52,342 nucleotides of DNA from Lachnospiraceae bacterium (lineage in GTDB: Bacteria; Bacillota; Clostridia; Lachnospirales; Lachnospiraceae), in the NCBI GenBank assembly GCA_017532145.1, contig JAFXJR010000026.1:1-52342 (forward strand). The letters run 5' to 3'. Each line of letters starts with the position of its first letter. Within the stretch, counting starts at the first letter, position 1. The notes beneath the pieces were generated by a model. It did no database searches and had not been told where the DNA came from. It worked only from the letters and a program-made list of their open reading frames with translations. The position numbers and the translations under genes were made by a program. Shown piece by piece: positions 1-52,342 of this stretch.

Positions 1-981
1 GCTAACAGCTACTTTTTCTATGTAGCGAAAATCTTTTTTTCCCCGATCCACACAATACTGTACCAGATAGTCAATAAGATCCACAGAAAAGCTCAGCTTG
101 TCAGAGATAAAAAAGATACTCTGTATTTCGGTAGAGGTAAGGGGCTTTCCTACATACTGCTCCACAATAAATACAAGCTGGGAGGTTTCTTTGCTGGTCT
201 GGAAGGCTTTCAGCTGATCCCGGCTATAGGAAGGCTTCCTATATGGGTCTGCTGCAGGAGAAGAAGGCTTCTCATACAGATTCCTGACAGGAGAAGAAGG
301 CTTCTCATACAGATTTCCAACAGGAGAAGAAGGCTTCTCATACAGATTTCCGGCAGGAGAAGAAGGCTTCTCATATAGATTTCCGGCAGGAGAAGAAGGC
401 TTCTCATACAGATTTCCAGCAGGAGAAAAAGGCTTCTCATACAGATTTCCGGCAGGAGAAGAAGGCTTCTCATACAAATTTCCGGCAGGAGAAGAAGACT
501 TCTCATACAGATTTCCAGCAGGAGAAGAAGGCTTCTCATATAGATTTCCAGCAGGAGAAGAAGGCTTCTCATGCAAGTCTCTGGTTGGAACCGTGGCTTC
601 ATTTCTGGAGGAGGCGCTTTCCGTTAAAAAAGGGCGTGCTACCAGAGAGACTACCGGTGCCAGAGGCTTATTGGTGTTGGCTGGTCGGTCAAAATCCAAC
701 AGATGAATCCCGGTCAGATTTTTTGCTTCATCATATTCCAAAGCCAGCAGACGTTTTTTTTCCCAGTATTTCAATGCCCGCAGTACATCCTTTTCCGTGT
801 GATTAAACTTATCCGCAATGTCAGATACACTGGTGGACAGGTTTGCGTTGGTCATACGGATGAGATACAGATATATTTTCAGCTGTGCATCATTTGCATC
901 CTTCATATACTCATCAATGAAGATATTGGATACGGCTGTCGCATCCACATAGTTATCCTTGTAAATTGTTAAACGCCCCAT
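1..981 (-). CDS. DnaD-domain replication-initiation protein, 3' end missing
   Basis: The protein reads leftward from ATG at 981 and is still open at base 1, so the C-terminus is missing. The N-terminus (MGRLTIYKDNYVDATAV) starts a winged-helix DnaD-like domain of about 120 residues. A low-complexity linker follows, with about eleven copies of an 11-residue unit (SPAGNLYEKPS). The beginning of a DnaB_2/DnaD C-terminal domain comes next, ending in the typical GKKDFRYIEKVAVS motif. Family members help load the replicative helicase during initiation or restart. In related Clostridia a gene of this type commonly precedes a dnaC-type helicase loader, which would lie just outside the window. The start is chosen because it follows a weak GGTGG Shine-Dalgarno and an in-frame stop lies just upstream. 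The linker length is the odd feature. Confidence 0.85.
   Translation of the reverse strand, partial: MGRLTIYKDNYVDATAVSNIFIDEYMKDANDAQLKIYLYLIRMTNANLSTSVSDIADKFNHTEKDVLRALKYWEKKRLLALEYDEAKNLTGIHLLDFDRPANTNKPLAPVVSLVARPFLTESASSRNEATVPTRDLHEKPSSPAGNLYEKPSSPAGNLYEKSSSPAGNLYEKPSSPAGNLYEKPFSPAGNLYEKPSSPAGNLYEKPSSPAGNLYEKPSSPVGNLYEKPSSPVRNLYEKPSSPAADPYRKPSYSRDQLKAFQTSKETSQLVFIVEQYVGKPLTSTEIQSIFFISDKLSFSVDLIDYLVQYCVDRGKKDFRYIEKVAVS
231..593. repeat. Tandem 33-bp repeat, about 11 copies, within the DnaD-like gene
   Basis: Units recur exactly every 33 bases (starts at 231, 264, 297, 330, 363, 396, 429, 462, 495, 528 and 561). The first and last units are degenerate and the inner nine nearly identical. 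The 33-bp period keeps frame and encodes an 11-residue unit rich in Ser, Pro, Gly and charged residues. The homogeneity suggests recent expansion by slippage or unequal recombination. Confidence 0.95.
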
Positions 982-1049
982 GCTATCCACCCATTTCCCG
1001 TCAATAAAAATGATTCCTCATTGTGTCTTTGTATCAGTAAAGCAAATGA

Positions 1050-1058
1050 ATTATAGCA
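1050..1058 (-). promoter_or_regulatory. Extended -10 promoter for the DnaD-like gene
   Basis: On the minus strand the sequence reads TGCTATAAT, a perfect -10 hexamer with a TG extension, 69 bases upstream of the start codon. The -35 region is weak. It lies in the 180-base gap downstream of murC, so the DnaD-like gene probably has its own promoter. Confidence 0.5.
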
Positions 1059-1123
1059 TAAGCCGGTTTAAAAGGAAATAGTCAAATCGCCAGAAAATAC
1101 CGTAAATACAGGGCTTGGAGTAA

Positions 1124-1159
1124 ATTGTGGATATTGTGGATATTGTGGATATTGTGGAA
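1124..1159. repeat. Four tandem copies of a 9-bp unit (ATTGTGGAT)
   Basis: Four head-to-tail 9-mers end three bases before the murC stop codon at 1162. Read on the other strand each junction gives ATATCCACA, one mismatch from the DnaA-box consensus TTATCCACA. It sits between murC and the DnaD-like gene. Confidence 0.9.
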
Positions 1160-1161
1160 AA

Positions 1162-2541
1162 CTATTGAGAAACGAGCTTTTCTCCAAGCTTTACCACATC
1201 TCCGGCTCCCATAGTTATCAACAGGTCATTTTGACTGCAATTTTCCAATAAAAAATTTTCAATGTCCTGAAAGTCGGAAAAATAATGGCAATCCTTACCT
1301 AACTGTTGGATAGCAGCTTGTAAATCCCGGGAACTGATTCCCAGTGTGTCGGTTTCTCGTGCTGCATAGATGTCGGTAAGGACAATCTCGTCTGCCAGAG
1401 TCAAAGCCTGAGCAAATTCGGGAAGGAAGGCTTTAGTTCTGGTATAGGTATGGGGCTGGAAGACACACCAGATCCGATGGTGGGGATAGTTGGCAGCAGC
1501 AGTCAGAGTGGCAGTAATTTCGGTAGGATGATGGGCATAATCATCAATAATGGTAAAGCCCTGACAGATACCTTTATATTCAAAACGCCGCTCTGTACCC
1601 TGAAAGGTCAGCAAAGCTTTTTTTACGGTTTCATGGGGAATACCCAAAAGGTCGGAAAGGGCAATGGCCGCCAGAGCATTGGATACATTGTGGATTCCGG
1701 GAACCCTTAGGGTAAAGGCTTCCCTGCTACCATCCGGCAGCTGCAGCTGGAAAGTGGGATAACCCATCTGGTCATAAGTCACATCAAAGAAGTGGTAGTC
1801 CAGCTGAGGAGATGAGCCATAGGTAACGATACGGCAGCTAAGCCCTGCTGTGATTTCCTCAATATGTTCAATATCTCCATTGATAATCAGGCAGCCATCT
1901 CCGGGTAAAAGGGCAGCAAATTTGTGGAAGGAATCCCGAATTTCCCGGATATCGTGAAAGAAGTCCATATGGTCTTCCTCTATATTCAGTATAATACCAA
2001 TTCGGGGAAAGAAGCTTAAGAAACTGTTGGTATACTCGCAGGCTTCAGTAAGAAATATCTCTGACTGGCCTATACGGATATTGCCTCCTATGGGACGAAA
2101 GATTCCTCCGATAGAGAGTGTAGGGTCGGTATCGTTTTCCAGCAGAATCTGGGAAATCATAGAGGTAGTCGTAGTTTTGCCATGGGTACCGCTAACGGCA
2201 ATAGGAGTCTGATAGTTACGCATCATCTGTCCCAACAGCTGAGCTCTGGTCAGACTGGGCAGCTGTCTCGTCTGTATGGCAGCAAACTCTGGATTGTCTT
2301 CGTGTATGGCACTGGTATAAACCACTAAATCAAGGTCTGCCGGCAGGTTATCAGCTCTTTGTCCATAGTAGATAACCGCTCCTTTTTTTTCCAGAGTTTC
2401 TGTAAGGGCGGAGGGACGGAGGTCAGAGCCGGAGATACGAAAGCCTTTATCCAGAAGGATTTCTGCCAGACCGCTCATGCTGATACCACCGATACCGATA
2501 AAATATACATGGATGGGATGGGAAAAATTTATATTGTACAT
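1162..2541 (-). CDS. murC: UDP-N-acetylmuramate--L-alanine ligase
   Basis: MurC catalyses the ATP-dependent addition of L-alanine to UDP-MurNAc, the first cytoplasmic step of peptidoglycan stem-peptide assembly. The 459-residue length is normal. Residues 14-24 form the N-terminal Rossmann glycine motif (FIGIGGISMSG). The ATP-binding loop GTHGKTTTT lies near residue 118. The Mur ligase middle-domain motif (LTEACEYTNSF, then LNIEEDHMDFF) and a C-terminal domain with DDYAHHPTEI are present. The start is ATG at 2541; the RBS is only moderate. It is divergent from glgC, and its 5' leader contains a long imperfect palindrome (2581-2652). A plausible minus-strand -10 (TATAAT) lies near 2690. The DnaD-like gene follows on the same strand. 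Confidence 0.97.
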   Translation of the reverse strand: MYNINFSHPIHVYFIGIGGISMSGLAEILLDKGFRISGSDLRPSALTETLEKKGAVIYYGQRADNLPADLDLVVYTSAIHEDNPEFAAIQTRQLPSLTRAQLLGQMMRNYQTPIAVSGTHGKTTTTSMISQILLENDTDPTLSIGGIFRPIGGNIRIGQSEIFLTEACEYTNSFLSFFPRIGIILNIEEDHMDFFHDIREIRDSFHKFAALLPGDGCLIINGDIEHIEEITAGLSCRIVTYGSSPQLDYHFFDVTYDQMGYPTFQLQLPDGSREAFTLRVPGIHNVSNALAAIALSDLLGIPHETVKKALLTFQGTERRFEYKGICQGFTIIDDYAHHPTEITATLTAAANYPHHRIWCVFQPHTYTRTKAFLPEFAQALTLADEIVLTDIYAARETDTLGISSRDLQAAIQQLGKDCHYFSDFQDIENFLLENCSQNDLLITMGAGDVVKLGEKLVSQ

Positions 2542-2580
2542 GGATACGCACCTTCTTTGTTTTTATTTCTGTCTATTATA

Positions 2581-2652
2581 TGATGCCAGAACTAAAAGGT
2601 CAGCTATTTTCCTGCTTGCATGAAAAATGATGACCTTTTGACCCTGGCATCA
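2581..2652. repeat. Long imperfect palindrome in the murC/glgC divergent region
   Basis: Two nested arm pairs are visible: TGATGCCAG (2581-2589) with CTGGCATCA (2644-2652), and AAAAGGTCA (2594-2602) with TGACCTTTT (2631-2639). They enclose a 28-base loop. There is no T-tract, so it is not a normal terminator. It would lie in the murC 5' leader. It may be a small dispersed palindromic element or a binding site; no second copy was seen in the window. The rest of the 2542-2886 gap is AT-rich and carries the divergent promoters. Confidence 0.85.
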
Positions 2653-2790
2653 TCATATGTATATCATAAGGAATATAAACATAATTATACATTCATGGAA
2701 AAAAAAAACAATAGCCAATTACCAATGCTGGATAATTGTAAATTTTTGACAGAAATACTATAACATAAAAAAAGTATTTTGTAAAAAATA

Positions 2791-2819
2791 TTCACTTTTT
2801 CATCAGGATATGATATAAT
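2791..2819 (+). promoter_or_regulatory. Sigma-A promoter of glgC
   Basis: TTCACT (2791-2796), a 17-base spacer and TATAAT (2814-2819) with an extended TG dinucleotide. It lies about 67 bases upstream of the glgC start. Confidence 0.7.
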
Positions 2820-2886
2820 CAGACAAAAAATATAAATGGATTAGCAGAACGGTTTTTCATTAAATTTACAATAAAGAGGTGATAGC

Positions 2887-4158
2887 ATGATAAAAAAAGG
2901 AATGATAGCCATGTTGTTAGCCGGGGGTCAGGGCAGCCGGCTGGGAGTTTTAACTTCAAAGGTGGCCAAGCCAGCAGTGTCATTTGGTGGAAAATACAGG
3001 ATTATTGACTTTCCTCTAAGTAATTGTATCAATTCAGGTGTGGATACGGTGGGCGTACTGACACAGTATCAGCCCCTGCGGTTAAACACACATATTGGAA
3101 TTGGTATTCCCTGGGATTTGGATAGGAATATCGGTGGTGTAACGGTATTGCCCCCTTATGAAAAGAGTACGAATAGTGAGTGGTATACAGGAACGGCTAA
3201 TGCAATATATCAGAATATTGATTATATAGACAGCTTTAATCCTGACCATGTGCTGATACTCTCAGGAGACCATATTTATAAGATGGACTATGAGGTAATG
3301 CTTAACTTCCATAAAGAGAATAATGCGGAGGTAACGATTGCCGTTATGCCGGTTCCTATGGAGGAAGCAAAAAGATTTGGTATTATGATTACGGATGAAA
3401 ATAAAAAGATTACCGACTTTGAAGAAAAACCGGAGCGGCCAAGAAGCAACCTGGCTTCTATGGGTATCTATATTTTCAACTGGAAAACTTTAAAGGATGC
3501 GTTGGTGGTAAATGCTGCACAGCCAGCCTTGGACTTTGGAAAACATATTATTCCCTATTGTCATAGTCAGGGAGTTCCTCTATATGCTTTTGAGTTTACG
3601 GGCTATTGGAAGGACGTAGGTACGCTGAGTTCTTATTGGGAAGCCAATATGGAGCTGATTAATATTGTACCGGAGTTTAATCTTTATGAAGAGTACTGGA
3701 AAATCTATACACGCAGTACGATTTTGCCCCCTCAGTATGTGGCAGAGGGAAGTGTGATTGAAAAAAGTATTATCGGTGCCGGATCGGATATTTATGGAGA
3801 GGTATACAATTCTGTACTGGGCTGTGGGGTAACGATTGAAAAGGGAGCAGTGGTCAGGGATTCCATTATTATGAATGAAACCTATATTGGCAAAAACTGC
3901 GAACTGAACAAGGCTATTGTAGCAGAGAATGTAACGATTCAGGATAATGTGAAGCTGGGTGTGGGAGACGAGGTTGCCAATGAAACGGATCCGCATATTT
4001 ACAACAATGGTATGGTTACTGTAGGAGAAAAGAGTATTATTCCTGAGGGAATAACAGTAGGAAAGAATACCGTAATCTTTGGTGTCACCACACATAAGGA
4101 CTATCCCGACTATTGTTTGGCAAGCGGAAAAACATTGATTAAGGCAGGTGATGAATAG
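2887..4158 (+). CDS. glgC: Glucose-1-phosphate adenylyltransferase, catalytic subunit
   Basis: GlgC forms ADP-glucose from glucose-1-phosphate and ATP, the committed step of bacterial glycogen synthesis. The 423-residue protein opens with the nucleotidyltransferase signature [10 protein letters not shown], followed by [20 protein letters not shown]. The DHIYKMDY and EEKPERP motifs surround the sugar-phosphate site. The C-terminal third is a left-handed beta-helix with hexapeptide-like repeats. ATG 2887 is preceded by a good RBS (AAAGAGGTGAT). Its stop codon overlaps the glgD start by one base, indicating translational coupling. In Firmicutes GlgC works with GlgD as a heteromer. A glycogen phosphorylase gene lies 28 kb downstream (32312). 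Confidence 0.96.
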
Positions 4159-5276
4159 TGAGAGCAGTAGGGATTATTTTAGCAGGCGGTAACAATCATA
4201 GAATGAAAGAACTGTCCAAAAACCGTGCCGTGTGTGCCATGCCTGTGGCCGGAAGCTATCGTGGCATCGACTTTGCTCTGAGCAATATGTCCAATTCCCA
4301 TATTCAAAAGGTTGCGGTATTTACTCAGTATAATGCCAGCAGTCTCAATGAGCATTTGAGTTCTTCCAAATGGTGGGATTTTGGACGTAAGCAGGGGGGA
4401 TTATTTGTATTTACCCCGACCATAACCTCGGAAGGAAACTTCTGGTATAGGGGAACGGCAGATGCCATAGCACAGAATATCTCTTTCTTAAAGAACAGTC
4501 ATGAACCCTATGTGGTAATTGCCTCCGGAGACTGTGTCTATAAGATGGATTATAATAAGGTTTTAGAGTATCATATTGAGAAGAATGCAGATATTACCGT
4601 AGTGTGCAAGGACATGCCCGCAGGTATGGATGTAGGCAGATATGGTCTGATTAAGATGAATGAAGAAAGGCGTATTGAGGAGTTTGAAGAAAAGCCGATT
4701 ATCGCCAAATCCAATACCGTATCCTGCGGTATCTATGTGGTCAGAAGACGACAGCTGATAGAAATGATTGAGCGGTGTATGGAAGAGGAACGCTACGACT
4801 TTGTAAAGGATATTCTGATTCGCTATAAAAATACCAAGCGTATTTATGGCTATAAGATGAAGGAATATTGGAGAAACATTGCTACCGTACAGGATTATTT
4901 TGAGACAAATATGGATTTCTTAAAACCGGAGATTAGAGACTACTTCTTCCGGCAGTATCCTGATATTTATTCTCGTGCAGGAGATTTACCCCCTGCTAAA
5001 TATAATGTAGGGGCACAGGTAAAAAACAGTCTGGTTTCCAGTGGTTCCATTATCAATGGTATTGTGGAAGATTCTATTCTGTTTAGAAAGACTTATATTG
5101 GTAACAACTGTTATATTAAAAACTCTATTATATTGAATGATGTGTATATTGGCGACAATACTCATATTGAAAACTGTATTGTAGAGAGCAGAGATACCAT
5201 TAGAGCCAACTCTTATTACAAGGGAGAAGGTGAGATTAAGATTATTATTGAAGAAAGTGACAGGTATGTAATGTAG
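4158..5276 (+). CDS. glgD: Glucose-1-phosphate adenylyltransferase, GlgD-type subunit
   Basis: This 372-residue paralogue of GlgC keeps the fold and the beta-helix C-terminus. The catalytic loop is altered: ILAGGNNHRM stands where GlgC has [10 protein letters not shown]. This is the usual GlgD state, in which the subunit is poorly active alone and modulates GlgC in a GlgC/GlgD complex. The GTG start at 4158 overlaps the glgC TAG by one base. Other retained segments include SGDCVYKMDYN and FEEKPI. The C-terminus has several isoleucine-rich hexapeptide turns. Expression should follow glgC. Confidence 0.95.
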   Translation: MRAVGIILAGGNNHRMKELSKNRAVCAMPVAGSYRGIDFALSNMSNSHIQKVAVFTQYNASSLNEHLSSSKWWDFGRKQGGLFVFTPTITSEGNFWYRGTADAIAQNISFLKNSHEPYVVIASGDCVYKMDYNKVLEYHIEKNADITVVCKDMPAGMDVGRYGLIKMNEERRIEEFEEKPIIAKSNTVSCGIYVVRRRQLIEMIERCMEEERYDFVKDILIRYKNTKRIYGYKMKEYWRNIATVQDYFETNMDFLKPEIRDYFFRQYPDIYSRAGDLPPAKYNVGAQVKNSLVSSGSIINGIVEDSILFRKTYIGNNCYIKNSIILNDVYIGDNTHIENCIVESRDTIRANSYYKGEGEIKIIIEESDRYVM

Positions 5277-5378
5277 GAGTTATATGAGTAGGAAGCAATG
5301 TAATTGCTGGGGGGCGGTTACAGAGCAGGTTTATAGGCAGCAGGATGGTCAGTCTACGGTCTATGGGGGACGCAGAAG

Positions 5379-5669
5379 ATGAAAATAACCGACGTCAGAG
5401 TACGTAAAATTTCCCAGGAGGGAAAGATGAAGGCAATTGTTTCGATTATCCTGGACGAGGAGTTTGTCGTTCATGATATTAAGGTAATCGAAGGAGATAA
5501 GGGACTCTTTATCGCAATGCCAAGTAAAAAGATAGCAGATGGGGAATACCGGGATATTGCCCATCCCATTAATTCAGACACCCGAGAAAGGTTTCAGACG
5601 GTGATACTGGAAAGCTATGAGAAGGCTTTGGAAAAGCCGGATTTATTCTGCAAGGCAGAAGAAGATTAG
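5379..5669 (+). CDS. spoVG: SpoVG family RNA/DNA-binding regulator
   Basis: The 96-residue protein is a full-length Spo[13 protein letters not shown] at the start, then [15 protein letters not shown] and LFIAMPSKK. SpoVG is a small nucleic-acid-binding regulator first known for effects on asymmetric septation and later on virulence and metabolism in other Firmicutes. It stands alone, 102 bases after glgD and ahead of a strong intrinsic terminator at 5709-5743. The RBS (GGGGGA) is present but not canonical. Its C-terminal tail ([12 protein letters not shown]) is acidic and variable, as usual. Confidence 0.95.
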
Positions 5670-5708
5670 TGCTACAGAGCAGATAAAAATGAGAATAGGC
5701 AATTGGAT

Positions 5709-5743
5709 AAAAAGGTCGGGACTTTATTGTATCCCGACCTTTT
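5709..5743. terminator. Intrinsic terminator after spoVG
   Basis: A 12-bp stem (AAAAGGTCGGGA with TCCCGACCTTTT) around a 10-base loop. A and T runs flank the GC-rich core, so it could work in either direction. Confidence 0.9.
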
Positions 5744-5757
5744 AGTGTAAGTTGCCC

Positions 5758-5800
5758 GTAACGGTTCAGCAGACCGGTATACTTGCTGGGCTAAACGTAG
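5758..5800 (+). repeat. Dispersed palindromic repeat, copy A (diverged)
   Basis: Begins GTAACGGTTCAGCAGACC and continues through ACTTGCTGGGCTAAACGTAG. It aligns with the copies near 10056, 11626, 25261 and 51613 (family core GTTCAGTAGGTCTGCACAC then a complementary GTGCTGACC). It is the most diverged clear member. Confidence 0.65.
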
Positions 5801-5848
5801 GAAAACACAGAGATAACAATGTGACAGTGAGGTTATCAGCAAGCTGTG

Positions 5849-5869
5849 AAATTCAACGGTGTTGAATTT
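5849..5869. repeat. Perfect 9-bp inverted repeat upstream of pth
   Basis: AAATTCAAC and GTTGAATTT are separated by GGT. There is no T-tract, so an RNA hairpin or an operator is more likely than a terminator. Confidence 0.7.
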
Positions 5870-5916
5870 GCAGAGGGTAAATATCCGTTTTGATTTTCTG
5901 AAAGGAGGAAATATAG

Positions 5917-6495
5917 ATGTATATTGTAGCAGGTTTGGGTAATCCAGGGAGAGAATATGTCAATACCCGGCATAATGTTGGTTTTGATGTGATAGATACG
6001 TTGATTGATAAATATAATATAGGTGGACCGGAGTTAAAGCATAAGGCCATGATGGGCAAGGGACAGATTGCCGGACAGAAGGTGGTACTGGTCAAGCCCC
6101 TTACCTATATGAATTCAAGTGGGGAGAGTATTCGGGCGATTGCCGATTATTATAAGATAGATGTGGAGAGTGAACTTATTGTAATTTCGGACGAAATTAG
6201 TCTGCCACCGGGAGAGGTGAGGGTAAGGAAAAAAGGAAGTGCTGGTGGGCATAATGGATTAAAGAATATTATTAAACTGTTAGGAACAGAAAATTTTCAG
6301 CGTATTCGTATAGGAGTGGGTGAAAAGCCAAAAGGATATGAACTGGTAAACTGGGTATTGGGACACTTTGATGCAGAGGACAGACAGGCGGTGGATAGGG
6401 CAGTGGAAAAAGCAGTAAAGGCTGTGGAACTTATGGTCTGTGGGGAAGTAGATGCAGCGATGAATGAACTGAACCGGAAAGCCCCCAAGGAATAG
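5917..6495 (+). CDS. pth: Peptidyl-tRNA hydrolase
   Basis: Pth releases tRNA from peptidyl-tRNA that drops off the ribosome. The 192-residue protein starts MYIVAGLGNPG and has the catalytic RHNVGFDVID motif with His19 (His20 in E. coli). LTYMNSSG and the conserved SDEISLPPGEVRVR and GSAGGHNGLKNI segments follow. The start is supported by an AAAGGAGGAAATATAG RBS. It is followed 25 bases later by mfd, a common Firmicutes pair that is probably co-transcribed. Confidence 0.97.
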   Translation: MYIVAGLGNPGREYVNTRHNVGFDVIDTLIDKYNIGGPELKHKAMMGKGQIAGQKVVLVKPLTYMNSSGESIRAIADYYKIDVESELIVISDEISLPPGEVRVRKKGSAGGHNGLKNIIKLLGTENFQRIRIGVGEKPKGYELVNWVLGHFDAEDRQAVDRAVEKAVKAVELMVCGEVDAAMNELNRKAPKE

Positions 6496-6520
6496 GCGAT
6501 GTCTGAAAGGGAGAAGAAGT

Positions 6521-9500
6521 ATGACTGCATTTACTGCCCCCCTGCGGGAACTGGGGGAATTTGAAGAAATAAAAAGGCTTTTGGCAAAGCCGGGAGCAGC
6601 CGTAGGGCTGACGGGATGTGTAGATTCCCAAAAGCTGCATATGATTTATGGATTGAGTGATAATATCAAATATCGAATCATTATTACCTTTAGTGACCTG
6701 AGAGCAAAGGAAATCTATGAGGATTATAAGTTTTATGATAAAAATATTACCATGTATCCGGCTAAGGATTTGATTTTTTATCAGGCAGATATTCATGGAA
6801 ATCAGCTGATGAAGGAGAGGATGAAGGCGCTGCGGAGAGTAATCGAGGGAAGACCGCTTACCGTAGTGACTACCTTTGACAGTCTGATGACACCTCAGAT
6901 ACCGTTGAGTATATTGGAAAAAAACGTAATTTCCATAGGAAATGGGTCAAAAGTAGAAGACGGAGAGCTGGCCAGACGACTGGTGGAAATGGGGTATGAA
7001 AAAAACTATCAGGTAGAGAGTCCGGGACAGTTTAGCATCCGGGGAGGTATTGTAGACATCTTTGATTTAACAGAGGAAAATCCTTACCGAATTGAACTGT
7101 GGGGAACAGAGGTAGAATCTATCCGTAGCTTCGATGTACTCAGCCAACGTTCCATAGAAAATCTGGAATCTATCCGTGTCTATCCGGCTACAGAGCTGGT
7201 GCTGACAAAGAGGGAGCTTGAGCGAGGGATGGAAAAAATTCGAGCCGAAGCAGAGGATTGCCGCAGCAAGCTGAGAAAGGAGTTTTATACGGAAGAAGCC
7301 CATCGAATTACCATCCAGTTAAAGCAGCTGGAGGAACAGGTACAGGTCTTTGGTGCAGCAGGAAATCTGGAAAGCTATATTCGCTATTTTTATCAGGATA
7401 CGGTTTCCTTTTTGGAGCTGTTTGACAAGGAAAAAAGCTGTATGTTTCTGGATGAGCCGGCTCGTATCAGAGAGCATGCAGATGCAGTGGAGCTGGAGTT
7501 TCGGGAAAGCATGATGCACCGTTTGGAAAAGGGGTACATTCTGCCGGGGCAGGCAGATCTTCTGTTTGGAGTGGAGGAGATTGCTGCCAGGATGACAGAG
7601 GAAAGAGTGGTAGCTCTTTCGGCGATTGACACAAAAAACAGACTGGTCAAAGTGGAGAAAAGATTTGATATTGGTGCAAAAAGTATAGTTTCTTATAACA
7701 GCAGCTTTGAGGCATTAGTAAAGGATTTAAAGCGATACAAAAAAAATGGGTACAGAGTACTGCTTTTGTCCGGTTCCAGAACCAGAGCAAAGCGTCTGGC
7801 GGAGGATCTGAGGCAAGAGGAGATTACCGCCTTTTATAGTGAAGACCCTTTTCGGCAGATTCAGCCCAAGGAGGTAATGACCTACTATGGCAGGGTGATG
7901 AAGGGATTTGAATATCCGTTGATAAAGTTTGTGGTAATTTCGGAGACGGATATCTTCGGCATGGAGAAGAAAAAGAAGAAAAAGAAAAGATATGAGGGGC
8001 AGAAGATACAGGAGTTTGCTGATTTAAAGGTGGGCGACTATGTGGTACACGAAAATCATGGATTGGGAATCTACAGGGGCATCGAAAAGGTAGAGGTAGA
8101 GAAGGTTGTTAAGGACTATATCAAGATAGAATACAGAGACGGTGGCAATCTCTATGTTCTTGCTACTGGTCTGGATGTAATCCAAAAGTATTCGTCAGCA
8201 GAAGGAGGTAAGCCTAAGCTGAATAAGCTGGGTACTCAGGAGTGGAATCGAACCAAGACCAGGGTCAAGGGAGCCGTGCAGGAAATAGCCAGGGATTTGG
8301 TAGAGCTGTATGCGATTCGCCAGCAGAAGGAGGGCTATGTCTATGGCAAGGATACGGTCTGGCAGCAGGAGTTTGAGGAAATGTTTCCTTATGAAGAAAC
8401 AGAGGACCAGCTGGAAGCCATTGCAGCAGCCAAGGAGGATATGGAAAGCACAAAGATTATGGATCGCTTAGTCTGTGGAGATGTAGGCTATGGTAAGACA
8501 GAAATTGCCATTCGTGCTGCCTTTAAGGCAGTGCAGGAAAGCAAGCAGGTGGTGTATCTGGTTCCCACTACCATCTTGGCACAACAGCATTATAATACCT
8601 TTATCCAGAGAATGAAGGACTTTCCGGTGAGAATCGACCTGCTTTCCCGATTCCGTTCCCGGACAGAGCAGAAGAAGACGGTGGAGGATTTGAAAAAGGG
8701 ACTGGTGGATATTGTGATAGGAACCCACCGGGTACTTTCGGGAGACGTGGTTTATAAGGATTTGGGGCTGTTGATTATTGATGAGGAGCAGCGCTTTGGA
8801 GTAACTCATAAGGAGAAGATTAAGAAGCTGAAGGAAAATGTAGATGTGCTTACCCTCACAGCGACTCCTATTCCCAGAACTCTTCATATGAGTCTGATAG
8901 GAATCCGGGATATGAGTGTGCTGGAGGAAGCTCCTCAGGATAGGCTTCCTATCCAGACCTATGTAATGGAGTATAATGAGGAGATGGTCAGGGAGGCCAT
9001 TGTACGGGAGCTGTCCAGAGGCGGTCAGGTCTATTATGTCTATAATCGAGTCAACAATATTGCGGATATAGCAGGAAAAATTGCTGAACTGGTACCAGAG
9101 GCCAATGTGGAGTTTGCTCATGGACAGATGAAGGAAACAGAGCTGGAAAAGATAATGTATCGGTTTATTGATGGGGAAATCGATGTATTGGTATCCACCA
9201 CCATTATTGAAACCGGGTTGGATATTTCCAACGTAAATACGATGATTATTCATGATGCGGACAATCTGGGACTGTCTCAGCTCTATCAGCTTCGGGGACG
9301 TGTGGGACGCTCCAATCGGACTGCCTATGCTTTTTTAATGTATCAGAGGGATAAGCTGTTGACTGAGGTGGCAGAAAAGCGGTTGGGAGCCATTAAGGAA
9401 TTTACGGATTTGGGCAGTGGATTTAAGATTGCCATGCGGGATTTGGAGATTCGGGGAGCCGGCAGTCTGTTAGGGGCAAGGCAGCATGGGCATATGCATG

Positions 9501-10042
9501 CAGTAGGCTATGATATGTACTGTAAGCTGCTTAATGAGGCAGTAAAGAATCTGAAAGGAATCCAAACCCAGGAGGATTTTAACACTACCGTGGATTTGGA
9601 TGTGGATGCCTTTATTCCTCCTTCTTATATTGTGAATGAATTGCAGAAGCTGGATATCTATAAGCGGATTGCCGGTATTGAAAATACCGGTGAAAGTGAG
9701 GAGATGAAGGAGGAACTGTTGGACCGCTTTGGAGAGATTCCCAAATCGGTGGAAAATCTGCTGCGAATTGCTCTGATTCGTGTACAGGCACATCGGCTGT
9801 ATCTGTCAGAGGTTCGGGGAAAAAATGGGGAGATTCGGTTTATCCTGCAGATGGATGCCCGGATTTTGGCAGAAAAGATTCCAGAGGTATTAACATGCTA
9901 TCCCCGACTGTCTTTTCAGGCTAAGGGAACTCCTTTTTTCAAGATTTTATATAAAAAATGTGGTGTGGTGGAAAAGGATGCAGAGAATCTTCTAAAGATG
10001 ACGGAAGAGTTGCTGGATGGTATGGAGGCTATGCTGATATAA
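6521..10042 (+). CDS. mfd: Transcription-repair coupling factor
   Basis: Mfd removes RNA polymerase stalled at DNA lesions and recruits UvrA for nucleotide excision repair. The 1173-residue length is normal. The N-terminal third is the UvrB-like module. A CarD/RID polymerase-interaction domain (VGDYVVHENHGLGIYRG) begins near residue 505. The translocase follows, with Walker A GDVGYGKTE near 651, the DEEQRFG box near 753, LTATPIPRTLHMS and QLRGRVGRS. The TRCF C-terminal domain closes the protein. An eight-lysine run precedes the CarD domain and is a possible slippage site in DNA, though the frame is intact. The RBS is GAAAGGGAGAAGAAG. It lies downstream of pth. Confidence 0.97.
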   Translation: MTAFTAPLRELGEFEEIKRLLAKPGAAVGLTGCVDSQKLHMIYGLSDNIKYRIIITFSDLRAKEIYEDYKFYDKNITMYPAKDLIFYQADIHGNQLMKERMKALRRVIEGRPLTVVTTFDSLMTPQIPLSILEKNVISIGNGSKVEDGELARRLVEMGYEKNYQVESPGQFSIRGGIVDIFDLTEENPYRIELWGTEVESIRSFDVLSQRSIENLESIRVYPATELVLTKRELERGMEKIRAEAEDCRSKLRKEFYTEEAHRITIQLKQLEEQVQVFGAAGNLESYIRYFYQDTVSFLELFDKEKSCMFLDEPARIREHADAVELEFRESMMHRLEKGYILPGQADLLFGVEEIAARMTEERVVALSAIDTKNRLVKVEKRFDIGAKSIVSYNSSFEALVKDLKRYKKNGYRVLLLSGSRTRAKRLAEDLRQEEITAFYSEDPFRQIQPKEVMTYYGRVMKGFEYPLIKFVVISETDIFGMEKKKKKKKRYEGQKIQEFADLKVGDYVVHENHGLGIYRGIEKVEVEKVVKDYIKIEYRDGGNLYVLATGLDVIQKYSSAEGGKPKLNKLGTQEWNRTKTRVKGAVQEIARDLVELYAIRQQKEGYVYGKDTVWQQEFEEMFPYEETEDQLEAIAAAKEDMESTKIMDRLVCGDVGYGKTEIAIRAAFKAVQESKQVVYLVPTTILAQQHYNTFIQRMKDFPVRIDLLSRFRSRTEQKKTVEDLKKGLVDIVIGTHRVLSGDVVYKDLGLLIIDEEQRFGVTHKEKIKKLKENVDVLTLTATPIPRTLHMSLIGIRDMSVLEEAPQDRLPIQTYVMEYNEEMVREAIVRELSRGGQVYYVYNRVNNIADIAGKIAELVPEANVEFAHGQMKETELEKIMYRFIDGEIDVLVSTTIIETGLDISNVNTMIIHDADNLGLSQLYQLRGRVGRSNRTAYAFLMYQRDKLLTEVAEKRLGAIKEFTDLGSGFKIAMRDLEIRGAGSLLGARQHGHMHAVGYDMYCKLLNEAVKNLKGIQTQEDFNTTVDLDVDAFIPPSYIVNELQKLDIYKRIAGIENTGESEEMKEELLDRFGEIPKSVENLLRIALIRVQAHRLYLSEVRGKNGEIRFILQMDARILAEKIPEVLTCYPRLSFQAKGTPFFKILYKKCGVVEKDAENLLKMTEELLDGMEAMLI

Positions 10043-10055
10043 TGATTTTAGTCTA

Positions 10056-10120
10056 CCATCGTTACCACTACATTTTCGTATGGTCAACACAGCCAGCGTG
10101 CAGACCTGCTGAATAGTTGG
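10056..10120 (-). repeat. Dispersed palindromic repeat, copy B
   Basis: On the minus strand this reads CTATTCAGCAGGTCTGCACG, then GTGTTGACCATACGAAAATG. It matches the copy near 25261 in order and spacing but has the opposite orientation. It sits between mfd and the promoter of the next gene. Confidence 0.8.
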
Positions 10121-10139
10121 TTTTATATAAAACATTAAG

Positions 10140-10168
10140 AAGACAACGATATAAAACTATGCTATACT
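10140..10168 (+). promoter_or_regulatory. Promoter of the xpaC-telA operon
   Basis: AAGACA, a 17-base spacer ending in TGC, then TATACT (10163-10168); an extended -10 promoter about 78 bases upstream of the start codon. Confidence 0.6.
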
Positions 10169-10245
10169 ACAGTTAAAATCGAAGGCAAGGGCTGCGGTGA
10201 ATCCGTCAGTCACCATATGGTACAGGGAAGGGCGCGGTTAGAACG

Positions 10246-11586
10246 ATGAGTGATATGGATTTGGGAGAGCTGAGCCGTAAAATCAGTAAAGAGGTGGCAA
10301 AGTTTATTCATTCTGAAGAAGTACAGGGGCTGCAGACTGATATTCGAGCCACAGTGGAAAAGACGATGGATGGTGTACGTCAGACGGCTAAGGAGGCTTC
10401 TGATTATGTGAATCAGAATATTGTAGAGCGTTGGGAAGAAGGAACGAAAAAGGTAGGACAGGCTGCAGAGGAGACCATGTCTCGGACGGAAGCTTGGCTG
10501 AATCAGAAAAGGAAGCAGGAACAGGAGAAAAAGGAACAGGAACAAAAGGAGCAAGCACAAAAGGCACAGGGAAGAAAACAGAAAGTCACACGGGGGGAAA
10601 GGCCGGAACAAGAAGTAGAAAAGCAGTTACCGATTGCCAAGCATCCTTCAGGCAGTATAAGCAGTATGCTTATGCTGGTTTTTGGAACGATGGGAGCTGG
10701 GCTGGGAGGGGTAATGACACTGGGAACGTCTATTGCACTGCTGCTTCCGGACGTAGTCTTTATGGGAATGGGAGGTGTTTCCCTCCTGCTGTCGGCTACC
10801 TTTTTGGGGTTGAATACCTCTATGGCAGTGGCAGGAGGAATGATAAGAGGCCGATTGGGGCGTTTTAAGCAGTATGTAAAGACCATTGGTCAAAAGGAGG
10901 TTTATACGATAGAGGATTTGTCCGAGGCAGTAGGTGAGAAGGAAAAGCAGGTAATCAGGGATTTGAAAAGAATGTCGAAGAAGGGCTGGTTTAAAGAAGG
11001 TCATCTGGACAGACAGGAAACCTGCTTTATTCTTACGAATGAGGCCTATCAGCTCTATGAAAATATGATGGCAGAGCATGCACGTCGCAAGGAAGAGAAA
11101 GAACAGTTAGAACAGGATCCACAAAAAAAGCAGCTGGTTTTGGCTATAGCAGAAGGAAACGAATATATTCGTCGCATTAGAAGGATTCATGAGGATATTT
11201 CAGTAAAAGAGGTTTCAGAAAAGCTGGAGCGTTTGGAGGAAGTCTGTAAAAGGATTTTTGAACATGTGGAGCAGAATCCGGAGAAGCTGGGAGACATCAG
11301 AAGATTTATGAGCTACTATCTGCCTACCACACTAAAGCTGGTGGAGGCTTACCATGGATTTTATCACCAGCCTGTTCAGGGAAAAAATATTGCTGCTGCC
11401 CGGAGAGAGATTGAGAATACGCTGGACGATATTAATATTGCCTTTGAAAAGATGTTTGATAAGCTTTTTCAGGAGGATGCACTGGATATTTCGGCAGATA
11501 TTTCTGTACTTTCCACCCTGCTGGCACAGGAGGGACTGCTGGAGGACGGCTTAACCATGAAAAAAACGGATGGTGGAGGAAATTAA
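10246..11586 (+). CDS. XpaC-like (5-bromo-4-chloroindolyl phosphate hydrolysis family) membrane protein
   Basis: The 446-residue protein has an amphipathic N-terminus, then a highly charged Gln/Glu/Lys coiled segment (about residues 75-130). Two or three hydrophobic segments follow (about 140-200, including SSMLMLVFGTMGAGLGGV), and then a long helical cytoplasmic part. The region after the membrane segments (FKQYVKTIGQKEVYTIEDLSE) is typical of XpaC-like proteins. The name comes from a dye-hydrolysis phenotype and the biochemical role is unknown. The family very often precedes telA, as here (113 bases apart). The RBS is weak, so the start is the least certain part. A shared role with TelA in envelope stress is a reasonable inference from neighbourhood only. 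Confidence 0.75.
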   Translation: MSDMDLGELSRKISKEVAKFIHSEEVQGLQTDIRATVEKTMDGVRQTAKEASDYVNQNIVERWEEGTKKVGQAAEETMSRTEAWLNQKRKQEQEKKEQEQKEQAQKAQGRKQKVTRGERPEQEVEKQLPIAKHPSGSISSMLMLVFGTMGAGLGGVMTLGTSIALLLPDVVFMGMGGVSLLLSATFLGLNTSMAVAGGMIRGRLGRFKQYVKTIGQKEVYTIEDLSEAVGEKEKQVIRDLKRMSKKGWFKEGHLDRQETCFILTNEAYQLYENMMAEHARRKEEKEQLEQDPQKKQLVLAIAEGNEYIRRIRRIHEDISVKEVSEKLERLEEVCKRIFEHVEQNPEKLGDIRRFMSYYLPTTLKLVEAYHGFYHQPVQGKNIAAARREIENTLDDINIAFEKMFDKLFQEDALDISADISVLSTLLAQEGLLEDGLTMKKTDGGGN

Positions 11587-11625
11587 ACCGAGTAACACAG
11601 ATAAAGCAGAAAGTGGAGCAATACC

Positions 11626-11652
11626 AAAGTGTACAGACCTACTGAATAGTTA
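11626..11652 (-). repeat. Dispersed palindromic repeat, partial copy
   Basis: The minus strand contains ACTATTCAGTAGGTCTGTAC, the half-element core of the repeat family. It lies inside the xpaC-telA gap. An apparently longer telA reading frame that starts upstream runs through it, which argues against that start. Confidence 0.75.
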
Positions 11653-11698
11653 TAAAGCAACAAAGAATAACAAGAGACTAAAGGAGGAAACTGATTTT

Positions 11699-12856
11699 AT
11701 GGAAGAAAAGAAAGAACAATTAACAATAGATACCCCCGTATTGACCCTTACTCCTTTTGAGGATGCACCTCAGGCACCCCAGCCTGTTGCTGAGGAAACG
11801 CCTCAGGCAAAGGCAGAAAAGGCAGTCTTTGATGAAAGTACACTGTCTGATGAAGAAAGAAAGATGGTAACTGATTTTGCTGCACAGATTGACTTGAATA
11901 ATACGGCAGCTATTTTGCAGTATGGTGCAGGAGCCCAGAAAAAAATTGCCGATTTTTCCGAGACGGCTCTTTCCAATGTACGAACCAAGGATTTGGGAGA
12001 GGTAGGAGAATTACTCTCAAATGTAGTCTATGAACTAAAGAAGTTTGATGAAGAGGAGGAAAAAGGCTTTTTGGGCATCTTTAAAAAGAGTGGCAACAAG
12101 ATTGCTTCGATGAAAAGCAAGTATGATAAGGCAGAGGTAAACGTGAATAAAATCTGTCAGGTATTGGAGGAACATCAGATTCAGTTGCTAAAGGATACTG
12201 CTATGCTGGATAAGATGTATGAGATGAACAAGGCCTATTTTAAGGAACTGTCCATGTATATTCTGGCAGGGAAAAAGCGGCTGGAAAAGGCCAGAGCGGA
12301 GGAAATTCCTGCTTTGATGGAAAAGGCTAAGACCAGTGGTCTGCAGGAGGATGCCCAGCAGTTAAACGATTATGTGGCTCTGTGTGACCGGTTTGAGAAA
12401 AAGCTTCACGATTTGGATTTAACCAGAATGGTATCCATACAGATGGCTCCCCAGATTCGTCTGATTCAAAATAATGATACAGTAATGTCGGAGAAAATCC
12501 AGTCCACCATAGTCAATACCATACCACTGTGGAAAAGCCAGATGGTGTTGGCATTAGGAATTAATCATTCTGCACAGGCAGCCCAGGCACAGAGGGAGGT
12601 TACAGATATGACCAATGAGCTGTTGAAAAAGAACGCTGCAGTGTTGAAGTTGGCTACCATAGAGACTGCCAAGGAAGCAGAGCGCAGCGTGATTGATATA
12701 GAAACGTTGAAGCAGACCAATGAATCCCTGATTTCTACTTTGGATGAAGTGATGAAGATTCAGGATGAGGGACGCCAAAAGAGGATGGAAGCAGAGGTAG
12801 AGCTGCGTCGTATTGAAGGAGAACTGAAAAACCGGCTTTTGCAGATGAGAGGATAA
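11699..12856 (+). CDS. telA: TelA family protein (toxic anion resistance family)
   Basis: This 385-residue, mostly helical soluble protein matches the TelA/KlaA family: ALSNVRTKDLGEVGELLSNVV early, and a central region with LDKMYEMNKAYFKELSMYILAG. The ending is SLISTLDEVMKIQDEGRQKR. Relatives are linked to tellurite and cell-wall-antibiotic tolerance, but the molecular activity is not established. ATG 11699 is chosen because AAAGGAGGAAA lies upstream and the start fits the family (MEEKKEQLT). A longer frame beginning at 11570 overlaps xpaC and crosses a dispersed repeat. It forms a pair with the XpaC-like gene. Confidence 0.88.
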   Translation: MEEKKEQLTIDTPVLTLTPFEDAPQAPQPVAEETPQAKAEKAVFDESTLSDEERKMVTDFAAQIDLNNTAAILQYGAGAQKKIADFSETALSNVRTKDLGEVGELLSNVVYELKKFDEEEEKGFLGIFKKSGNKIASMKSKYDKAEVNVNKICQVLEEHQIQLLKDTAMLDKMYEMNKAYFKELSMYILAGKKRLEKARAEEIPALMEKAKTSGLQEDAQQLNDYVALCDRFEKKLHDLDLTRMVSIQMAPQIRLIQNNDTVMSEKIQSTIVNTIPLWKSQMVLALGINHSAQAAQAQREVTDMTNELLKKNAAVLKLATIETAKEAERSVIDIETLKQTNESLISTLDEVMKIQDEGRQKRMEAEVELRRIEGELKNRLLQMRG

Positions 12857-12911
12857 GACGGACTGTCCTCATATCGGTAAACGCCTGCAACCACGCATAG
12901 ATAGAGGAAAA

Positions 12912-13829
12912 ATGGATTCACAGAAGCTGGAATGGATGGAAGTAGAAAGAAGAAATAGAATAAGCAGAGGCACCAGAGGCTATAGAGCAGATGAAGAGAG
13001 GGAAAGCATTGAATTTCAGGAGATAGATTCTGAAGAGCTTCAAAGACTTCGTAGAAATCGCCAAAGACGCTTAAGACAGAAGCGGCAAAAGAGGATTCAA
13101 AGGATTCGGAGGATGATAGCCCTCTTTCTGTTACTGGCAGCCATAGGACTGATTTGTGGTATTGTCATTGGTGTGAAGCTGTTAGTGGAAAGAAAAGCCA
13201 GTACAGAGCAGGCTATGGCAGTGGATAAGATACAGAAGACAGCAGTCTCTCCGGCAGAGGAAAACAAATGGGAGGACTTTTATGCAGCCAGTCTGTCGGT
13301 ACCTGCCATGGATGTACAGCTATTGACGATCAATGAGTTTTCCCGGCCTGGCGAGCTGCTTCCTAAAGTGAAGAATATCTTTATTCACTATACTGCCAAT
13401 CCGGGTACTGATGCAGAGCAAAACAGAAACTACTTCCAGTCTCTGGCAGATACCCGGGAAAGGTCTGCCAGTACCCATTTTATTATTGGGTATGAGGGAG
13501 AAATTGTGCAGTGTATTCCTACCAGAGAGATAGCCTATGCAGTAATGAAGCGGAATTATGATTCTATTTCTATTGAGTGCTGCTATGTGGATGAAAGTGG
13601 AAAATTTACGGATGCCACCTATGATTCCCTTATTCAGCTGACTGCCTGGCTGCTCCATAAGTATGAGCTGACCCCGGAGGATGTATTACGCCATTATGAT
13701 GTAGGAGGCAAGAACTGTCCAAAATACTATGTGGAAAACGAAGAAGAATGGGAAAAATTTTTGTTAAACCTGGGCGGCTATATGGAGGATATTGCCCAGG
13801 CTCACAGAAATAGTGTGGAAGGAGAATAA
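12912..13829 (+). CDS. Membrane-anchored N-acetylmuramoyl-L-alanine amidase (Amidase_2/PGRP fold)
   Basis: The 305-residue protein has a strongly basic cytoplasmic N-terminus (Arg-rich, residues 46-67), one membrane segment (about 68-91) and an external catalytic domain. The domain shows IFIHYTANPG, STHFIIGYEGEIVQC and VLRHYDVGGKNCPKYY. The two His and the Cys of IHYTA, LRHYD and NCP are the expected zinc ligands of Amidase_2 enzymes. These cut the MurNAc-L-Ala bond in peptidoglycan. The type-II membrane topology is inferred. A GAGGAAAA RBS precedes ATG 12912. It is 55 bases after telA and 4 bases before the ArsC-like gene, so one operon is plausible. Confidence 0.88.
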   Translation: MDSQKLEWMEVERRNRISRGTRGYRADEERESIEFQEIDSEELQRLRRNRQRRLRQKRQKRIQRIRRMIALFLLLAAIGLICGIVIGVKLLVERKASTEQAMAVDKIQKTAVSPAEENKWEDFYAASLSVPAMDVQLLTINEFSRPGELLPKVKNIFIHYTANPGTDAEQNRNYFQSLADTRERSASTHFIIGYEGEIVQCIPTREIAYAVMKRNYDSISIECCYVDESGKFTDATYDSLIQLTAWLLHKYELTPEDVLRHYDVGGKNCPKYYVENEEEWEKFLLNLGGYMEDIAQAHRNSVEGE

Positions 13830-13833
13830 AGTA

Positions 13834-14205
13834 ATGAACGTACTATTTGTAGAATATCCCAAATGCACCACCTGCCAGAAGGCAAAAAAGTGGCTGGATA
13901 CCAATGGGATAGAGTATACCGACAGGAATATTAAAGAAAATAACCCCTCTATTCAGGAATTAAAGGAGTGGCATGAAAAGAGCGGACTGGACATCAAGCG
14001 ATTTTTTAATACCAGCGGTATTCTGTATAAGGAGATGCAGTTAAAGGACAAGCTGCCGGAGATGACTCTGGAAGAAAAATACAGTCTCTTAGCGAGCAGC
14101 GGAATGTTGGTTAAGCGTCCAATAGCGATAACTGATGACAGTGTGCTGGTAGGATTTAAAGAAAAGGAATGGGAGGAAGCCCTTTCCGGCATGAGAAAAA
14201 AATAA
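13834..14205 (+). CDS. ArsC/Spx-family thioredoxin-fold protein
   Basis: The 123-residue protein begins MNVLFVEYPKCTTCQKAKKW, a thioredoxin-fold start with a CTTC motif, and continues with NTSGILYKEM and MLVKRPIAI. This is the layout of ArsC-like/YffB/Spx proteins. The CxxC pattern and the RPI motif fit either a reductase or an Spx-type RNA polymerase regulator; sequence alone does not decide. The start at 13834 follows GGAAGGAGAATAAAGTA; an upstream extension to 13792 would overlap the amidase gene and lacks an RBS. It is the last gene before the CRISPR locus. Confidence 0.85.
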   Translation: MNVLFVEYPKCTTCQKAKKWLDTNGIEYTDRNIKENNPSIQELKEWHEKSGLDIKRFFNTSGILYKEMQLKDKLPEMTLEEKYSLLASSGMLVKRPIAITDDSVLVGFKEKEWEEALSGMRKK

Positions 14206-14312
14206 AAGTAACGATTTAAAGCCATCTTTTTGCTGATGATAAAACAGTTTTTGGCAAGTAAGTTTATTTGGGCTGTTTTGCTTTACTCAGCAAGGCTTTG
14301 AATCATTACAAA

Positions 14313-14448
14313 TAAAAAAGAAAAAGACCTGGAATACTGGGTCTTTTTACGTTGTAAATACTATGAGATGTACAATAAATAATTCCGCACACTGCGGGCA
14401 TAATGCGATTTCGGATAAATCCTTATTTGCACTCACCTTGTAAATTAC
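14313..14448 (-). ncRNA. tracrRNA of the type II-A CRISPR system
   Basis: Read leftward, the anti-repeat contains GTAATTTACAAGGT, complementary to repeat positions 9-21 and beyond. After a bulge, CAAAT pairs with the repeat start GTTTG. The nexus AAATAAGGATTTATCCG follows, closely matching the AAUAAGG..UCCG nexus of known type II-A tracrRNAs. Next are a GC-rich hairpin (CCGCA/TGCGG) and an intrinsic terminator (AAAAAGACC at 14321-14329 with GGTCTTTTT at 14340-14348, plus a T-tract on this strand). The predicted length is about 136 nt. The ends are inferred from promoter and terminator. It is divergent from cas9. The remainder of the gap (14206-14312) holds only a weak AAAACAG/CTGTTTT pair. 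Confidence 0.88.
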
Positions 14449-14454
14449 TATTTC

Positions 14455-14483
14455 AACATAACGTATGAAAGGGGAAATGTCAA
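14455..14483 (-). promoter_or_regulatory. tracrRNA promoter overlapping the anti-repeat
   Basis: On the minus strand: TTGACA (14483-14478), 17 bases, TATGTT (14460-14455). The -10 lies inside the region that resembles the repeat 3' half, so transcription would start within the anti-repeat (about 14448). Confidence 0.7.
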
Positions 14484-14544
14484 TAGAAAAAGGGGAAAAA
14501 GTAAGAGAAAAAGCAAAATAAAAAATAAGGTGGAGAAAAACAAG

Positions 14545-17500
14545 ATGAAGAAAAAATACTATTTAGGATTAGATTTGGGTACAGGCTCTGTGGGATGGGC
14601 AGTAACCGATGAACATTATCAGCTATTAAGGGCAAAGGGAAAGGATTTGTGGGGAGTCAGGCTTTTTGATACCGCTAATACAGCAGAAAAACGCAGGATA
14701 AATCGTGTATCCAGAAGACGGAGACAGAGAGAAAAAGCAAGAATCGGATACATAAAAGAAATCTTTGCAGAAGAAATAAATAAGGTAGACCCAGGATTTT
14801 TGCAGCGACTGGAGGATAGTAAATATTGGCAGGAGGATAAGCGGGAGAAACAACCTTTTGCCCTGTTTGCAGACAGTGGATTTACCGATAAGGATTACTA
14901 TAAAAAATATCCTACTATCTTCCATCTGCGTAAGGAATTGATAGAGTCTGAGGAAGTTCATGATATTCGACTGGTTTATCTGGCCATTTTAAATATATAC
15001 AAGCATAGAGGTCATTTTTTGAATGAGAGTTTGTCAGATGGACAAATGGGGAATCTGGAGGAACTATATGCAGCCTTACAGGAGCTGACAGACAGTAGTG
15101 CTTGGGATGTGGGAAAACGACAGGAATTTGAGCAGCTATTAGTAAATAAGAAATTATCCAGATTGGAAAAAGTCAATCAGCTAAGAGAATTGCTGAATAT
15201 CAAAAAAAATTCATGTGATGAGGAAATGCTTAAGCTGATTTGTGGATTAAAAGGAAGGATAGACAAGATTTTTCCTGGTGAGAATCGAGAAGAACAGAAG
15301 AATCTGCAGGAGAAACAAGAGCTTTCTTTTATGGAGGGAGATATTGAGCAAAAAATTGATAATCTGGAGGAAGAACTGGAGGAAACACAGATAGATATAC
15401 TGTGGCTGCTAAAGAGCATTCATGACTGGAGACTATTGGCTCATATTATGCAGGGGGAGAAAGGAGTGTGTGCCTATCTGTCTCAGGCAAGGGTAGAGGC
15501 CTATGAAAAGCATCATCAAGATTTACTCAGATTAAAGAAAGTTTACCGACTCTATGCAGCAGATAAATTTAATAAGATGTTTCGGATAATGGGGGGAAAT
15601 AATTACAGTGATTATGTGGGTTCTGTTTGTGCAAAGGAGCAGCTTCGCAGACGAGACAATAGAAAGTTGGATACAGAGGGATTTTTTAAACAGCTGAAAA
15701 AGGATGTTATGGCAATGCCTGAAGATGAGGATACCGCCTACATCCTGCACGAACTTGACAAAGGAACGTTTTTGCCTAAGCAACTGACCTCAGACAATGG
15801 AGTGATTCCTAATCAGATACATAAGGCAGAGCTGAAAAAAATACTCAGAAATGCAGAGGCTTATCTGCCTTTTCTAGCCCAAAAGGATGATAGTGGGTTA
15901 TCCGCCAGTGAGAGAATTATCAGTTTATTTGCCTTTCAAATTCCCTATTATATTGGACCCTTAAGGAATACAGAGACAAATGGTGCATGGGTAGTCAGAA
16001 GGAATGAGGAGGGAAGGATTTTTCCCTGGAACTTTTCTCAAAAAGTGGATGAAAAAAAGACAGCTGAGGAGTTTAAGAAGAAGCTGATTAACCATTGTAC
16101 CTATTTAAATCAGGAAACTGTACTGCCTAAACAGTCACTTCTGTATGAAAGGTTTATGGTATTAAATGAGTTGAATAACCTGAAGATAAATGGAGAAAAA
16201 ATTTCGGTAGAGTTAAAGCAGGAGTTGTATCGGGAGCTGTTTGCCGGTGGAAAGAAGGTTACCGGTAAACGGGTAGAAAGCTATCTGAAGCAGCACGGAT
16301 ATGTGGAAAAATCGGATAAAGTAGTACTGGAGGGTATTGAGCAGGATTTTAAATGTACTTTGGCTAATCATGCGAAATTTACCCAGATTTTTGGAGTGAA
16401 GAGTCTGAATATAGAGCAGATAAGGATGGCTGAGCAGTTAATTTCCTGGGCGACTATCTATGGGAACTCCAAAGATTACTTGAGGGAACAGATTCAGGAG
16501 TATTATGGAGAACAACTGAACACAGAACAGATAAAACGCCTGTTGGGGATGAAATTTAAAGACTGGGGACGTTTATCCCGCCAACTGTTGGAAATGGAAG
16601 GAGCAGATAAGGCTACCGGAGAAAAAATGACTATTATTCAGCGGATGTGGGAAGAAAACTACAATCTGATGGAATTGCTCAGTGGTAATTTTACCTATTG
16701 GGAGGAGATTCAGGAGAAGACAATTCAGCTGGAGAAAAGTTTGGAGGAAATAGAGTATGAGGACTTACAGGAGTTGTATCTTTCTGTTCCGGTGAAAAGG
16801 ATAGTGTGGCAGACACTTCTGATTTTAAAAGAATTGCGGCAGGTACTGGGTACAGACCCGGAGAGAATCTTTATTGAGATGGCCAGAGGGGAGGAAATGG
16901 AAAAGACCCGAAAGGATAGCAGAAAAAAGAAGCTGGAGAAACTGTATAAATCCTGTGGAGAGGAAGGAAAATTCTGGAGTAAAAAGCTGGAATCTATAGA
17001 TGAGGCACAGTTAAGGCAGAAGAAACTGTATCTATATTATCTGCAAATGGGAAAGTGTATGTATACAGGAGAGCCTATTGATTTAGGGAAGCTGTTTTAT
17101 GATAACTTTTATGATATTGACCATATTTATCCCAAACATTTTGTGAAGGATGACAGTATAGAAAACAATCTGATATTGGTAAAGAAGGAAGAAAATTCAG
17201 ATAAAAAAGACGAATTTCCCATTAAAGAAACAATTCGTAAAAATATGCGCAGCTGGTGGGAATTTTTAAAGGAAAAGGAACTCATTAATCTGGAAAAATA
17301 TAAGAGATTGACCCGCCATACACCTTTTACTGTGGAGGAGCAGGCAGGATTTATTAGCAGACAACTGGTAGAGACAAGGCAGGGAACAAAGACAGTGGCA
17401 GAGTTACTGAAGAAAATATTTCCGGCAAGTGAAGTGGTTTATGTGAAAGCAGATAATGTGAGTCAATTCAGGGATTCGGATAAAAAGTACAAGAGCCTGA

Positions 17501-18612
17501 TTAAATGCAGAGAGGTAAATGATTTCCACCATGCTCATGATGCTTATCTGAATATTGTGGTAGGAAACGTGTATGATACTAAGTTTACAAAGAATCCCAT
17601 TCATTTTGTTAGGGAATATAAAGAAAATCCTGACCAACATAAGTATCATATGTATTATATGTTTAATTTCGATGTTATCCGGGGAGATAGAGTGGCATGG
17701 AAAGCAGGAGAGGCAGGAAGTATCCGGACGGTAAAGGCTGTATTGCAGAGGAATACCGTTTTGGTGACAAGGAGAAGCTGCATTACAAGGGGAAAGATTG
17801 CGGAGCAGACAATCTATAGTGCAAAAAAAGCGGCTAAAGGAACAGGATATATTCCCATCAAATCTTCAGATACCATTTTGAGAGAGATGAGTAAATATGG
17901 AGGATATACGACGGTTATAGGCAGTAAGTTCTTTCTGGTGGAGCATGAGGAGAAAGGAAAAAGGATAAGAACCTTGGAGGTAATTTTGTTGCCAATGGAA
18001 GGACAGTTGGATACCAGGGAGAAGCTGGAAGACTACTGTGAGAAACAGCTGGGCTATCAAAAGGCATCAGTGAGAATACAAGAAATAAAGATGGGCTCAT
18101 TGATTAAAGTAGACGGTTTTTATCTCTATTTAACAGGACGGTCTCAATCACGATTGTCAGTGACGAATGCGGTGCAGATGATATTAAGTCAGGAGCAAAT
18201 GTACTATGTAAAGAGAATGAAGGATTTAATGGACAGGAATCTGACAGAAGAACAGTTGGAGTTAGATAAGATAATCAGCCGGGAAAAAAATCTGGAATTA
18301 TATTATACGTTGATGCAGAAGCATAAGGATGGTATCTATGGAAAGCGTCCAAATTCGATAGGAAAGAAGCTGACAGAAGGAGAAAGCCTGTTTAAAGAGC
18401 TGGAAATAAAACAGCAAATATTTGTATTACTTCAGATTCTGATGCTGTCACAGCGAAGTAATAATGGAGTAGATTTACGCAATATTGGAGGAAGCAAGCA
18501 GGCAGGTGTAGCTACCTTGAATAAAAAAATTACAGAAAAAGAAGAATTTAAGCTAATCAATCAGTCGGTAACAGGTCTATATGAAAATGAGATAGACCTG
18601 TTAAGAGTATGA
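14545..18612 (+). CDS. cas9: CRISPR-associated endonuclease Cas9, type II-A
   Basis: This 1355-residue Cas9 cuts DNA under crRNA:tracrRNA guidance. All catalytic motifs are present: RuvC-I LGLDLGTGSVGWAV with Asp10, RuvC-II FIEMARGEEM with Glu778, and HNH YDIDHIYPKHF with His860. RuvC-III HHAHDAYLN has His996 and Asp999. The arginine-rich bridge helix (RRINRVSRRRRQREKAR) lies near residues 52-68. Length and the presence of csn2 fit II-A. ATG 14545 is preferred over GTG 14530 because the AAGGTGGAG RBS sits just upstream and the start then aligns with other Cas9 proteins. cas1 overlaps its end (ATGA). Interference should be functional. Confidence 0.97.
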   Translation: MKKKYYLGLDLGTGSVGWAVTDEHYQLLRAKGKDLWGVRLFDTANTAEKRRINRVSRRRRQREKARIGYIKEIFAEEINKVDPGFLQRLEDSKYWQEDKREKQPFALFADSGFTDKDYYKKYPTIFHLRKELIESEEVHDIRLVYLAILNIYKHRGHFLNESLSDGQMGNLEELYAALQELTDSSAWDVGKRQEFEQLLVNKKLSRLEKVNQLRELLNIKKNSCDEEMLKLICGLKGRIDKIFPGENREEQKNLQEKQELSFMEGDIEQKIDNLEEELEETQIDILWLLKSIHDWRLLAHIMQGEKGVCAYLSQARVEAYEKHHQDLLRLKKVYRLYAADKFNKMFRIMGGNNYSDYVGSVCAKEQLRRRDNRKLDTEGFFKQLKKDVMAMPEDEDTAYILHELDKGTFLPKQLTSDNGVIPNQIHKAELKKILRNAEAYLPFLAQKDDSGLSASERIISLFAFQIPYYIGPLRNTETNGAWVVRRNEEGRIFPWNFSQKVDEKKTAEEFKKKLINHCTYLNQETVLPKQSLLYERFMVLNELNNLKINGEKISVELKQELYRELFAGGKKVTGKRVESYLKQHGYVEKSDKVVLEGIEQDFKCTLANHAKFTQIFGVKSLNIEQIRMAEQLISWATIYGNSKDYLREQIQEYYGEQLNTEQIKRLLGMKFKDWGRLSRQLLEMEGADKATGEKMTIIQRMWEENYNLMELLSGNFTYWEEIQEKTIQLEKSLEEIEYEDLQELYLSVPVKRIVWQTLLILKELRQVLGTDPERIFIEMARGEEMEKTRKDSRKKKLEKLYKSCGEEGKFWSKKLESIDEAQLRQKKLYLYYLQMGKCMYTGEPIDLGKLFYDNFYDIDHIYPKHFVKDDSIENNLILVKKEENSDKKDEFPIKETIRKNMRSWWEFLKEKELINLEKYKRLTRHTPFTVEEQAGFISRQLVETRQGTKTVAELLKKIFPASEVVYVKADNVSQFRDSDKKYKSLIKCREVNDFHHAHDAYLNIVVGNVYDTKFTKNPIHFVREYKENPDQHKYHMYYMFNFDVIRGDRVAWKAGEAGSIRTVKAVLQRNTVLVTRRSCITRGKIAEQTIYSAKKAAKGTGYIPIKSSDTILREMSKYGGYTTVIGSKFFLVEHEEKGKRIRTLEVILLPMEGQLDTREKLEDYCEKQLGYQKASVRIQEIKMGSLIKVDGFYLYLTGRSQSRLSVTNAVQMILSQEQMYYVKRMKDLMDRNLTEEQLELDKIISREKNLELYYTLMQKHKDGIYGKRPNSIGKKLTEGESLFKELEIKQQIFVLLQILMLSQRSNNGVDLRNIGGSKQAGVATLNKKITEKEEFKLINQSVTGLYENEIDLLRV

Positions 18613-19481
18613 GCTGGAGAACCGTTGTCGTATCTAACAATGCCAAGCTGGATTACCAGCTTGGCTATCTGGTGGTCAGGGGAAGGGAGACAACGAAAAT
18701 CTATCTGCAGGAAATAGGGATTCTGCTTATAGAAAGTACGGCTGTTTCCCTGACCAGCTATCTGTTAAATGAATTGATAAAGCGTAAGATTAAGATAATT
18801 TTTTGTGATGAAAAAAGAAATCCTTCATCGGAGCTTTTACCTTACTATGGAAGCCATGATACCAGTATCAGGTTACAAAGGCAGATAGAGTGGACACAGG
18901 AGGATAAAACGACGGTATGGACAAAAATTGTCAGGGAGAAAATATGGCAGCAGGCAGTACTGTTAGAAAAGTTACAAAAACAGGAAGCAGAGTTGCTAAA
19001 GGAATATATTCAGGAGGTAAAAGAGGGAGACATATCTAATCGGGAATGACATGCAGCTAAGGTTTACTTCCATGCCTTGTTTGGAAAAGAATTTGCCAGA
19101 ACGCAGGAACATCCGATTAATGCTGCATTAAACTATGGTTATACTATCCTGTTATCCTATTTCAATCGGGAAATCACGGCAAATGGATATGTGACACAGT
19201 TGGGATTATTCCATGAAAACAGGTTTAATCCATTTAATCTGGGTTCAGATTTAATGGAGCCATACCGGCCTTTGGTGGATGAAGTGGTGTACTGCTTAAA
19301 CCCGGAAAGGTTTGAAACGGAAGAAAAGCATAAAATATTGAAGCTATGTGAGAAGCAGGTAATGATTGCAGAGAGAAAAGAATTTTTGGATGGTGCGATT
19401 AAGATGTATGTAAGAAGTGTATTGGAAGCATTAAATCATAAAACCTTTTCACAAATAAAATTTTATCAAAATGAGTTATAG
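18609..19481 (+). pseudogene. cas1: Cas1 integrase gene interrupted by an in-frame TGA
   Basis: Cas1 is the integrase that inserts new spacers with Cas2. The reading frame runs from ATG 18609 (overlapping the cas9 stop) and continues in the same frame to 19481, a normal II-A length of about 290 codons. Codon 147 (19047-19049) is TGA. The junction reads SNRE-stop-HAAKVYF where the family has NREGHAAKVYF, so a single G-to-T change of a GGA glycine codon explains it. The catalytic Glu is the last residue before the stop. The rest, including HPINAALNYGYTILLSYF and GLFHENRFNPFNLGSDLMEP, is well preserved. Either a recent null mutation or a base-call error is possible. Confidence 0.93.
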
Positions 19482-19791
19482 ATATATGAGAATAATTGTA
19501 ATGTTTGATTTACCTACAGTGACCATGACAGACAAAAGAGAATATACCCTTTTTAGAAAATTTTTATTAAAAAATGGTTTTTTCATGCTGCAGCAGAGTA
19601 TTTATTGTAAGCTGGCACAAAATGCCGTGGCAGCAGATAGTATCGTGGAAAAGGTGAAAAAGAATAAGCCTCCAGCAGGCTCTGTCATGTTGTTAAAGGT
19701 AACAGAGAAACAGTTTTCCAAGATGGAGTATATTGTAGGAGAGGCTTCGGGTGAAATATTAGATACAGATGAAAGGCTGGTGATACTGTGA
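19471..19791 (+). CDS. cas2: CRISPR-associated Cas2
   Basis: The 106-residue protein has the Cas2 ferredoxin-like start MRIIVMFDLPTVTMTDKREY with the expected Asp after IVMF. FRKFLLKNGFFMLQQSIYCK follows and the end is DTDERLVIL. It forms the Cas1-Cas2 integration complex. The start (ATGAGTTATAG at 19471) overlaps the cas1 end by 11 bases and its stop overlaps csn2 by 4, so translation is coupled. It is intact but would lack an active Cas1 partner if the upstream nonsense mutation is real. Confidence 0.95.
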   Translation: MSYRYMRIIVMFDLPTVTMTDKREYTLFRKFLLKNGFFMLQQSIYCKLAQNAVAADSIVEKVKKNKPPAGSVMLLKVTEKQFSKMEYIVGEASGEILDTDERLVIL

Positions 19792-20459
19792 TACTAACCA
19801 ATGCGGAGTATGGTCTGCGAATAGAGTTTATTGAGGGGAGAAGCTGCAAGCTGATTCTGGAAAATCCAAAGGACATGGCATATCTGGCAGAAGTATTATG
19901 TGGACAATGTGCAGGGAAGGAAGGCGATTTCCTTTTATCCTGTCAGGAAAAAGAGTATAAAATAGAAAAGTATATGGAGGTTATTGTAAATCCGTTCAAT
20001 ATTGATTTTAACAGCCGAAAAATATTAAATAGGCTGTATAGTGAGCTTACTGCATTGGCAGTGGATTATATAATAGAAAAGAGTGAGTTAAATGCAAAAA
20101 TTGTTCAGCTCATGGAAAAAATTTGTTCCTCAGCAAGATATAATCATATTTGCTATGATATGGATTTTGATTGGACAGACCTGCTGAAGTTTTGTAAGGT
20201 AAGGATGGAAAGTGATAATGGCACATTGATTGAAAGGTTGGATGAATATATAAAAATGGCAGCATCATTATGTGGAATACAGATTCTGTGTATGATTAAT
20301 ATATCCAGTTATCTGTGTGAGGAGGAAATCCGAGAATTAAAGCAGATAGCAAACTATCAAAAAATGTATTTATTATTTATTGAAGCAAGGGAAGGGATAA
20401 AAGACAAAGATGAAGACATTTACATTATTGACAGGGACAGATGTTTAATTGTAAAATAA
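19788..20459 (+). CDS. csn2: CRISPR-associated Csn2, type II-A
   Basis: The 223-residue protein has the Csn2 pattern: an N-terminal LTNAEYGLRIEFIEG, a helical middle, and a C-terminal half with FVxIxxYLxxEExxEL-like spacing (MINISSYLCEEEIRELKQIA). The end is IIDRDRCLIVK. Csn2 forms a DNA-clamping tetramer required for spacer acquisition in II-A systems, and its presence defines the subtype. GTG 19788 overlaps cas2 by four bases. Its 3' end contains the predicted promoter of the CRISPR array. Confidence 0.92.
   Translation: MILTNAEYGLRIEFIEGRSCKLILENPKDMAYLAEVLCGQCAGKEGDFLLSCQEKEYKIEKYMEVIVNPFNIDFNSRKILNRLYSELTALAVDYIIEKSELNAKIVQLMEKICSSARYNHICYDMDFDWTDLLKFCKVRMESDNGTLIERLDEYIKMAASLCGIQILCMINISSYLCEEEIRELKQIANYQKMYLLFIEAREGIKDKDEDIYIIDRDRCLIVK
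20428..20457 (+). promoter_or_regulatory. Promoter of the CRISPR array
   Basis: TTGACA (20428-20433), an 18-base spacer and TAAAAT (20452-20457), lying in the 3' end of csn2. A start near 20464 would produce a leader RNA of about 50 bases before repeat 1. Confidence 0.65.
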
Positions 20460-20515
20460 ATTATCATAATTTACACTATTTCACCAATAGACAGGTTCGG
20501 TGAGAACGATTTGAG
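20460..20515 (+). promoter_or_regulatory. CRISPR leader with anchoring sequence and an antisense copy of the repeat core
   Basis: The 56-base leader ends in ATTTGAG directly before repeat 1, identical to the leader-anchoring sequence reported for type II-A integration. Bases 20462-20475 (TATCATAATTTACA) are the exact reverse complement of repeat positions 13-26. Confidence 0.8.
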
Positions 20516-21214
20516 GTTTGAGAACCTTGTAAATTATGATAGTGTTAAAACAGGCTGGTCTATCCGATCCCTGCAGGCAACGTTTGAGAACCTTGTAAAT
20601 TATGATAGTGTTAAAACAGTACCGTAACCAGTATCAAGAACTTACCAGTTTGAGAACCTTGTAAATTATGATAGTGTTAAAACCGCAGGAACGTTTTGAT
20701 ACACTATTTAATACGTTTGAGAACCTTGTAAATTATGATAGTGTTAAAACTACTGATGTGGTGTTCTTTAAAACCTCCCAGTTTGAGAACCTTGTAAATT
20801 ATGATAGTGTTAAAACGTTAAAGCCATATTGAGGAGGTGATTAGCTGTTTGAGAACCTTGTAAATTATGATAGTGTTAAAACACCCGCACCCGCCGCTCC
20901 GGCCGCACTCCCAGGTTTGAGAACCTTGTAAATTATGATAGTGTTAAAACCTGTCCCATACTACTTGATGTTGGTGAACTGTTTGAGAACCTTGTAAATT
21001 ATGATAGTGTTAAAACTTTTTACTCATGTTTATCCCTCCATTATTTGTTTGAGAACCTTGTAAATTATGATAGTGTTAAAACAGCTTGGACTTTCATCAC
21101 TTTCTCCCTCCAGTTTGAGAACCTTGTAAATTATGATAGTGTTAAAACAAGCTATCCCAGAACCGACAGCAGAGCCCTGTTTGAGAACCTTGTAAATTAT
21201 GATAGTGTTAAAAC
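20516..21214 (+). CRISPR. CRISPR array, 11 repeats and 10 spacers
   Basis: Eleven apparently identical 36-bp repeats (start GTTTGAGAACCTTG, end GTGTTAAAAC) begin at 20516, 20582, 20648, 20715, 20781, 20847, 20915, 20981, 21047, 21113 and 21179. Spacers are 30 bases, except spacer 3 (31) and spacer 6 (32). The orientation is set by the leader, the csn2-proximal promoter and the tracrRNA pairing. Even the last repeat is undegenerate, which fits a fairly young array. Spacer 6 is unusually GC-rich. No spacer was found elsewhere in the window by eye. Confidence 0.98.
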
Positions 21215-21401
21215 GTCGAAATAAAGGAATTATGGGAAATATGGTAAAGAAAAGATATGCGGTAAGTTGCCAACGAACATTTGACGCAAACATCAATATA
21301 AGACTAGATTATCTTTAGTAAATATGTTAGAATTATAACTATAAATCATAAAAAAATAGGTAGTTTTTAATACTGCCCTATAAAAGAAAGGAGATAAAAT
21401 A

Positions 21402-22454
21402 ATGAAAGGTTTTGCGATGTTGAAAATCGGAGAAACTGGCTGGGTGACAAAGGATGTTCCGGCTTGTGGTCCTTTGGATGCGATTTGCAAGCCTCTGGCT
21501 CTGGCTCCCTGTACTTCTGACGTGCATACAGTATGGGCTGGTGCTATTGGTGACCGTCATGACATGATTCTGGGACATGAGGCTGTAGGTGAGGTAGTAG
21601 AGGTAGGAAGTTTGGTAAAGGACTTTAAGGTTGGTGATAAGGTTCTGGTTTCTGCGATTACTCCTGACTGGAGTTCTTTTGCTGCACAGGAAGGTTATGC
21701 TATGCATAGCGGAGGTATGCTTTCCGGTTGGAAATTTTCCAATTTCAAGGATGGTGTGTTTGGTGAATTTTTCCATGTAAATGATGCAGACGGAAATCTG
21801 GCACTGTTACCTGAAGGTATGGACCTGGGTGCTGCATGTATGGTAAGTGATATGGTTCCTACCGGTTTCCATGGTGTTGAGCTGGCTGACGTTCAGTATG
21901 GTGACAATGTGGCTGTTATTGGTATCGGACCGGTTGGTCTGATGTCGGTTGCTGCAGCAGCTATCAGAGGTGCAGCAAATATCTATGCAGTTGGTTCCAG
22001 AAAGAATTGTGCCGATTTGGCTATGGAATATGGTGCAACCCATATTATTAACTATCGTGAAGGTGATATTGTAGAGCAGATTCTGGATATTAACCATGGA
22101 CCGGTAGATAAGATTGTTATTGCAGGTGGAGACAATGACACCTTTGACCAGGCTATCCGTATGTTAAAGGCAGGCGGTAAGATTGGTAATGTAAACTACC
22201 TTGGCGAAGGTGACTATATCAAGATTCCCCGTGGTGATTGGGGCTGTGGTATGGGACATAAGCAGATTGCAGGCGGATTGATGCCTGGCGGTCGTGTACG
22301 TTCTGAAAAGCTGGCTCGTTTGATTGTGGCAAATCGTATCCATCCTGAAAAACTGATTACTCATCGGTTTGAGGGACTGGAGAATGTAGAGCAGGCATTG
22401 ATGCTGATGAAGGATAAGCCCCGTGATTTGATTAAGCCTTTGGTAGTCATCTAA
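21402..22454 (+). CDS. Zinc-dependent secondary alcohol dehydrogenase (NADP type)
   Basis: The 350-residue protein closely follows the Clostridium beijerinckii/Thermoanaerobacter secondary ADH family: MKGFAMLKIGETGW, then PCTSDVHTV and ILGHEAVGEVVEVGS. The catalytic zinc ligands Cys37, His59 and Asp150 are present. Further motifs are GWKFSNFKDGVFGEFFHVND, the Rossmann motif VIGIGPVGLM and WGCGMGHK. The ending LMKDKPRDLIKPLVVI is typical. The enzyme reduces ketones or oxidises secondary alcohols such as 2-propanol or 2,3-butanediol; the exact substrate cannot be read. The RBS is AGAAAGGAGATAAAATA. It is monocistronic, with a terminator-like palindrome downstream. The 187-base gap after the array is AT-rich and presumably contains its promoter. 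Confidence 0.93.
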   Translation: MKGFAMLKIGETGWVTKDVPACGPLDAICKPLALAPCTSDVHTVWAGAIGDRHDMILGHEAVGEVVEVGSLVKDFKVGDKVLVSAITPDWSSFAAQEGYAMHSGGMLSGWKFSNFKDGVFGEFFHVNDADGNLALLPEGMDLGAACMVSDMVPTGFHGVELADVQYGDNVAVIGIGPVGLMSVAAAAIRGAANIYAVGSRKNCADLAMEYGATHIINYREGDIVEQILDINHGPVDKIVIAGGDNDTFDQAIRMLKAGGKIGNVNYLGEGDYIKIPRGDWGCGMGHKQIAGGLMPGGRVRSEKLARLIVANRIHPEKLITHRFEGLENVEQALMLMKDKPRDLIKPLVVI

Positions 22455-22484
22455 TAAAAGAAAAATAGTAGTATTTAACCAAAG

Positions 22485-22541
22485 TAAGGAAGTCCTCTAC
22501 TTCAAGTACGCTAAGTACCGAGTAGGGGACTTCCTTATTTT
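22485..22541. terminator. Palindromic terminator after the alcohol dehydrogenase
   Basis: AAGGAAGTCC/GGACTTCCTT arms with an inner CTAC/GTAG pair and a 3' TATTTTATTT tract. The central part (ACTTCAAGTACGCTAAGTAC) recurs in diverged, inverted form near 40430-40465. Confidence 0.85.
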
Positions 22542-22686
22542 ATTTCTGCTGTGTATATTTACAAGTAAGAAAGCAGTTAGCCCAATTGTTCACCATTTTG
22601 TATAATAATACTATAAATATTCTTACTATTCATATACTTATCTGCCAAATTTTACAATAAAAAATAATTTTTTAACAAAATTTTCC

Positions 22687-22714
22687 TAAATTTTTTTTAT
22701 ATAATTGCCGATAA
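22687..22714 (+). promoter_or_regulatory. Sigma-28 (SigD/FliA) promoter of the flagellin gene
   Basis: TAAA (22687-22690), a 16-base spacer, GCCGATAA (22707-22714). It matches the sigma-28 consensus TAAA-N15-GCCGATAT with one extra spacer base. The flanking 22542-22686 is AT-rich with nothing else recognised. Confidence 0.85.
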
Positions 22715-22860
22715 ACCAATTAATATACTATGTAATATATTATATATAGAAAAACTAGTAAATTGAATAATTAATCACTGATACCTTGGATAAGGCATGG
22801 TTTTTCTTGTGCATAGCAAAAAAATGTAGGTGTAGTGGTGCTGTATTGAGGCTTTGTGTG

Positions 22861-22880
22861 CTGTGCCATGGAAGGCGCAG
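22861..22880 (+). promoter_or_regulatory. Hairpin exposing GGA in the flagellin leader, possible CsrA site
   Basis: A 7-bp stem (CTGTGCC with GGCGCAG, one G-U pair) closes the hexaloop ATGGAA. GGA in such a loop is the standard CsrA recognition architecture. The leader from the sigma-28 promoter to the start is about 275 bases. Confidence 0.4.
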
Positions 22881-22995
22881 ACCGGTCAAAGGGTTGGTGA
22901 ATGAATATTCGGTGTACTAGATAAAAAATAAATATCTGAAAAGTATAGTTCCCGTTGTCGTAGAAATATGTGTTTGATGAAGAAAGGTGAGAATA

Positions 22996-25212
22996 GTGAA
23001 AATTCAACATAATTTAGCGGCTATGAATGCAAACAGGAATATGAAAATTAATCTTGGGACATCAGTAGAGGCAACAGAGAGATTATCTTCTGGCTATCGG
23101 GTTAATCGTGGAGCAGACGATGCGGCCGGTTTGTCTATTTCTGAGAAGATGCGCAGATTGATTCGTGGATTAGGACAGGCAAGTTTAAATTGTCAGGATG
23201 GTATTTCTCTGGTACAGACCGCAGAGGGAGCCTTGCATGAGGTACATGATATGCTTCAACGGATGAATGTACTTGCAGTGCAGTCAGCTAACGGTACAAA
23301 TGCAAAGGAGGAAAGACAAGCCTTACAACAGGAATTTGCCCATATTCAGGACGAGATAGACAGGGTTTCGGAGACTACTAAATTTAATGATATGAATCTG
23401 TTTACCCGCCAGGACGGTGGTACAGGAACGACGAATGTTATTCGGACGAATTATATCAGTCAGGGGAATATGCTGTCAGTAACCGGTGTGGGCGGAGCGG
23501 ATAGCCTTGGGTCTGTTAGACAGATTGTAAATTCACAGAATGTTAGGGCACAGACGCCCAGTGTACAGTGGGGTGATTATACCATCACAGGAGGTGTAGA
23601 GAATGTAGATTTCAGATTTTCAAGCACCACGATGACTATTCTATCCAGTAAACATCTTACCGTTTCCGGCACTGGTACACCCAGCGACACCAATAGGATT
23701 TCTGTTCAAAGCGGAGTTTCGGCAAATCTGACATTGAATAATATCCATATTGATGCGAGTACTTCAACCGGACCTGCCATGCGAGTGTATAATAATGCTT
23801 CCCTAAACCTGACTCTCACAGGAACAAATATAATAAAAGGTGGAGCAAACTATGCTGCTTTGGCAGTAACTTCGGGAGCCAAGCTGGTTATCACTGAGCA
23901 AAGTACTGGTAGTTTGGAGGCTATTGGTGGTGCATGTGGAGCAGGAATTGGCGGAGGCAATGTTAGCGGTATGCTATCGTCAGGAAATATCACCATTAAT
24001 GGGGGAACTGTCACCGCTCGAGGCGGAAGAATGGCATCAGGCATAGGCGGTGGTAATTATGGAGCAGGTGGCAATATTACCATCAACGGGGGAACGATTT
24101 ATGCAGTAGCTGGGAACAATGCAGCCAGTATAGGTGGTGGCGATCAAGGAAGCGGTGGCAACATTACGATTACCGGCGGTGATGTTACGGCACTTGGAAG
24201 TGTAAATGCTTCCGATATTGGAAAAGGTAGAAATGGTGATACCGGTTCATTTTCTACCGGTTCCAACGGTAATGCCGTAATTACCACAAATCACAATAAT
24301 ATTTCTGATACAAGCAACCAAAGTAATTGGGATGCTATTATTAAAAATGCGACTACCGGAACGGTTTATGGTAATGTAAAGCTTACCGAAGACTATACAG
24401 TAGAAGCGGGAGATACACTGAATATAGCAGATGGTGCAGCATTGACTACACCATCCGGCAAAGTGCTGACCAATGAGGGTACAATTAATAATAATGGTTT
24501 TATGGTCAACCACGGTACATTGATTAACAATGGTACGATTAACGGTAATGCAGGAAGTACGCTGAACAATACTGGTACCTTGATGAATGATGGAAACATA
24601 ACCAACAATACAGACAGCAGCCTGGAGAATAATGGACTGGTTGACAACAATGGTACATTGACAAATAATGGTACAGTGGATAATAATCCCAAGGGAATCA
24701 TAGATAATAGTGCCGGAGGTACTATCGATAATACGAAAGGATTAATCAGTAATAATGATGGTAAAATCCTTGGTCCTATTGTGGGTAATCCTCCGGTGGA
24801 GGGAGTAAATTCATTGTGGTTACAGGCAGGAGCGGATATAGGACATGGATTTAATATCCGGATTAATGTAATGAATACAGGGATACTTGGTATCAAGAAG
24901 AATGTAGTTAATATTCTGACACAGGAGTCCTCAGGTTCTGCTATTACTGCGATAAGTGAAGCCATTGGCAGACTGTCTGAACAGCGGAGCAAATTAGGAG
25001 TCTATCAGAATCGTCTGGAACATACCATCCGTAATTTGGATAATGTGGTAGAAAATACAACAAATATGGAAAGTCGGATTAGAGATGCTGATCTGGCAAA
25101 AGAGACGGTGAGACATTCTAATAATAAGATTATCCTGCAGGCTGCACAGGCAATGCTTGTACAGGCAAATCGACAGTCGGCAGACATTCTGCTCTTATTT
25201 AACGGCAGGTAA
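22996..25212 (+). CDS. Flagellin with a beta-solenoid-like insert in the variable region
   Basis: The 738-residue protein has flagellin termini and a foreign centre. Residues 1-140 are D0/D1 (MKIQHNLAAMNANRN, DDAAGLSISEKMRR). They include LQRMNVLAVQSANGTN, which keeps the TLR5-contact Arg and Leu, and a later QQEF keeps the Glu. Residues about 622-738 are the C-terminal D1/D0 (ESRIRDADLAKETVRHSNNK). Residues about 195-310 are beta-rich. About 312-412 hold three turns of GNITINGGTVTARGG with IGGG, as in Cthe_2159-like carbohydrate-binding solenoids. About 490-592 are Asn/Gly-rich short repeats (LTNNGTVDNN). GTG 22996 fits the family start and the AAAGGTGA RBS better than GTG 22987. No other flagellar gene is nearby. 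Confidence 0.93.
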   Translation: MKIQHNLAAMNANRNMKINLGTSVEATERLSSGYRVNRGADDAAGLSISEKMRRLIRGLGQASLNCQDGISLVQTAEGALHEVHDMLQRMNVLAVQSANGTNAKEERQALQQEFAHIQDEIDRVSETTKFNDMNLFTRQDGGTGTTNVIRTNYISQGNMLSVTGVGGADSLGSVRQIVNSQNVRAQTPSVQWGDYTITGGVENVDFRFSSTTMTILSSKHLTVSGTGTPSDTNRISVQSGVSANLTLNNIHIDASTSTGPAMRVYNNASLNLTLTGTNIIKGGANYAALAVTSGAKLVITEQSTGSLEAIGGACGAGIGGGNVSGMLSSGNITINGGTVTARGGRMASGIGGGNYGAGGNITINGGTIYAVAGNNAASIGGGDQGSGGNITITGGDVTALGSVNASDIGKGRNGDTGSFSTGSNGNAVITTNHNNISDTSNQSNWDAIIKNATTGTVYGNVKLTEDYTVEAGDTLNIADGAALTTPSGKVLTNEGTINNNGFMVNHGTLINNGTINGNAGSTLNNTGTLMNDGNITNNTDSSLENNGLVDNNGTLTNNGTVDNNPKGIIDNSAGGTIDNTKGLISNNDGKILGPIVGNPPVEGVNSLWLQAGADIGHGFNIRINVMNTGILGIKKNVVNILTQESSGSAITAISEAIGRLSEQRSKLGVYQNRLEHTIRNLDNVVENTTNMESRIRDADLAKETVRHSNNKIILQAAQAMLVQANRQSADILLLFNGR

Positions 25213-25260
25213 AAGAGTAATTAATTTGGATTTATTCGCCTAAATTTAGTAAAAGATAGA

Positions 25261-25359
25261 GTAACTGTTCAGTAGGTCTGCACACTTGTTGTGCTGACCA
25301 TACGAAAATATAAGTGTAGTGAGAAAAAATCCCATCGCCACAGGCGATGGGATTTTTTC
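25261..25359 (+). repeat. Dispersed palindromic repeat, copy C, supplying the flagellin terminator
   Basis: The first part reads GTAACTGTTCAGTAGGTCTG followed by CACACTTGTTGTGCTGACC. The second part (25323-25359) is a perfect 17-bp hairpin (stem end ATCCCATCGCC, loop ACA) with a run of six T, an excellent intrinsic terminator. Copy D near 51613 has the same two-part structure in the opposite direction. Confidence 0.9.
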
Positions 25360-25441
25360 AAAAACTGGTAAATCAACTCATAAATTCTAAAAAATAAGTG
25401 ATACTAATAGTAAAGTAAAATCAGCATAAGGAGAAGAAAAA

Positions 25442-25987
25442 ATGAAAGCAACGGGAATTGTCCGTCGTATAGACGATTTGGGTCGTATTGTTATACCTAA
25501 GGAAATAAGACGCACTCTGCGTATTAGAGAGAGTGATCCTTTGGAAATATTTACTGATAGAGAAGGAGAAATTATTTTAAAAAAATATTCTCCCATTGGA
25601 GAGATGAATACCTTTGCCAGACAGTATGCAGAAAGTCTTGCTCAGGTTTCCGGCCGTACTGCATTGATTGCGGATAGAGACCAGTTTATTGCCGTATCGG
25701 GAGGCTGCAGGAATATTTTGGGTAAAGGATTAAGCAAGGAATTGGAGACTAAGATTAATAATAGAGAAAATTTAATAGCATCCAAAGGGGAACGCAGCTT
25801 TATTCCCATATCGAATGACAGTGGAGAGGAGTTTTACCATGAAGCGATTACGCCCATTATCTGTGAAGGAGACGTGATTGGTGCAGTGATTCTGGTAGAA
25901 AATGATGATAAGCAGAAGATGGGTGAGGTGGAGCAGAAGTTGATTCTTTCGGCAGCAGGCTTTTTAGGCAGACAGATGGAGCAGTAG
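25442..25987 (+). CDS. spoVT: Stage V sporulation protein T, AbrB-family regulator
   Basis: SpoVT controls late forespore gene expression and spore germination properties. The 181-residue protein has the AbrB/MazE-type DNA-binding domain at the N-terminus (MKATGIVRRIDDLGRIVIPKEIRRTL). A GAF-like C-terminal domain follows from about residue 56, including the TPIICEGDVIGAVIL strand. Length and architecture match SpoVT rather than the shorter AbrB. The RBS is AAGGAGAAGAAAA. It is a single gene followed by a GGGACGGG/CCCGCCCC terminator. No clear sigma-G promoter was identified. Confidence 0.95.
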   Translation: MKATGIVRRIDDLGRIVIPKEIRRTLRIRESDPLEIFTDREGEIILKKYSPIGEMNTFARQYAESLAQVSGRTALIADRDQFIAVSGGCRNILGKGLSKELETKINNRENLIASKGERSFIPISNDSGEEFYHEAITPIICEGDVIGAVILVENDDKQKMGEVEQKLILSAAGFLGRQMEQ

Positions 25988-25993
25988 AGTACA

Positions 25994-26020
25994 GGGACGG
26001 GAAAACCCGCCCCTTTTTTT
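25994..26020. terminator. Terminator between spoVT and pncB
   Basis: GGGACGGG, loop AAAA, CCCGCCCC (one A-C mismatch) and seven T on the plus strand. It lies just before the convergent pncB stop codon. Confidence 0.85.
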
Positions 26021-26024
26021 ATTG

Positions 26025-27479
26025 TTAAGCCTGTCCTATCTGATCCAGAAGCCGAATCTTGATATCATACAATTTTTTGGAAAGATCCACATATACCTTG
26101 TGAGGATTGACAAGGCGCTTGGTTTCATCCCATAGAGTGTCCAGTTCCTGCTGGCAGTAAGAGCGAATTTCCATAACCTTGGGAGAGGTATAGCAGCATT
26201 GTCCCTGCTGGAAAATAGGAACCATTAGCTCTCTCATGGTGTAAGTACCGCCCGGAAGCTTGGTTTTTTTCCAAGGCTCCAGAGGGTCAAAGAGCAGCAG
26301 GGAAGCATTAGGGTCAAAGACCTCATCCACCAGACAGATAAGGTCAGCCTTAATTTTATTGGTTTCCTTATCATAGATACGGTAGATGGTTTTATTTCCC
26401 GGATTCGTCACCTTCTCAGAATTTTCGGAAAGCTTGATTTTGGGAATAAAATTTCCATCTTTGTCCTGAATGGCAGCCAGCTTATAGACCCCTCCAAAGG
26501 CAGGGCAGTCCTTGGAGGTAATCATATGAGTACCTACACCCCAGGAGGTAATGGCTGCACCTTGAGTCTTTAAGCTGTCGATAAGGAATTCATCCAAATC
26601 GTTGGAGGCAGAGATAATGGCATCGGGGAATCCTGCCTCGTCCAGCATACGGCGAGCTTTTTTTGACAGATAGGCCAAGTCTCCACTGTCCAGGCGGATA
26701 CCGTAGTTGCTGAGAGAGACACCAGCTTCCTTCATTTCTTTAAATACCCGAATAGCATTAGGAACACCGGATTTTAAGGTATCATAGGTATCGACCAGCA
26801 GGATACAGGCAGAGGGATAAAGTTCTGCATAGGTTTTAAAGGCAGTATATTCATCAGGAAAACTCATAATCCAGCTATGGGCATGGGTACCCTTCACCGG
26901 TACATCGAAAAGCTGACCGCACAATACATTAGAGGTACCTACGCAGCCACCAATCATGGCAGCCCTGGCTCCATAGATACCTGCATCCGGTCCCTGAGCC
27001 CGACGGAGTCCAAACTCCAGGATACCGTCTCCTTTAGCAGCATGGCAGACTCTGGCAGCCTTAGTAGCAATCAGACTTTGGTGATTAATAATATTCAGCA
27101 GAGCCGTTTCAATAAGCTGAGCCTCCATAATGGGAGCAATCACTTTGATTAATGGCTCTCTGGGAAAGACTACGGTTCCTTCGGGAATAGCATAAATGTC
27201 TCCGGTAAATTGAAAATCCTTCAGATATTCCAGAAAGTCTGGAGAAAAAACGTTGAGTCCGGCCAGATAATCCAAATCTTCCTGGGAAAAATGGAGGTTC
27301 TTAATGTATTGGATGGCCTGTTCCAGTCCAGCCGCGATGGAATAGCCTCCACCTCCCGGATTGGAGCGGTAGAAAACGTCAAAAATTACGGTTTCATTCT
27401 GGTCTTTGTGCTTAAAATACCCCTGCATCATCGTAAGTTCATAAAAATCAGTAAGCAGGGTCAGGCTATGTCTGTCCAT
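26025..27479 (-). CDS. pncB: Nicotinate phosphoribosyltransferase
   Basis: PncB converts nicotinate and PRPP to nicotinate mononucleotide in NAD salvage. The 484-residue protein starts MDRHSLTLLTDFYELTMMQGY. It contains FDVFYRSNPGGGGYSIAAG and FGLRRAQGPDAGIYGARAA. GTHAHSWIMSF carries the His region phosphorylated in this family. LLVDTYDTLKSGVPNAI and IRLDSGDLAYLSKKAR (the PRPP-binding region) follow. It is transcribed alone on the minus strand, convergent with spoVT. The RBS (GAAAGGAGTG on that strand) is good. A minus-strand TATAGT near 27564-27569 might be its -10, but no good -35 accompanies it. Confidence 0.95.
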   Translation of the reverse strand: MDRHSLTLLTDFYELTMMQGYFKHKDQNETVIFDVFYRSNPGGGGYSIAAGLEQAIQYIKNLHFSQEDLDYLAGLNVFSPDFLEYLKDFQFTGDIYAIPEGTVVFPREPLIKVIAPIMEAQLIETALLNIINHQSLIATKAARVCHAAKGDGILEFGLRRAQGPDAGIYGARAAMIGGCVGTSNVLCGQLFDVPVKGTHAHSWIMSFPDEYTAFKTYAELYPSACILLVDTYDTLKSGVPNAIRVFKEMKEAGVSLSNYGIRLDSGDLAYLSKKARRMLDEAGFPDAIISASNDLDEFLIDSLKTQGAAITSWGVGTHMITSKDCPAFGGVYKLAAIQDKDGNFIPKIKLSENSEKVTNPGNKTIYRIYDKETNKIKADLICLVDEVFDPNASLLLFDPLEPWKKTKLPGGTYTMRELMVPIFQQGQCCYTSPKVMEIRSYCQQELDTLWDETKRLVNPHKVYVDLSKKLYDIKIRLLDQIGQA

Positions 27480-27773
27480 ATAATATCCACACTCCTTTCA
27501 AGTGTTGGGCTGATGAGGTATGTGTCTGAAAAGGTAACTGTTCAGCACTCGTACCGTTACATCAACTATATACTAATTTGACTTTAATCATAATGGAAAT
27601 TTTTGAATAACACAATAAATTTTTATGATTTTGACTTGAGGCAGGCGATATATTGGATGAATTTACGCTTGCTGCAGAAGTAGGGATTTTTACTTATAAA
27701 GTATCGAAAAAATAGAAAATTCTAGTAATTATATCTAAAGTATAAATTTATTGTTTTAAATAAAGAACAAATA
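27480..27773. other. AT-rich divergent intergenic region
   Basis: This lies between pncB (minus) and the SatP-like gene (plus). GTAACTGTTCAG (27532-27543) resembles the start of the dispersed palindromic repeat, but the rest of that element is absent. No gene or convincing RNA was seen. Confidence 0.5.
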
Positions 27774-27803
27774 TTGACGGATAAGGTGTGGATAAGATAT
27801 AGT
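27774..27803 (+). promoter_or_regulatory. Promoter of the SatP-like transporter
   Basis: TTGACG (27774-27779), an 18-base spacer, TATAGT (27798-27803). The implied 5' leader is about 145 bases and contains no recognised riboswitch. Confidence 0.6.
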
Positions 27804-27954
27804 TTTTTATAAAATTATATACAAGGATTTAACCGAATCAAAAAAGTTGTCACGGTAAGCACTCTTACTTGTTATAGGAAGAGGGAGAAGTCTGCAATTT
27901 ATCTTTGTATTTAATATAAATATTCTACTATTTTTTACTAAGGAGGTATATGTT

Positions 27955-28497
27955 ATGGCAATTAATCCTGTCAACCCTGAAGCAATTGGTGTATTTGGTC
28001 TCTTTGCTACCGTTATCTGTTTTGGTTTGGAAATGCTTGGTGTAGGTGTAAAGGGAGCAGATCATGCGAAACTAACCCGTTCCCTGGGCTACATAGCGAT
28101 TCTTTTTGGAGGTGTTACCCAGCTGTTCACCTCAGTATTTATGTATCTTTTTGCTATAGCCGGTGACAATAGTGTGTATTTAGGAACAATCTTTGCGTTT
28201 TTTGGATTATTCTGGGTATTGGTTGGTTTATTTTTCCTCAAAGGAGGAGACAAGAAGGTAATGGCTCATTTTTTTGCCTGCGGTCTTTTGTTGACACTGA
28301 CCTTTACCTATGTGGCCTTCAAGAGAGGCTTAATTTGGCCGTTGGGAATCGATTTGATTGTGATTGATGTTCTTTTACTGACTTTGATTCCTGGCTGGTA
28401 TACGGAAAATCCGAAGTTGTCCAAATTTGCCGGACTTTGTAATGTGATTATTGGTTTCATCTCCCTCTTCTTACTCTTTCCTCAGTTTGGAATCTAA
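27955..28497 (+). CDS. GPR1/FUN34/YaaH (SatP-like) acetate/succinate transporter family protein
   Basis: The 180-residue hydrophobic protein has six predicted membrane segments, starting at about residues 13-30, 43-67, 74-97, 102-121, 127-144 and 157-177. The N-terminus carries NPEAIGVFGLFATVICF, resembling the NPAPLGL motif of YaaH. LFGGVTQLFTSVFMYLF fits the conserved second segment (YGGIAQ in YaaH). Family members take up acetate or succinate with protons; the family includes yeast Ato proteins. The substrate here is inferred from the family. A strong RBS (AAGGAGGTATATGTT) and its own promoter and terminator make it monocistronic. Confidence 0.75.
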   Translation: MAINPVNPEAIGVFGLFATVICFGLEMLGVGVKGADHAKLTRSLGYIAILFGGVTQLFTSVFMYLFAIAGDNSVYLGTIFAFFGLFWVLVGLFFLKGGDKKVMAHFFACGLLLTLTFTYVAFKRGLIWPLGIDLIVIDVLLLTLIPGWYTENPKLSKFAGLCNVIIGFISLFLLFPQFGI

Positions 28498-28557
28498 CCC
28501 TATGACCACTGTGTAGTTACAGCCAGAAAAGCGGATTGCAGAGAACTGTTTTACTAG

Positions 28558-28593
28558 AAAAAATGTCTAAGCCTGGTGCTTAGGCATTTTTTT
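28558..28593. terminator. Terminator after the SatP-like gene
   Basis: Stem AAAAATGTCTAAGC with GCTTAGGCATTTTT (one G-U), loop CTGGT, followed by T residues. Confidence 0.9.
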
Positions 28594-28623
28594 ATGAATA
28601 GGGAAAGCAGCTCTATCTCATCC

Positions 28624-28653
28624 TTGACACTGGTACCAGGAACAGATTATAAT
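28624..28653 (+). promoter_or_regulatory. Promoter of the T-box/ileS unit
   Basis: Perfect TTGACA (28624-28629) and TATAAT (28648-28653) hexamers with an 18-base spacer. The start is expected near 28660. Confidence 0.85.
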
Positions 28654-28659
28654 AGATAA

Positions 28660-28990
28660 AAATTCTTATCAATAAAAGGCTGAGACGAAGACAGTAGCTG
28701 TTTTTGAAATCCAAAGCGAGCCGGTAAGGGTGGAAGACCGGTGAAAGTAGAAAATAGTGAATATCACTTTTGAGCTGCAGGCTGAAATTCAGTTATTTTA
28801 GAGTGTACATAGAGGTATCACAGACTTTGATAACAGAAAAGTAGGTGCTGACGGTATTCCCACGTTAAGGGAAACCATATAACGACCGGGAGAGCAGGAG
28901 TAAAGACACAGGCTTCGGGTTGGTGTATGATGTAACGGGTGGTAACACGATATATTCCTTGTCCCTTTACGGGATGAGGTTTTTTTACTT
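28660..28990 (+). promoter_or_regulatory. Isoleucine T-box leader
   Basis: The leader contains the T-box element ACGGGTGGTAACACG (28935-28949). Its TGGT (28940-28943) can pair with an ACCA tRNA end, as expected for a tRNA with discriminator A. A candidate specifier, ATC (Ile), is at 28763-28765 within GTGAATATCAC. An intrinsic terminator follows at 28957-28987 (CCTTGTCCC with GGGATGAGG and seven T). Uncharged tRNA-Ile would stabilise the antiterminator and allow ileS transcription. Confidence 0.88.
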
Positions 28991-29073
28991 TATAAGGAAG
29001 TTTGGAACGATTCAGTAGACAAGACAACGTTTTATTGGATAAGAATAAAGCAGTGAGAGAAAGGATGGAAGCT

Positions 29074-32000
29074 ATGTATCAAAAAGTATCTACCAACCTC
29101 AATTTTGTAGAGAGGGAAAAACAGACAGAAAGCTTTTGGAAGGAAAGGGACATCTTTCGCAAAAGTATGGAAAATCGTAAAGATGGTCCGGTCTATACCT
29201 TTTATGATGGACCACCGACAGCCAATGGAAAGCCCCATATCGGTCATGTATTAACCCGTGTAATCAAGGATATGATTCCCCGATATCGAACCATGAAGGG
29301 CTGTATGGTTCCCCGAAAGGCCGGCTGGGATACCCACGGACTGCCAGTGGAGCTGGAGGTGGAAAAGGAACTGGGCTTGGATGGTAAGGAGCAGATTGAA
29401 GGCTATGGGCTGGATCCTTTTATCCAAAAATGTAAGGAAAGTGTATGGAAGTATAAGGGAATGTGGGAGGATTTCTCCGGCACTGTAGGTTTTTGGGCAG
29501 ATATGGATGACCCTTATGTTACCTATCATGACGACTTTATTGAATCCGAATGGTGGGCCTTGAGACAGATTTGGGACAAGGGATTGTTGTACAAAGGGTT
29601 TAAAATCGTACCCTACTGTCCTCGTTGCGGAACTCCTCTTTCCTCTCATGAGGTGGCACAGGGCTATAAGGATGTTAAGGAGCGTTCGGCAGTAGCTCGT
29701 TTTCGGGTGAAGGATGAGGATGCCTATATTCTGGCCTGGACGACTACTCCCTGGACACTGCCTTCTAATGTAGCACTCTGTGTCAATCCGGAAGAAGCCT
29801 ATGCCAAGGTAAAGGCAGCAGATGGCAATACCTATTATATGGCAGAAGCACTGTTGGATAGCGTACTGGGCAAGCTGGGGGATGAGGAAAAAGGAGTCTC
29901 TGCTTATGAGGTATTGGAGAGATACACGGGAAAGGAACTGGAGTATAAGGAATATATTCCTCTGTTTGACTATGCAATAGATATCTGTGAAAAGCAGAAA
30001 AAGAAAGCCTATTTCGTTACCTGTGATACCTATGTAACACTGACAGACGGCACCGGCGTGGTTCATATCGCTCCGGCCTTTGGTGAGGATGATGCGAATG
30101 TGGGACGAAACTACGACCTGCCCTTTGTCCAGCTGGTAGATGCAAAAGGAGAGATGACGGCAGAAACCCCCTATGCAGGTACATTCTGCAAAAAGGCAGA
30201 CCCCATGATATTAACCGATTTGGAGAAACAGGGACTATTGTTTGATGCCCCCAAATTTGAACATAGCTACCCTCATTGCTGGCGCTGTGATACGCCATTG
30301 ATTTATTATGCAAGAGAATCCTGGTTTATCCGAATGACTGCGGTAAAAGAGGATTTAATCCGTAACAATAATACGATTCACTGGATTCCGGAATCTATTG
30401 GAAAGGGAAGATTTGGAGACTGGCTGGAAAATATTCAGGACTGGGGAATTTCCAGAAACCGTTACTGGGGAACACCTTTGAATGTATGGGAATGCGAAGG
30501 CTGTGGGAAGATGCATGCCATTGGCAGTCGTCAGGAGCTGGAGGAGCTTAGCGGCAATCCGGCAGCAAAGACGGTGGAGCTGCACAGACCCTATATTGAT
30601 GAAATCACGATTCCCTGTGAAGACTGTGGCGGTACGATGAAGAGGGTACCGGAGGTTATCGACTGTTGGTTTGATTCCGGAGCTATGCCCTTTGCTCAGC
30701 ATCACTATCCCTTTGAAAATAAGGAACTGTTTGAGCAGCAGTTCCCGGCACAGTTTATTTCTGAGGCAGTGGATCAAACCAGAGGTTGGTTCTACTCCCT
30801 GTTGGCAGAGTCTACCCTGTTGTTTAATAAGGCTCCTTATGAAAATGTCATCGTATTGGGACATGTACAGGATGAAAATGGACAGAAGATGAGTAAATCC
30901 AAAGGAAACGCAGTGGATCCCTTTGAAGCCTTGGAAACCTATGGAGCCGATGCTATTCGCTGGTATTTCTATATTAATTCTGCTCCCTGGCTGCCTAACC
31001 GTTTCCATGGCAGAGCAGTACAGGAGGGACAGCGTAAATTTATGAGTACACTGTGGAATACCTATGCCTTTTTTGTACTGTATGCCAATATTGACCAGTT
31101 TGATGCGTCTAAGTATAAGCTGGAATATGAGAAGCTGCCTGCGATGGATAGATGGCTGCTGTCCAAGCTGAGTACCCTGATAAAGGAAGTGGATACCGAT
31201 TTGGATAATTACAGGATTCCGGAAGCAGCCAGAGCGTTGGATGAGTTTGTGGATGAGATGAGTAACTGGTATGTCAGAAGGAGCAGAGAGCGGTTCTGGG
31301 CAAAGGGAATGGAGCAGGATAAGATTAATGCTTATATGACGCTGTATACTGCCTTGGTAACAGTGAGCAAATGTGCAGCACCTATGATTCCTTTTATGAC
31401 GGAAGACATTTACCGTAACCTGGTGTGCAGTCTGGATAATTCTGCACCGGAAAGTATCCATCTGTGTGATTTCCCTGTGGCAGACGAGTCGATGATTGAC
31501 CTGAAGCTGGAAGCAGAGATGAAGGAAGTATTGAAGATTGTAGTAATGGGTCGTGCCTGCAGAAATGCAGCCAATATCAAGAATCGTCAGCCTATTGGAA
31601 CCATGTTTGTCAAGGCAGAGACCGGGCTGGATGAATTTTATCAGGAGATTATCCGGGAGGAACTGAACATTAAGACGATTACCTTTACTGCTGAGGTGGG
31701 AGAATTTACCAGCTACAGTTTTAAGCCCCAGCTGCGTACAGTGGGACCCAAATATGGTAAGCTGTTAGGGGGTATCCAAAAGGAACTGTCAGCCTTGGAC
31801 GGCAGTGAAGCCATGAGTAGGCTGGAGGCAGAAAGGGTACTTCGTTTTGAGGTGAATGGAACACCAGTAGAGCTGACCAAAGAGGATCTTTTGATTGAAA
31901 CCAGTCAGAAGGAGGGCTATGTTTCAGAAGCAGACAATACCCTGGCAGTAGTACTGGATACCAATCTTTCTGAAGAACTGGTAGAGGAAGGCTTTGTCTA

Positions 32001-32265
32001 TGAGATTATCAGTAAGCTTCAGACTATGCGTAAGGAAGCCGGTTATGAGGTAATGGATAGGATTCGGGTATCCGTGGAGGGAAATGACAAGATTGCTGCT
32101 GTATTGGAGAAAAACAAGGATATGATTGCAGGCAAGGTATTGGCAGATGAAATCGGCTTGGCAGACAGTAACGATTCCGGGGAATGGAATAGGAAAAATT
32201 GGAATGTAAATGGGGAAAATGTGACATTGGGAGTGTGCAGGGTATATGCATTTTCTGACAAATAA
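29074..32265 (+). CDS. ileS: Isoleucyl-tRNA synthetase
   Basis: IleS charges tRNA-Ile. The 1063-residue protein has the class I signatures PPTANGKPHIGHVL (HIGH region) and GQKMSKSKGNAVDP (KMSKS). The editing domain lies between them (AWTTTPWTLPSNVALCVNP). The zinc-like Cys pattern PYCPRCGTPLSSHE and the long C-terminus mark the eukaryote-like IleS2 type, which is typically less sensitive to mupirocin. ATG 29074 (MYQKVSTNLNFVEREK) is chosen because it matches family starts and follows GAGAAAGGATG. An in-frame extension to 29002 would begin just after the T-box terminator. It is controlled by the upstream T-box and precedes glgP by 46 bases. Confidence 0.95.
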   Translation: MYQKVSTNLNFVEREKQTESFWKERDIFRKSMENRKDGPVYTFYDGPPTANGKPHIGHVLTRVIKDMIPRYRTMKGCMVPRKAGWDTHGLPVELEVEKELGLDGKEQIEGYGLDPFIQKCKESVWKYKGMWEDFSGTVGFWADMDDPYVTYHDDFIESEWWALRQIWDKGLLYKGFKIVPYCPRCGTPLSSHEVAQGYKDVKERSAVARFRVKDEDAYILAWTTTPWTLPSNVALCVNPEEAYAKVKAADGNTYYMAEALLDSVLGKLGDEEKGVSAYEVLERYTGKELEYKEYIPLFDYAIDICEKQKKKAYFVTCDTYVTLTDGTGVVHIAPAFGEDDANVGRNYDLPFVQLVDAKGEMTAETPYAGTFCKKADPMILTDLEKQGLLFDAPKFEHSYPHCWRCDTPLIYYARESWFIRMTAVKEDLIRNNNTIHWIPESIGKGRFGDWLENIQDWGISRNRYWGTPLNVWECEGCGKMHAIGSRQELEELSGNPAAKTVELHRPYIDEITIPCEDCGGTMKRVPEVIDCWFDSGAMPFAQHHYPFENKELFEQQFPAQFISEAVDQTRGWFYSLLAESTLLFNKAPYENVIVLGHVQDENGQKMSKSKGNAVDPFEALETYGADAIRWYFYINSAPWLPNRFHGRAVQEGQRKFMSTLWNTYAFFVLYANIDQFDASKYKLEYEKLPAMDRWLLSKLSTLIKEVDTDLDNYRIPEAARALDEFVDEMSNWYVRRSRERFWAKGMEQDKINAYMTLYTALVTVSKCAAPMIPFMTEDIYRNLVCSLDNSAPESIHLCDFPVADESMIDLKLEAEMKEVLKIVVMGRACRNAANIKNRQPIGTMFVKAETGLDEFYQEIIREELNIKTITFTAEVGEFTSYSFKPQLRTVGPKYGKLLGGIQKELSALDGSEAMSRLEAERVLRFEVNGTPVELTKEDLLIETSQKEGYVSEADNTLAVVLDTNLSEELVEEGFVYEIISKLQTMRKEAGYEVMDRIRVSVEGNDKIAAVLEKNKDMIAGKVLADEIGLADSNDSGEWNRKNWNVNGENVTLGVCRVYAFSDK

Positions 32266-32311
32266 TGTATAATTAACCGTAACTAGAACATTTACACATT
32301 AGGAGGCACGT

Positions 32312-34813
32312 ATGGCTAACAAGACTACTTTGTCCTTTGACAAAGACTTATTTAAAAGAAGTGTGGTATACAACGTAAAGACGCTGTACCGGAAGAACAT
32401 GGAGGAGGCTACTCCCCAGCAGATTTTCCAGGCTGTTTCGTATTCCATTAAGGATGCGGTAGTGGATCACTGGATGAGAAGCCAGAAGGAGTACGAAAAG
32501 CAGGATCCTAAGATGGTATATTATTTGTCCATGGAGTTTTTGATGGGTCGTGCTTTGGGCAATAATATCATTAATCTGCAGGCGTATAAGCCGGTAAAGG
32601 AAGCATTGACCGAGCTGGGAGTAGATTTGAATATGGTAGAGGATCAGGAGCGGGATGCAGCCCTTGGAAACGGTGGATTAGGAAGGCTGGCAGCCTGCTT
32701 CCTGGATTCCCTGGCTACTCTGGGATATCCGGCATATGGCTGTGGTATCCGGTATCGCTATGGAATGTTTAAGCAGCAGATTCGGGACGGTTTTCAGATA
32801 GAGGTACCGGACAACTGGCTGGAAAACACCAATCCTTTTGAGCTGAGGAGTCCTGAGTATGCCAAAGAGGTAAAGTTTGGCGGTTATGTGAATGTATATG
32901 TGGACGAGAAGGGCAGAAGCCACTTCCGTCAGGAGGGATATCAGAGTGTAAGTGCCATTCCTTACGATTTGCCTATCGTGGGCTACGGCAATGGTATCGT
33001 CAATACCCTGCGTATCTGGGATGCCCAGCCGGTGGAGTGCTTTAAGCTGGATTCCTTCGATAAGGGAGACTATCAGAAGGCGGTGGAGCAGGAAAACCTG
33101 GCTCGTAATATTGTAGAGGTTCTCTATCCTAATGACAACCATTATGCAGGAAAGGAACTGCGTTTAAAACAACAGTACTTCTTTATCTCTGCTTCTGTGC
33201 AGGAAGCTGTGGCAAAGTATATGCGTAAGCATTCGGATGTACGCAATTTACATGAAAAGGTAACCTTCCAGCTGAATGATACCCATCCTACCGTGGCGAT
33301 TGCAGAGCTGATGCGTATTTTAATGGATGAACACTATCTGACCTGGGATGAGGCCTGGGAGGTAACAACCAAGACCTGTGCCTATACAAACCACACGATT
33401 ATGGCAGAGGCTTTGGAGAAATGGCCTATTGAGCTGTTTTCCAGACTGCTTCCCAGAATCTATCAGATTATTGAAGAAATTAACCGTCGTTTCGTTATGC
33501 GGATTGAGCAGACCTATCCGGGCAACCAGGAAAAGGTACGCAAGATGGCGATTATCTATGATGGTCAGGTAAAGATGGCACATCTTGCCATTGCCGCAGG
33601 CTATTCCGTAAATGGTGTGGCAAGGCTGCATACGGAGATTTTGAAAAAGCAGGAGTTAAAGGACTTCTATGAGATGATGCCGGAGAAGTTTAACAACAAG
33701 ACCAACGGTATTACCCAGAGACGTTTCCTGCTTCATGGTAATCCGCTGCTGGCTGACTGGGTAACTTCCTATGTGGGAGACGACTGGATTACCGACCTGC
33801 CCAGAATTTCCAGACTGAAGGTGTATGCTGACGATGCGAAGGCACAAGAGCAGTTTATGAATATTAAGTATAAAAATAAGGTTCGTCTGGCAGAGTATAT
33901 CCGGGAAAATAATGGTATCGAGGTAGACCCCCGCTCCATCTTCGATGTACAGGTAAAGCGTTTGCATGAGTACAAGAGGCAGCTGTTGAATATTCTGCAT
34001 ATTATGCATTTGTACAATCAGCTCAAGGAGCATCCGGAGATGGAATTCTATCCCAGAACGTTTATTTTTGGTGCCAAGGCGGCAGCAGGCTATCAAAATG
34101 CCAAACTGACCATTAAGCTGATTAATGCAGTAGGTGAGGTGATTAATGACGACCCTGCCATTAATGGAAAGATTAAGGTGGTATTTATTGAGGATTACCG
34201 GGTATCCAATGCAGAGCTTATCTTTGCGGCAGCAGACGTGTCCGAGCAGATTTCCACAGCCAGCAAGGAGGCTTCAGGAACCGGAAATATGAAGTTTATG
34301 CTGAATGGAGCTCTTACCCTGGGAACCATGGATGGAGCCAATGTGGAGATTGTAGAGGAGGTAGGAGAAGAAAATGCCTTTATTTTCGGTCTCAGCTCTG
34401 ATGAAGTTATCCAGTTTGAGAATTATGGTGGCTATGACCCCATGGAGATTTTCAATAACAATGCAGATGTAAGAAGGGTACTGATGCAGCTGATTAACGG
34501 TACCTATTCCAAGAATGATCCGGATCTATTCCGTCCATTATATAATTCTCTGCTGAATACTCAGTGTACTGCCAAAGCAGATACCTACTTTATTTTGAAG
34601 GATTTCCAGTCTTATGCAGAGGCTCAGAAGAAGGTAGAGGAAGCCTATAAGGATGAAAAGAACTGGGCAAAGAGTGCGATTTTAAACGTGGCTTGTTCCG
34701 GTAAGTTCTCCTCCGACAGAACCATTCAGGAATATGTGGATGAAATCTGGCATCTGGATAAGGTAGTTTTACTAGTGAAGACTGCGAAAAAGGAAGAAAA
34801 ATTGAGCAAATAG
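32312..34813 (+). CDS. glgP: Glycogen/starch/maltodextrin phosphorylase
   Basis: The enzyme releases glucose-1-phosphate from alpha-1,4-glucans. The 833-residue protein shows YYLSMEFLMGRALGNN, GNGGLGRLAACFLDS, NDTHPTVAIAELMRI and QVKRLHEYKRQLLN. The PLP-site segment EASGTGNMKFMLNGALTLGT contains the Schiff-base Lys. The RBS is TTAGGAGGCACGT. No obvious terminator separates it from ileS (46 bases) or from the next gene, but the ABC transporter gene downstream has its own candidate promoter. It pairs functionally with glgC/glgD in the same window. Confidence 0.96.
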   Translation: MANKTTLSFDKDLFKRSVVYNVKTLYRKNMEEATPQQIFQAVSYSIKDAVVDHWMRSQKEYEKQDPKMVYYLSMEFLMGRALGNNIINLQAYKPVKEALTELGVDLNMVEDQERDAALGNGGLGRLAACFLDSLATLGYPAYGCGIRYRYGMFKQQIRDGFQIEVPDNWLENTNPFELRSPEYAKEVKFGGYVNVYVDEKGRSHFRQEGYQSVSAIPYDLPIVGYGNGIVNTLRIWDAQPVECFKLDSFDKGDYQKAVEQENLARNIVEVLYPNDNHYAGKELRLKQQYFFISASVQEAVAKYMRKHSDVRNLHEKVTFQLNDTHPTVAIAELMRILMDEHYLTWDEAWEVTTKTCAYTNHTIMAEALEKWPIELFSRLLPRIYQIIEEINRRFVMRIEQTYPGNQEKVRKMAIIYDGQVKMAHLAIAAGYSVNGVARLHTEILKKQELKDFYEMMPEKFNNKTNGITQRRFLLHGNPLLADWVTSYVGDDWITDLPRISRLKVYADDAKAQEQFMNIKYKNKVRLAEYIRENNGIEVDPRSIFDVQVKRLHEYKRQLLNILHIMHLYNQLKEHPEMEFYPRTFIFGAKAAAGYQNAKLTIKLINAVGEVINDDPAINGKIKVVFIEDYRVSNAELIFAAADVSEQISTASKEASGTGNMKFMLNGALTLGTMDGANVEIVEEVGEENAFIFGLSSDEVIQFENYGGYDPMEIFNNNADVRRVLMQLINGTYSKNDPDLFRPLYNSLLNTQCTAKADTYFILKDFQSYAEAQKKVEEAYKDEKNWAKSAILNVACSGKFSSDRTIQEYVDEIWHLDKVVLLVKTAKKEEKLSK

Positions 34814-34854
34814 CAGAAAGTACAAAATTGTAAGCAGATTAAACAAATACAGAC

Positions 34855-34884
34855 TAGACAATATGCCTTAAAATAAAATTATAT
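34855..34884 (+). promoter_or_regulatory. Candidate promoter of the first sugar ABC cassette
   Basis: TAGACA (34855-34860), an 18-base spacer, TTATAT (34879-34884), in the AT-rich 138-base gap after glgP. Confidence 0.45.
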
Positions 34885-34951
34885 AAAAAGAAAAAAGTAG
34901 TAATTATACACAAACAAAAAATGTGTATAGTACATGGTAAGGAGGTTAAGT

Positions 34952-36295
34952 ATGAAGAAAAAGTTATTGAGCATTTTACTCAGTGCAACCATGGCTGCAG
35001 CTATGCTGGCAGGTTGTGGAAACAGTTCCTCACAGAACACACCCACACAGGATCCGGCACCGGCACAGACAGAGACACCATCCAACACGGAAACTCCGGC
35101 AAATAATGAGACTCCGGCAGAAAGTACAGGCGGTACACTGGTATACTGGTCCATGTGGGAGGCAACAGAGCCTCAGGCACAGGTAATTCAGGCGGCTGTT
35201 GATAAGTATATGGCAGATACAGGTGTTACAGTTGACCTTCAGTTTAAGGGACGTACCGGACAGCGTGAGGGTCTGGAGGCAGCTTTGGCAGCAGGACAGC
35301 AGATTGATATATTCGACGAGGACGTGGATCGTGTCAATGGTACATGGGGAAGCTATCTGATGGATTTAGAGTCGTTGGTAGCAGAGACAGGATATGAGCA
35401 GAAGGCAAGTCCGGCACTGATGCAGATTGCTCGTGATGTGGCAGGCGGTACTTTAAAATCTATTCCTTATCAGGCATCTGTTTTTGCTTTCTTCTACAAT
35501 CAGGATTTGTTTGACCAGGCAGGTATTACCGCTGTTCCTACAACCTGGAGTGAGTTTTTGGATGTATGCCAGAAGTTAAAGGATGCAGGTATTGTACCGA
35601 TTACCTGTGATGATGCTTATATTGACTGTATGATTGGTTATCATCTGGGAAGACTTGGTGGAGAAGATAAGGTTGTAGACATCGTAACCAACGGCAAGTG
35701 GGATGACCCTATTGTAAAGCAGATGGCAGAGGATTATGAAGAACTGGCTTCCAAAGGTTACTTCTCTCCCAATCTGGCACAGAACGTATGGCCGGCAGGA
35801 CAGAATACAGAGTTAGCGCTTGGCGGTGCTGCGATGTACCTGAACGGTTCCTGGCTGCCTAACGAGGTAAAGAACATGACCGGTCCTGATTTCAGATGGG
35901 GATGCTTCAGCTATCCGGCAGTAGACGGTGGTGTAGATGGAACAGAGGCTTTAAATGTATCTAACCAGGTACTGGCAATCAACAAGGATTCCAAGATGGC
36001 AAAAGAAGCCTTTAACCTGATTACTTATATTACCCAGGGTGAGTTTGATGCCATGATGGCAGAGCAGGCAGTTTCCATTCCTACAGATACAACCAATACA
36101 ACATGGCCTAAGCTGATGGCAAATGTTAAGCCGGTATATGAAGGAATTACAGCAGAGGGACGTTACTCCTGGGCAGTAGGTGTTGAGTCTAACAACGATA
36201 TTACACCGATTATCAAAGAAAACTTCACTAAGCTGTGTGCAGGAAGCATGACGGCACAGGAATTTGTAGATGCTATGATTGCAGCATCCAAGTAA
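34952..36295 (+). CDS. CUT1 ABC transporter substrate-binding lipoprotein (cassette 1)
   Basis: The 447-residue lipoprotein has a signal peptide ending in a lipobox (AAAMLAGCGNSS) and a Thr/Pro/Glu/Gln-rich linker up to about residue 60. A type-1 sugar-binding fold follows (GGTLVYWSMWEATEPQ, SIPYQASVFAFFYNQDLFDQAGI). ATG 34952 follows TAAGGAGGTTAAGT; the in-frame ATG at 34934 would place the RBS inside the coding region. Two permease genes and a kinase gene of the NahK type follow, which suggests an aminosugar-containing ligand such as galacto-N-biose. That ligand is an inference from context. It is only distantly similar to the second binding protein at 40724. Confidence 0.9.
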   Translation: MKKKLLSILLSATMAAAMLAGCGNSSSQNTPTQDPAPAQTETPSNTETPANNETPAESTGGTLVYWSMWEATEPQAQVIQAAVDKYMADTGVTVDLQFKGRTGQREGLEAALAAGQQIDIFDEDVDRVNGTWGSYLMDLESLVAETGYEQKASPALMQIARDVAGGTLKSIPYQASVFAFFYNQDLFDQAGITAVPTTWSEFLDVCQKLKDAGIVPITCDDAYIDCMIGYHLGRLGGEDKVVDIVTNGKWDDPIVKQMAEDYEELASKGYFSPNLAQNVWPAGQNTELALGGAAMYLNGSWLPNEVKNMTGPDFRWGCFSYPAVDGGVDGTEALNVSNQVLAINKDSKMAKEAFNLITYITQGEFDAMMAEQAVSIPTDTTNTTWPKLMANVKPVYEGITAEGRYSWAVGVESNNDITPIIKENFTKLCAGSMTAQEFVDAMIAASK

Positions 36296-36360
36296 AAGCT
36301 ATAGACAGAATCTGAAGGTAAAATTTGAGGATAAGAGAAGTTATATTCAATAAAAGTGAC

Positions 36361-36401
36361 AAGGAAAGAGTAGCATCGTTTAAACGCTGCTGCTCTTTCT
36401 T
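36361..36401 (+). promoter_or_regulatory. Stable hairpin between binding protein and permease genes
   Basis: AAGGAAAGAG and CTCTTTCTT arms enclose AGCATCGTTTAAACGCTGCT, which has a palindromic centre. There is no T-tract. Such hairpins commonly protect the upstream binding-protein mRNA or reduce read-through into permease genes. Confidence 0.6.
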
Positions 36402-36445
36402 ACTATAGGGATTAGGGTAAATGTACAATACAAGGGGGTTAGATA

Positions 36446-37351
36446 ATGAAGAAGAGTAAAAGTGTTCTTTTCCTTTTCCTGGCACCAGCAGTTCTGATTT
36501 TCTTACTGGTGTTTGTATACCCGATTATCAGAACGGTATTAATGAGTTTTTTTAAAATTGATGCAGTGACAGACAGTATATCGGCATGGCAGTTTACCGG
36601 TGTGGAAAACTATATCAAGCTGGCCAGTACCAGCATTTTCCGTTCATCCATGTTGAATTTGTTGAAAATATGGCTATTTGGTGGTATTATTGTTATGTCT
36701 TTGGCATTACTTTTTGCAGTAATTCTGACCAGTGGAATCCGTTTTAAGAAATTTTTCAGAGCAGTAATCTATATGCCAAACATCGTCAGTGCAGTGGCAC
36801 TGGCAACTATGTGGTTACAGTATGTATATAGCCCTCAGTATGGTCTGTTTAAGGATATGTTCAGTGCATTGGGATTGGATGGTCTTGCAAAAATTCAGTG
36901 GTTGAGCAGTGATCATAAGTTTACCGCTCTATTGATTGCCTACTGTTTTGGTATGGTAGGTTACCATATGCTGATTTTCATGAGTGGTATTGAAAGAATC
37001 AGTCCGGATCTCTATGAAGCAGCCCGAATTGATGGAGCCAATAAGATAAAGCAGTTCCGCTATATGACGCTTCCTCTCTTAAAGGGAATTTTCAAAACAA
37101 ATATTACTATGTGGAGTATTACCAGTGTAGGTTTCTTCCTCTGGTCTCAGATTTTCTCAACGGTTACAGCAGACAGTCAGACGATTACACCTATGGTATA
37201 TATGTATCTTCAGACATTTGGAGCCGGAAATGCGGTGACAGAGCGTAATGCAGGACTGGGTGCAGCAGTAGGTGTGCTGCTGAGTATTTGTGTGGTTCTT
37301 GTCTTTACCGTATGTAACAGGCTGTTGAAGGATGATGATTTGGAATTTTAA
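36446..37351 (+). CDS. CUT1 ABC transporter permease, MalF/UgpA type (cassette 1)
   Basis: The 301-residue integral membrane protein has six predicted segments. The permease EAA loop is YEAARIDGANKIKQFRYMTLPLLKG, starting near residue 190, which contacts the ATPase. The N-terminal segment (LFLFLAPAVLIFLLVFVYPII) and LIAYCFGMVGYHMLIFMSGI are characteristic. The RBS is AAGGGGGTTAGATA. The second permease starts 12 bases downstream. No ATPase gene is present in the cassette, so a shared MsmX/MsmK-type ATPase from elsewhere is expected. Confidence 0.92.
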   Translation: MKKSKSVLFLFLAPAVLIFLLVFVYPIIRTVLMSFFKIDAVTDSISAWQFTGVENYIKLASTSIFRSSMLNLLKIWLFGGIIVMSLALLFAVILTSGIRFKKFFRAVIYMPNIVSAVALATMWLQYVYSPQYGLFKDMFSALGLDGLAKIQWLSSDHKFTALLIAYCFGMVGYHMLIFMSGIERISPDLYEAARIDGANKIKQFRYMTLPLLKGIFKTNITMWSITSVGFFLWSQIFSTVTADSQTITPMVYMYLQTFGAGNAVTERNAGLGAAVGVLLSICVVLVFTVCNRLLKDDDLEF

Positions 37352-37363
37352 GGAGGGGTGGCT

Positions 37364-38242
37364 GTGGCAAAAGAAAAAGAAATACAAGAAAAATTTAATC
37401 TGAAAAAAGAAATCAAGATGGCTCCGGGCTACATAATTGTCCTGATTTGGGTGTTGTTTACCTTTGTTCTGCTGGGATGGGTGTTGGCAGCAAGCTTTTC
37501 CACCACGCCTGATATTTTCCAGGGAAAAACACTGGAATTTCCTACCGGTTTCCATTTTGAAAACTATGTGAAGGCATGGGGAGCTCAGAATGTTTCAGTT
37601 ATTTTTATGAACTCATTGGTTTATTCATTGATTTCCTGTGTTCTGTTGATTTTAATCTGTGCACCGGCAGCCTATGCTCTGTCCAGATTTGATTTTAAAA
37701 TCAATAAGCTGATTCAGACCAGCTTTGTATCAGCTATGGGTGTACCGGTAGTTATGATTGTGCTTCCTTTGTTTGGACTGGTATCTGCTCTAAATGTACT
37801 GAACAATGAATTGTCCAACAGAGCAGTGTTGATTCTGCTCTATGTAGGAATCAATATTCCTTATACAACAATCTTTCTGCTGACCTTCTTCAGCAATCTG
37901 TCACGCAGCTATGAAGAAGCAGCAGCTATTGACGGATGTAATGAGGTAAAGACCTTCTGGAAAATTATGTTCCCTATGGCACAGTCCGGTATTGTAACAG
38001 TGACTATCTTTAACTTTATTAATATATGGAATGAATACTTCCTGTCTCTGATTTTTGCAAATTCCGACAAGCTGCGTCCGGTAGCAGTAGGTTTGTATTC
38101 CATGATTAACTCCATGAGGTATACGGGTGACTGGGCAGGTATGTTTTCATCGGTTATTATTGTATTTATTCCTACCTTCATTTTATATATCTTCCTTTCA
38201 GAGAAGATTATCGCAGGTGTTACCGGTGGTGTGAAGGGTTAA
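37364..38242 (+). CDS. CUT1 ABC transporter permease, MalG/UgpE type (cassette 1)
   Basis: This is a 292-residue partner of the upstream permease, with six predicted membrane segments and the EAA loop YEEAAAIDGCNEVKTFWKIMFPMAQ. FINIWNEYFLSLIF and the terminal IIAGVTGGVKG are typical of MalG-type subunits. GTG 37364 is preferred over GTG 37358 because it gives proper spacing (7 bases) from the AAGGAGG sequence. It is followed after 103 bases by the disrupted NahK-type kinase gene. Confidence 0.92.
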   Translation: MAKEKEIQEKFNLKKEIKMAPGYIIVLIWVLFTFVLLGWVLAASFSTTPDIFQGKTLEFPTGFHFENYVKAWGAQNVSVIFMNSLVYSLISCVLLILICAPAAYALSRFDFKINKLIQTSFVSAMGVPVVMIVLPLFGLVSALNVLNNELSNRAVLILLYVGINIPYTTIFLLTFFSNLSRSYEEAAAIDGCNEVKTFWKIMFPMAQSGIVTVTIFNFINIWNEYFLSLIFANSDKLRPVAVGLYSMINSMRYTGDWAGMFSSVIIVFIPTFILYIFLSEKIIAGVTGGVKG

Positions 38243-38345
38243 ATGATTCAGCAGAGTAAGCAAAGATTTATTGTCTTAGACAATTTTGCCTGAAGTTAAA
38301 ATTTTAAGAAAGGAAAAGCTAATTGTTTTTAGTAGCAGAAGAAAA

Positions 38346-39460
38346 ATGGCAGCAATTGATGTAGCAGAGGTATTAAAAAGAGTGACTCCCCTGTTTCAAG
38401 TAGAGGGAAGTGCAGAGGAGCTGGTTCCTTATGGAAGTGGTCATATCAACGATACGTTTCGGTTGACCTGCAGGCTGGAAGATGGAGGATGTAAACGGTA
38501 TATCCTGCAGAAGATGAATACCAGCATTTTTAAGAATACAGCAGGGCTGATGGAAAATGTGGAAAAGGTAACTTCCTTCCTGCGTAAAAAAATCGTGGCA
38601 GCAGGAGGAAATCCGGAAAGAGAGACCCTGAACCTAGTATCTACCACAGAGGGAAAGACCTATCTGGAGAGTGAAGGAGAATTTTGGCGGATGTATATCT
38701 TCATCGAAAATGCAACCAGCTTTGATGAGGTAAAGAAGCCGGAGGATTTTTATAACAGTGCAGTTTCCTTTGGTAATTTCCAGAGACTGTTGGCTGACTA
38801 TCCGGCAGATACACTGCATGAGACAATTGTAAACTACACAATACAGTGGACAGGTTCTCCAACTTTAAGAAGGCAGTGGAAGAAGACGTATGTGGTCGTG
38901 CAAAGGATGTACAGAAGGAAATCGATTTCGTTATGGCCAGAGAGAAGGATACCCATATTATCTGTGACGCATTGGCAGAAAAAAGGATTCCTCTCAGAGT
39001 AACCCATAATGATACAAAGCTGAACAATATTATGATTGATGATAATACAGGAAAGGGTCTGTGTGTCATCGACCTGGATACGGTAATGCCCGGTTCTGCC
39101 CTGTATGACTATGGTGATTCTATTCGATTCGGTGCCAGCACAGGAGCAGAGGATGAACCTAATCTGGATTTGATTTCTGTTAATCTGGATTTGTTTGATA
39201 TCTACACCAAAGGATATCTGGAGGGATGTAACAACAGCCTGACCAAGGAAGAAGTAGAACTTTTCCCGATGGGAGCAAAGCTGATGACCTTCGAGTGTGG
39301 TATGCGGTTTTTAACAGACTATCTGCAAGGCGATGTTTACTTTAAGATTCACAGAGATGGACATAACCTGGACAGAGCGCGTACTCAGTTTAAGCTGGTT
39401 GCGGATATGGAAAGTAAATGGGATGAGATGGCTGCCATCGTAAAGAAGTATAGCGAGTAG
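38346..39460 (+). pseudogene. nahK: N-acetylhexosamine 1-kinase (NahK-like), frameshifted
   Basis: This aminoglycoside-phosphotransferase-fold kinase would phosphorylate GlcNAc/GalNAc at C1 after disaccharide phosphorolysis. The first frame (MAAIDVAEVLKRVTPLF, PYGSGHINDTFRL, RYILQKMNTSIF) runs to ADTLHETIVNY at 38837. The protein then continues one base out of frame with NTVDRFSNFKKAVEEDV. HNDTKLNNIMID (catalytic loop), VIDLDTVMPGSALYDYGDSIR (metal-binding region) and the normal end follow. Inserting one C at 38837/38838 (TAC-CAC for TACAC) restores a protein of about 371 residues. The RBS is weak. It may be a natural null allele or a sequencing/assembly deletion; the rest of the gene shows no decay. 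Confidence 0.9.
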
Positions 39461-39483
39461 GTAGAACGAAAATAGAGAGAAGG

Positions 39484-39514
39484 AAAATGCCGGTGCTTAA
39501 TGCTCGGCATTTTT
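39484..39514. terminator. Bidirectional terminator between nahK and the AraC regulator
   Basis: AAAATGCCG with CGGCATTTTT around a 12-base loop. The loop contains the stop codon of the convergent regulator gene. Confidence 0.85.
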
Positions 39515-40348
39515 CTCATTATTTTTTCGGTATTGCTGTGGTGTTTTTCCAATTTCCTTTTTAAAAATCTGTGAAAAATAGGATTGGGAAGAAAAACCGG
39601 TACAGGAGGCAATCTGGGCGATGGAAAGATTGGTATTAATCAGCAGCTCCATACTGGCTCGAAGTCGGGTTTCTGTCAGATAGCTGATGGGTGACTTGCC
39701 AATACAACTGGTAAAAGTATGAGCCAGGTAGTATTTATTGATATGGGTGATTTCCGCTAAAGTGTCCAGAGTGATATTCTGGGCATAGTTGGCATCAATG
39801 TAGCGTTTGGCCAAGGCACATTCCTTTGAGATACGGAAGGTGGAATCCGAAATAATGGAAAGCTGCTGTTCTCTGGCCAGGTAGACTAAAAGAACCTGAA
39901 GGATACTCATACACAAAATATCGAAGCCAGGCTGCTTATCCTGAAATTCCGTAAGCATAATCTGGGCAAAGTCTACCACATGGTTATGGGAAGAAGCATA
40001 GCTGTAATAACCAAAGTTACACCTTGCTCCCTCCTGTTTGGATTGAAAAGAAAAGGCAAGACCATCTACTCCAAACACGATATATTCCATAGGTTCTAAC
40101 GTTTTCGTTTTTTCCGTATGTTCGATATGGGGATTGATAATCACCAAATCGTTAGCTTTAACCGGGATTAGATTGTCCTCAATATGAAATACACCTTTTC
40201 CATCTGTCACATAAAAAAGCTCGGTAAAATGGTGGGTATGAGGCTGGCTTTGCCAGTCTCCTTCATATTTGTGCATGGAAATATAGCGGAGATTGAAGTT
40301 AAGTCTGGAAAGTTCTTTTTGTTTTAGGCTGATATATTCGTTACTCAT
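39497..40348 (-). CDS. AraC-family transcriptional regulator with cupin domain
   Basis: The 283-residue protein has an N-terminal cupin-type sensor (HTHHFTELFYVTDGKGVFHIEDN, ANDLVIINPHIEH). The C-terminal double HTH begins near residue 185 (NITLDTLAEITHINKYYLAHTF, IAQIASCTGFSSQSYFSQIFKKEIGKTPQQYR). It lies between the two ABC cassettes, on the minus strand, and is the natural candidate for controlling the aminosugar-disaccharide genes. No operator was identified. The start ATG at 40348 has a GAAGGACTCTC RBS on its strand. Confidence 0.93.
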   Translation of the reverse strand: MSNEYISLKQKELSRLNFNLRYISMHKYEGDWQSQPHTHHFTELFYVTDGKGVFHIEDNLIPVKANDLVIINPHIEHTEKTKTLEPMEYIVFGVDGLAFSFQSKQEGARCNFGYYSYASSHNHVVDFAQIMLTEFQDKQPGFDILCMSILQVLLVYLAREQQLSIISDSTFRISKECALAKRYIDANYAQNITLDTLAEITHINKYYLAHTFTSCIGKSPISYLTETRLRASMELLINTNLSIAQIASCTGFSSQSYFSQIFKKEIGKTPQQYRKNNEKNAEH

Positions 40349-40596
40349 CGTGAGAGTCCTTCTTCTTGTCGATTTCCCTGCTTCAATTCAAAATGGATGT
40401 TCACATGGAGATGGGTCAAAACGGATATCTTAGTACTTGGTGTACTTGAAGTGGTGACTTCTCTAATGCGGTTAAAAAACAGATAGTATAAAAAATTAAG
40501 CAAGGATTTAATAAAATTATAAGGGATTGGATGGGAAAAAGGAAGATTTTTAATAATAAAAAAACAATAAACATAAAAAAAATAGCAATATACAAA
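40349..40596. other. Divergent control region of the AraC gene and cassette 2
   Basis: It is AT-rich. A diverged half copy of the palindrome found after the alcohol dehydrogenase lies at 40430-40465 (TAGTACTTGGTGTACTTGAA). No further element is recognised; operator sites for the AraC protein would be expected here. Confidence 0.55.
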
Positions 40597-40625
40597 TTGA
40601 ATGAATATAGAGAAATAGATATACT
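40597..40625 (+). promoter_or_regulatory. Promoter of cassette 2
   Basis: TTGAAT (40597-40602), a 17-base spacer, TATACT (40620-40625), about 100 bases upstream of the binding-protein start. Confidence 0.6.
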
Positions 40626-40723
40626 TTTATCATAAGAAACTGGTTATCAATAGCTTGTGGCTAGAATGAACAGAAGCTATGGAATCCCGATTCAGGGATA
40701 ACCATAGTACAAGGAGGATTAGT

Positions 40724-42154
40724 ATGAAAAAGAAGACAGTATCTGTTTTACTTGCAGCTGTTATGGCGTTAGGAACGCTGGCAGGATGTGGTAATTCGGC
40801 AAATCGGCAGCAGCCTGCAGAAACACCCGCTGAGGCACCTGCAGAAACACCCGCTGAGCAGCCTGCTGAGACACCGGCAGAAGCACCCGCTGAGCAGCCT
40901 GCTGAGACACCGGCAGAGACTACATGGTCTGGTACATTAAAGGTAGCAGCTTTTGAAGGTGGCTATGGTGCAGACATGTGGACACAGGTGGTGGATGCAT
41001 TTGAGGCTTCCCATCCTGGAGTTACCGTAGAATTGACAGTAGACAAGAAGATTGAGGATGTAATCACTCCCAGCATGAAGGCTGGTGACTATCCGGACGT
41101 TATTCACTGTGCAACAGGACGTGAGGCAGGTCTGACAGAGACTCTGACCAAAGAGAACGGACTTCTTCCTCTGACTGATGTAATGGAGATGACAGTTCCT
41201 GGTGAGAGCGTAAAAGTAAAGGATAAGATTGTACCGGGATTTTTGGATACTTTGGCAACCAATCCTTATGGTGATGGTGTAACCTATTATGCACCTATGT
41301 TCTACAGCCCCTGTGGTCTGTTCTACAATGCAGGTCTGTTAGAGGAAAAGGGCTGGACAGTTCCTACCACATGGGATGAGATGTGGGAACTGGGCGAGAA
41401 GGCAAAAGCAGAAAATATTTCTCTGTTTACATATCCTACCGCCGGTTACTTTGATGCATTTATGTTTGCAGCACTTTGCTCCTCAGGTGGATCTGAGTTC
41501 TTTGACCGCTGCATGACCTATGAAGATGGAGTTTGGGAGTCTGCAGAGGTAAGAAAGGTATTTGATATCGTGGCAAAGCTGGCAGAGTACACAGAGCCTA
41601 CAACAGTGGCAAATGCAAACAACGAAAGCTTTACCAAGAATCAGCAGCTGATTTTGGATAATAAAGCAATCTTCTGCCCTAACGGTACATGGTTGCCTGC
41701 TGAGATGGCAGAAGCACCCAGAGCAGACGGTTTTAAGTGGGGATTCACCGCTCTTCCTGCTGTAAATGCAGGTGGTGCCGGAAGTTCTTTCTGCTGGTTT
41801 GAGCAGATGTGGATTCCTGCAGCAGCACAGAATCAGGATTTAGCAAAGGAATTTGTAGCCTATATGTATTCTGATGAAGCAGCTAAGATTTTTGCAGCAT
41901 CCAATGCAATTCAGCCTATTACAGGTATTAGTGACTCTCTGGAAGGTGACAACAAGCTGTTCTACAGCGTGTATGATTCTGGTGCTACAGCAGTAATGGG
42001 TGGTTTTGCAGCCACAGCACCAGTAGAAGGAGCAAATATTAAGGATGCACTTTGCACAACAGTAGACAGTATTGTAAGCGGTGACAAGACAGTTGACGAT
42101 TGGGTTGCAGAATGTGAGACCGTAAGCGACAAGTACCGCGCGGCACTTCAATAA
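40724..42154 (+). CDS. CUT1 ABC transporter substrate-binding lipoprotein (cassette 2)
   Basis: The 476-residue lipoprotein has a signal peptide and lipobox (LGTLAGCGNSA). An unusual tandem Pro-Ala-Glu linker (units like AETPAEAPAEQP, about residues 30-65) follows, encoded by near-identical DNA repeats. The binding fold begins GTLKVAAFEGGYGADMW and contains YAPMFYSPCGLFYNAGLLEEKGW and FCPNGTWLPAEM. These resemble N-acetylglucosamine/chitobiose-type (NgcE-like) binding proteins. ATG 40724 follows AAGGAGGATTAGT; an in-frame ATG at 40679 has no RBS. Downstream are two permeases, a small membrane protein and the GH112 phosphorylase, so Gal-beta-1,3-HexNAc is the likely ligand. Confidence 0.9.
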   Translation: MKKKTVSVLLAAVMALGTLAGCGNSANRQQPAETPAEAPAETPAEQPAETPAEAPAEQPAETPAETTWSGTLKVAAFEGGYGADMWTQVVDAFEASHPGVTVELTVDKKIEDVITPSMKAGDYPDVIHCATGREAGLTETLTKENGLLPLTDVMEMTVPGESVKVKDKIVPGFLDTLATNPYGDGVTYYAPMFYSPCGLFYNAGLLEEKGWTVPTTWDEMWELGEKAKAENISLFTYPTAGYFDAFMFAALCSSGGSEFFDRCMTYEDGVWESAEVRKVFDIVAKLAEYTEPTTVANANNESFTKNQQLILDNKAIFCPNGTWLPAEMAEAPRADGFKWGFTALPAVNAGGAGSSFCWFEQMWIPAAAQNQDLAKEFVAYMYSDEAAKIFAASNAIQPITGISDSLEGDNKLFYSVYDSGATAVMGGFAATAPVEGANIKDALCTTVDSIVSGDKTVDDWVAECETVSDKYRAALQ

Positions 42155-42192
42155 AGACACATAATAGAGCCAGGGTGGTTTGTTGAAACAAG

Positions 42193-42223
42193 GGGCATGT
42201 ACGGAGAACTTACCGACATGCCC
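42193..42223 (+). promoter_or_regulatory. Hairpin between binding protein and permease genes (cassette 2)
   Basis: GGGCATGT-A-CGG pairs with CCGACATGCCC around a short loop. A weaker TGCAGAG/CTCTGCA pair follows near 42253-42283. The position matches the hairpin in cassette 1. Confidence 0.6.
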
Positions 42224-42325
42224 TGATTTTGTAAAAGAAAAATGAGGGTTGCAGAGAAGCTTCCGGTAGGAGACTCTGCATAAAAAATCTACCTGCGAGT
42301 CCTATACGCAGGCTGTGAGAAAGGC

Positions 42326-43231
42326 ATGGTAAATAAGATGAAAAACACAATAGCAAAAAAGGCGTTCATTGTCGCCTGTGTCGCGCCTGCATCCATTTTA
42401 TTTCTGATATTTATGATCATTCCCACAATCAACGTATTTAATATGTCTTTATATAAGTGGGGAGGATTTTCCAATACAAAGACTTTTGTGGGATTGCAGA
42501 ACTTTAAGCTTCTGATGGAGGACGATACCTTTTTCCGCTCCTTTCAGAATACAATACTTTTGATTACTGTTGTAACCATTGTAACGATGTCGTTGGCACT
42601 TCTTTTTGCTGCTATTTTAAGCAGAGAAAAAATAGTAGGAGAGAATTTCTTCCGTATTATATTCTATATTCCGAATATTTTATCCGTGGTAGTTATTTCT
42701 GCTATTTTTGGTGCAATCTATGATCCCAATAATGGTCTGTTAAACAGTATTCTCTCTATTTTCAGAGGAAAAGATCAGGATCCTGTCTTGTGGATGGGAG
42801 ATCAGAAAATAGTAATTTATTCCTTGGCCATTGCTATGATATGGCAGGCGATTGGATACTATATGGTTATGTATATGGCGAGTATGGCAAGTGTACCCGA
42901 AAGTCTTTATGAGTCTGCCAGTCTGGAAGGTGCAGGAAGACTCAGACAGTTTTTTGATATTACTCTTCCATTAATCTGGACGAATTTAAGAACTACGCTT
43001 ACTTTCTTTGTTATCAGTTCAATCAATCTCAGTTTCCTGTTTGTAAAGGCGATGACAAACGGAGCTCCGGATGGTGCAACAGAAGTATTCTTAAGCTATA
43101 TGTATAAGCAGGCATATACCAATTCCGTTTACGGATATGGTATGGCAATTGGTGTACTGGTATTCACGTTCTCCTTTGCATTGTCAGCAGTAATCAATTT
43201 GGTAACTAAGCGTGAGCCCTTAGAATTCTAG
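42326..43231 (+). CDS. CUT1 ABC transporter permease, MalF/UgpA type (cassette 2)
   Basis: The 301-residue membrane protein has six predicted segments and the EAA loop YESASLEGAGRLRQFFDITLPLIW, starting near residue 193. The start is either ATG 42326 or ATG 42338; GAGAAAGG sits very close to the first and at long spacing from the second, so the N-terminus is uncertain by four residues. It is related to the corresponding permease of cassette 1, but not a recent duplicate. Its stop codon overlaps the RBS of the next permease. Confidence 0.92.
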   Translation: MVNKMKNTIAKKAFIVACVAPASILFLIFMIIPTINVFNMSLYKWGGFSNTKTFVGLQNFKLLMEDDTFFRSFQNTILLITVVTIVTMSLALLFAAILSREKIVGENFFRIIFYIPNILSVVVISAIFGAIYDPNNGLLNSILSIFRGKDQDPVLWMGDQKIVIYSLAIAMIWQAIGYYMVMYMASMASVPESLYESASLEGAGRLRQFFDITLPLIWTNLRTTLTFFVISSINLSFLFVKAMTNGAPDGATEVFLSYMYKQAYTNSVYGYGMAIGVLVFTFSFALSAVINLVTKREPLEF

Positions 43232-43246
43232 GAGGTGGATATCAAG

Positions 43247-44128
43247 ATGAAAAAATCAAATTCAATGACTGATAAGATTATTAAATGTATTATCTATATA
43301 GCCTTACTTTTTTTGGCAGTAAGTATTATCGTTCCTGTGGGATGGGTATTTCTGGCATCAATAAAAGAAAATTCTGAATTTTATGGAAGTCCTTGGGTAC
43401 TGCCAAAGGGTCTGTATTTCCAGAACTTTGTAGATGCTTTTGAAAAGGCAAGCATGGGAGACTATATGCTGAACTCTGTAATTACTACAGCACTGGGATT
43501 GCTTCTGCTGTTGGTGATTGCACTGCCTGCGGCCTATGTACTTTCCCGATATAAGTTTTTCGGCAGCAAGCTGCTGAATGTGTTATTTATGGGTGGTCTG
43601 TTTATCAATGTAAACTATATTGTAGTACCGATTTTTCTTATGCTGGTAGATGCAGATAAGATAGTAAGGGGATGGTTTGGCTCAGGCTTTTTCTTAAATA
43701 ATCTGTTTATTACTGCTTTGGTTTATGCCTCAACCTCGTTGCCCTTTACCATTTATCTGTTGTCAGGTTTCTTTGTAACGATTCCAAAGGATTATGAAGA
43801 AGCTGCCTTTGTGGATGGAAGCAGCTATTTCAGAACGATGGTACAGATTATGATGCCGATGGCAAAGCCCAGTATTATTACAGTTATCCTGTTCCAGTTC
43901 CTGGCATACTGGAATGAGTATATTATATCGATGACGCTGCTGACAACGAAGGAGAAGAAGACCCTGCCGGTAGGCTTGATGCAGCTGATGCAGGCACAAC
44001 AGGCGGCCGCCCAATATGGACAGCTTTATGCAGGTCTGGTAATCGTTATGCTTCCTACTCTGATTTTATATATCCTGGTACAGAAAAGATTGACAGAGGG
44101 TATGAGTCTGGGTGGTCTGAAGGGATAA
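43247..44128 (+). CDS. CUT1 ABC transporter permease, MalG/UgpE type (cassette 2)
   Basis: The 293-residue partner permease has six predicted segments and the EAA loop YEEAAFVDGSSYFRTMVQIMMPMAK. FLAYWNEYIISMTLL and the terminus RLTEGMSLGGLKG are further family features. ATG 43247 is chosen because the AGGAGGTGG sequence lies upstream; a GTG at 43235 overlaps that RBS. A small membrane protein gene follows after 39 bases. As in cassette 1 there is no ATPase gene. Confidence 0.92.
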   Translation: MKKSNSMTDKIIKCIIYIALLFLAVSIIVPVGWVFLASIKENSEFYGSPWVLPKGLYFQNFVDAFEKASMGDYMLNSVITTALGLLLLLVIALPAAYVLSRYKFFGSKLLNVLFMGGLFINVNYIVVPIFLMLVDADKIVRGWFGSGFFLNNLFITALVYASTSLPFTIYLLSGFFVTIPKDYEEAAFVDGSSYFRTMVQIMMPMAKPSIITVILFQFLAYWNEYIISMTLLTTKEKKTLPVGLMQLMQAQQAAAQYGQLYAGLVIVMLPTLILYILVQKRLTEGMSLGGLKG

Positions 44129-44167
44129 TCCTGAGAGCATAAAACGGTTAGAAGGGAGAGAACAGGT

Positions 44168-44335
44168 ATGAATAAGTGGATAAAGATAATTCTTAACATT
44201 ATCATCTTTATAGTTTGTATTGCATTGATATGTATTGGACAGAAGAATATAGGTCCTGCAGGTCTGGGAACGATGATAGTGGGACTTGGTGGGTTATTAT
44301 TTTTGATGTATAGCTATAATAAAAAGTATACATAG
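44168..44335 (+). CDS. Small two-helix membrane protein (DUF6903-like)
   Basis: A 55-residue protein begins MNKWIKIILNIIIFIVCIA and has two hydrophobic stretches (about residues 5-22 and 29-47). They are separated by a conserved-looking GQKNIGPAGLGTMIVGLGG turn, and the protein ends YSYNKKYT. A GGGAGAG RBS precedes it. Small proteins of this pattern (I believe Pfam DUF6903) occur beside aminosugar ABC permeases in Clostridia. No function is known. It lies between the permease and the GH112 gene and is probably an accessory of the transporter. Confidence 0.75.
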   Translation: MNKWIKIILNIIIFIVCIALICIGQKNIGPAGLGTMIVGLGGLLFLMYSYNKKYT

Positions 44336-44380
44336 CATCTGAAGTCCAAAAAAATGTCTTGAAAGGAGCTTGATAAAAAG

Positions 44381-46534
44381 ATGGAAACGACGGGGAGATT
44401 GACGTTACCTACTGATGTGGATATGGTGGAAGAAACGATACGCCTGAAAGATTTGCTGGGGGCAGATGCATTAAGAGATTGTGATGGTACTACGATGCCG
44501 GAGGCATTGTTGTCTCAGGATGCAAAAAAATATGCGACCTATTATACGACCAGAAAGGATAATGCCTGGGCAGAGGCAAATCCGGAAGAAATTCAGCAGG
44601 AGTATCTGATTAGTGACAGAGTGACTGCAAAAGGGGAGACACTGCGTATTAAGCTGATGAAAGGCTTCCATACAGAGCAGCTAAAGGTAAATACGATAGA
44701 CGATCCCAAAAGATGGTGGGAGGTTGTGGACAGAACTACCGGAGAGGTAGTACCAGTGGATAAGTGGGAGTATGATGAGGCCACGGGAGAAGTAGAAATC
44801 CAGACCGTAAAATATCATCAGTATACAGTCAGCTTTCTGGCTTTCCTTATCTGGGACCCGGTACATATGTATAACTTTATTACCAACTCCTGGGAGGATA
44901 CTCCTCATCAGCTGACTTATGATGTAAGGCAGCCCAAGACTCAGGCTTATGTAAAGGAGAAGCTGAAAAAATGGTGTGAGGAAAATCCACATATTAATGT
45001 GGTACGTTTCACTACCTTTTTCCATCAGTTTACCTTAACCTTTGACGACCAGAAGCGGGAAAAATATGTGGAATGGTTTGGCTATAGTGCCAGCGTAAGC
45101 CCTTATATTCTGGAGCAATTTGAAAAATGGGCAGGCTATAAATTCCGTCCGGAATATATTGTAGACCAGGGTTATCACAATTCCATGTTCAGGATTCCCA
45201 GTAAGGAATTTAGAGACTTTATTGAGTTTCAGCAGATTGAAGTCAGCAAGCTGGCAAAGGAGCTGGTGGATATTGTACACTCCTATGGAAAAGAAGCCAT
45301 GATGTTCCTGGGAGACCACTGGATTGGAACAGAGCCTTTTGGTAAATATTTTGAAAATATCGGATTGGATGCAGTGGTAGGCTCTGTGGGTGACGGTGTG
45401 ACTCTGCGTATGATTTCCGATATTAAGGGAGTAAAGTATACAGAAGGAAGACTGCTTCCTTACTTCTTCCCGGATGTATTCTGTGAGGGAGGCGATCCCA
45501 TTGGAGAGGCAAGACAGAACTGGATGAAAGCCAGAAGGGCTATTCTTCGTTCTCCCTTGGATAGAGTAGGCTATGGCGGATATTTGAAGCTGGCTTCCGA
45601 GTGGCCGGGCTTTATCGAGGAAATCCAGCATGTAGTAAATGAATTCCGTACCATCCATGAGAATATGCAGGATGGAAAGGCATATACAGCACCCTTTAAG
45701 GTAGCAGTCTTAAATTGCTGGGGTAATTTAAGAAGATGGATGGCAAATCAGGTACATCATGCCATCTGGCATAGAGAGATTTACTCCTATGTAGGTGTAT
45801 TAGAGTGTCTGACCGGTATGCCTTTTGATGTGGAATTTATTACCTTTGATGAAATCAAGGAGGGAATCCCTGAGGATATTAAGGTAATTATTAATGCAGG
45901 TGATGCACATACAGCCTTCAGTGGCGGTGACAACTGGATTGATGAAAAGGTGGTTACTGCAATTCGTGAGTTTGTAGACAATGGCGGTGGATTTATCGGT
46001 GTAGGTGAGCCTACAGCTTATCAGTTTGAAGGACGTTACTTCCAGCTCAGTGACGTAATGGGCGTGGATAGAGAGATGAATTTCTCTTTGAGTACGGATA
46101 AGTACAATGAAATGAATGCAGACCATTTTATCCTAGAAGATATTGAAGGTGACATCGACTTTGGTGAAGGAATGAGTCGTATTTATGCTCAGGGTGAGAA
46201 TTATCAGATTCTAAGCATGGATGGAGAGTACAGCCAGCTGGTAGTCAACAGCTATGGAGAAGGCCGCAGCGTTTATTTTGCCGGACTTCCTTATTCTCCT
46301 CAAAACTGCCGTATTCTGTTAAGAGCCATCTATTTTGCAGCAGGTATGGAAGCAGAGATGAAGAAGTTCTATGTAACCAATGTGGATACTGAGGTAACAG
46401 TTTTTGAAAAGACCGGAAAGCTGGCAGTAGCAAACAATGCAGATGAAGCAAAGCATACTGATTTATATATCAATGGTAAGCTGGCACACAGTCTGGATAT
46501 GCAGCCAAGAGAGATGCGGTGGTTGGATCTGTAA
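44381..46534 (+). CDS. 1,3-beta-galactosyl-N-acetylhexosamine phosphorylase (GH112)
   Basis: The enzyme cleaves galacto-N-biose or lacto-N-biose I with phosphate into galactose-1-phosphate and GalNAc or GlcNAc in the cytoplasm. The 717-residue length is normal for GH112. Recognisable segments are GRLTLPTDVDM, RFTTFFHQFTLTFDDQKREKYV-like stretches (around residue 210) and FLGDHWIGTEPFGKYF. The Asp of GDHW is probably the family's general acid. The middle NCWGNLRRWM and GDAHTAFSGGDNWID in the Rossmann-like domain also fit. The start ATG 44381 follows AAAGGAGCTTGAT. It completes the cassette 2 operon and is followed by a terminator. No galT/galE genes are in the window. Confidence 0.95.
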   Translation: METTGRLTLPTDVDMVEETIRLKDLLGADALRDCDGTTMPEALLSQDAKKYATYYTTRKDNAWAEANPEEIQQEYLISDRVTAKGETLRIKLMKGFHTEQLKVNTIDDPKRWWEVVDRTTGEVVPVDKWEYDEATGEVEIQTVKYHQYTVSFLAFLIWDPVHMYNFITNSWEDTPHQLTYDVRQPKTQAYVKEKLKKWCEENPHINVVRFTTFFHQFTLTFDDQKREKYVEWFGYSASVSPYILEQFEKWAGYKFRPEYIVDQGYHNSMFRIPSKEFRDFIEFQQIEVSKLAKELVDIVHSYGKEAMMFLGDHWIGTEPFGKYFENIGLDAVVGSVGDGVTLRMISDIKGVKYTEGRLLPYFFPDVFCEGGDPIGEARQNWMKARRAILRSPLDRVGYGGYLKLASEWPGFIEEIQHVVNEFRTIHENMQDGKAYTAPFKVAVLNCWGNLRRWMANQVHHAIWHREIYSYVGVLECLTGMPFDVEFITFDEIKEGIPEDIKVIINAGDAHTAFSGGDNWIDEKVVTAIREFVDNGGGFIGVGEPTAYQFEGRYFQLSDVMGVDREMNFSLSTDKYNEMNADHFILEDIEGDIDFGEGMSRIYAQGENYQILSMDGEYSQLVVNSYGEGRSVYFAGLPYSPQNCRILLRAIYFAAGMEAEMKKFYVTNVDTEVTVFEKTGKLAVANNADEAKHTDLYINGKLAHSLDMQPREMRWLDL

Positions 46535-46595
46535 ATTGGTTGATATATGGTAAAATCTCTGGTTTTAACTAGGGAGAATATCCAAGATAAAAATA

Positions 46596-46634
46596 AAAAA
46601 ACAGTCAGAATCTTATTGATCTGGCTGTTTTTTT
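46596..46634. terminator. Terminator after the GH112 gene
   Basis: AAAAAACAGTCAGA pairs with TCTGGCTGTTTTTT around a 10-base loop and is followed by a T run. Confidence 0.9.
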
Positions 46635-46761
46635 ATATCAAGCAAGTCCATCACTTAGCATTCAATCTGCTTGTCAAATAACCCGATTGTCAGCAGACCA
46701 TTTTTCCTTTATAATAAATGAGAATAAATCGCAATGTGCGGACAGAAGAAGGAGGATGACC

Positions 46762-49059
46762 ATGGTAGAGTTATATAGCGGTGGAGCCTATCTGCTCAAT
46801 GGAACGGAGCTGATTCCGGATGATCAGCAGGCAGCAGCGGCAATTCAGAGTAAAACAGGAAAAGAAATCAGTAAGGCAGAGGCAGCAAAGGGTACGATTG
46901 CCTATCATATCTTAAAGGAACACAATACCTCAGGCAATATGGAAAAGTTAAAGATTCGTTTTGATAAGCTGGCTTCCCATGATATTACCTTTGTAGGAAT
47001 TATTCAGACGGCCAGAGCTTCAGGGCTGGAGAAGTTTCCCATGCCCTATGTGTTGACCAACTGCCATAACTCTCTTTGTGCAGTAGGTGGTACAATCAAT
47101 GAAGACGACCATATGTTTGGATTAACCTGTGCGAAAAAGTATGGTGGTGTCTATGTACCTCCTCATCAGGCAGTTATTCATCAGTTTGCAAGAGAGGTGA
47201 TGGCTGGATGCGGAAGGATGATTCTGGGTTCAGATTCCCATACCCGTTATGGTGCCTTGGGAACCATGGCTATGGGAGAAGGTGGACCGGAGCTGGTAAA
47301 GCAGCTGCTGAATCAAACCTATGATATTAATATGCCTGGTGTAGTGGGTATCTATCTGACTGGTGAGCCGGTAAAGGGAGTAGGTCCTCAGGATGTGGCA
47401 CTGGCGATTATCGGTGCAGTATTTGACAGTGGCTATGTAAAAAATAAGGTAATGGAATTTGTAGGTCCCGGTGTGGCTTCTTTAAGTGCAGATTTCAGAA
47501 TTGGTATCGATGTAATGACTACGGAGACTACCTGTCTGTCTTCTATTTGGAGAACGGATAAGGAAATTGAAGAATTTTTTGAGATTCATGGTAGAAAAGA
47601 AGAATATCAGGAGCTGAATCCGGCAGAAATTACCTATTATGATGGAATGATTACGGTGGATTTAAGTAAGATTAGACCGATGATTGCTATGCCCTTCCAT
47701 CCCAGCAACACTTATACGATAGAAGAATTGAATGCCAACCTGGAGGATATCCTGGAGGATGTGGAAAAGAAGGCTAAGGTAAGTCTGGATGGGGCAGTGG
47801 ACTTTACCTTGAAAAATAAGGTAAAGAATGGAAAGCTTCTGGTAGATCAGGGAATTATTGCAGGCTGTGCAGGCGGTGGATTTGAAAATATCTGTGCGGC
47901 AGCTGATATTTTAAAGGGTTCCTACATAGGAGCCGATAACTATAGCCTGAGTGTATACCCGGCTTCCACTCCTATTTATATGGAGCTGGTAAGAAACGGT
48001 TGTGCAGCTACACTGCTGGAAACAGGGGCAATTATGAAGACAGCCTTTTGTGGTCCTTGCTTTGGTGCAGGAGATACTCCTGCCAATAATGCCTTTAGTA
48101 TCCGCCACAATACCAGAAACTTCCCTAACAGAGAGGGTTCCAAGCTGCAGAATGGACAGATTTCCTCTGTGGCATTAATGGATGCCCGTTCCATAGCAGC
48201 TACCAGTGCTAATAAGGGAATTTTAACACCAGCTACAGACTTTGACGGACCTATTGGCAAGTATAAGTATCATTTTGATTCAAAGATTTATGAGAACAGT
48301 GTCTTTGATTCCAAGGGCGTGGCAGCACCGGAGACAGAGATTCAGTTCGGTCCTAATATTAAGGATTGGCCCAAGATGTGTGCTCTTCCGGAAAATCTCA
48401 TTCTGCAGGTAGTTTCTGAGATTCATGATCCGGTAACGACTACAGATGAATTGATTCCTTCTGGAGAGACCTCCTCTTATCGTTCTAATCCTTTGGGACT
48501 GGCAGAGTTTGCCCTTTCCAGAAAGGACCCTGCTTATGTGGGCAGAGCGAAGGCTATTCAGGTGGCACAGACTGCAGTAATGGAAGGCAGATGTCCTTTA
48601 GAGGAGAAACCAGAATTAAAGGCAGTAATGGAAGCAGTAAATAAGGAATATCCGGAAGTAGGAGAAGGTAATATAGGCTTTGGTTCTACTATTTTTGCGG
48701 TAAAGCCGGGAGATGGTTCTGCCAGAGAGCAGGCAGCCTCCTGTCAGAAGGTATTGGGTGGCTGGGCAAATATTGCCAATGAGTATGCTACCAAAAGGTA
48801 TCGTTCCAACTTGATTAACTGGGGAATGCTGCCACTGATTACCAAAACGCCAGACAATCAGCTTCCCTTTAAAAATCTGGACTATATCTTCCTGCCGGAT
48901 ATTAAAAAGGCAGTGGAGGAAAAGGCTGAATGTATCAAGGCTTATGTAGTAGCTGGTAGCGAACTGAAGGAGTTTGAGCTGAGTATGGGAGAGCTGACCG
49001 ATGAAGAAAGGCAGATTATCTTAAAAGGATGTCTGATTAACTATAACAGAGTTTCTTAA
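46762..49059 (+). CDS. YbhJ-like hydratase of the aconitase family
   Basis: The 765-residue protein has the aconitase-family architecture, and its sequence resembles E. coli YbhJ, a predicted hydratase of unknown substrate. [18 protein letters not shown] and [12 protein letters not shown] would supply the three Fe-S cysteines. [20 protein letters not shown] matches the family's DSHT motif. The C-terminal swivel domain contains a [13 protein letters not shown] segment similar to the aconitase region that binds substrate. It is unlikely to be housekeeping aconitase because the motifs deviate. ATG 46762 follows GAAGGAGGATGACC. It is monocistronic; its role is unknown. Confidence 0.85.
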
Positions 49060-49136
49060 ATTACAGTAACTGTGAGGGTACTGAACAGTGACGAATAACG
49101 ATAATTTGTAGTGGCTGAATAGTTGTCGGTACAGCC

Positions 49137-49164
49137 TAATGTTATCAGAGACTGTTTCCGATAT
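49137..49164 (+). promoter_or_regulatory. Possible sigma-28 promoter of the EF-hand protein gene
   Basis: TAAT (49137-49140), 17 bases, CCGATAT (49158-49164). The spacing to CCGATA is identical to that of the flagellin promoter at 22687-22714, but the -35 has one mismatch and the base before CCG is T rather than G. Confidence 0.45.
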
Positions 49165-49321
49165 ATAGAGTACAGGAGCCGAGGACACAGCCGGGATTCG
49201 GTAACTGAATAATATATCGTTGAACCACGGATGGTATTTATGGAGCAGGACAAAGCCAAACAGGCGAAGTCAGCACATGGATAGCATCCGTTTTGGTTTT
49301 ACGAGGAAAGGAGTTCATCGT
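49165..49321 (+). promoter_or_regulatory. Structured 5' leader of unknown type
   Basis: A long-range stem CGGATG (49231-49236) with CATCCG (49286-49291) encloses a 49-base segment rich in GACAAAGCCAAACAGGC. Upstream, CGATATAT and a near-complement AATATATCG flank GCCGAGGACACAGCCGGG. No riboswitch consensus was met. The preceding bases 49060-49136 contain short pieces resembling the dispersed repeat family. Confidence 0.4.
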
Positions 49322-50437
49322 ATGCGTATCAGTTCTGGAAATATCGAAATGGAGTCTGCAAGAAGCTATAGTACTCATCTGGATAGCCGGGAAAGTACGA
49401 TGGTGATGGTGGGTACTGCCGGTCTGCTGTCGGAAGAGGAGCGGAAAGAGGATGCAGCCGGACACCTTCTAGTAGGTGAAGAGGCCAGAAAGAAGTATGA
49501 TGGAGAAAGTAGTTTTGAGGAAAAGAAGAATGCGTTAAGAGAAAAGCTGAATGAAATGAGTTCTTATTCCCGTATGGACAAGCTTTCCCATATTAGAAGT
49601 GACAGAGGGGCACTTAGTGTAGTCAAACAGCAGTGTATGCATCAGCTGGTTTCTCTTTTTCTGGGAGAGACCAGAAAGTGGGACTGTACAGAGGTTGCCT
49701 CAGAAGCAAAGCCTCGCAGCAGCAACGGACTGACAGAGCTGACAGAGACCGTTTATCATCAGAAGGAAATCTACTTTGAGGAAAGGGAGGACACCTCTTT
49801 TTCCACCACAGGAACGGTAAGAACGGCAGATGGCAGGGAGATTTCTTTCGATGTACAGGTGGAAATGAGCAGAAGCTTTTCTGCCTATTATCAGGAACAT
49901 TATGCACAGATTCAGACCAGAATGGTGGATCCCTTGGTTATCAATCTGGAGGGAAAGATAGCACAGCTGGAGGATCAGACCTTTTTCTTTGATATTGATA
50001 TGGATGGGGAGGAGGATCGGATATCCAGGCTGAGCAGTGGAAGCGGTTATCTGGCACTGGATAAAAATCAGGATGGAATCATCAACGATGGCAGTGAGCT
50101 GTTTGGTACCCGCTCAGGAGATGGTTTTGCCGATTTGGCTGCCTATGATTCTGATGGTAATGGATGGATTGATGAAGGGGATGAAATCTGGGAAAAGCTG
50201 CTGATCTGGACCAAGGATGAGGAAGGGCAGGACAGATGCTTCCGGTTGACAGAAAAGGGAGTAGGTGCTTTAGCACTAGCTAACACTGCCACGGAATTTG
50301 CGGTCAATGGTATAGACAATACAGTCAATGGCAGAATCCGAAAAACGGGTATTTTCCTATATGAAAATGGAGCAGCAGGAACCCTCCAGCATCTGGACCT
50401 GGCAAAGAAGGAGCCGGGCTTCGATGTGACAGGCTGA
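49322..50437 (+). CDS. EF-hand-loop calcium-binding-like protein
   Basis: The 371-residue protein has no signal peptide or membrane segment. The N-terminal half is polar and helical. Residues about 222-285 contain consecutive calcium-binding-type loops: DIDMDGEEDRISR, LDKNQDGIINDGSELFG and YDSDGNGWIDEGDEIWEKL. This DxNxDGxIxxGxELFG/DxDxNGxIDxxDxxWxxL arrangement is found in many bacterial calcium-binding proteins of unknown role. ATG 49322 is preceded by AGGAAAGGAGTTCATCGT. A possible sigma-28 promoter would link it to motility, but this is only an inference. No export route is visible. Confidence 0.75.
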   Translation: MRISSGNIEMESARSYSTHLDSRESTMVMVGTAGLLSEEERKEDAAGHLLVGEEARKKYDGESSFEEKKNALREKLNEMSSYSRMDKLSHIRSDRGALSVVKQQCMHQLVSLFLGETRKWDCTEVASEAKPRSSNGLTELTETVYHQKEIYFEEREDTSFSTTGTVRTADGREISFDVQVEMSRSFSAYYQEHYAQIQTRMVDPLVINLEGKIAQLEDQTFFFDIDMDGEEDRISRLSSGSGYLALDKNQDGIINDGSELFGTRSGDGFADLAAYDSDGNGWIDEGDEIWEKLLIWTKDEEGQDRCFRLTEKGVGALALANTATEFAVNGIDNTVNGRIRKTGIFLYENGAAGTLQHLDLAKKEPGFDVTG

Positions 50438-50501
50438 GCGTACATAAATTAGTGTGTATAGAATTGGGACACCCTCACATACAATAGGGAAGAGGTGTCC
50501 G

Positions 50502-51584
50502 ATGAGAAGAGAAGAAATTATTCATAACGTCATAAAACTTAAACATAATAAAGCAGGAAACAGGAGAGGTGTATCTGGACCGGATTCCCGGGATCTGGGT
50601 GCTATTCTCCTGTTTATTTTTTTACTGCCCTATATTGTATCCTTTTTCTTTGGCCATACAGGGAGTGGGGGAACAGCAAAGGAAGGGGAAGCAGTAGAAG
50701 GCTATCAGATGGAACAGGGATTGTTTCAGGAGGTCTGGGAAGAGGCTGAGTTTATTATCTGCAGCAGAACAGGAGCCGGTATGGAGGTGATGCCAATGGA
50801 AACCTATTTATTAAACCGTTTGCCGGCTACAATAGATACAGGCTATGAGATAGAGGCTCTAAAGGCACAGGCGGTCATACTGCGTACAGAGCTAATCAGA
50901 AAGTACCAGGATGCACGTAAAGCAGGAGAAGAGCTGGAGCAAATAGGAGGCAAACCATGTATCTACATAGAGGACAGACTAATAGCCGTGGATGGAAACC
51001 GCTATGACAAATGTAGGGAAGCAGTGGAAGAAACGGAAGGGATGTATCTGATTCGTGACAGATATCCGGTGAAGGCTCCTTATTTTGCAGTAAGTGCAGG
51101 AACGACCAGAAACGGCAGTGAAGCTTTGCCAGAGGAGGAATATGCCTATTTAAAGGCAGTGGTCTGCAACAGAGATTTTACTTCCCCGGAATATACCCAA
51201 AGTATACAGTTGGGAAAAAAGGCGTTTATAGAAGGTCTGCAGGAGTTGATAGTTAAGTACACAGAACAGAGTGGAGTAAAGTTGGAGATGGATAATCTGG
51301 TGAGCCAGCTGAACTTAACGAGAGACAGCAGTGGTTATGTGACAGAGGTGGGAATTGGGGAAATATCCATATCGGGAGAGAGTTTCCGGGCAGCTTTTTC
51401 TCTGCCCTCCTCCTGCTTTGAACTGGAGGAGGGGAAGGATTTCCTGTGGATAAATACGAAGGGGGTAGGCCATGGACTGGGAATGAGCCAATATGGAGCC
51501 AATGAGATGGCGAAAAAGGGCAGCGACTTTATTGATATTCTGGGCTATTATTTTTTGGATGCGGTGATAGAGAGGCTGAAATAA
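50502..51584 (+). CDS. SpoIID/LytB-domain protein
   Basis: The 360-residue protein has one N-terminal membrane anchor (about residues 31-50, LGAILLFIFLLPYIVSFFF) and an external SpoIID domain with METYLLNRLPATIDTGYEIE, ALKAQAVILRT and GVGHGLGMSQYGANEMAKKG. SpoIID is a lytic transglycosylase acting with SpoIIP and SpoIIM in engulfment. The family EMP motif that carries the catalytic Glu is replaced here (the gapless alignment puts Thr at that position). It could be a divergent spoIID, since a SpoIIQ-like gene follows as in the clostridial spoIID-spoIIQ pair, or a non-enzymatic paralogue. ATG 50502 follows AGAGGTGTCCG; a farther upstream start lacks support. Confidence 0.82.
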   Translation: MRREEIIHNVIKLKHNKAGNRRGVSGPDSRDLGAILLFIFLLPYIVSFFFGHTGSGGTAKEGEAVEGYQMEQGLFQEVWEEAEFIICSRTGAGMEVMPMETYLLNRLPATIDTGYEIEALKAQAVILRTELIRKYQDARKAGEELEQIGGKPCIYIEDRLIAVDGNRYDKCREAVEETEGMYLIRDRYPVKAPYFAVSAGTTRNGSEALPEEEYAYLKAVVCNRDFTSPEYTQSIQLGKKAFIEGLQELIVKYTEQSGVKLEMDNLVSQLNLTRDSSGYVTEVGIGEISISGESFRAAFSLPSSCFELEEGKDFLWINTKGVGHGLGMSQYGANEMAKKGSDFIDILGYYFLDAVIERLK

Positions 51585-51612
51585 ACTGTTCATAGTAACA
51601 TTCAGTCCCTTC

Positions 51613-51727
51613 GCAGTTACTAGGCAAAAATCCATGAAAATCGCCTATGGCGATGGAATTTTTGCTCATTGCAACTACGTTTGTCTACGGTCAGCACAGC
51701 AAGTGTGCAGACCTACTGAATAGTTAC
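51613..51727 (-). repeat. Dispersed palindromic repeat, copy D
   Basis: The minus strand reads AACTATTCAGTAGGTCTGCA, then CACTTGCTGTGCTGACC, then a second hairpin around ATCGCCATAGGCGAT flanked by AAAAATTCC and GGATTTTT. It has the same two-part structure as copy C, here in reverse orientation between the SpoIID-like and SpoIIQ-like genes. Confidence 0.85.
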
Positions 51728-51736
51728 AGCTCATTT

Positions 51737-51823
51737 ATGAATAAGGAAGAAAAAACAGGCAAGACTATTGTTGAGGAATCAAAATCAGAGTCAAAGGATG
51801 GTTACATCATTGAGGAGGAATGA
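51737..51823 (+). CDS. Possible 28-residue peptide upstream of the SpoIIQ-like gene
   Basis: An open frame encodes MNKEEKTGKTIVEESKSESK and eight further residues. It ends in TGA two bases before the next ATG; the RBS of the downstream gene lies inside its end. It has no clear RBS of its own and no recognisable family. It may be a translational-coupling leader or chance. Confidence 0.2.
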   Translation: MNKEEKTGKTIVEESKSESKDGYIIEEE

Positions 51824-51825
51824 CA

Positions 51826-52342
51826 ATGAGAAGAAGACGAGACAATGGAAGATGGGAAAAGATTATGCTAATCGTCTCATCAGTATGTGTATTGGCTGTA
51901 CTTACCGTAGTGGGGCTGTTTGCCAGAAAGGGAGACACAGATAATCATGACGGCTATGTGGTGGATTTTAGTTCTATGGAACAGAATGGAGAAGAACTGG
52001 CTCAAAATGAAGCTGTTCCTCTGGCTACAAATCCCAAGGCTGCAGATTCAATCAGTACGACCAACAGCGCGGATACCGCAACCGGTCAGGCAGGTGATAC
52101 CACGATGAATACGGCATCCGCCAGTCCGATGGATGGCAAAACAATAGATGCAGCATCTGCTGGACAGATAGTCGGTATAGGAGAAATGGCAGCTTTACCG
52201 GAGATGGAAGAAAGTGCAGTAACAGAAAATGATTTGGACTACGACCCTGCCTTTAGGGAGACCAATTCTGTTCATGTGGAGAATGCAGCAGACCAGACCC
52301 AGCCCAAGGAAGAAGAAAAGCAGGAAGAAGAAAAAGAAGAAA
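51826..52342 (+). CDS. Probable SpoIIQ-like/M23-family membrane protein, 3' end missing
   Basis: 172 codons are visible before the window ends. A basic N-terminus (MRRRRDNGRWEK) precedes one membrane segment (about residues 13-32). A long low-complexity Ser/Thr/Ala/Glu-rich extracytoplasmic stretch follows and ends in a Glu/Lys-rich run. No catalytic domain is reached, so the call rests on topology and on position downstream of a SpoIID-like gene, the usual place of spoIIQ (LytM/M23 domain) in Clostridia. The RBS is TGAGGAGGAATGACA. Confidence in the family is moderate at best. Confidence 0.5.
   Translation, partial: MRRRRDNGRWEKIMLIVSSVCVLAVLTVVGLFARKGDTDNHDGYVVDFSSMEQNGEELAQNEAVPLATNPKAADSISTTNSADTATGQAGDTTMNTASASPMDGKTIDAASAGQIVGIGEMAALPEMEESAVTENDLDYDPAFRETNSVHVENAADQTQPKEEEKQEEEKEE

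Follow-up and report, generated by a model that had tools for sequence, protein, structure and literature searches.

Flagellins are exported unfolded and assemble through their conserved D0 and D1 ends. Flagellins with inserted enzymes and other domains are already known: a survey of 26,587 flagellins recorded 61 domain types, with gluzincin (86), vWFA (21), and sialidase (10) among the entries of its top-ten table (Eckhard 2017, PMC5595980). The words "helix" and "solenoid" are absent from the main text of that survey. Adhesive beta-solenoids have been proposed to be transferable between stalks (PMC9210967, section 11), and the beta-helical Cthe_2159 proteins bind celluloses and polygalacturonate (PMC6712302) and are also said to bind chitin, with calcium required for ligand recognition (PMC8746771). 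Among the openly available papers listed, judged by title and the opening of the abstract, we found no report of beta-helix flagellins, nor of a glycan-binding-type beta-helix as a flagellin outer domain that recurs in two phyla; a clustering of flagellar outer domains (Fields 2024), which lies outside this comparison, may mention them. Here we describe a candidate protein of this kind from a Lachnospiraceae bacterium, encoded in the middle of a 52,342-nucleotide stretch of DNA (the window) that comprises an entire contig.

The gene occupies positions 22996..25212 on the plus strand, as do all features given below, and runs as a single open frame of 738 amino acids without internal stop from a GTG at 22996 to a stop codon ending at 25212, exactly where the original prediction had placed it. 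A second in-frame GTG at 22987 would yield 741 amino acids. A ribosome-binding-like AAAGGTGAG read from the sequence (22983..22991) precedes the GTG start. At 25330..25358 a terminator-like hairpin, an inverted repeat with a 10-bp stem and a 3-nt loop ahead of T6, was seen by eye, although a scan did not list it. When the whole protein was searched with Pfam, Flagellin_N (PF00669) matched residues 3-137 (144.1 bits against a cut-off of 26.6, E 3.7e-42) and Flagellin_C (PF00700) matched residues 650-734 (77.8 bits against a cut-off of 23, E 7.9e-22). The N-terminal D0/D1 helices (residues 1-137; 22996..23406) also align with the FliC of E. coli and with that of the same genome; the C-terminal D1/D0 part spans residues ca. 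605-738 (24808..25209), and ca. 512 residues separate the two conserved ends. The residues that contact TLR5, which we take to be R90, L94, and E114 of enterobacterial FliC, had been predicted to be preserved. All three are retained, as R89, L93, and E113, but the adjoining Arg-Glu of E. coli is replaced by Asn-Val, so that this prediction is borne out in part. The protein terminates in LLLFNGR, compared with SLLQ in the FliC of its own genome. Such an altered end might suit a flagellin that is exported via the flagellum and then released as a soluble binding protein outside the filament, and some flagellins, such as C. jejuni FlaC, are secreted without being assembled (PMC5466977); however, the Flagellin_C model is covered nearly end to end (1-85 of 86), and we consider release unlikely.

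Between these ends, recognizable solenoid-like sequence extends from residue ca. 190 to ca. 605, that is, over ca. 415 residues where about 425 had been claimed. It begins with a non-repetitive part (residues ca. 190-312; 23563..23931), which aligns with domains of surface proteins and of Synergistota flagellins and lies within the stretch matching PDB 4peu. This part is followed by Gly-rich coils with a period of 29 residues (residues ca. 312-430; 23929..24285), by a connecting segment (residues ca. 431-487; 24286..24456) that is partly collinear with a surface protein (L047) of genome G019, and by an Asn-rich, short-repeat stalk (residues ca. 488-600; 24457..24795), with 28 Asn in residues 480-600 and spacings of 6/7 and 13 residues. 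Within residues 312-430, hydrophobic and Gly positions recur every 29 residues (z 4.8 and 4.5 against shuffling, with 126 combinations of residue class and period compared per stretch and the best one taken). The Beta_helix_3 model (PF18889) scored 38.6 bits on the insert alone, against a cut-off of 27, and 26.7 bits, just below it, on the whole protein. The protein is a flagellin in which a solenoid-like insert lies between intact termini, and its layout fits the claim that the insert stands in place of the usual variable domain.

The closest relatives of the insert are domains of surface proteins (52% identity), one of which carries S-layer anchors. Matches to the insert occur in 55 of 397 genomes of the family, the window's genome included, and the best of those listed, leaving aside the window itself, comes from G019: a protein of 1750 aa that has three SLH stretches and is 47% identical over residues 191-530. 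Pfam scans detected SLH anchors in two of four surface-protein relatives and Beta_helix_3 in all eight aligned relatives of the insert; in nine further surface proteins, Beta_helix_3 was found in eight and dockerin in three. Members of the domain family were found in the flagellins of two phyla, and also in surface proteins whose assignments span several phyla; that the insert is akin to anchored surface proteins is thereby shown. Given these SLH- and dockerin-bearing relatives, the insert appears to be a module for display on cell or cellulosome surfaces. One protein encountered among them, from Ruminococcus albus 8 (L149:2786-4780), begins with a ubiquitin domain (PF00240, E 1.4e-29), followed by an X25 pullulanase-type domain and Beta_helix_3 repeats. 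The Asn-rich stalk has a separate affinity: it is common to the window flagellin and to L103, a 1295-aa flagellin of a different genus in the family, the two being 35% identical over 165 aa (E 2e-14), and profile-profile comparison detected no relation between the stalk and the main solenoid (0.4%).

The middle of the protein had been said to resemble secreted carbohydrate-binding proteins. Its kinship with secreted and anchored surface proteins held up; the evidence for carbohydrate binding is weaker and comes from three sources. First, the only PDB match of the insert-family profile at E up to 10 is 4peu/4phb (E 1e-5, ca. 219 positions aligned), whose entry title reads "uncharacterized protein"; we take these entries to be Cthe_2159, the cellulose/pectate-binding beta-helix of Close 2014. 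Second, two bridging proteins overlap with PF14262, the corresponding Pfam family. In a 1364-aa protein of the same genus (G100:C2), one stretch matches both the insert (41%, E 1e-12) and PF14262 (26.1 bits, just above the cut-off of 25.8), and in G024:C47 the stretch that matches the insert also matches PF14262, below the cut-off. Third, when a profile of eight solenoids was compared with one of six PF14262 members, the two were collinear over 152 columns, albeit weakly (38% probability, E 3e-4). PF14262 was not listed for the window flagellin at E up to 1 (whole protein) or 0.1 (insert), and the whole genome of the organism gave no match to it. No carbohydrate-binding family of Pfam or NCBIfam matched the insert, and none of Pfam matched the eight aligned relatives. 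On these comparisons, a distant kinship between the insert and Cthe_2159/PF14262 is probable, and the description "carbohydrate-binding-like" is plausible but distant.

The same matches bear on whether the predicted beta-helix might be an enzyme of polysaccharide-lyase-like type, which would make the protein an enzymatic flagellin akin to flagellinolysin. The family to which we assign 4peu/4phb has been described as lyase-like, and an HExxH-type insert is present in two other flagellins of this genome. However, no polysaccharide-lyase family matched the protein, the insert, or the aligned relatives. In two eight-row alignments, the positions that never vary hold Gly, Asn, Ala, Ile, or Leu, and neither alignment contains a conserved acidic, basic, or His residue. 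Catalysis by the insert is therefore very unlikely, and a binding module is the reading of the domain that we prefer.

The genome encodes six proteins with Flagellin_N matches, namely five flagellins and one FlgL-like protein. In addition to the 738-aa solenoid type, the flagellins comprise a plain 274-aa FliC, a 388-aa protein, and two proteins with a HEMMH insert (771 and 718 aa), which are taken as flagellinolysin-type from that motif alone; no HExxH motif was seen by eye in the solenoid flagellin. The plain fliC lies on another contig, adjoining genes that look fliD- and fliS-like by eye. In both of the HEMMH-bearing flagellins (L009:8612-10927 and L010:8908-11064), the C-terminal end is preceded by a long low-complexity linker rich in Gly. 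Because two other flagellins carry HExxH-type inserts, diversified outer domains appear to be habitual in this genome.

No second flagellin with the same solenoid was found in the window's own family among the matches listed for sets of 100 and 397 genomes of the family, 16 of the genus, 392 of the order, and 398 of the phylum. The rankings in these sets were based on differing parts of the query, and distant examples could be missed. Insert matches coincided with flagellin places at two family loci among those listed. One is a 568-aa flagellin of G080 that matches just the last 68 query residues, mostly the start of D1. The other is L103 (931-4818, minus strand), which shares the stalk and its D1 junction with the window flagellin; its main insert is different, being large, Asn-rich, and solenoid-looking by eye, with no Pfam model at E up to 0.01. 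Two flagellins from another family of the order (G544 and G574) gave full-length matches of 33-34% and were rejected as the same fusion: composition-corrected blastp, read up to E 1e-3, aligned the N-terminal core alone, and their inserts look by eye like ordinary Thr/Ala-rich outer domains. Synteny was likewise discarded for the closest core, that of G108 (71-72% in the N-terminal part), where, of the ORFs in the surrounding 39.4 kb, the flagellin alone matched an ORF of the window.

The lack of an orthologue with the same complete architecture in the family, among the matches listed, together with the fragmentation of the genome into 134 contigs, raises the question of whether the gene is an assembly chimera or broken. 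Against this stand the single open frame in mid-contig, a GC content of 0.37-0.48 across the gene, the recurrence of the stalk and D1 junction in another genus, and the fact that both ends match one single flagellin of the genus (72% over 134 residues and 47% over 139 residues). An artifact of this kind is thus extremely improbable, and we treat the fusion as genuine.

Other flagellins of relatives are also diverse, and their conserved ends lie as many as 1582 residues apart. In 11 of the 12 that were scanned, no Pfam domain besides the flagellin ends scored above its cut-off, although three of these flagellins (L057-L059) have an HExxH by eye. Five family flagellins of 1248-1824 aa (L050-L054) have inserts that look mutually alike by eye and have no above-cut-off Pfam domain, except for an adenovirus penton base match in L053 (25.8 bits, just above the cut-off of 25). 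Repeat-rich, solenoid-looking inserts were also noticed in L106 (1471 aa) and L057 (961 aa), the latter pairing HExxH with such repeats; at E 0.05-0.08, their kinship with the window solenoid was not shown, and both were set aside as relatives. Several flagellin genes stand in a row on one contig in G080:C14 (L013) and in G305:C10 (L125), and two of the G080 cores are near-identical.

This free variation of the outer parts, the shortage of recognizable domains in them, and the presence in L103 of a different solenoid-looking insert on the same stalk are what would be expected if the solenoid were a bulky, variable outer coat, mechanical or antigenic, that has no ligand and for which any stable repeat fold would serve. 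We regard such a coat as possible, though the less probable reading, and it is countered by the finding that the same domain family, not unrelated bulk each time, occurs in the flagellins of two phyla and in surface proteins of several. A ligand-binding outer domain thus remains our preferred account.

The second phylum is Synergistota. A scan of named genomes with the insert as the single query gave no matches. When the insert was combined with its G019 relative and the best 80 of at least 217 relatives were examined, flagellins were found at three loci (L171, L208, and L212), all from Synergistales or Synergistaceae records; L171 comes from red deer and L208, which is truncated at a contig end, from goat reticulum. 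In all three, the solenoid appears to have been added and a further outer flagellin segment kept, unlike in the window protein. Solenoid matches were then counted in 46 of 180 Synergistia genomes at E up to 1e-6. We examined 60 loci (20 returned by the search and 40 fetched) from 38 of these 46 genomes; the remaining eight, with best E values of 7e-25 to 8e-7, and part of the matches within the 38 lie outside this set. A solenoid frame was present at 59 of the 60 loci, with a flagellin N or C end in 46 of the 59 and neither in 13. The N end, the solenoid, and the C end occurred together in 31 single frames from 22 genomes, and the solenoid lay between the ends in every one. Pfam placed Flagellin_N, Flagellin_C, and Beta_helix_3 all above cut-off in seven of eight Synergistota flagellins, L212 lacking Beta_helix_3. 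The search for flagellins with the same insertion, proposed along with the original prediction, therefore returned homologues carrying the fusion, so that a lack of such homologues, named there as grounds for refutation, does not apply. PDB 9au6 was considered as a solved solenoid flagellin, as it aligned over positions 1-380 of a Synergistota profile, and was rejected because the match consisted of the core and outer segments and was poor through the solenoid region.

How the fusion arose in the two groups was addressed with separate trees of cores and solenoids. In a tree of 115 flagellin cores built by a quick method, the window falls inside the 52-row set of its own family (support 96) and the 33 Synergistota cores form one set (support 99). 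This tree also pairs L045 with the window core, which is a long-branch join and was disregarded. These separate core groups point to repeated recruitment or to domain transfer. The window solenoid is nearer to surface proteins (52% identity) than to the best Synergistota flagellin (46%), which fits separate recruitment. In the solenoid tree, 67 of 131 inner branches are open. When every flagellin solenoid was constrained to a single clade, the likelihood improved on that of the free search by 19 log units (p-AU 0.676), which counts against separate recruitment. The tree is compatible with a single flagellin-solenoid clade and fits it slightly better, so that the solenoid may have been transferred between flagellins. 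Between repeated recruitment and domain transfer, the solenoid tree does not decide.

The gene was also predicted to stand alone, away from other flagellar genes, under a sigma-28 promoter. The first part was borne out among the 11 neighboring ORFs scanned, 10 of which had a Pfam match and none a flagellar one. Upstream are an alcohol dehydrogenase gene and a CRISPR-cas locus with cas9 and csn2, a set that we take to denote type II-A, and downstream is a spoVT-like gene. The CRISPR locus (14530-21216) encodes a Cas9 of 1360 aa and Csn2, and its array comprises 11 or more repeats at a spacing of 66-68 nt; the Cas1 match is split between two consecutive ORFs (18609-19049 and 19077-19481) and so looks interrupted. 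The genome itself is a MAG-like assembly of 2.6 Mb in 134 contigs, estimated at 87% complete. The promoter claim fared less clearly. A sigma-28/sigma-D type promoter-like site (22687..22713) matches the consensus TAAA-N17-CCGATA exactly, starting 309 nt upstream of the start codon, and its function is presumed from that match. Exact matches within 400 nt upstream were found for just two of the five flagellin genes of the genome, the solenoid flagellin (309 nt) and the plain fliC (151 nt). A single match proves little, because the window contains three exact matches where 0.38 would be expected.

We infer the expression, export, assembly, fold, ligand, and adhesive role of the solenoid flagellin as follows. 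The gene would encode a flagellin, minor or alternative, in which a right-handed beta-helix of the Beta_helix_3 or distant Cthe_2159 kind, on an Asn-rich stalk, has taken the place of the outer domain. The protein is most likely expressed under sigma-28 and would leave the cell in unfolded form by the flagellar export channel; because the N-terminus is flagellin D0 from residue 3, we expect no Sec signal. It would then co-assemble with plain FliC via its D0/D1 ends. Since flagellins are exported unfolded and assemble through these ends, a self-contained beta-helix on a stalk could fold outside the filament and point outward, giving rows of sugar-binding modules that may help the cell adhere to a polysaccharide, such as plant fiber, mucus, or the coat of another cell. 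The account that we favor, at about even confidence and ahead of a coat lacking a ligand, is thus a filament subunit, probably a minor one, that adheres to glycans through a beta-helix outer domain.

A broader and more speculative view, which we consider rather doubtful, is that the flagellar filaments of gut anaerobes in at least two phyla serve as polymeric scaffolds onto which binding modules are repeatedly grafted, a motile counterpart of the cellulosome. In the window organism, plain FliC, the two peptidase-type flagellins, and the beta-helix flagellin might then form a single composite filament able both to grip a substrate coated with polysaccharide or mucus and to digest the protein in it. 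Some flagella may thus also serve as sticky filaments. If these filaments bind fiber or mucus, the flagella of many gut anaerobes would act in adhesion as well as propulsion, the motility genes of gut metagenomes would have to be reinterpreted, and the fusion would offer a natural template for displaying helical binding modules along a filament. The numerous Synergistota examples make the fusion testable without the window organism.

Several described systems resemble parts of this arrangement. Flagellinolysins likewise have a non-flagellar functional domain in the hypervariable region and are scattered across phyla (PMC5595980), but their domain is an HExxH peptidase, whereas that of the window flagellin is a predicted beta-helix devoid of the motif. 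Giant flagellins share the oversized outer inserts and occur in several phyla, including Synergistetes and Firmicutes; in contrast to the 738-aa window flagellin with its identified domain, they exceed 1000 aa, and those reported showed no similarity to enzyme domains (PMC6248924). Cthe_2159 (PF14262) is a beta-helix to which the insert-family profile aligns, and the insert probably has a similar fold; however, the insert scores below the Pfam cut-off, its Gly-rich IGGG coils differ, and no Cthe_2159 domain was seen on a flagellin. The Beta_helix_3 surface proteins that bear SLH or dockerin domains belong to the same domain family, with up to 52% identity, but they are anchored to the wall or the cellulosome rather than polymerized. 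Finally, EtpA of enterotoxigenic E. coli is a beta-helical adhesin that acts from the flagellum, where it bridges to host glycans; EtpA is a separate protein that binds flagellar tips, whereas in the window protein the predicted helix belongs to the flagellin itself.
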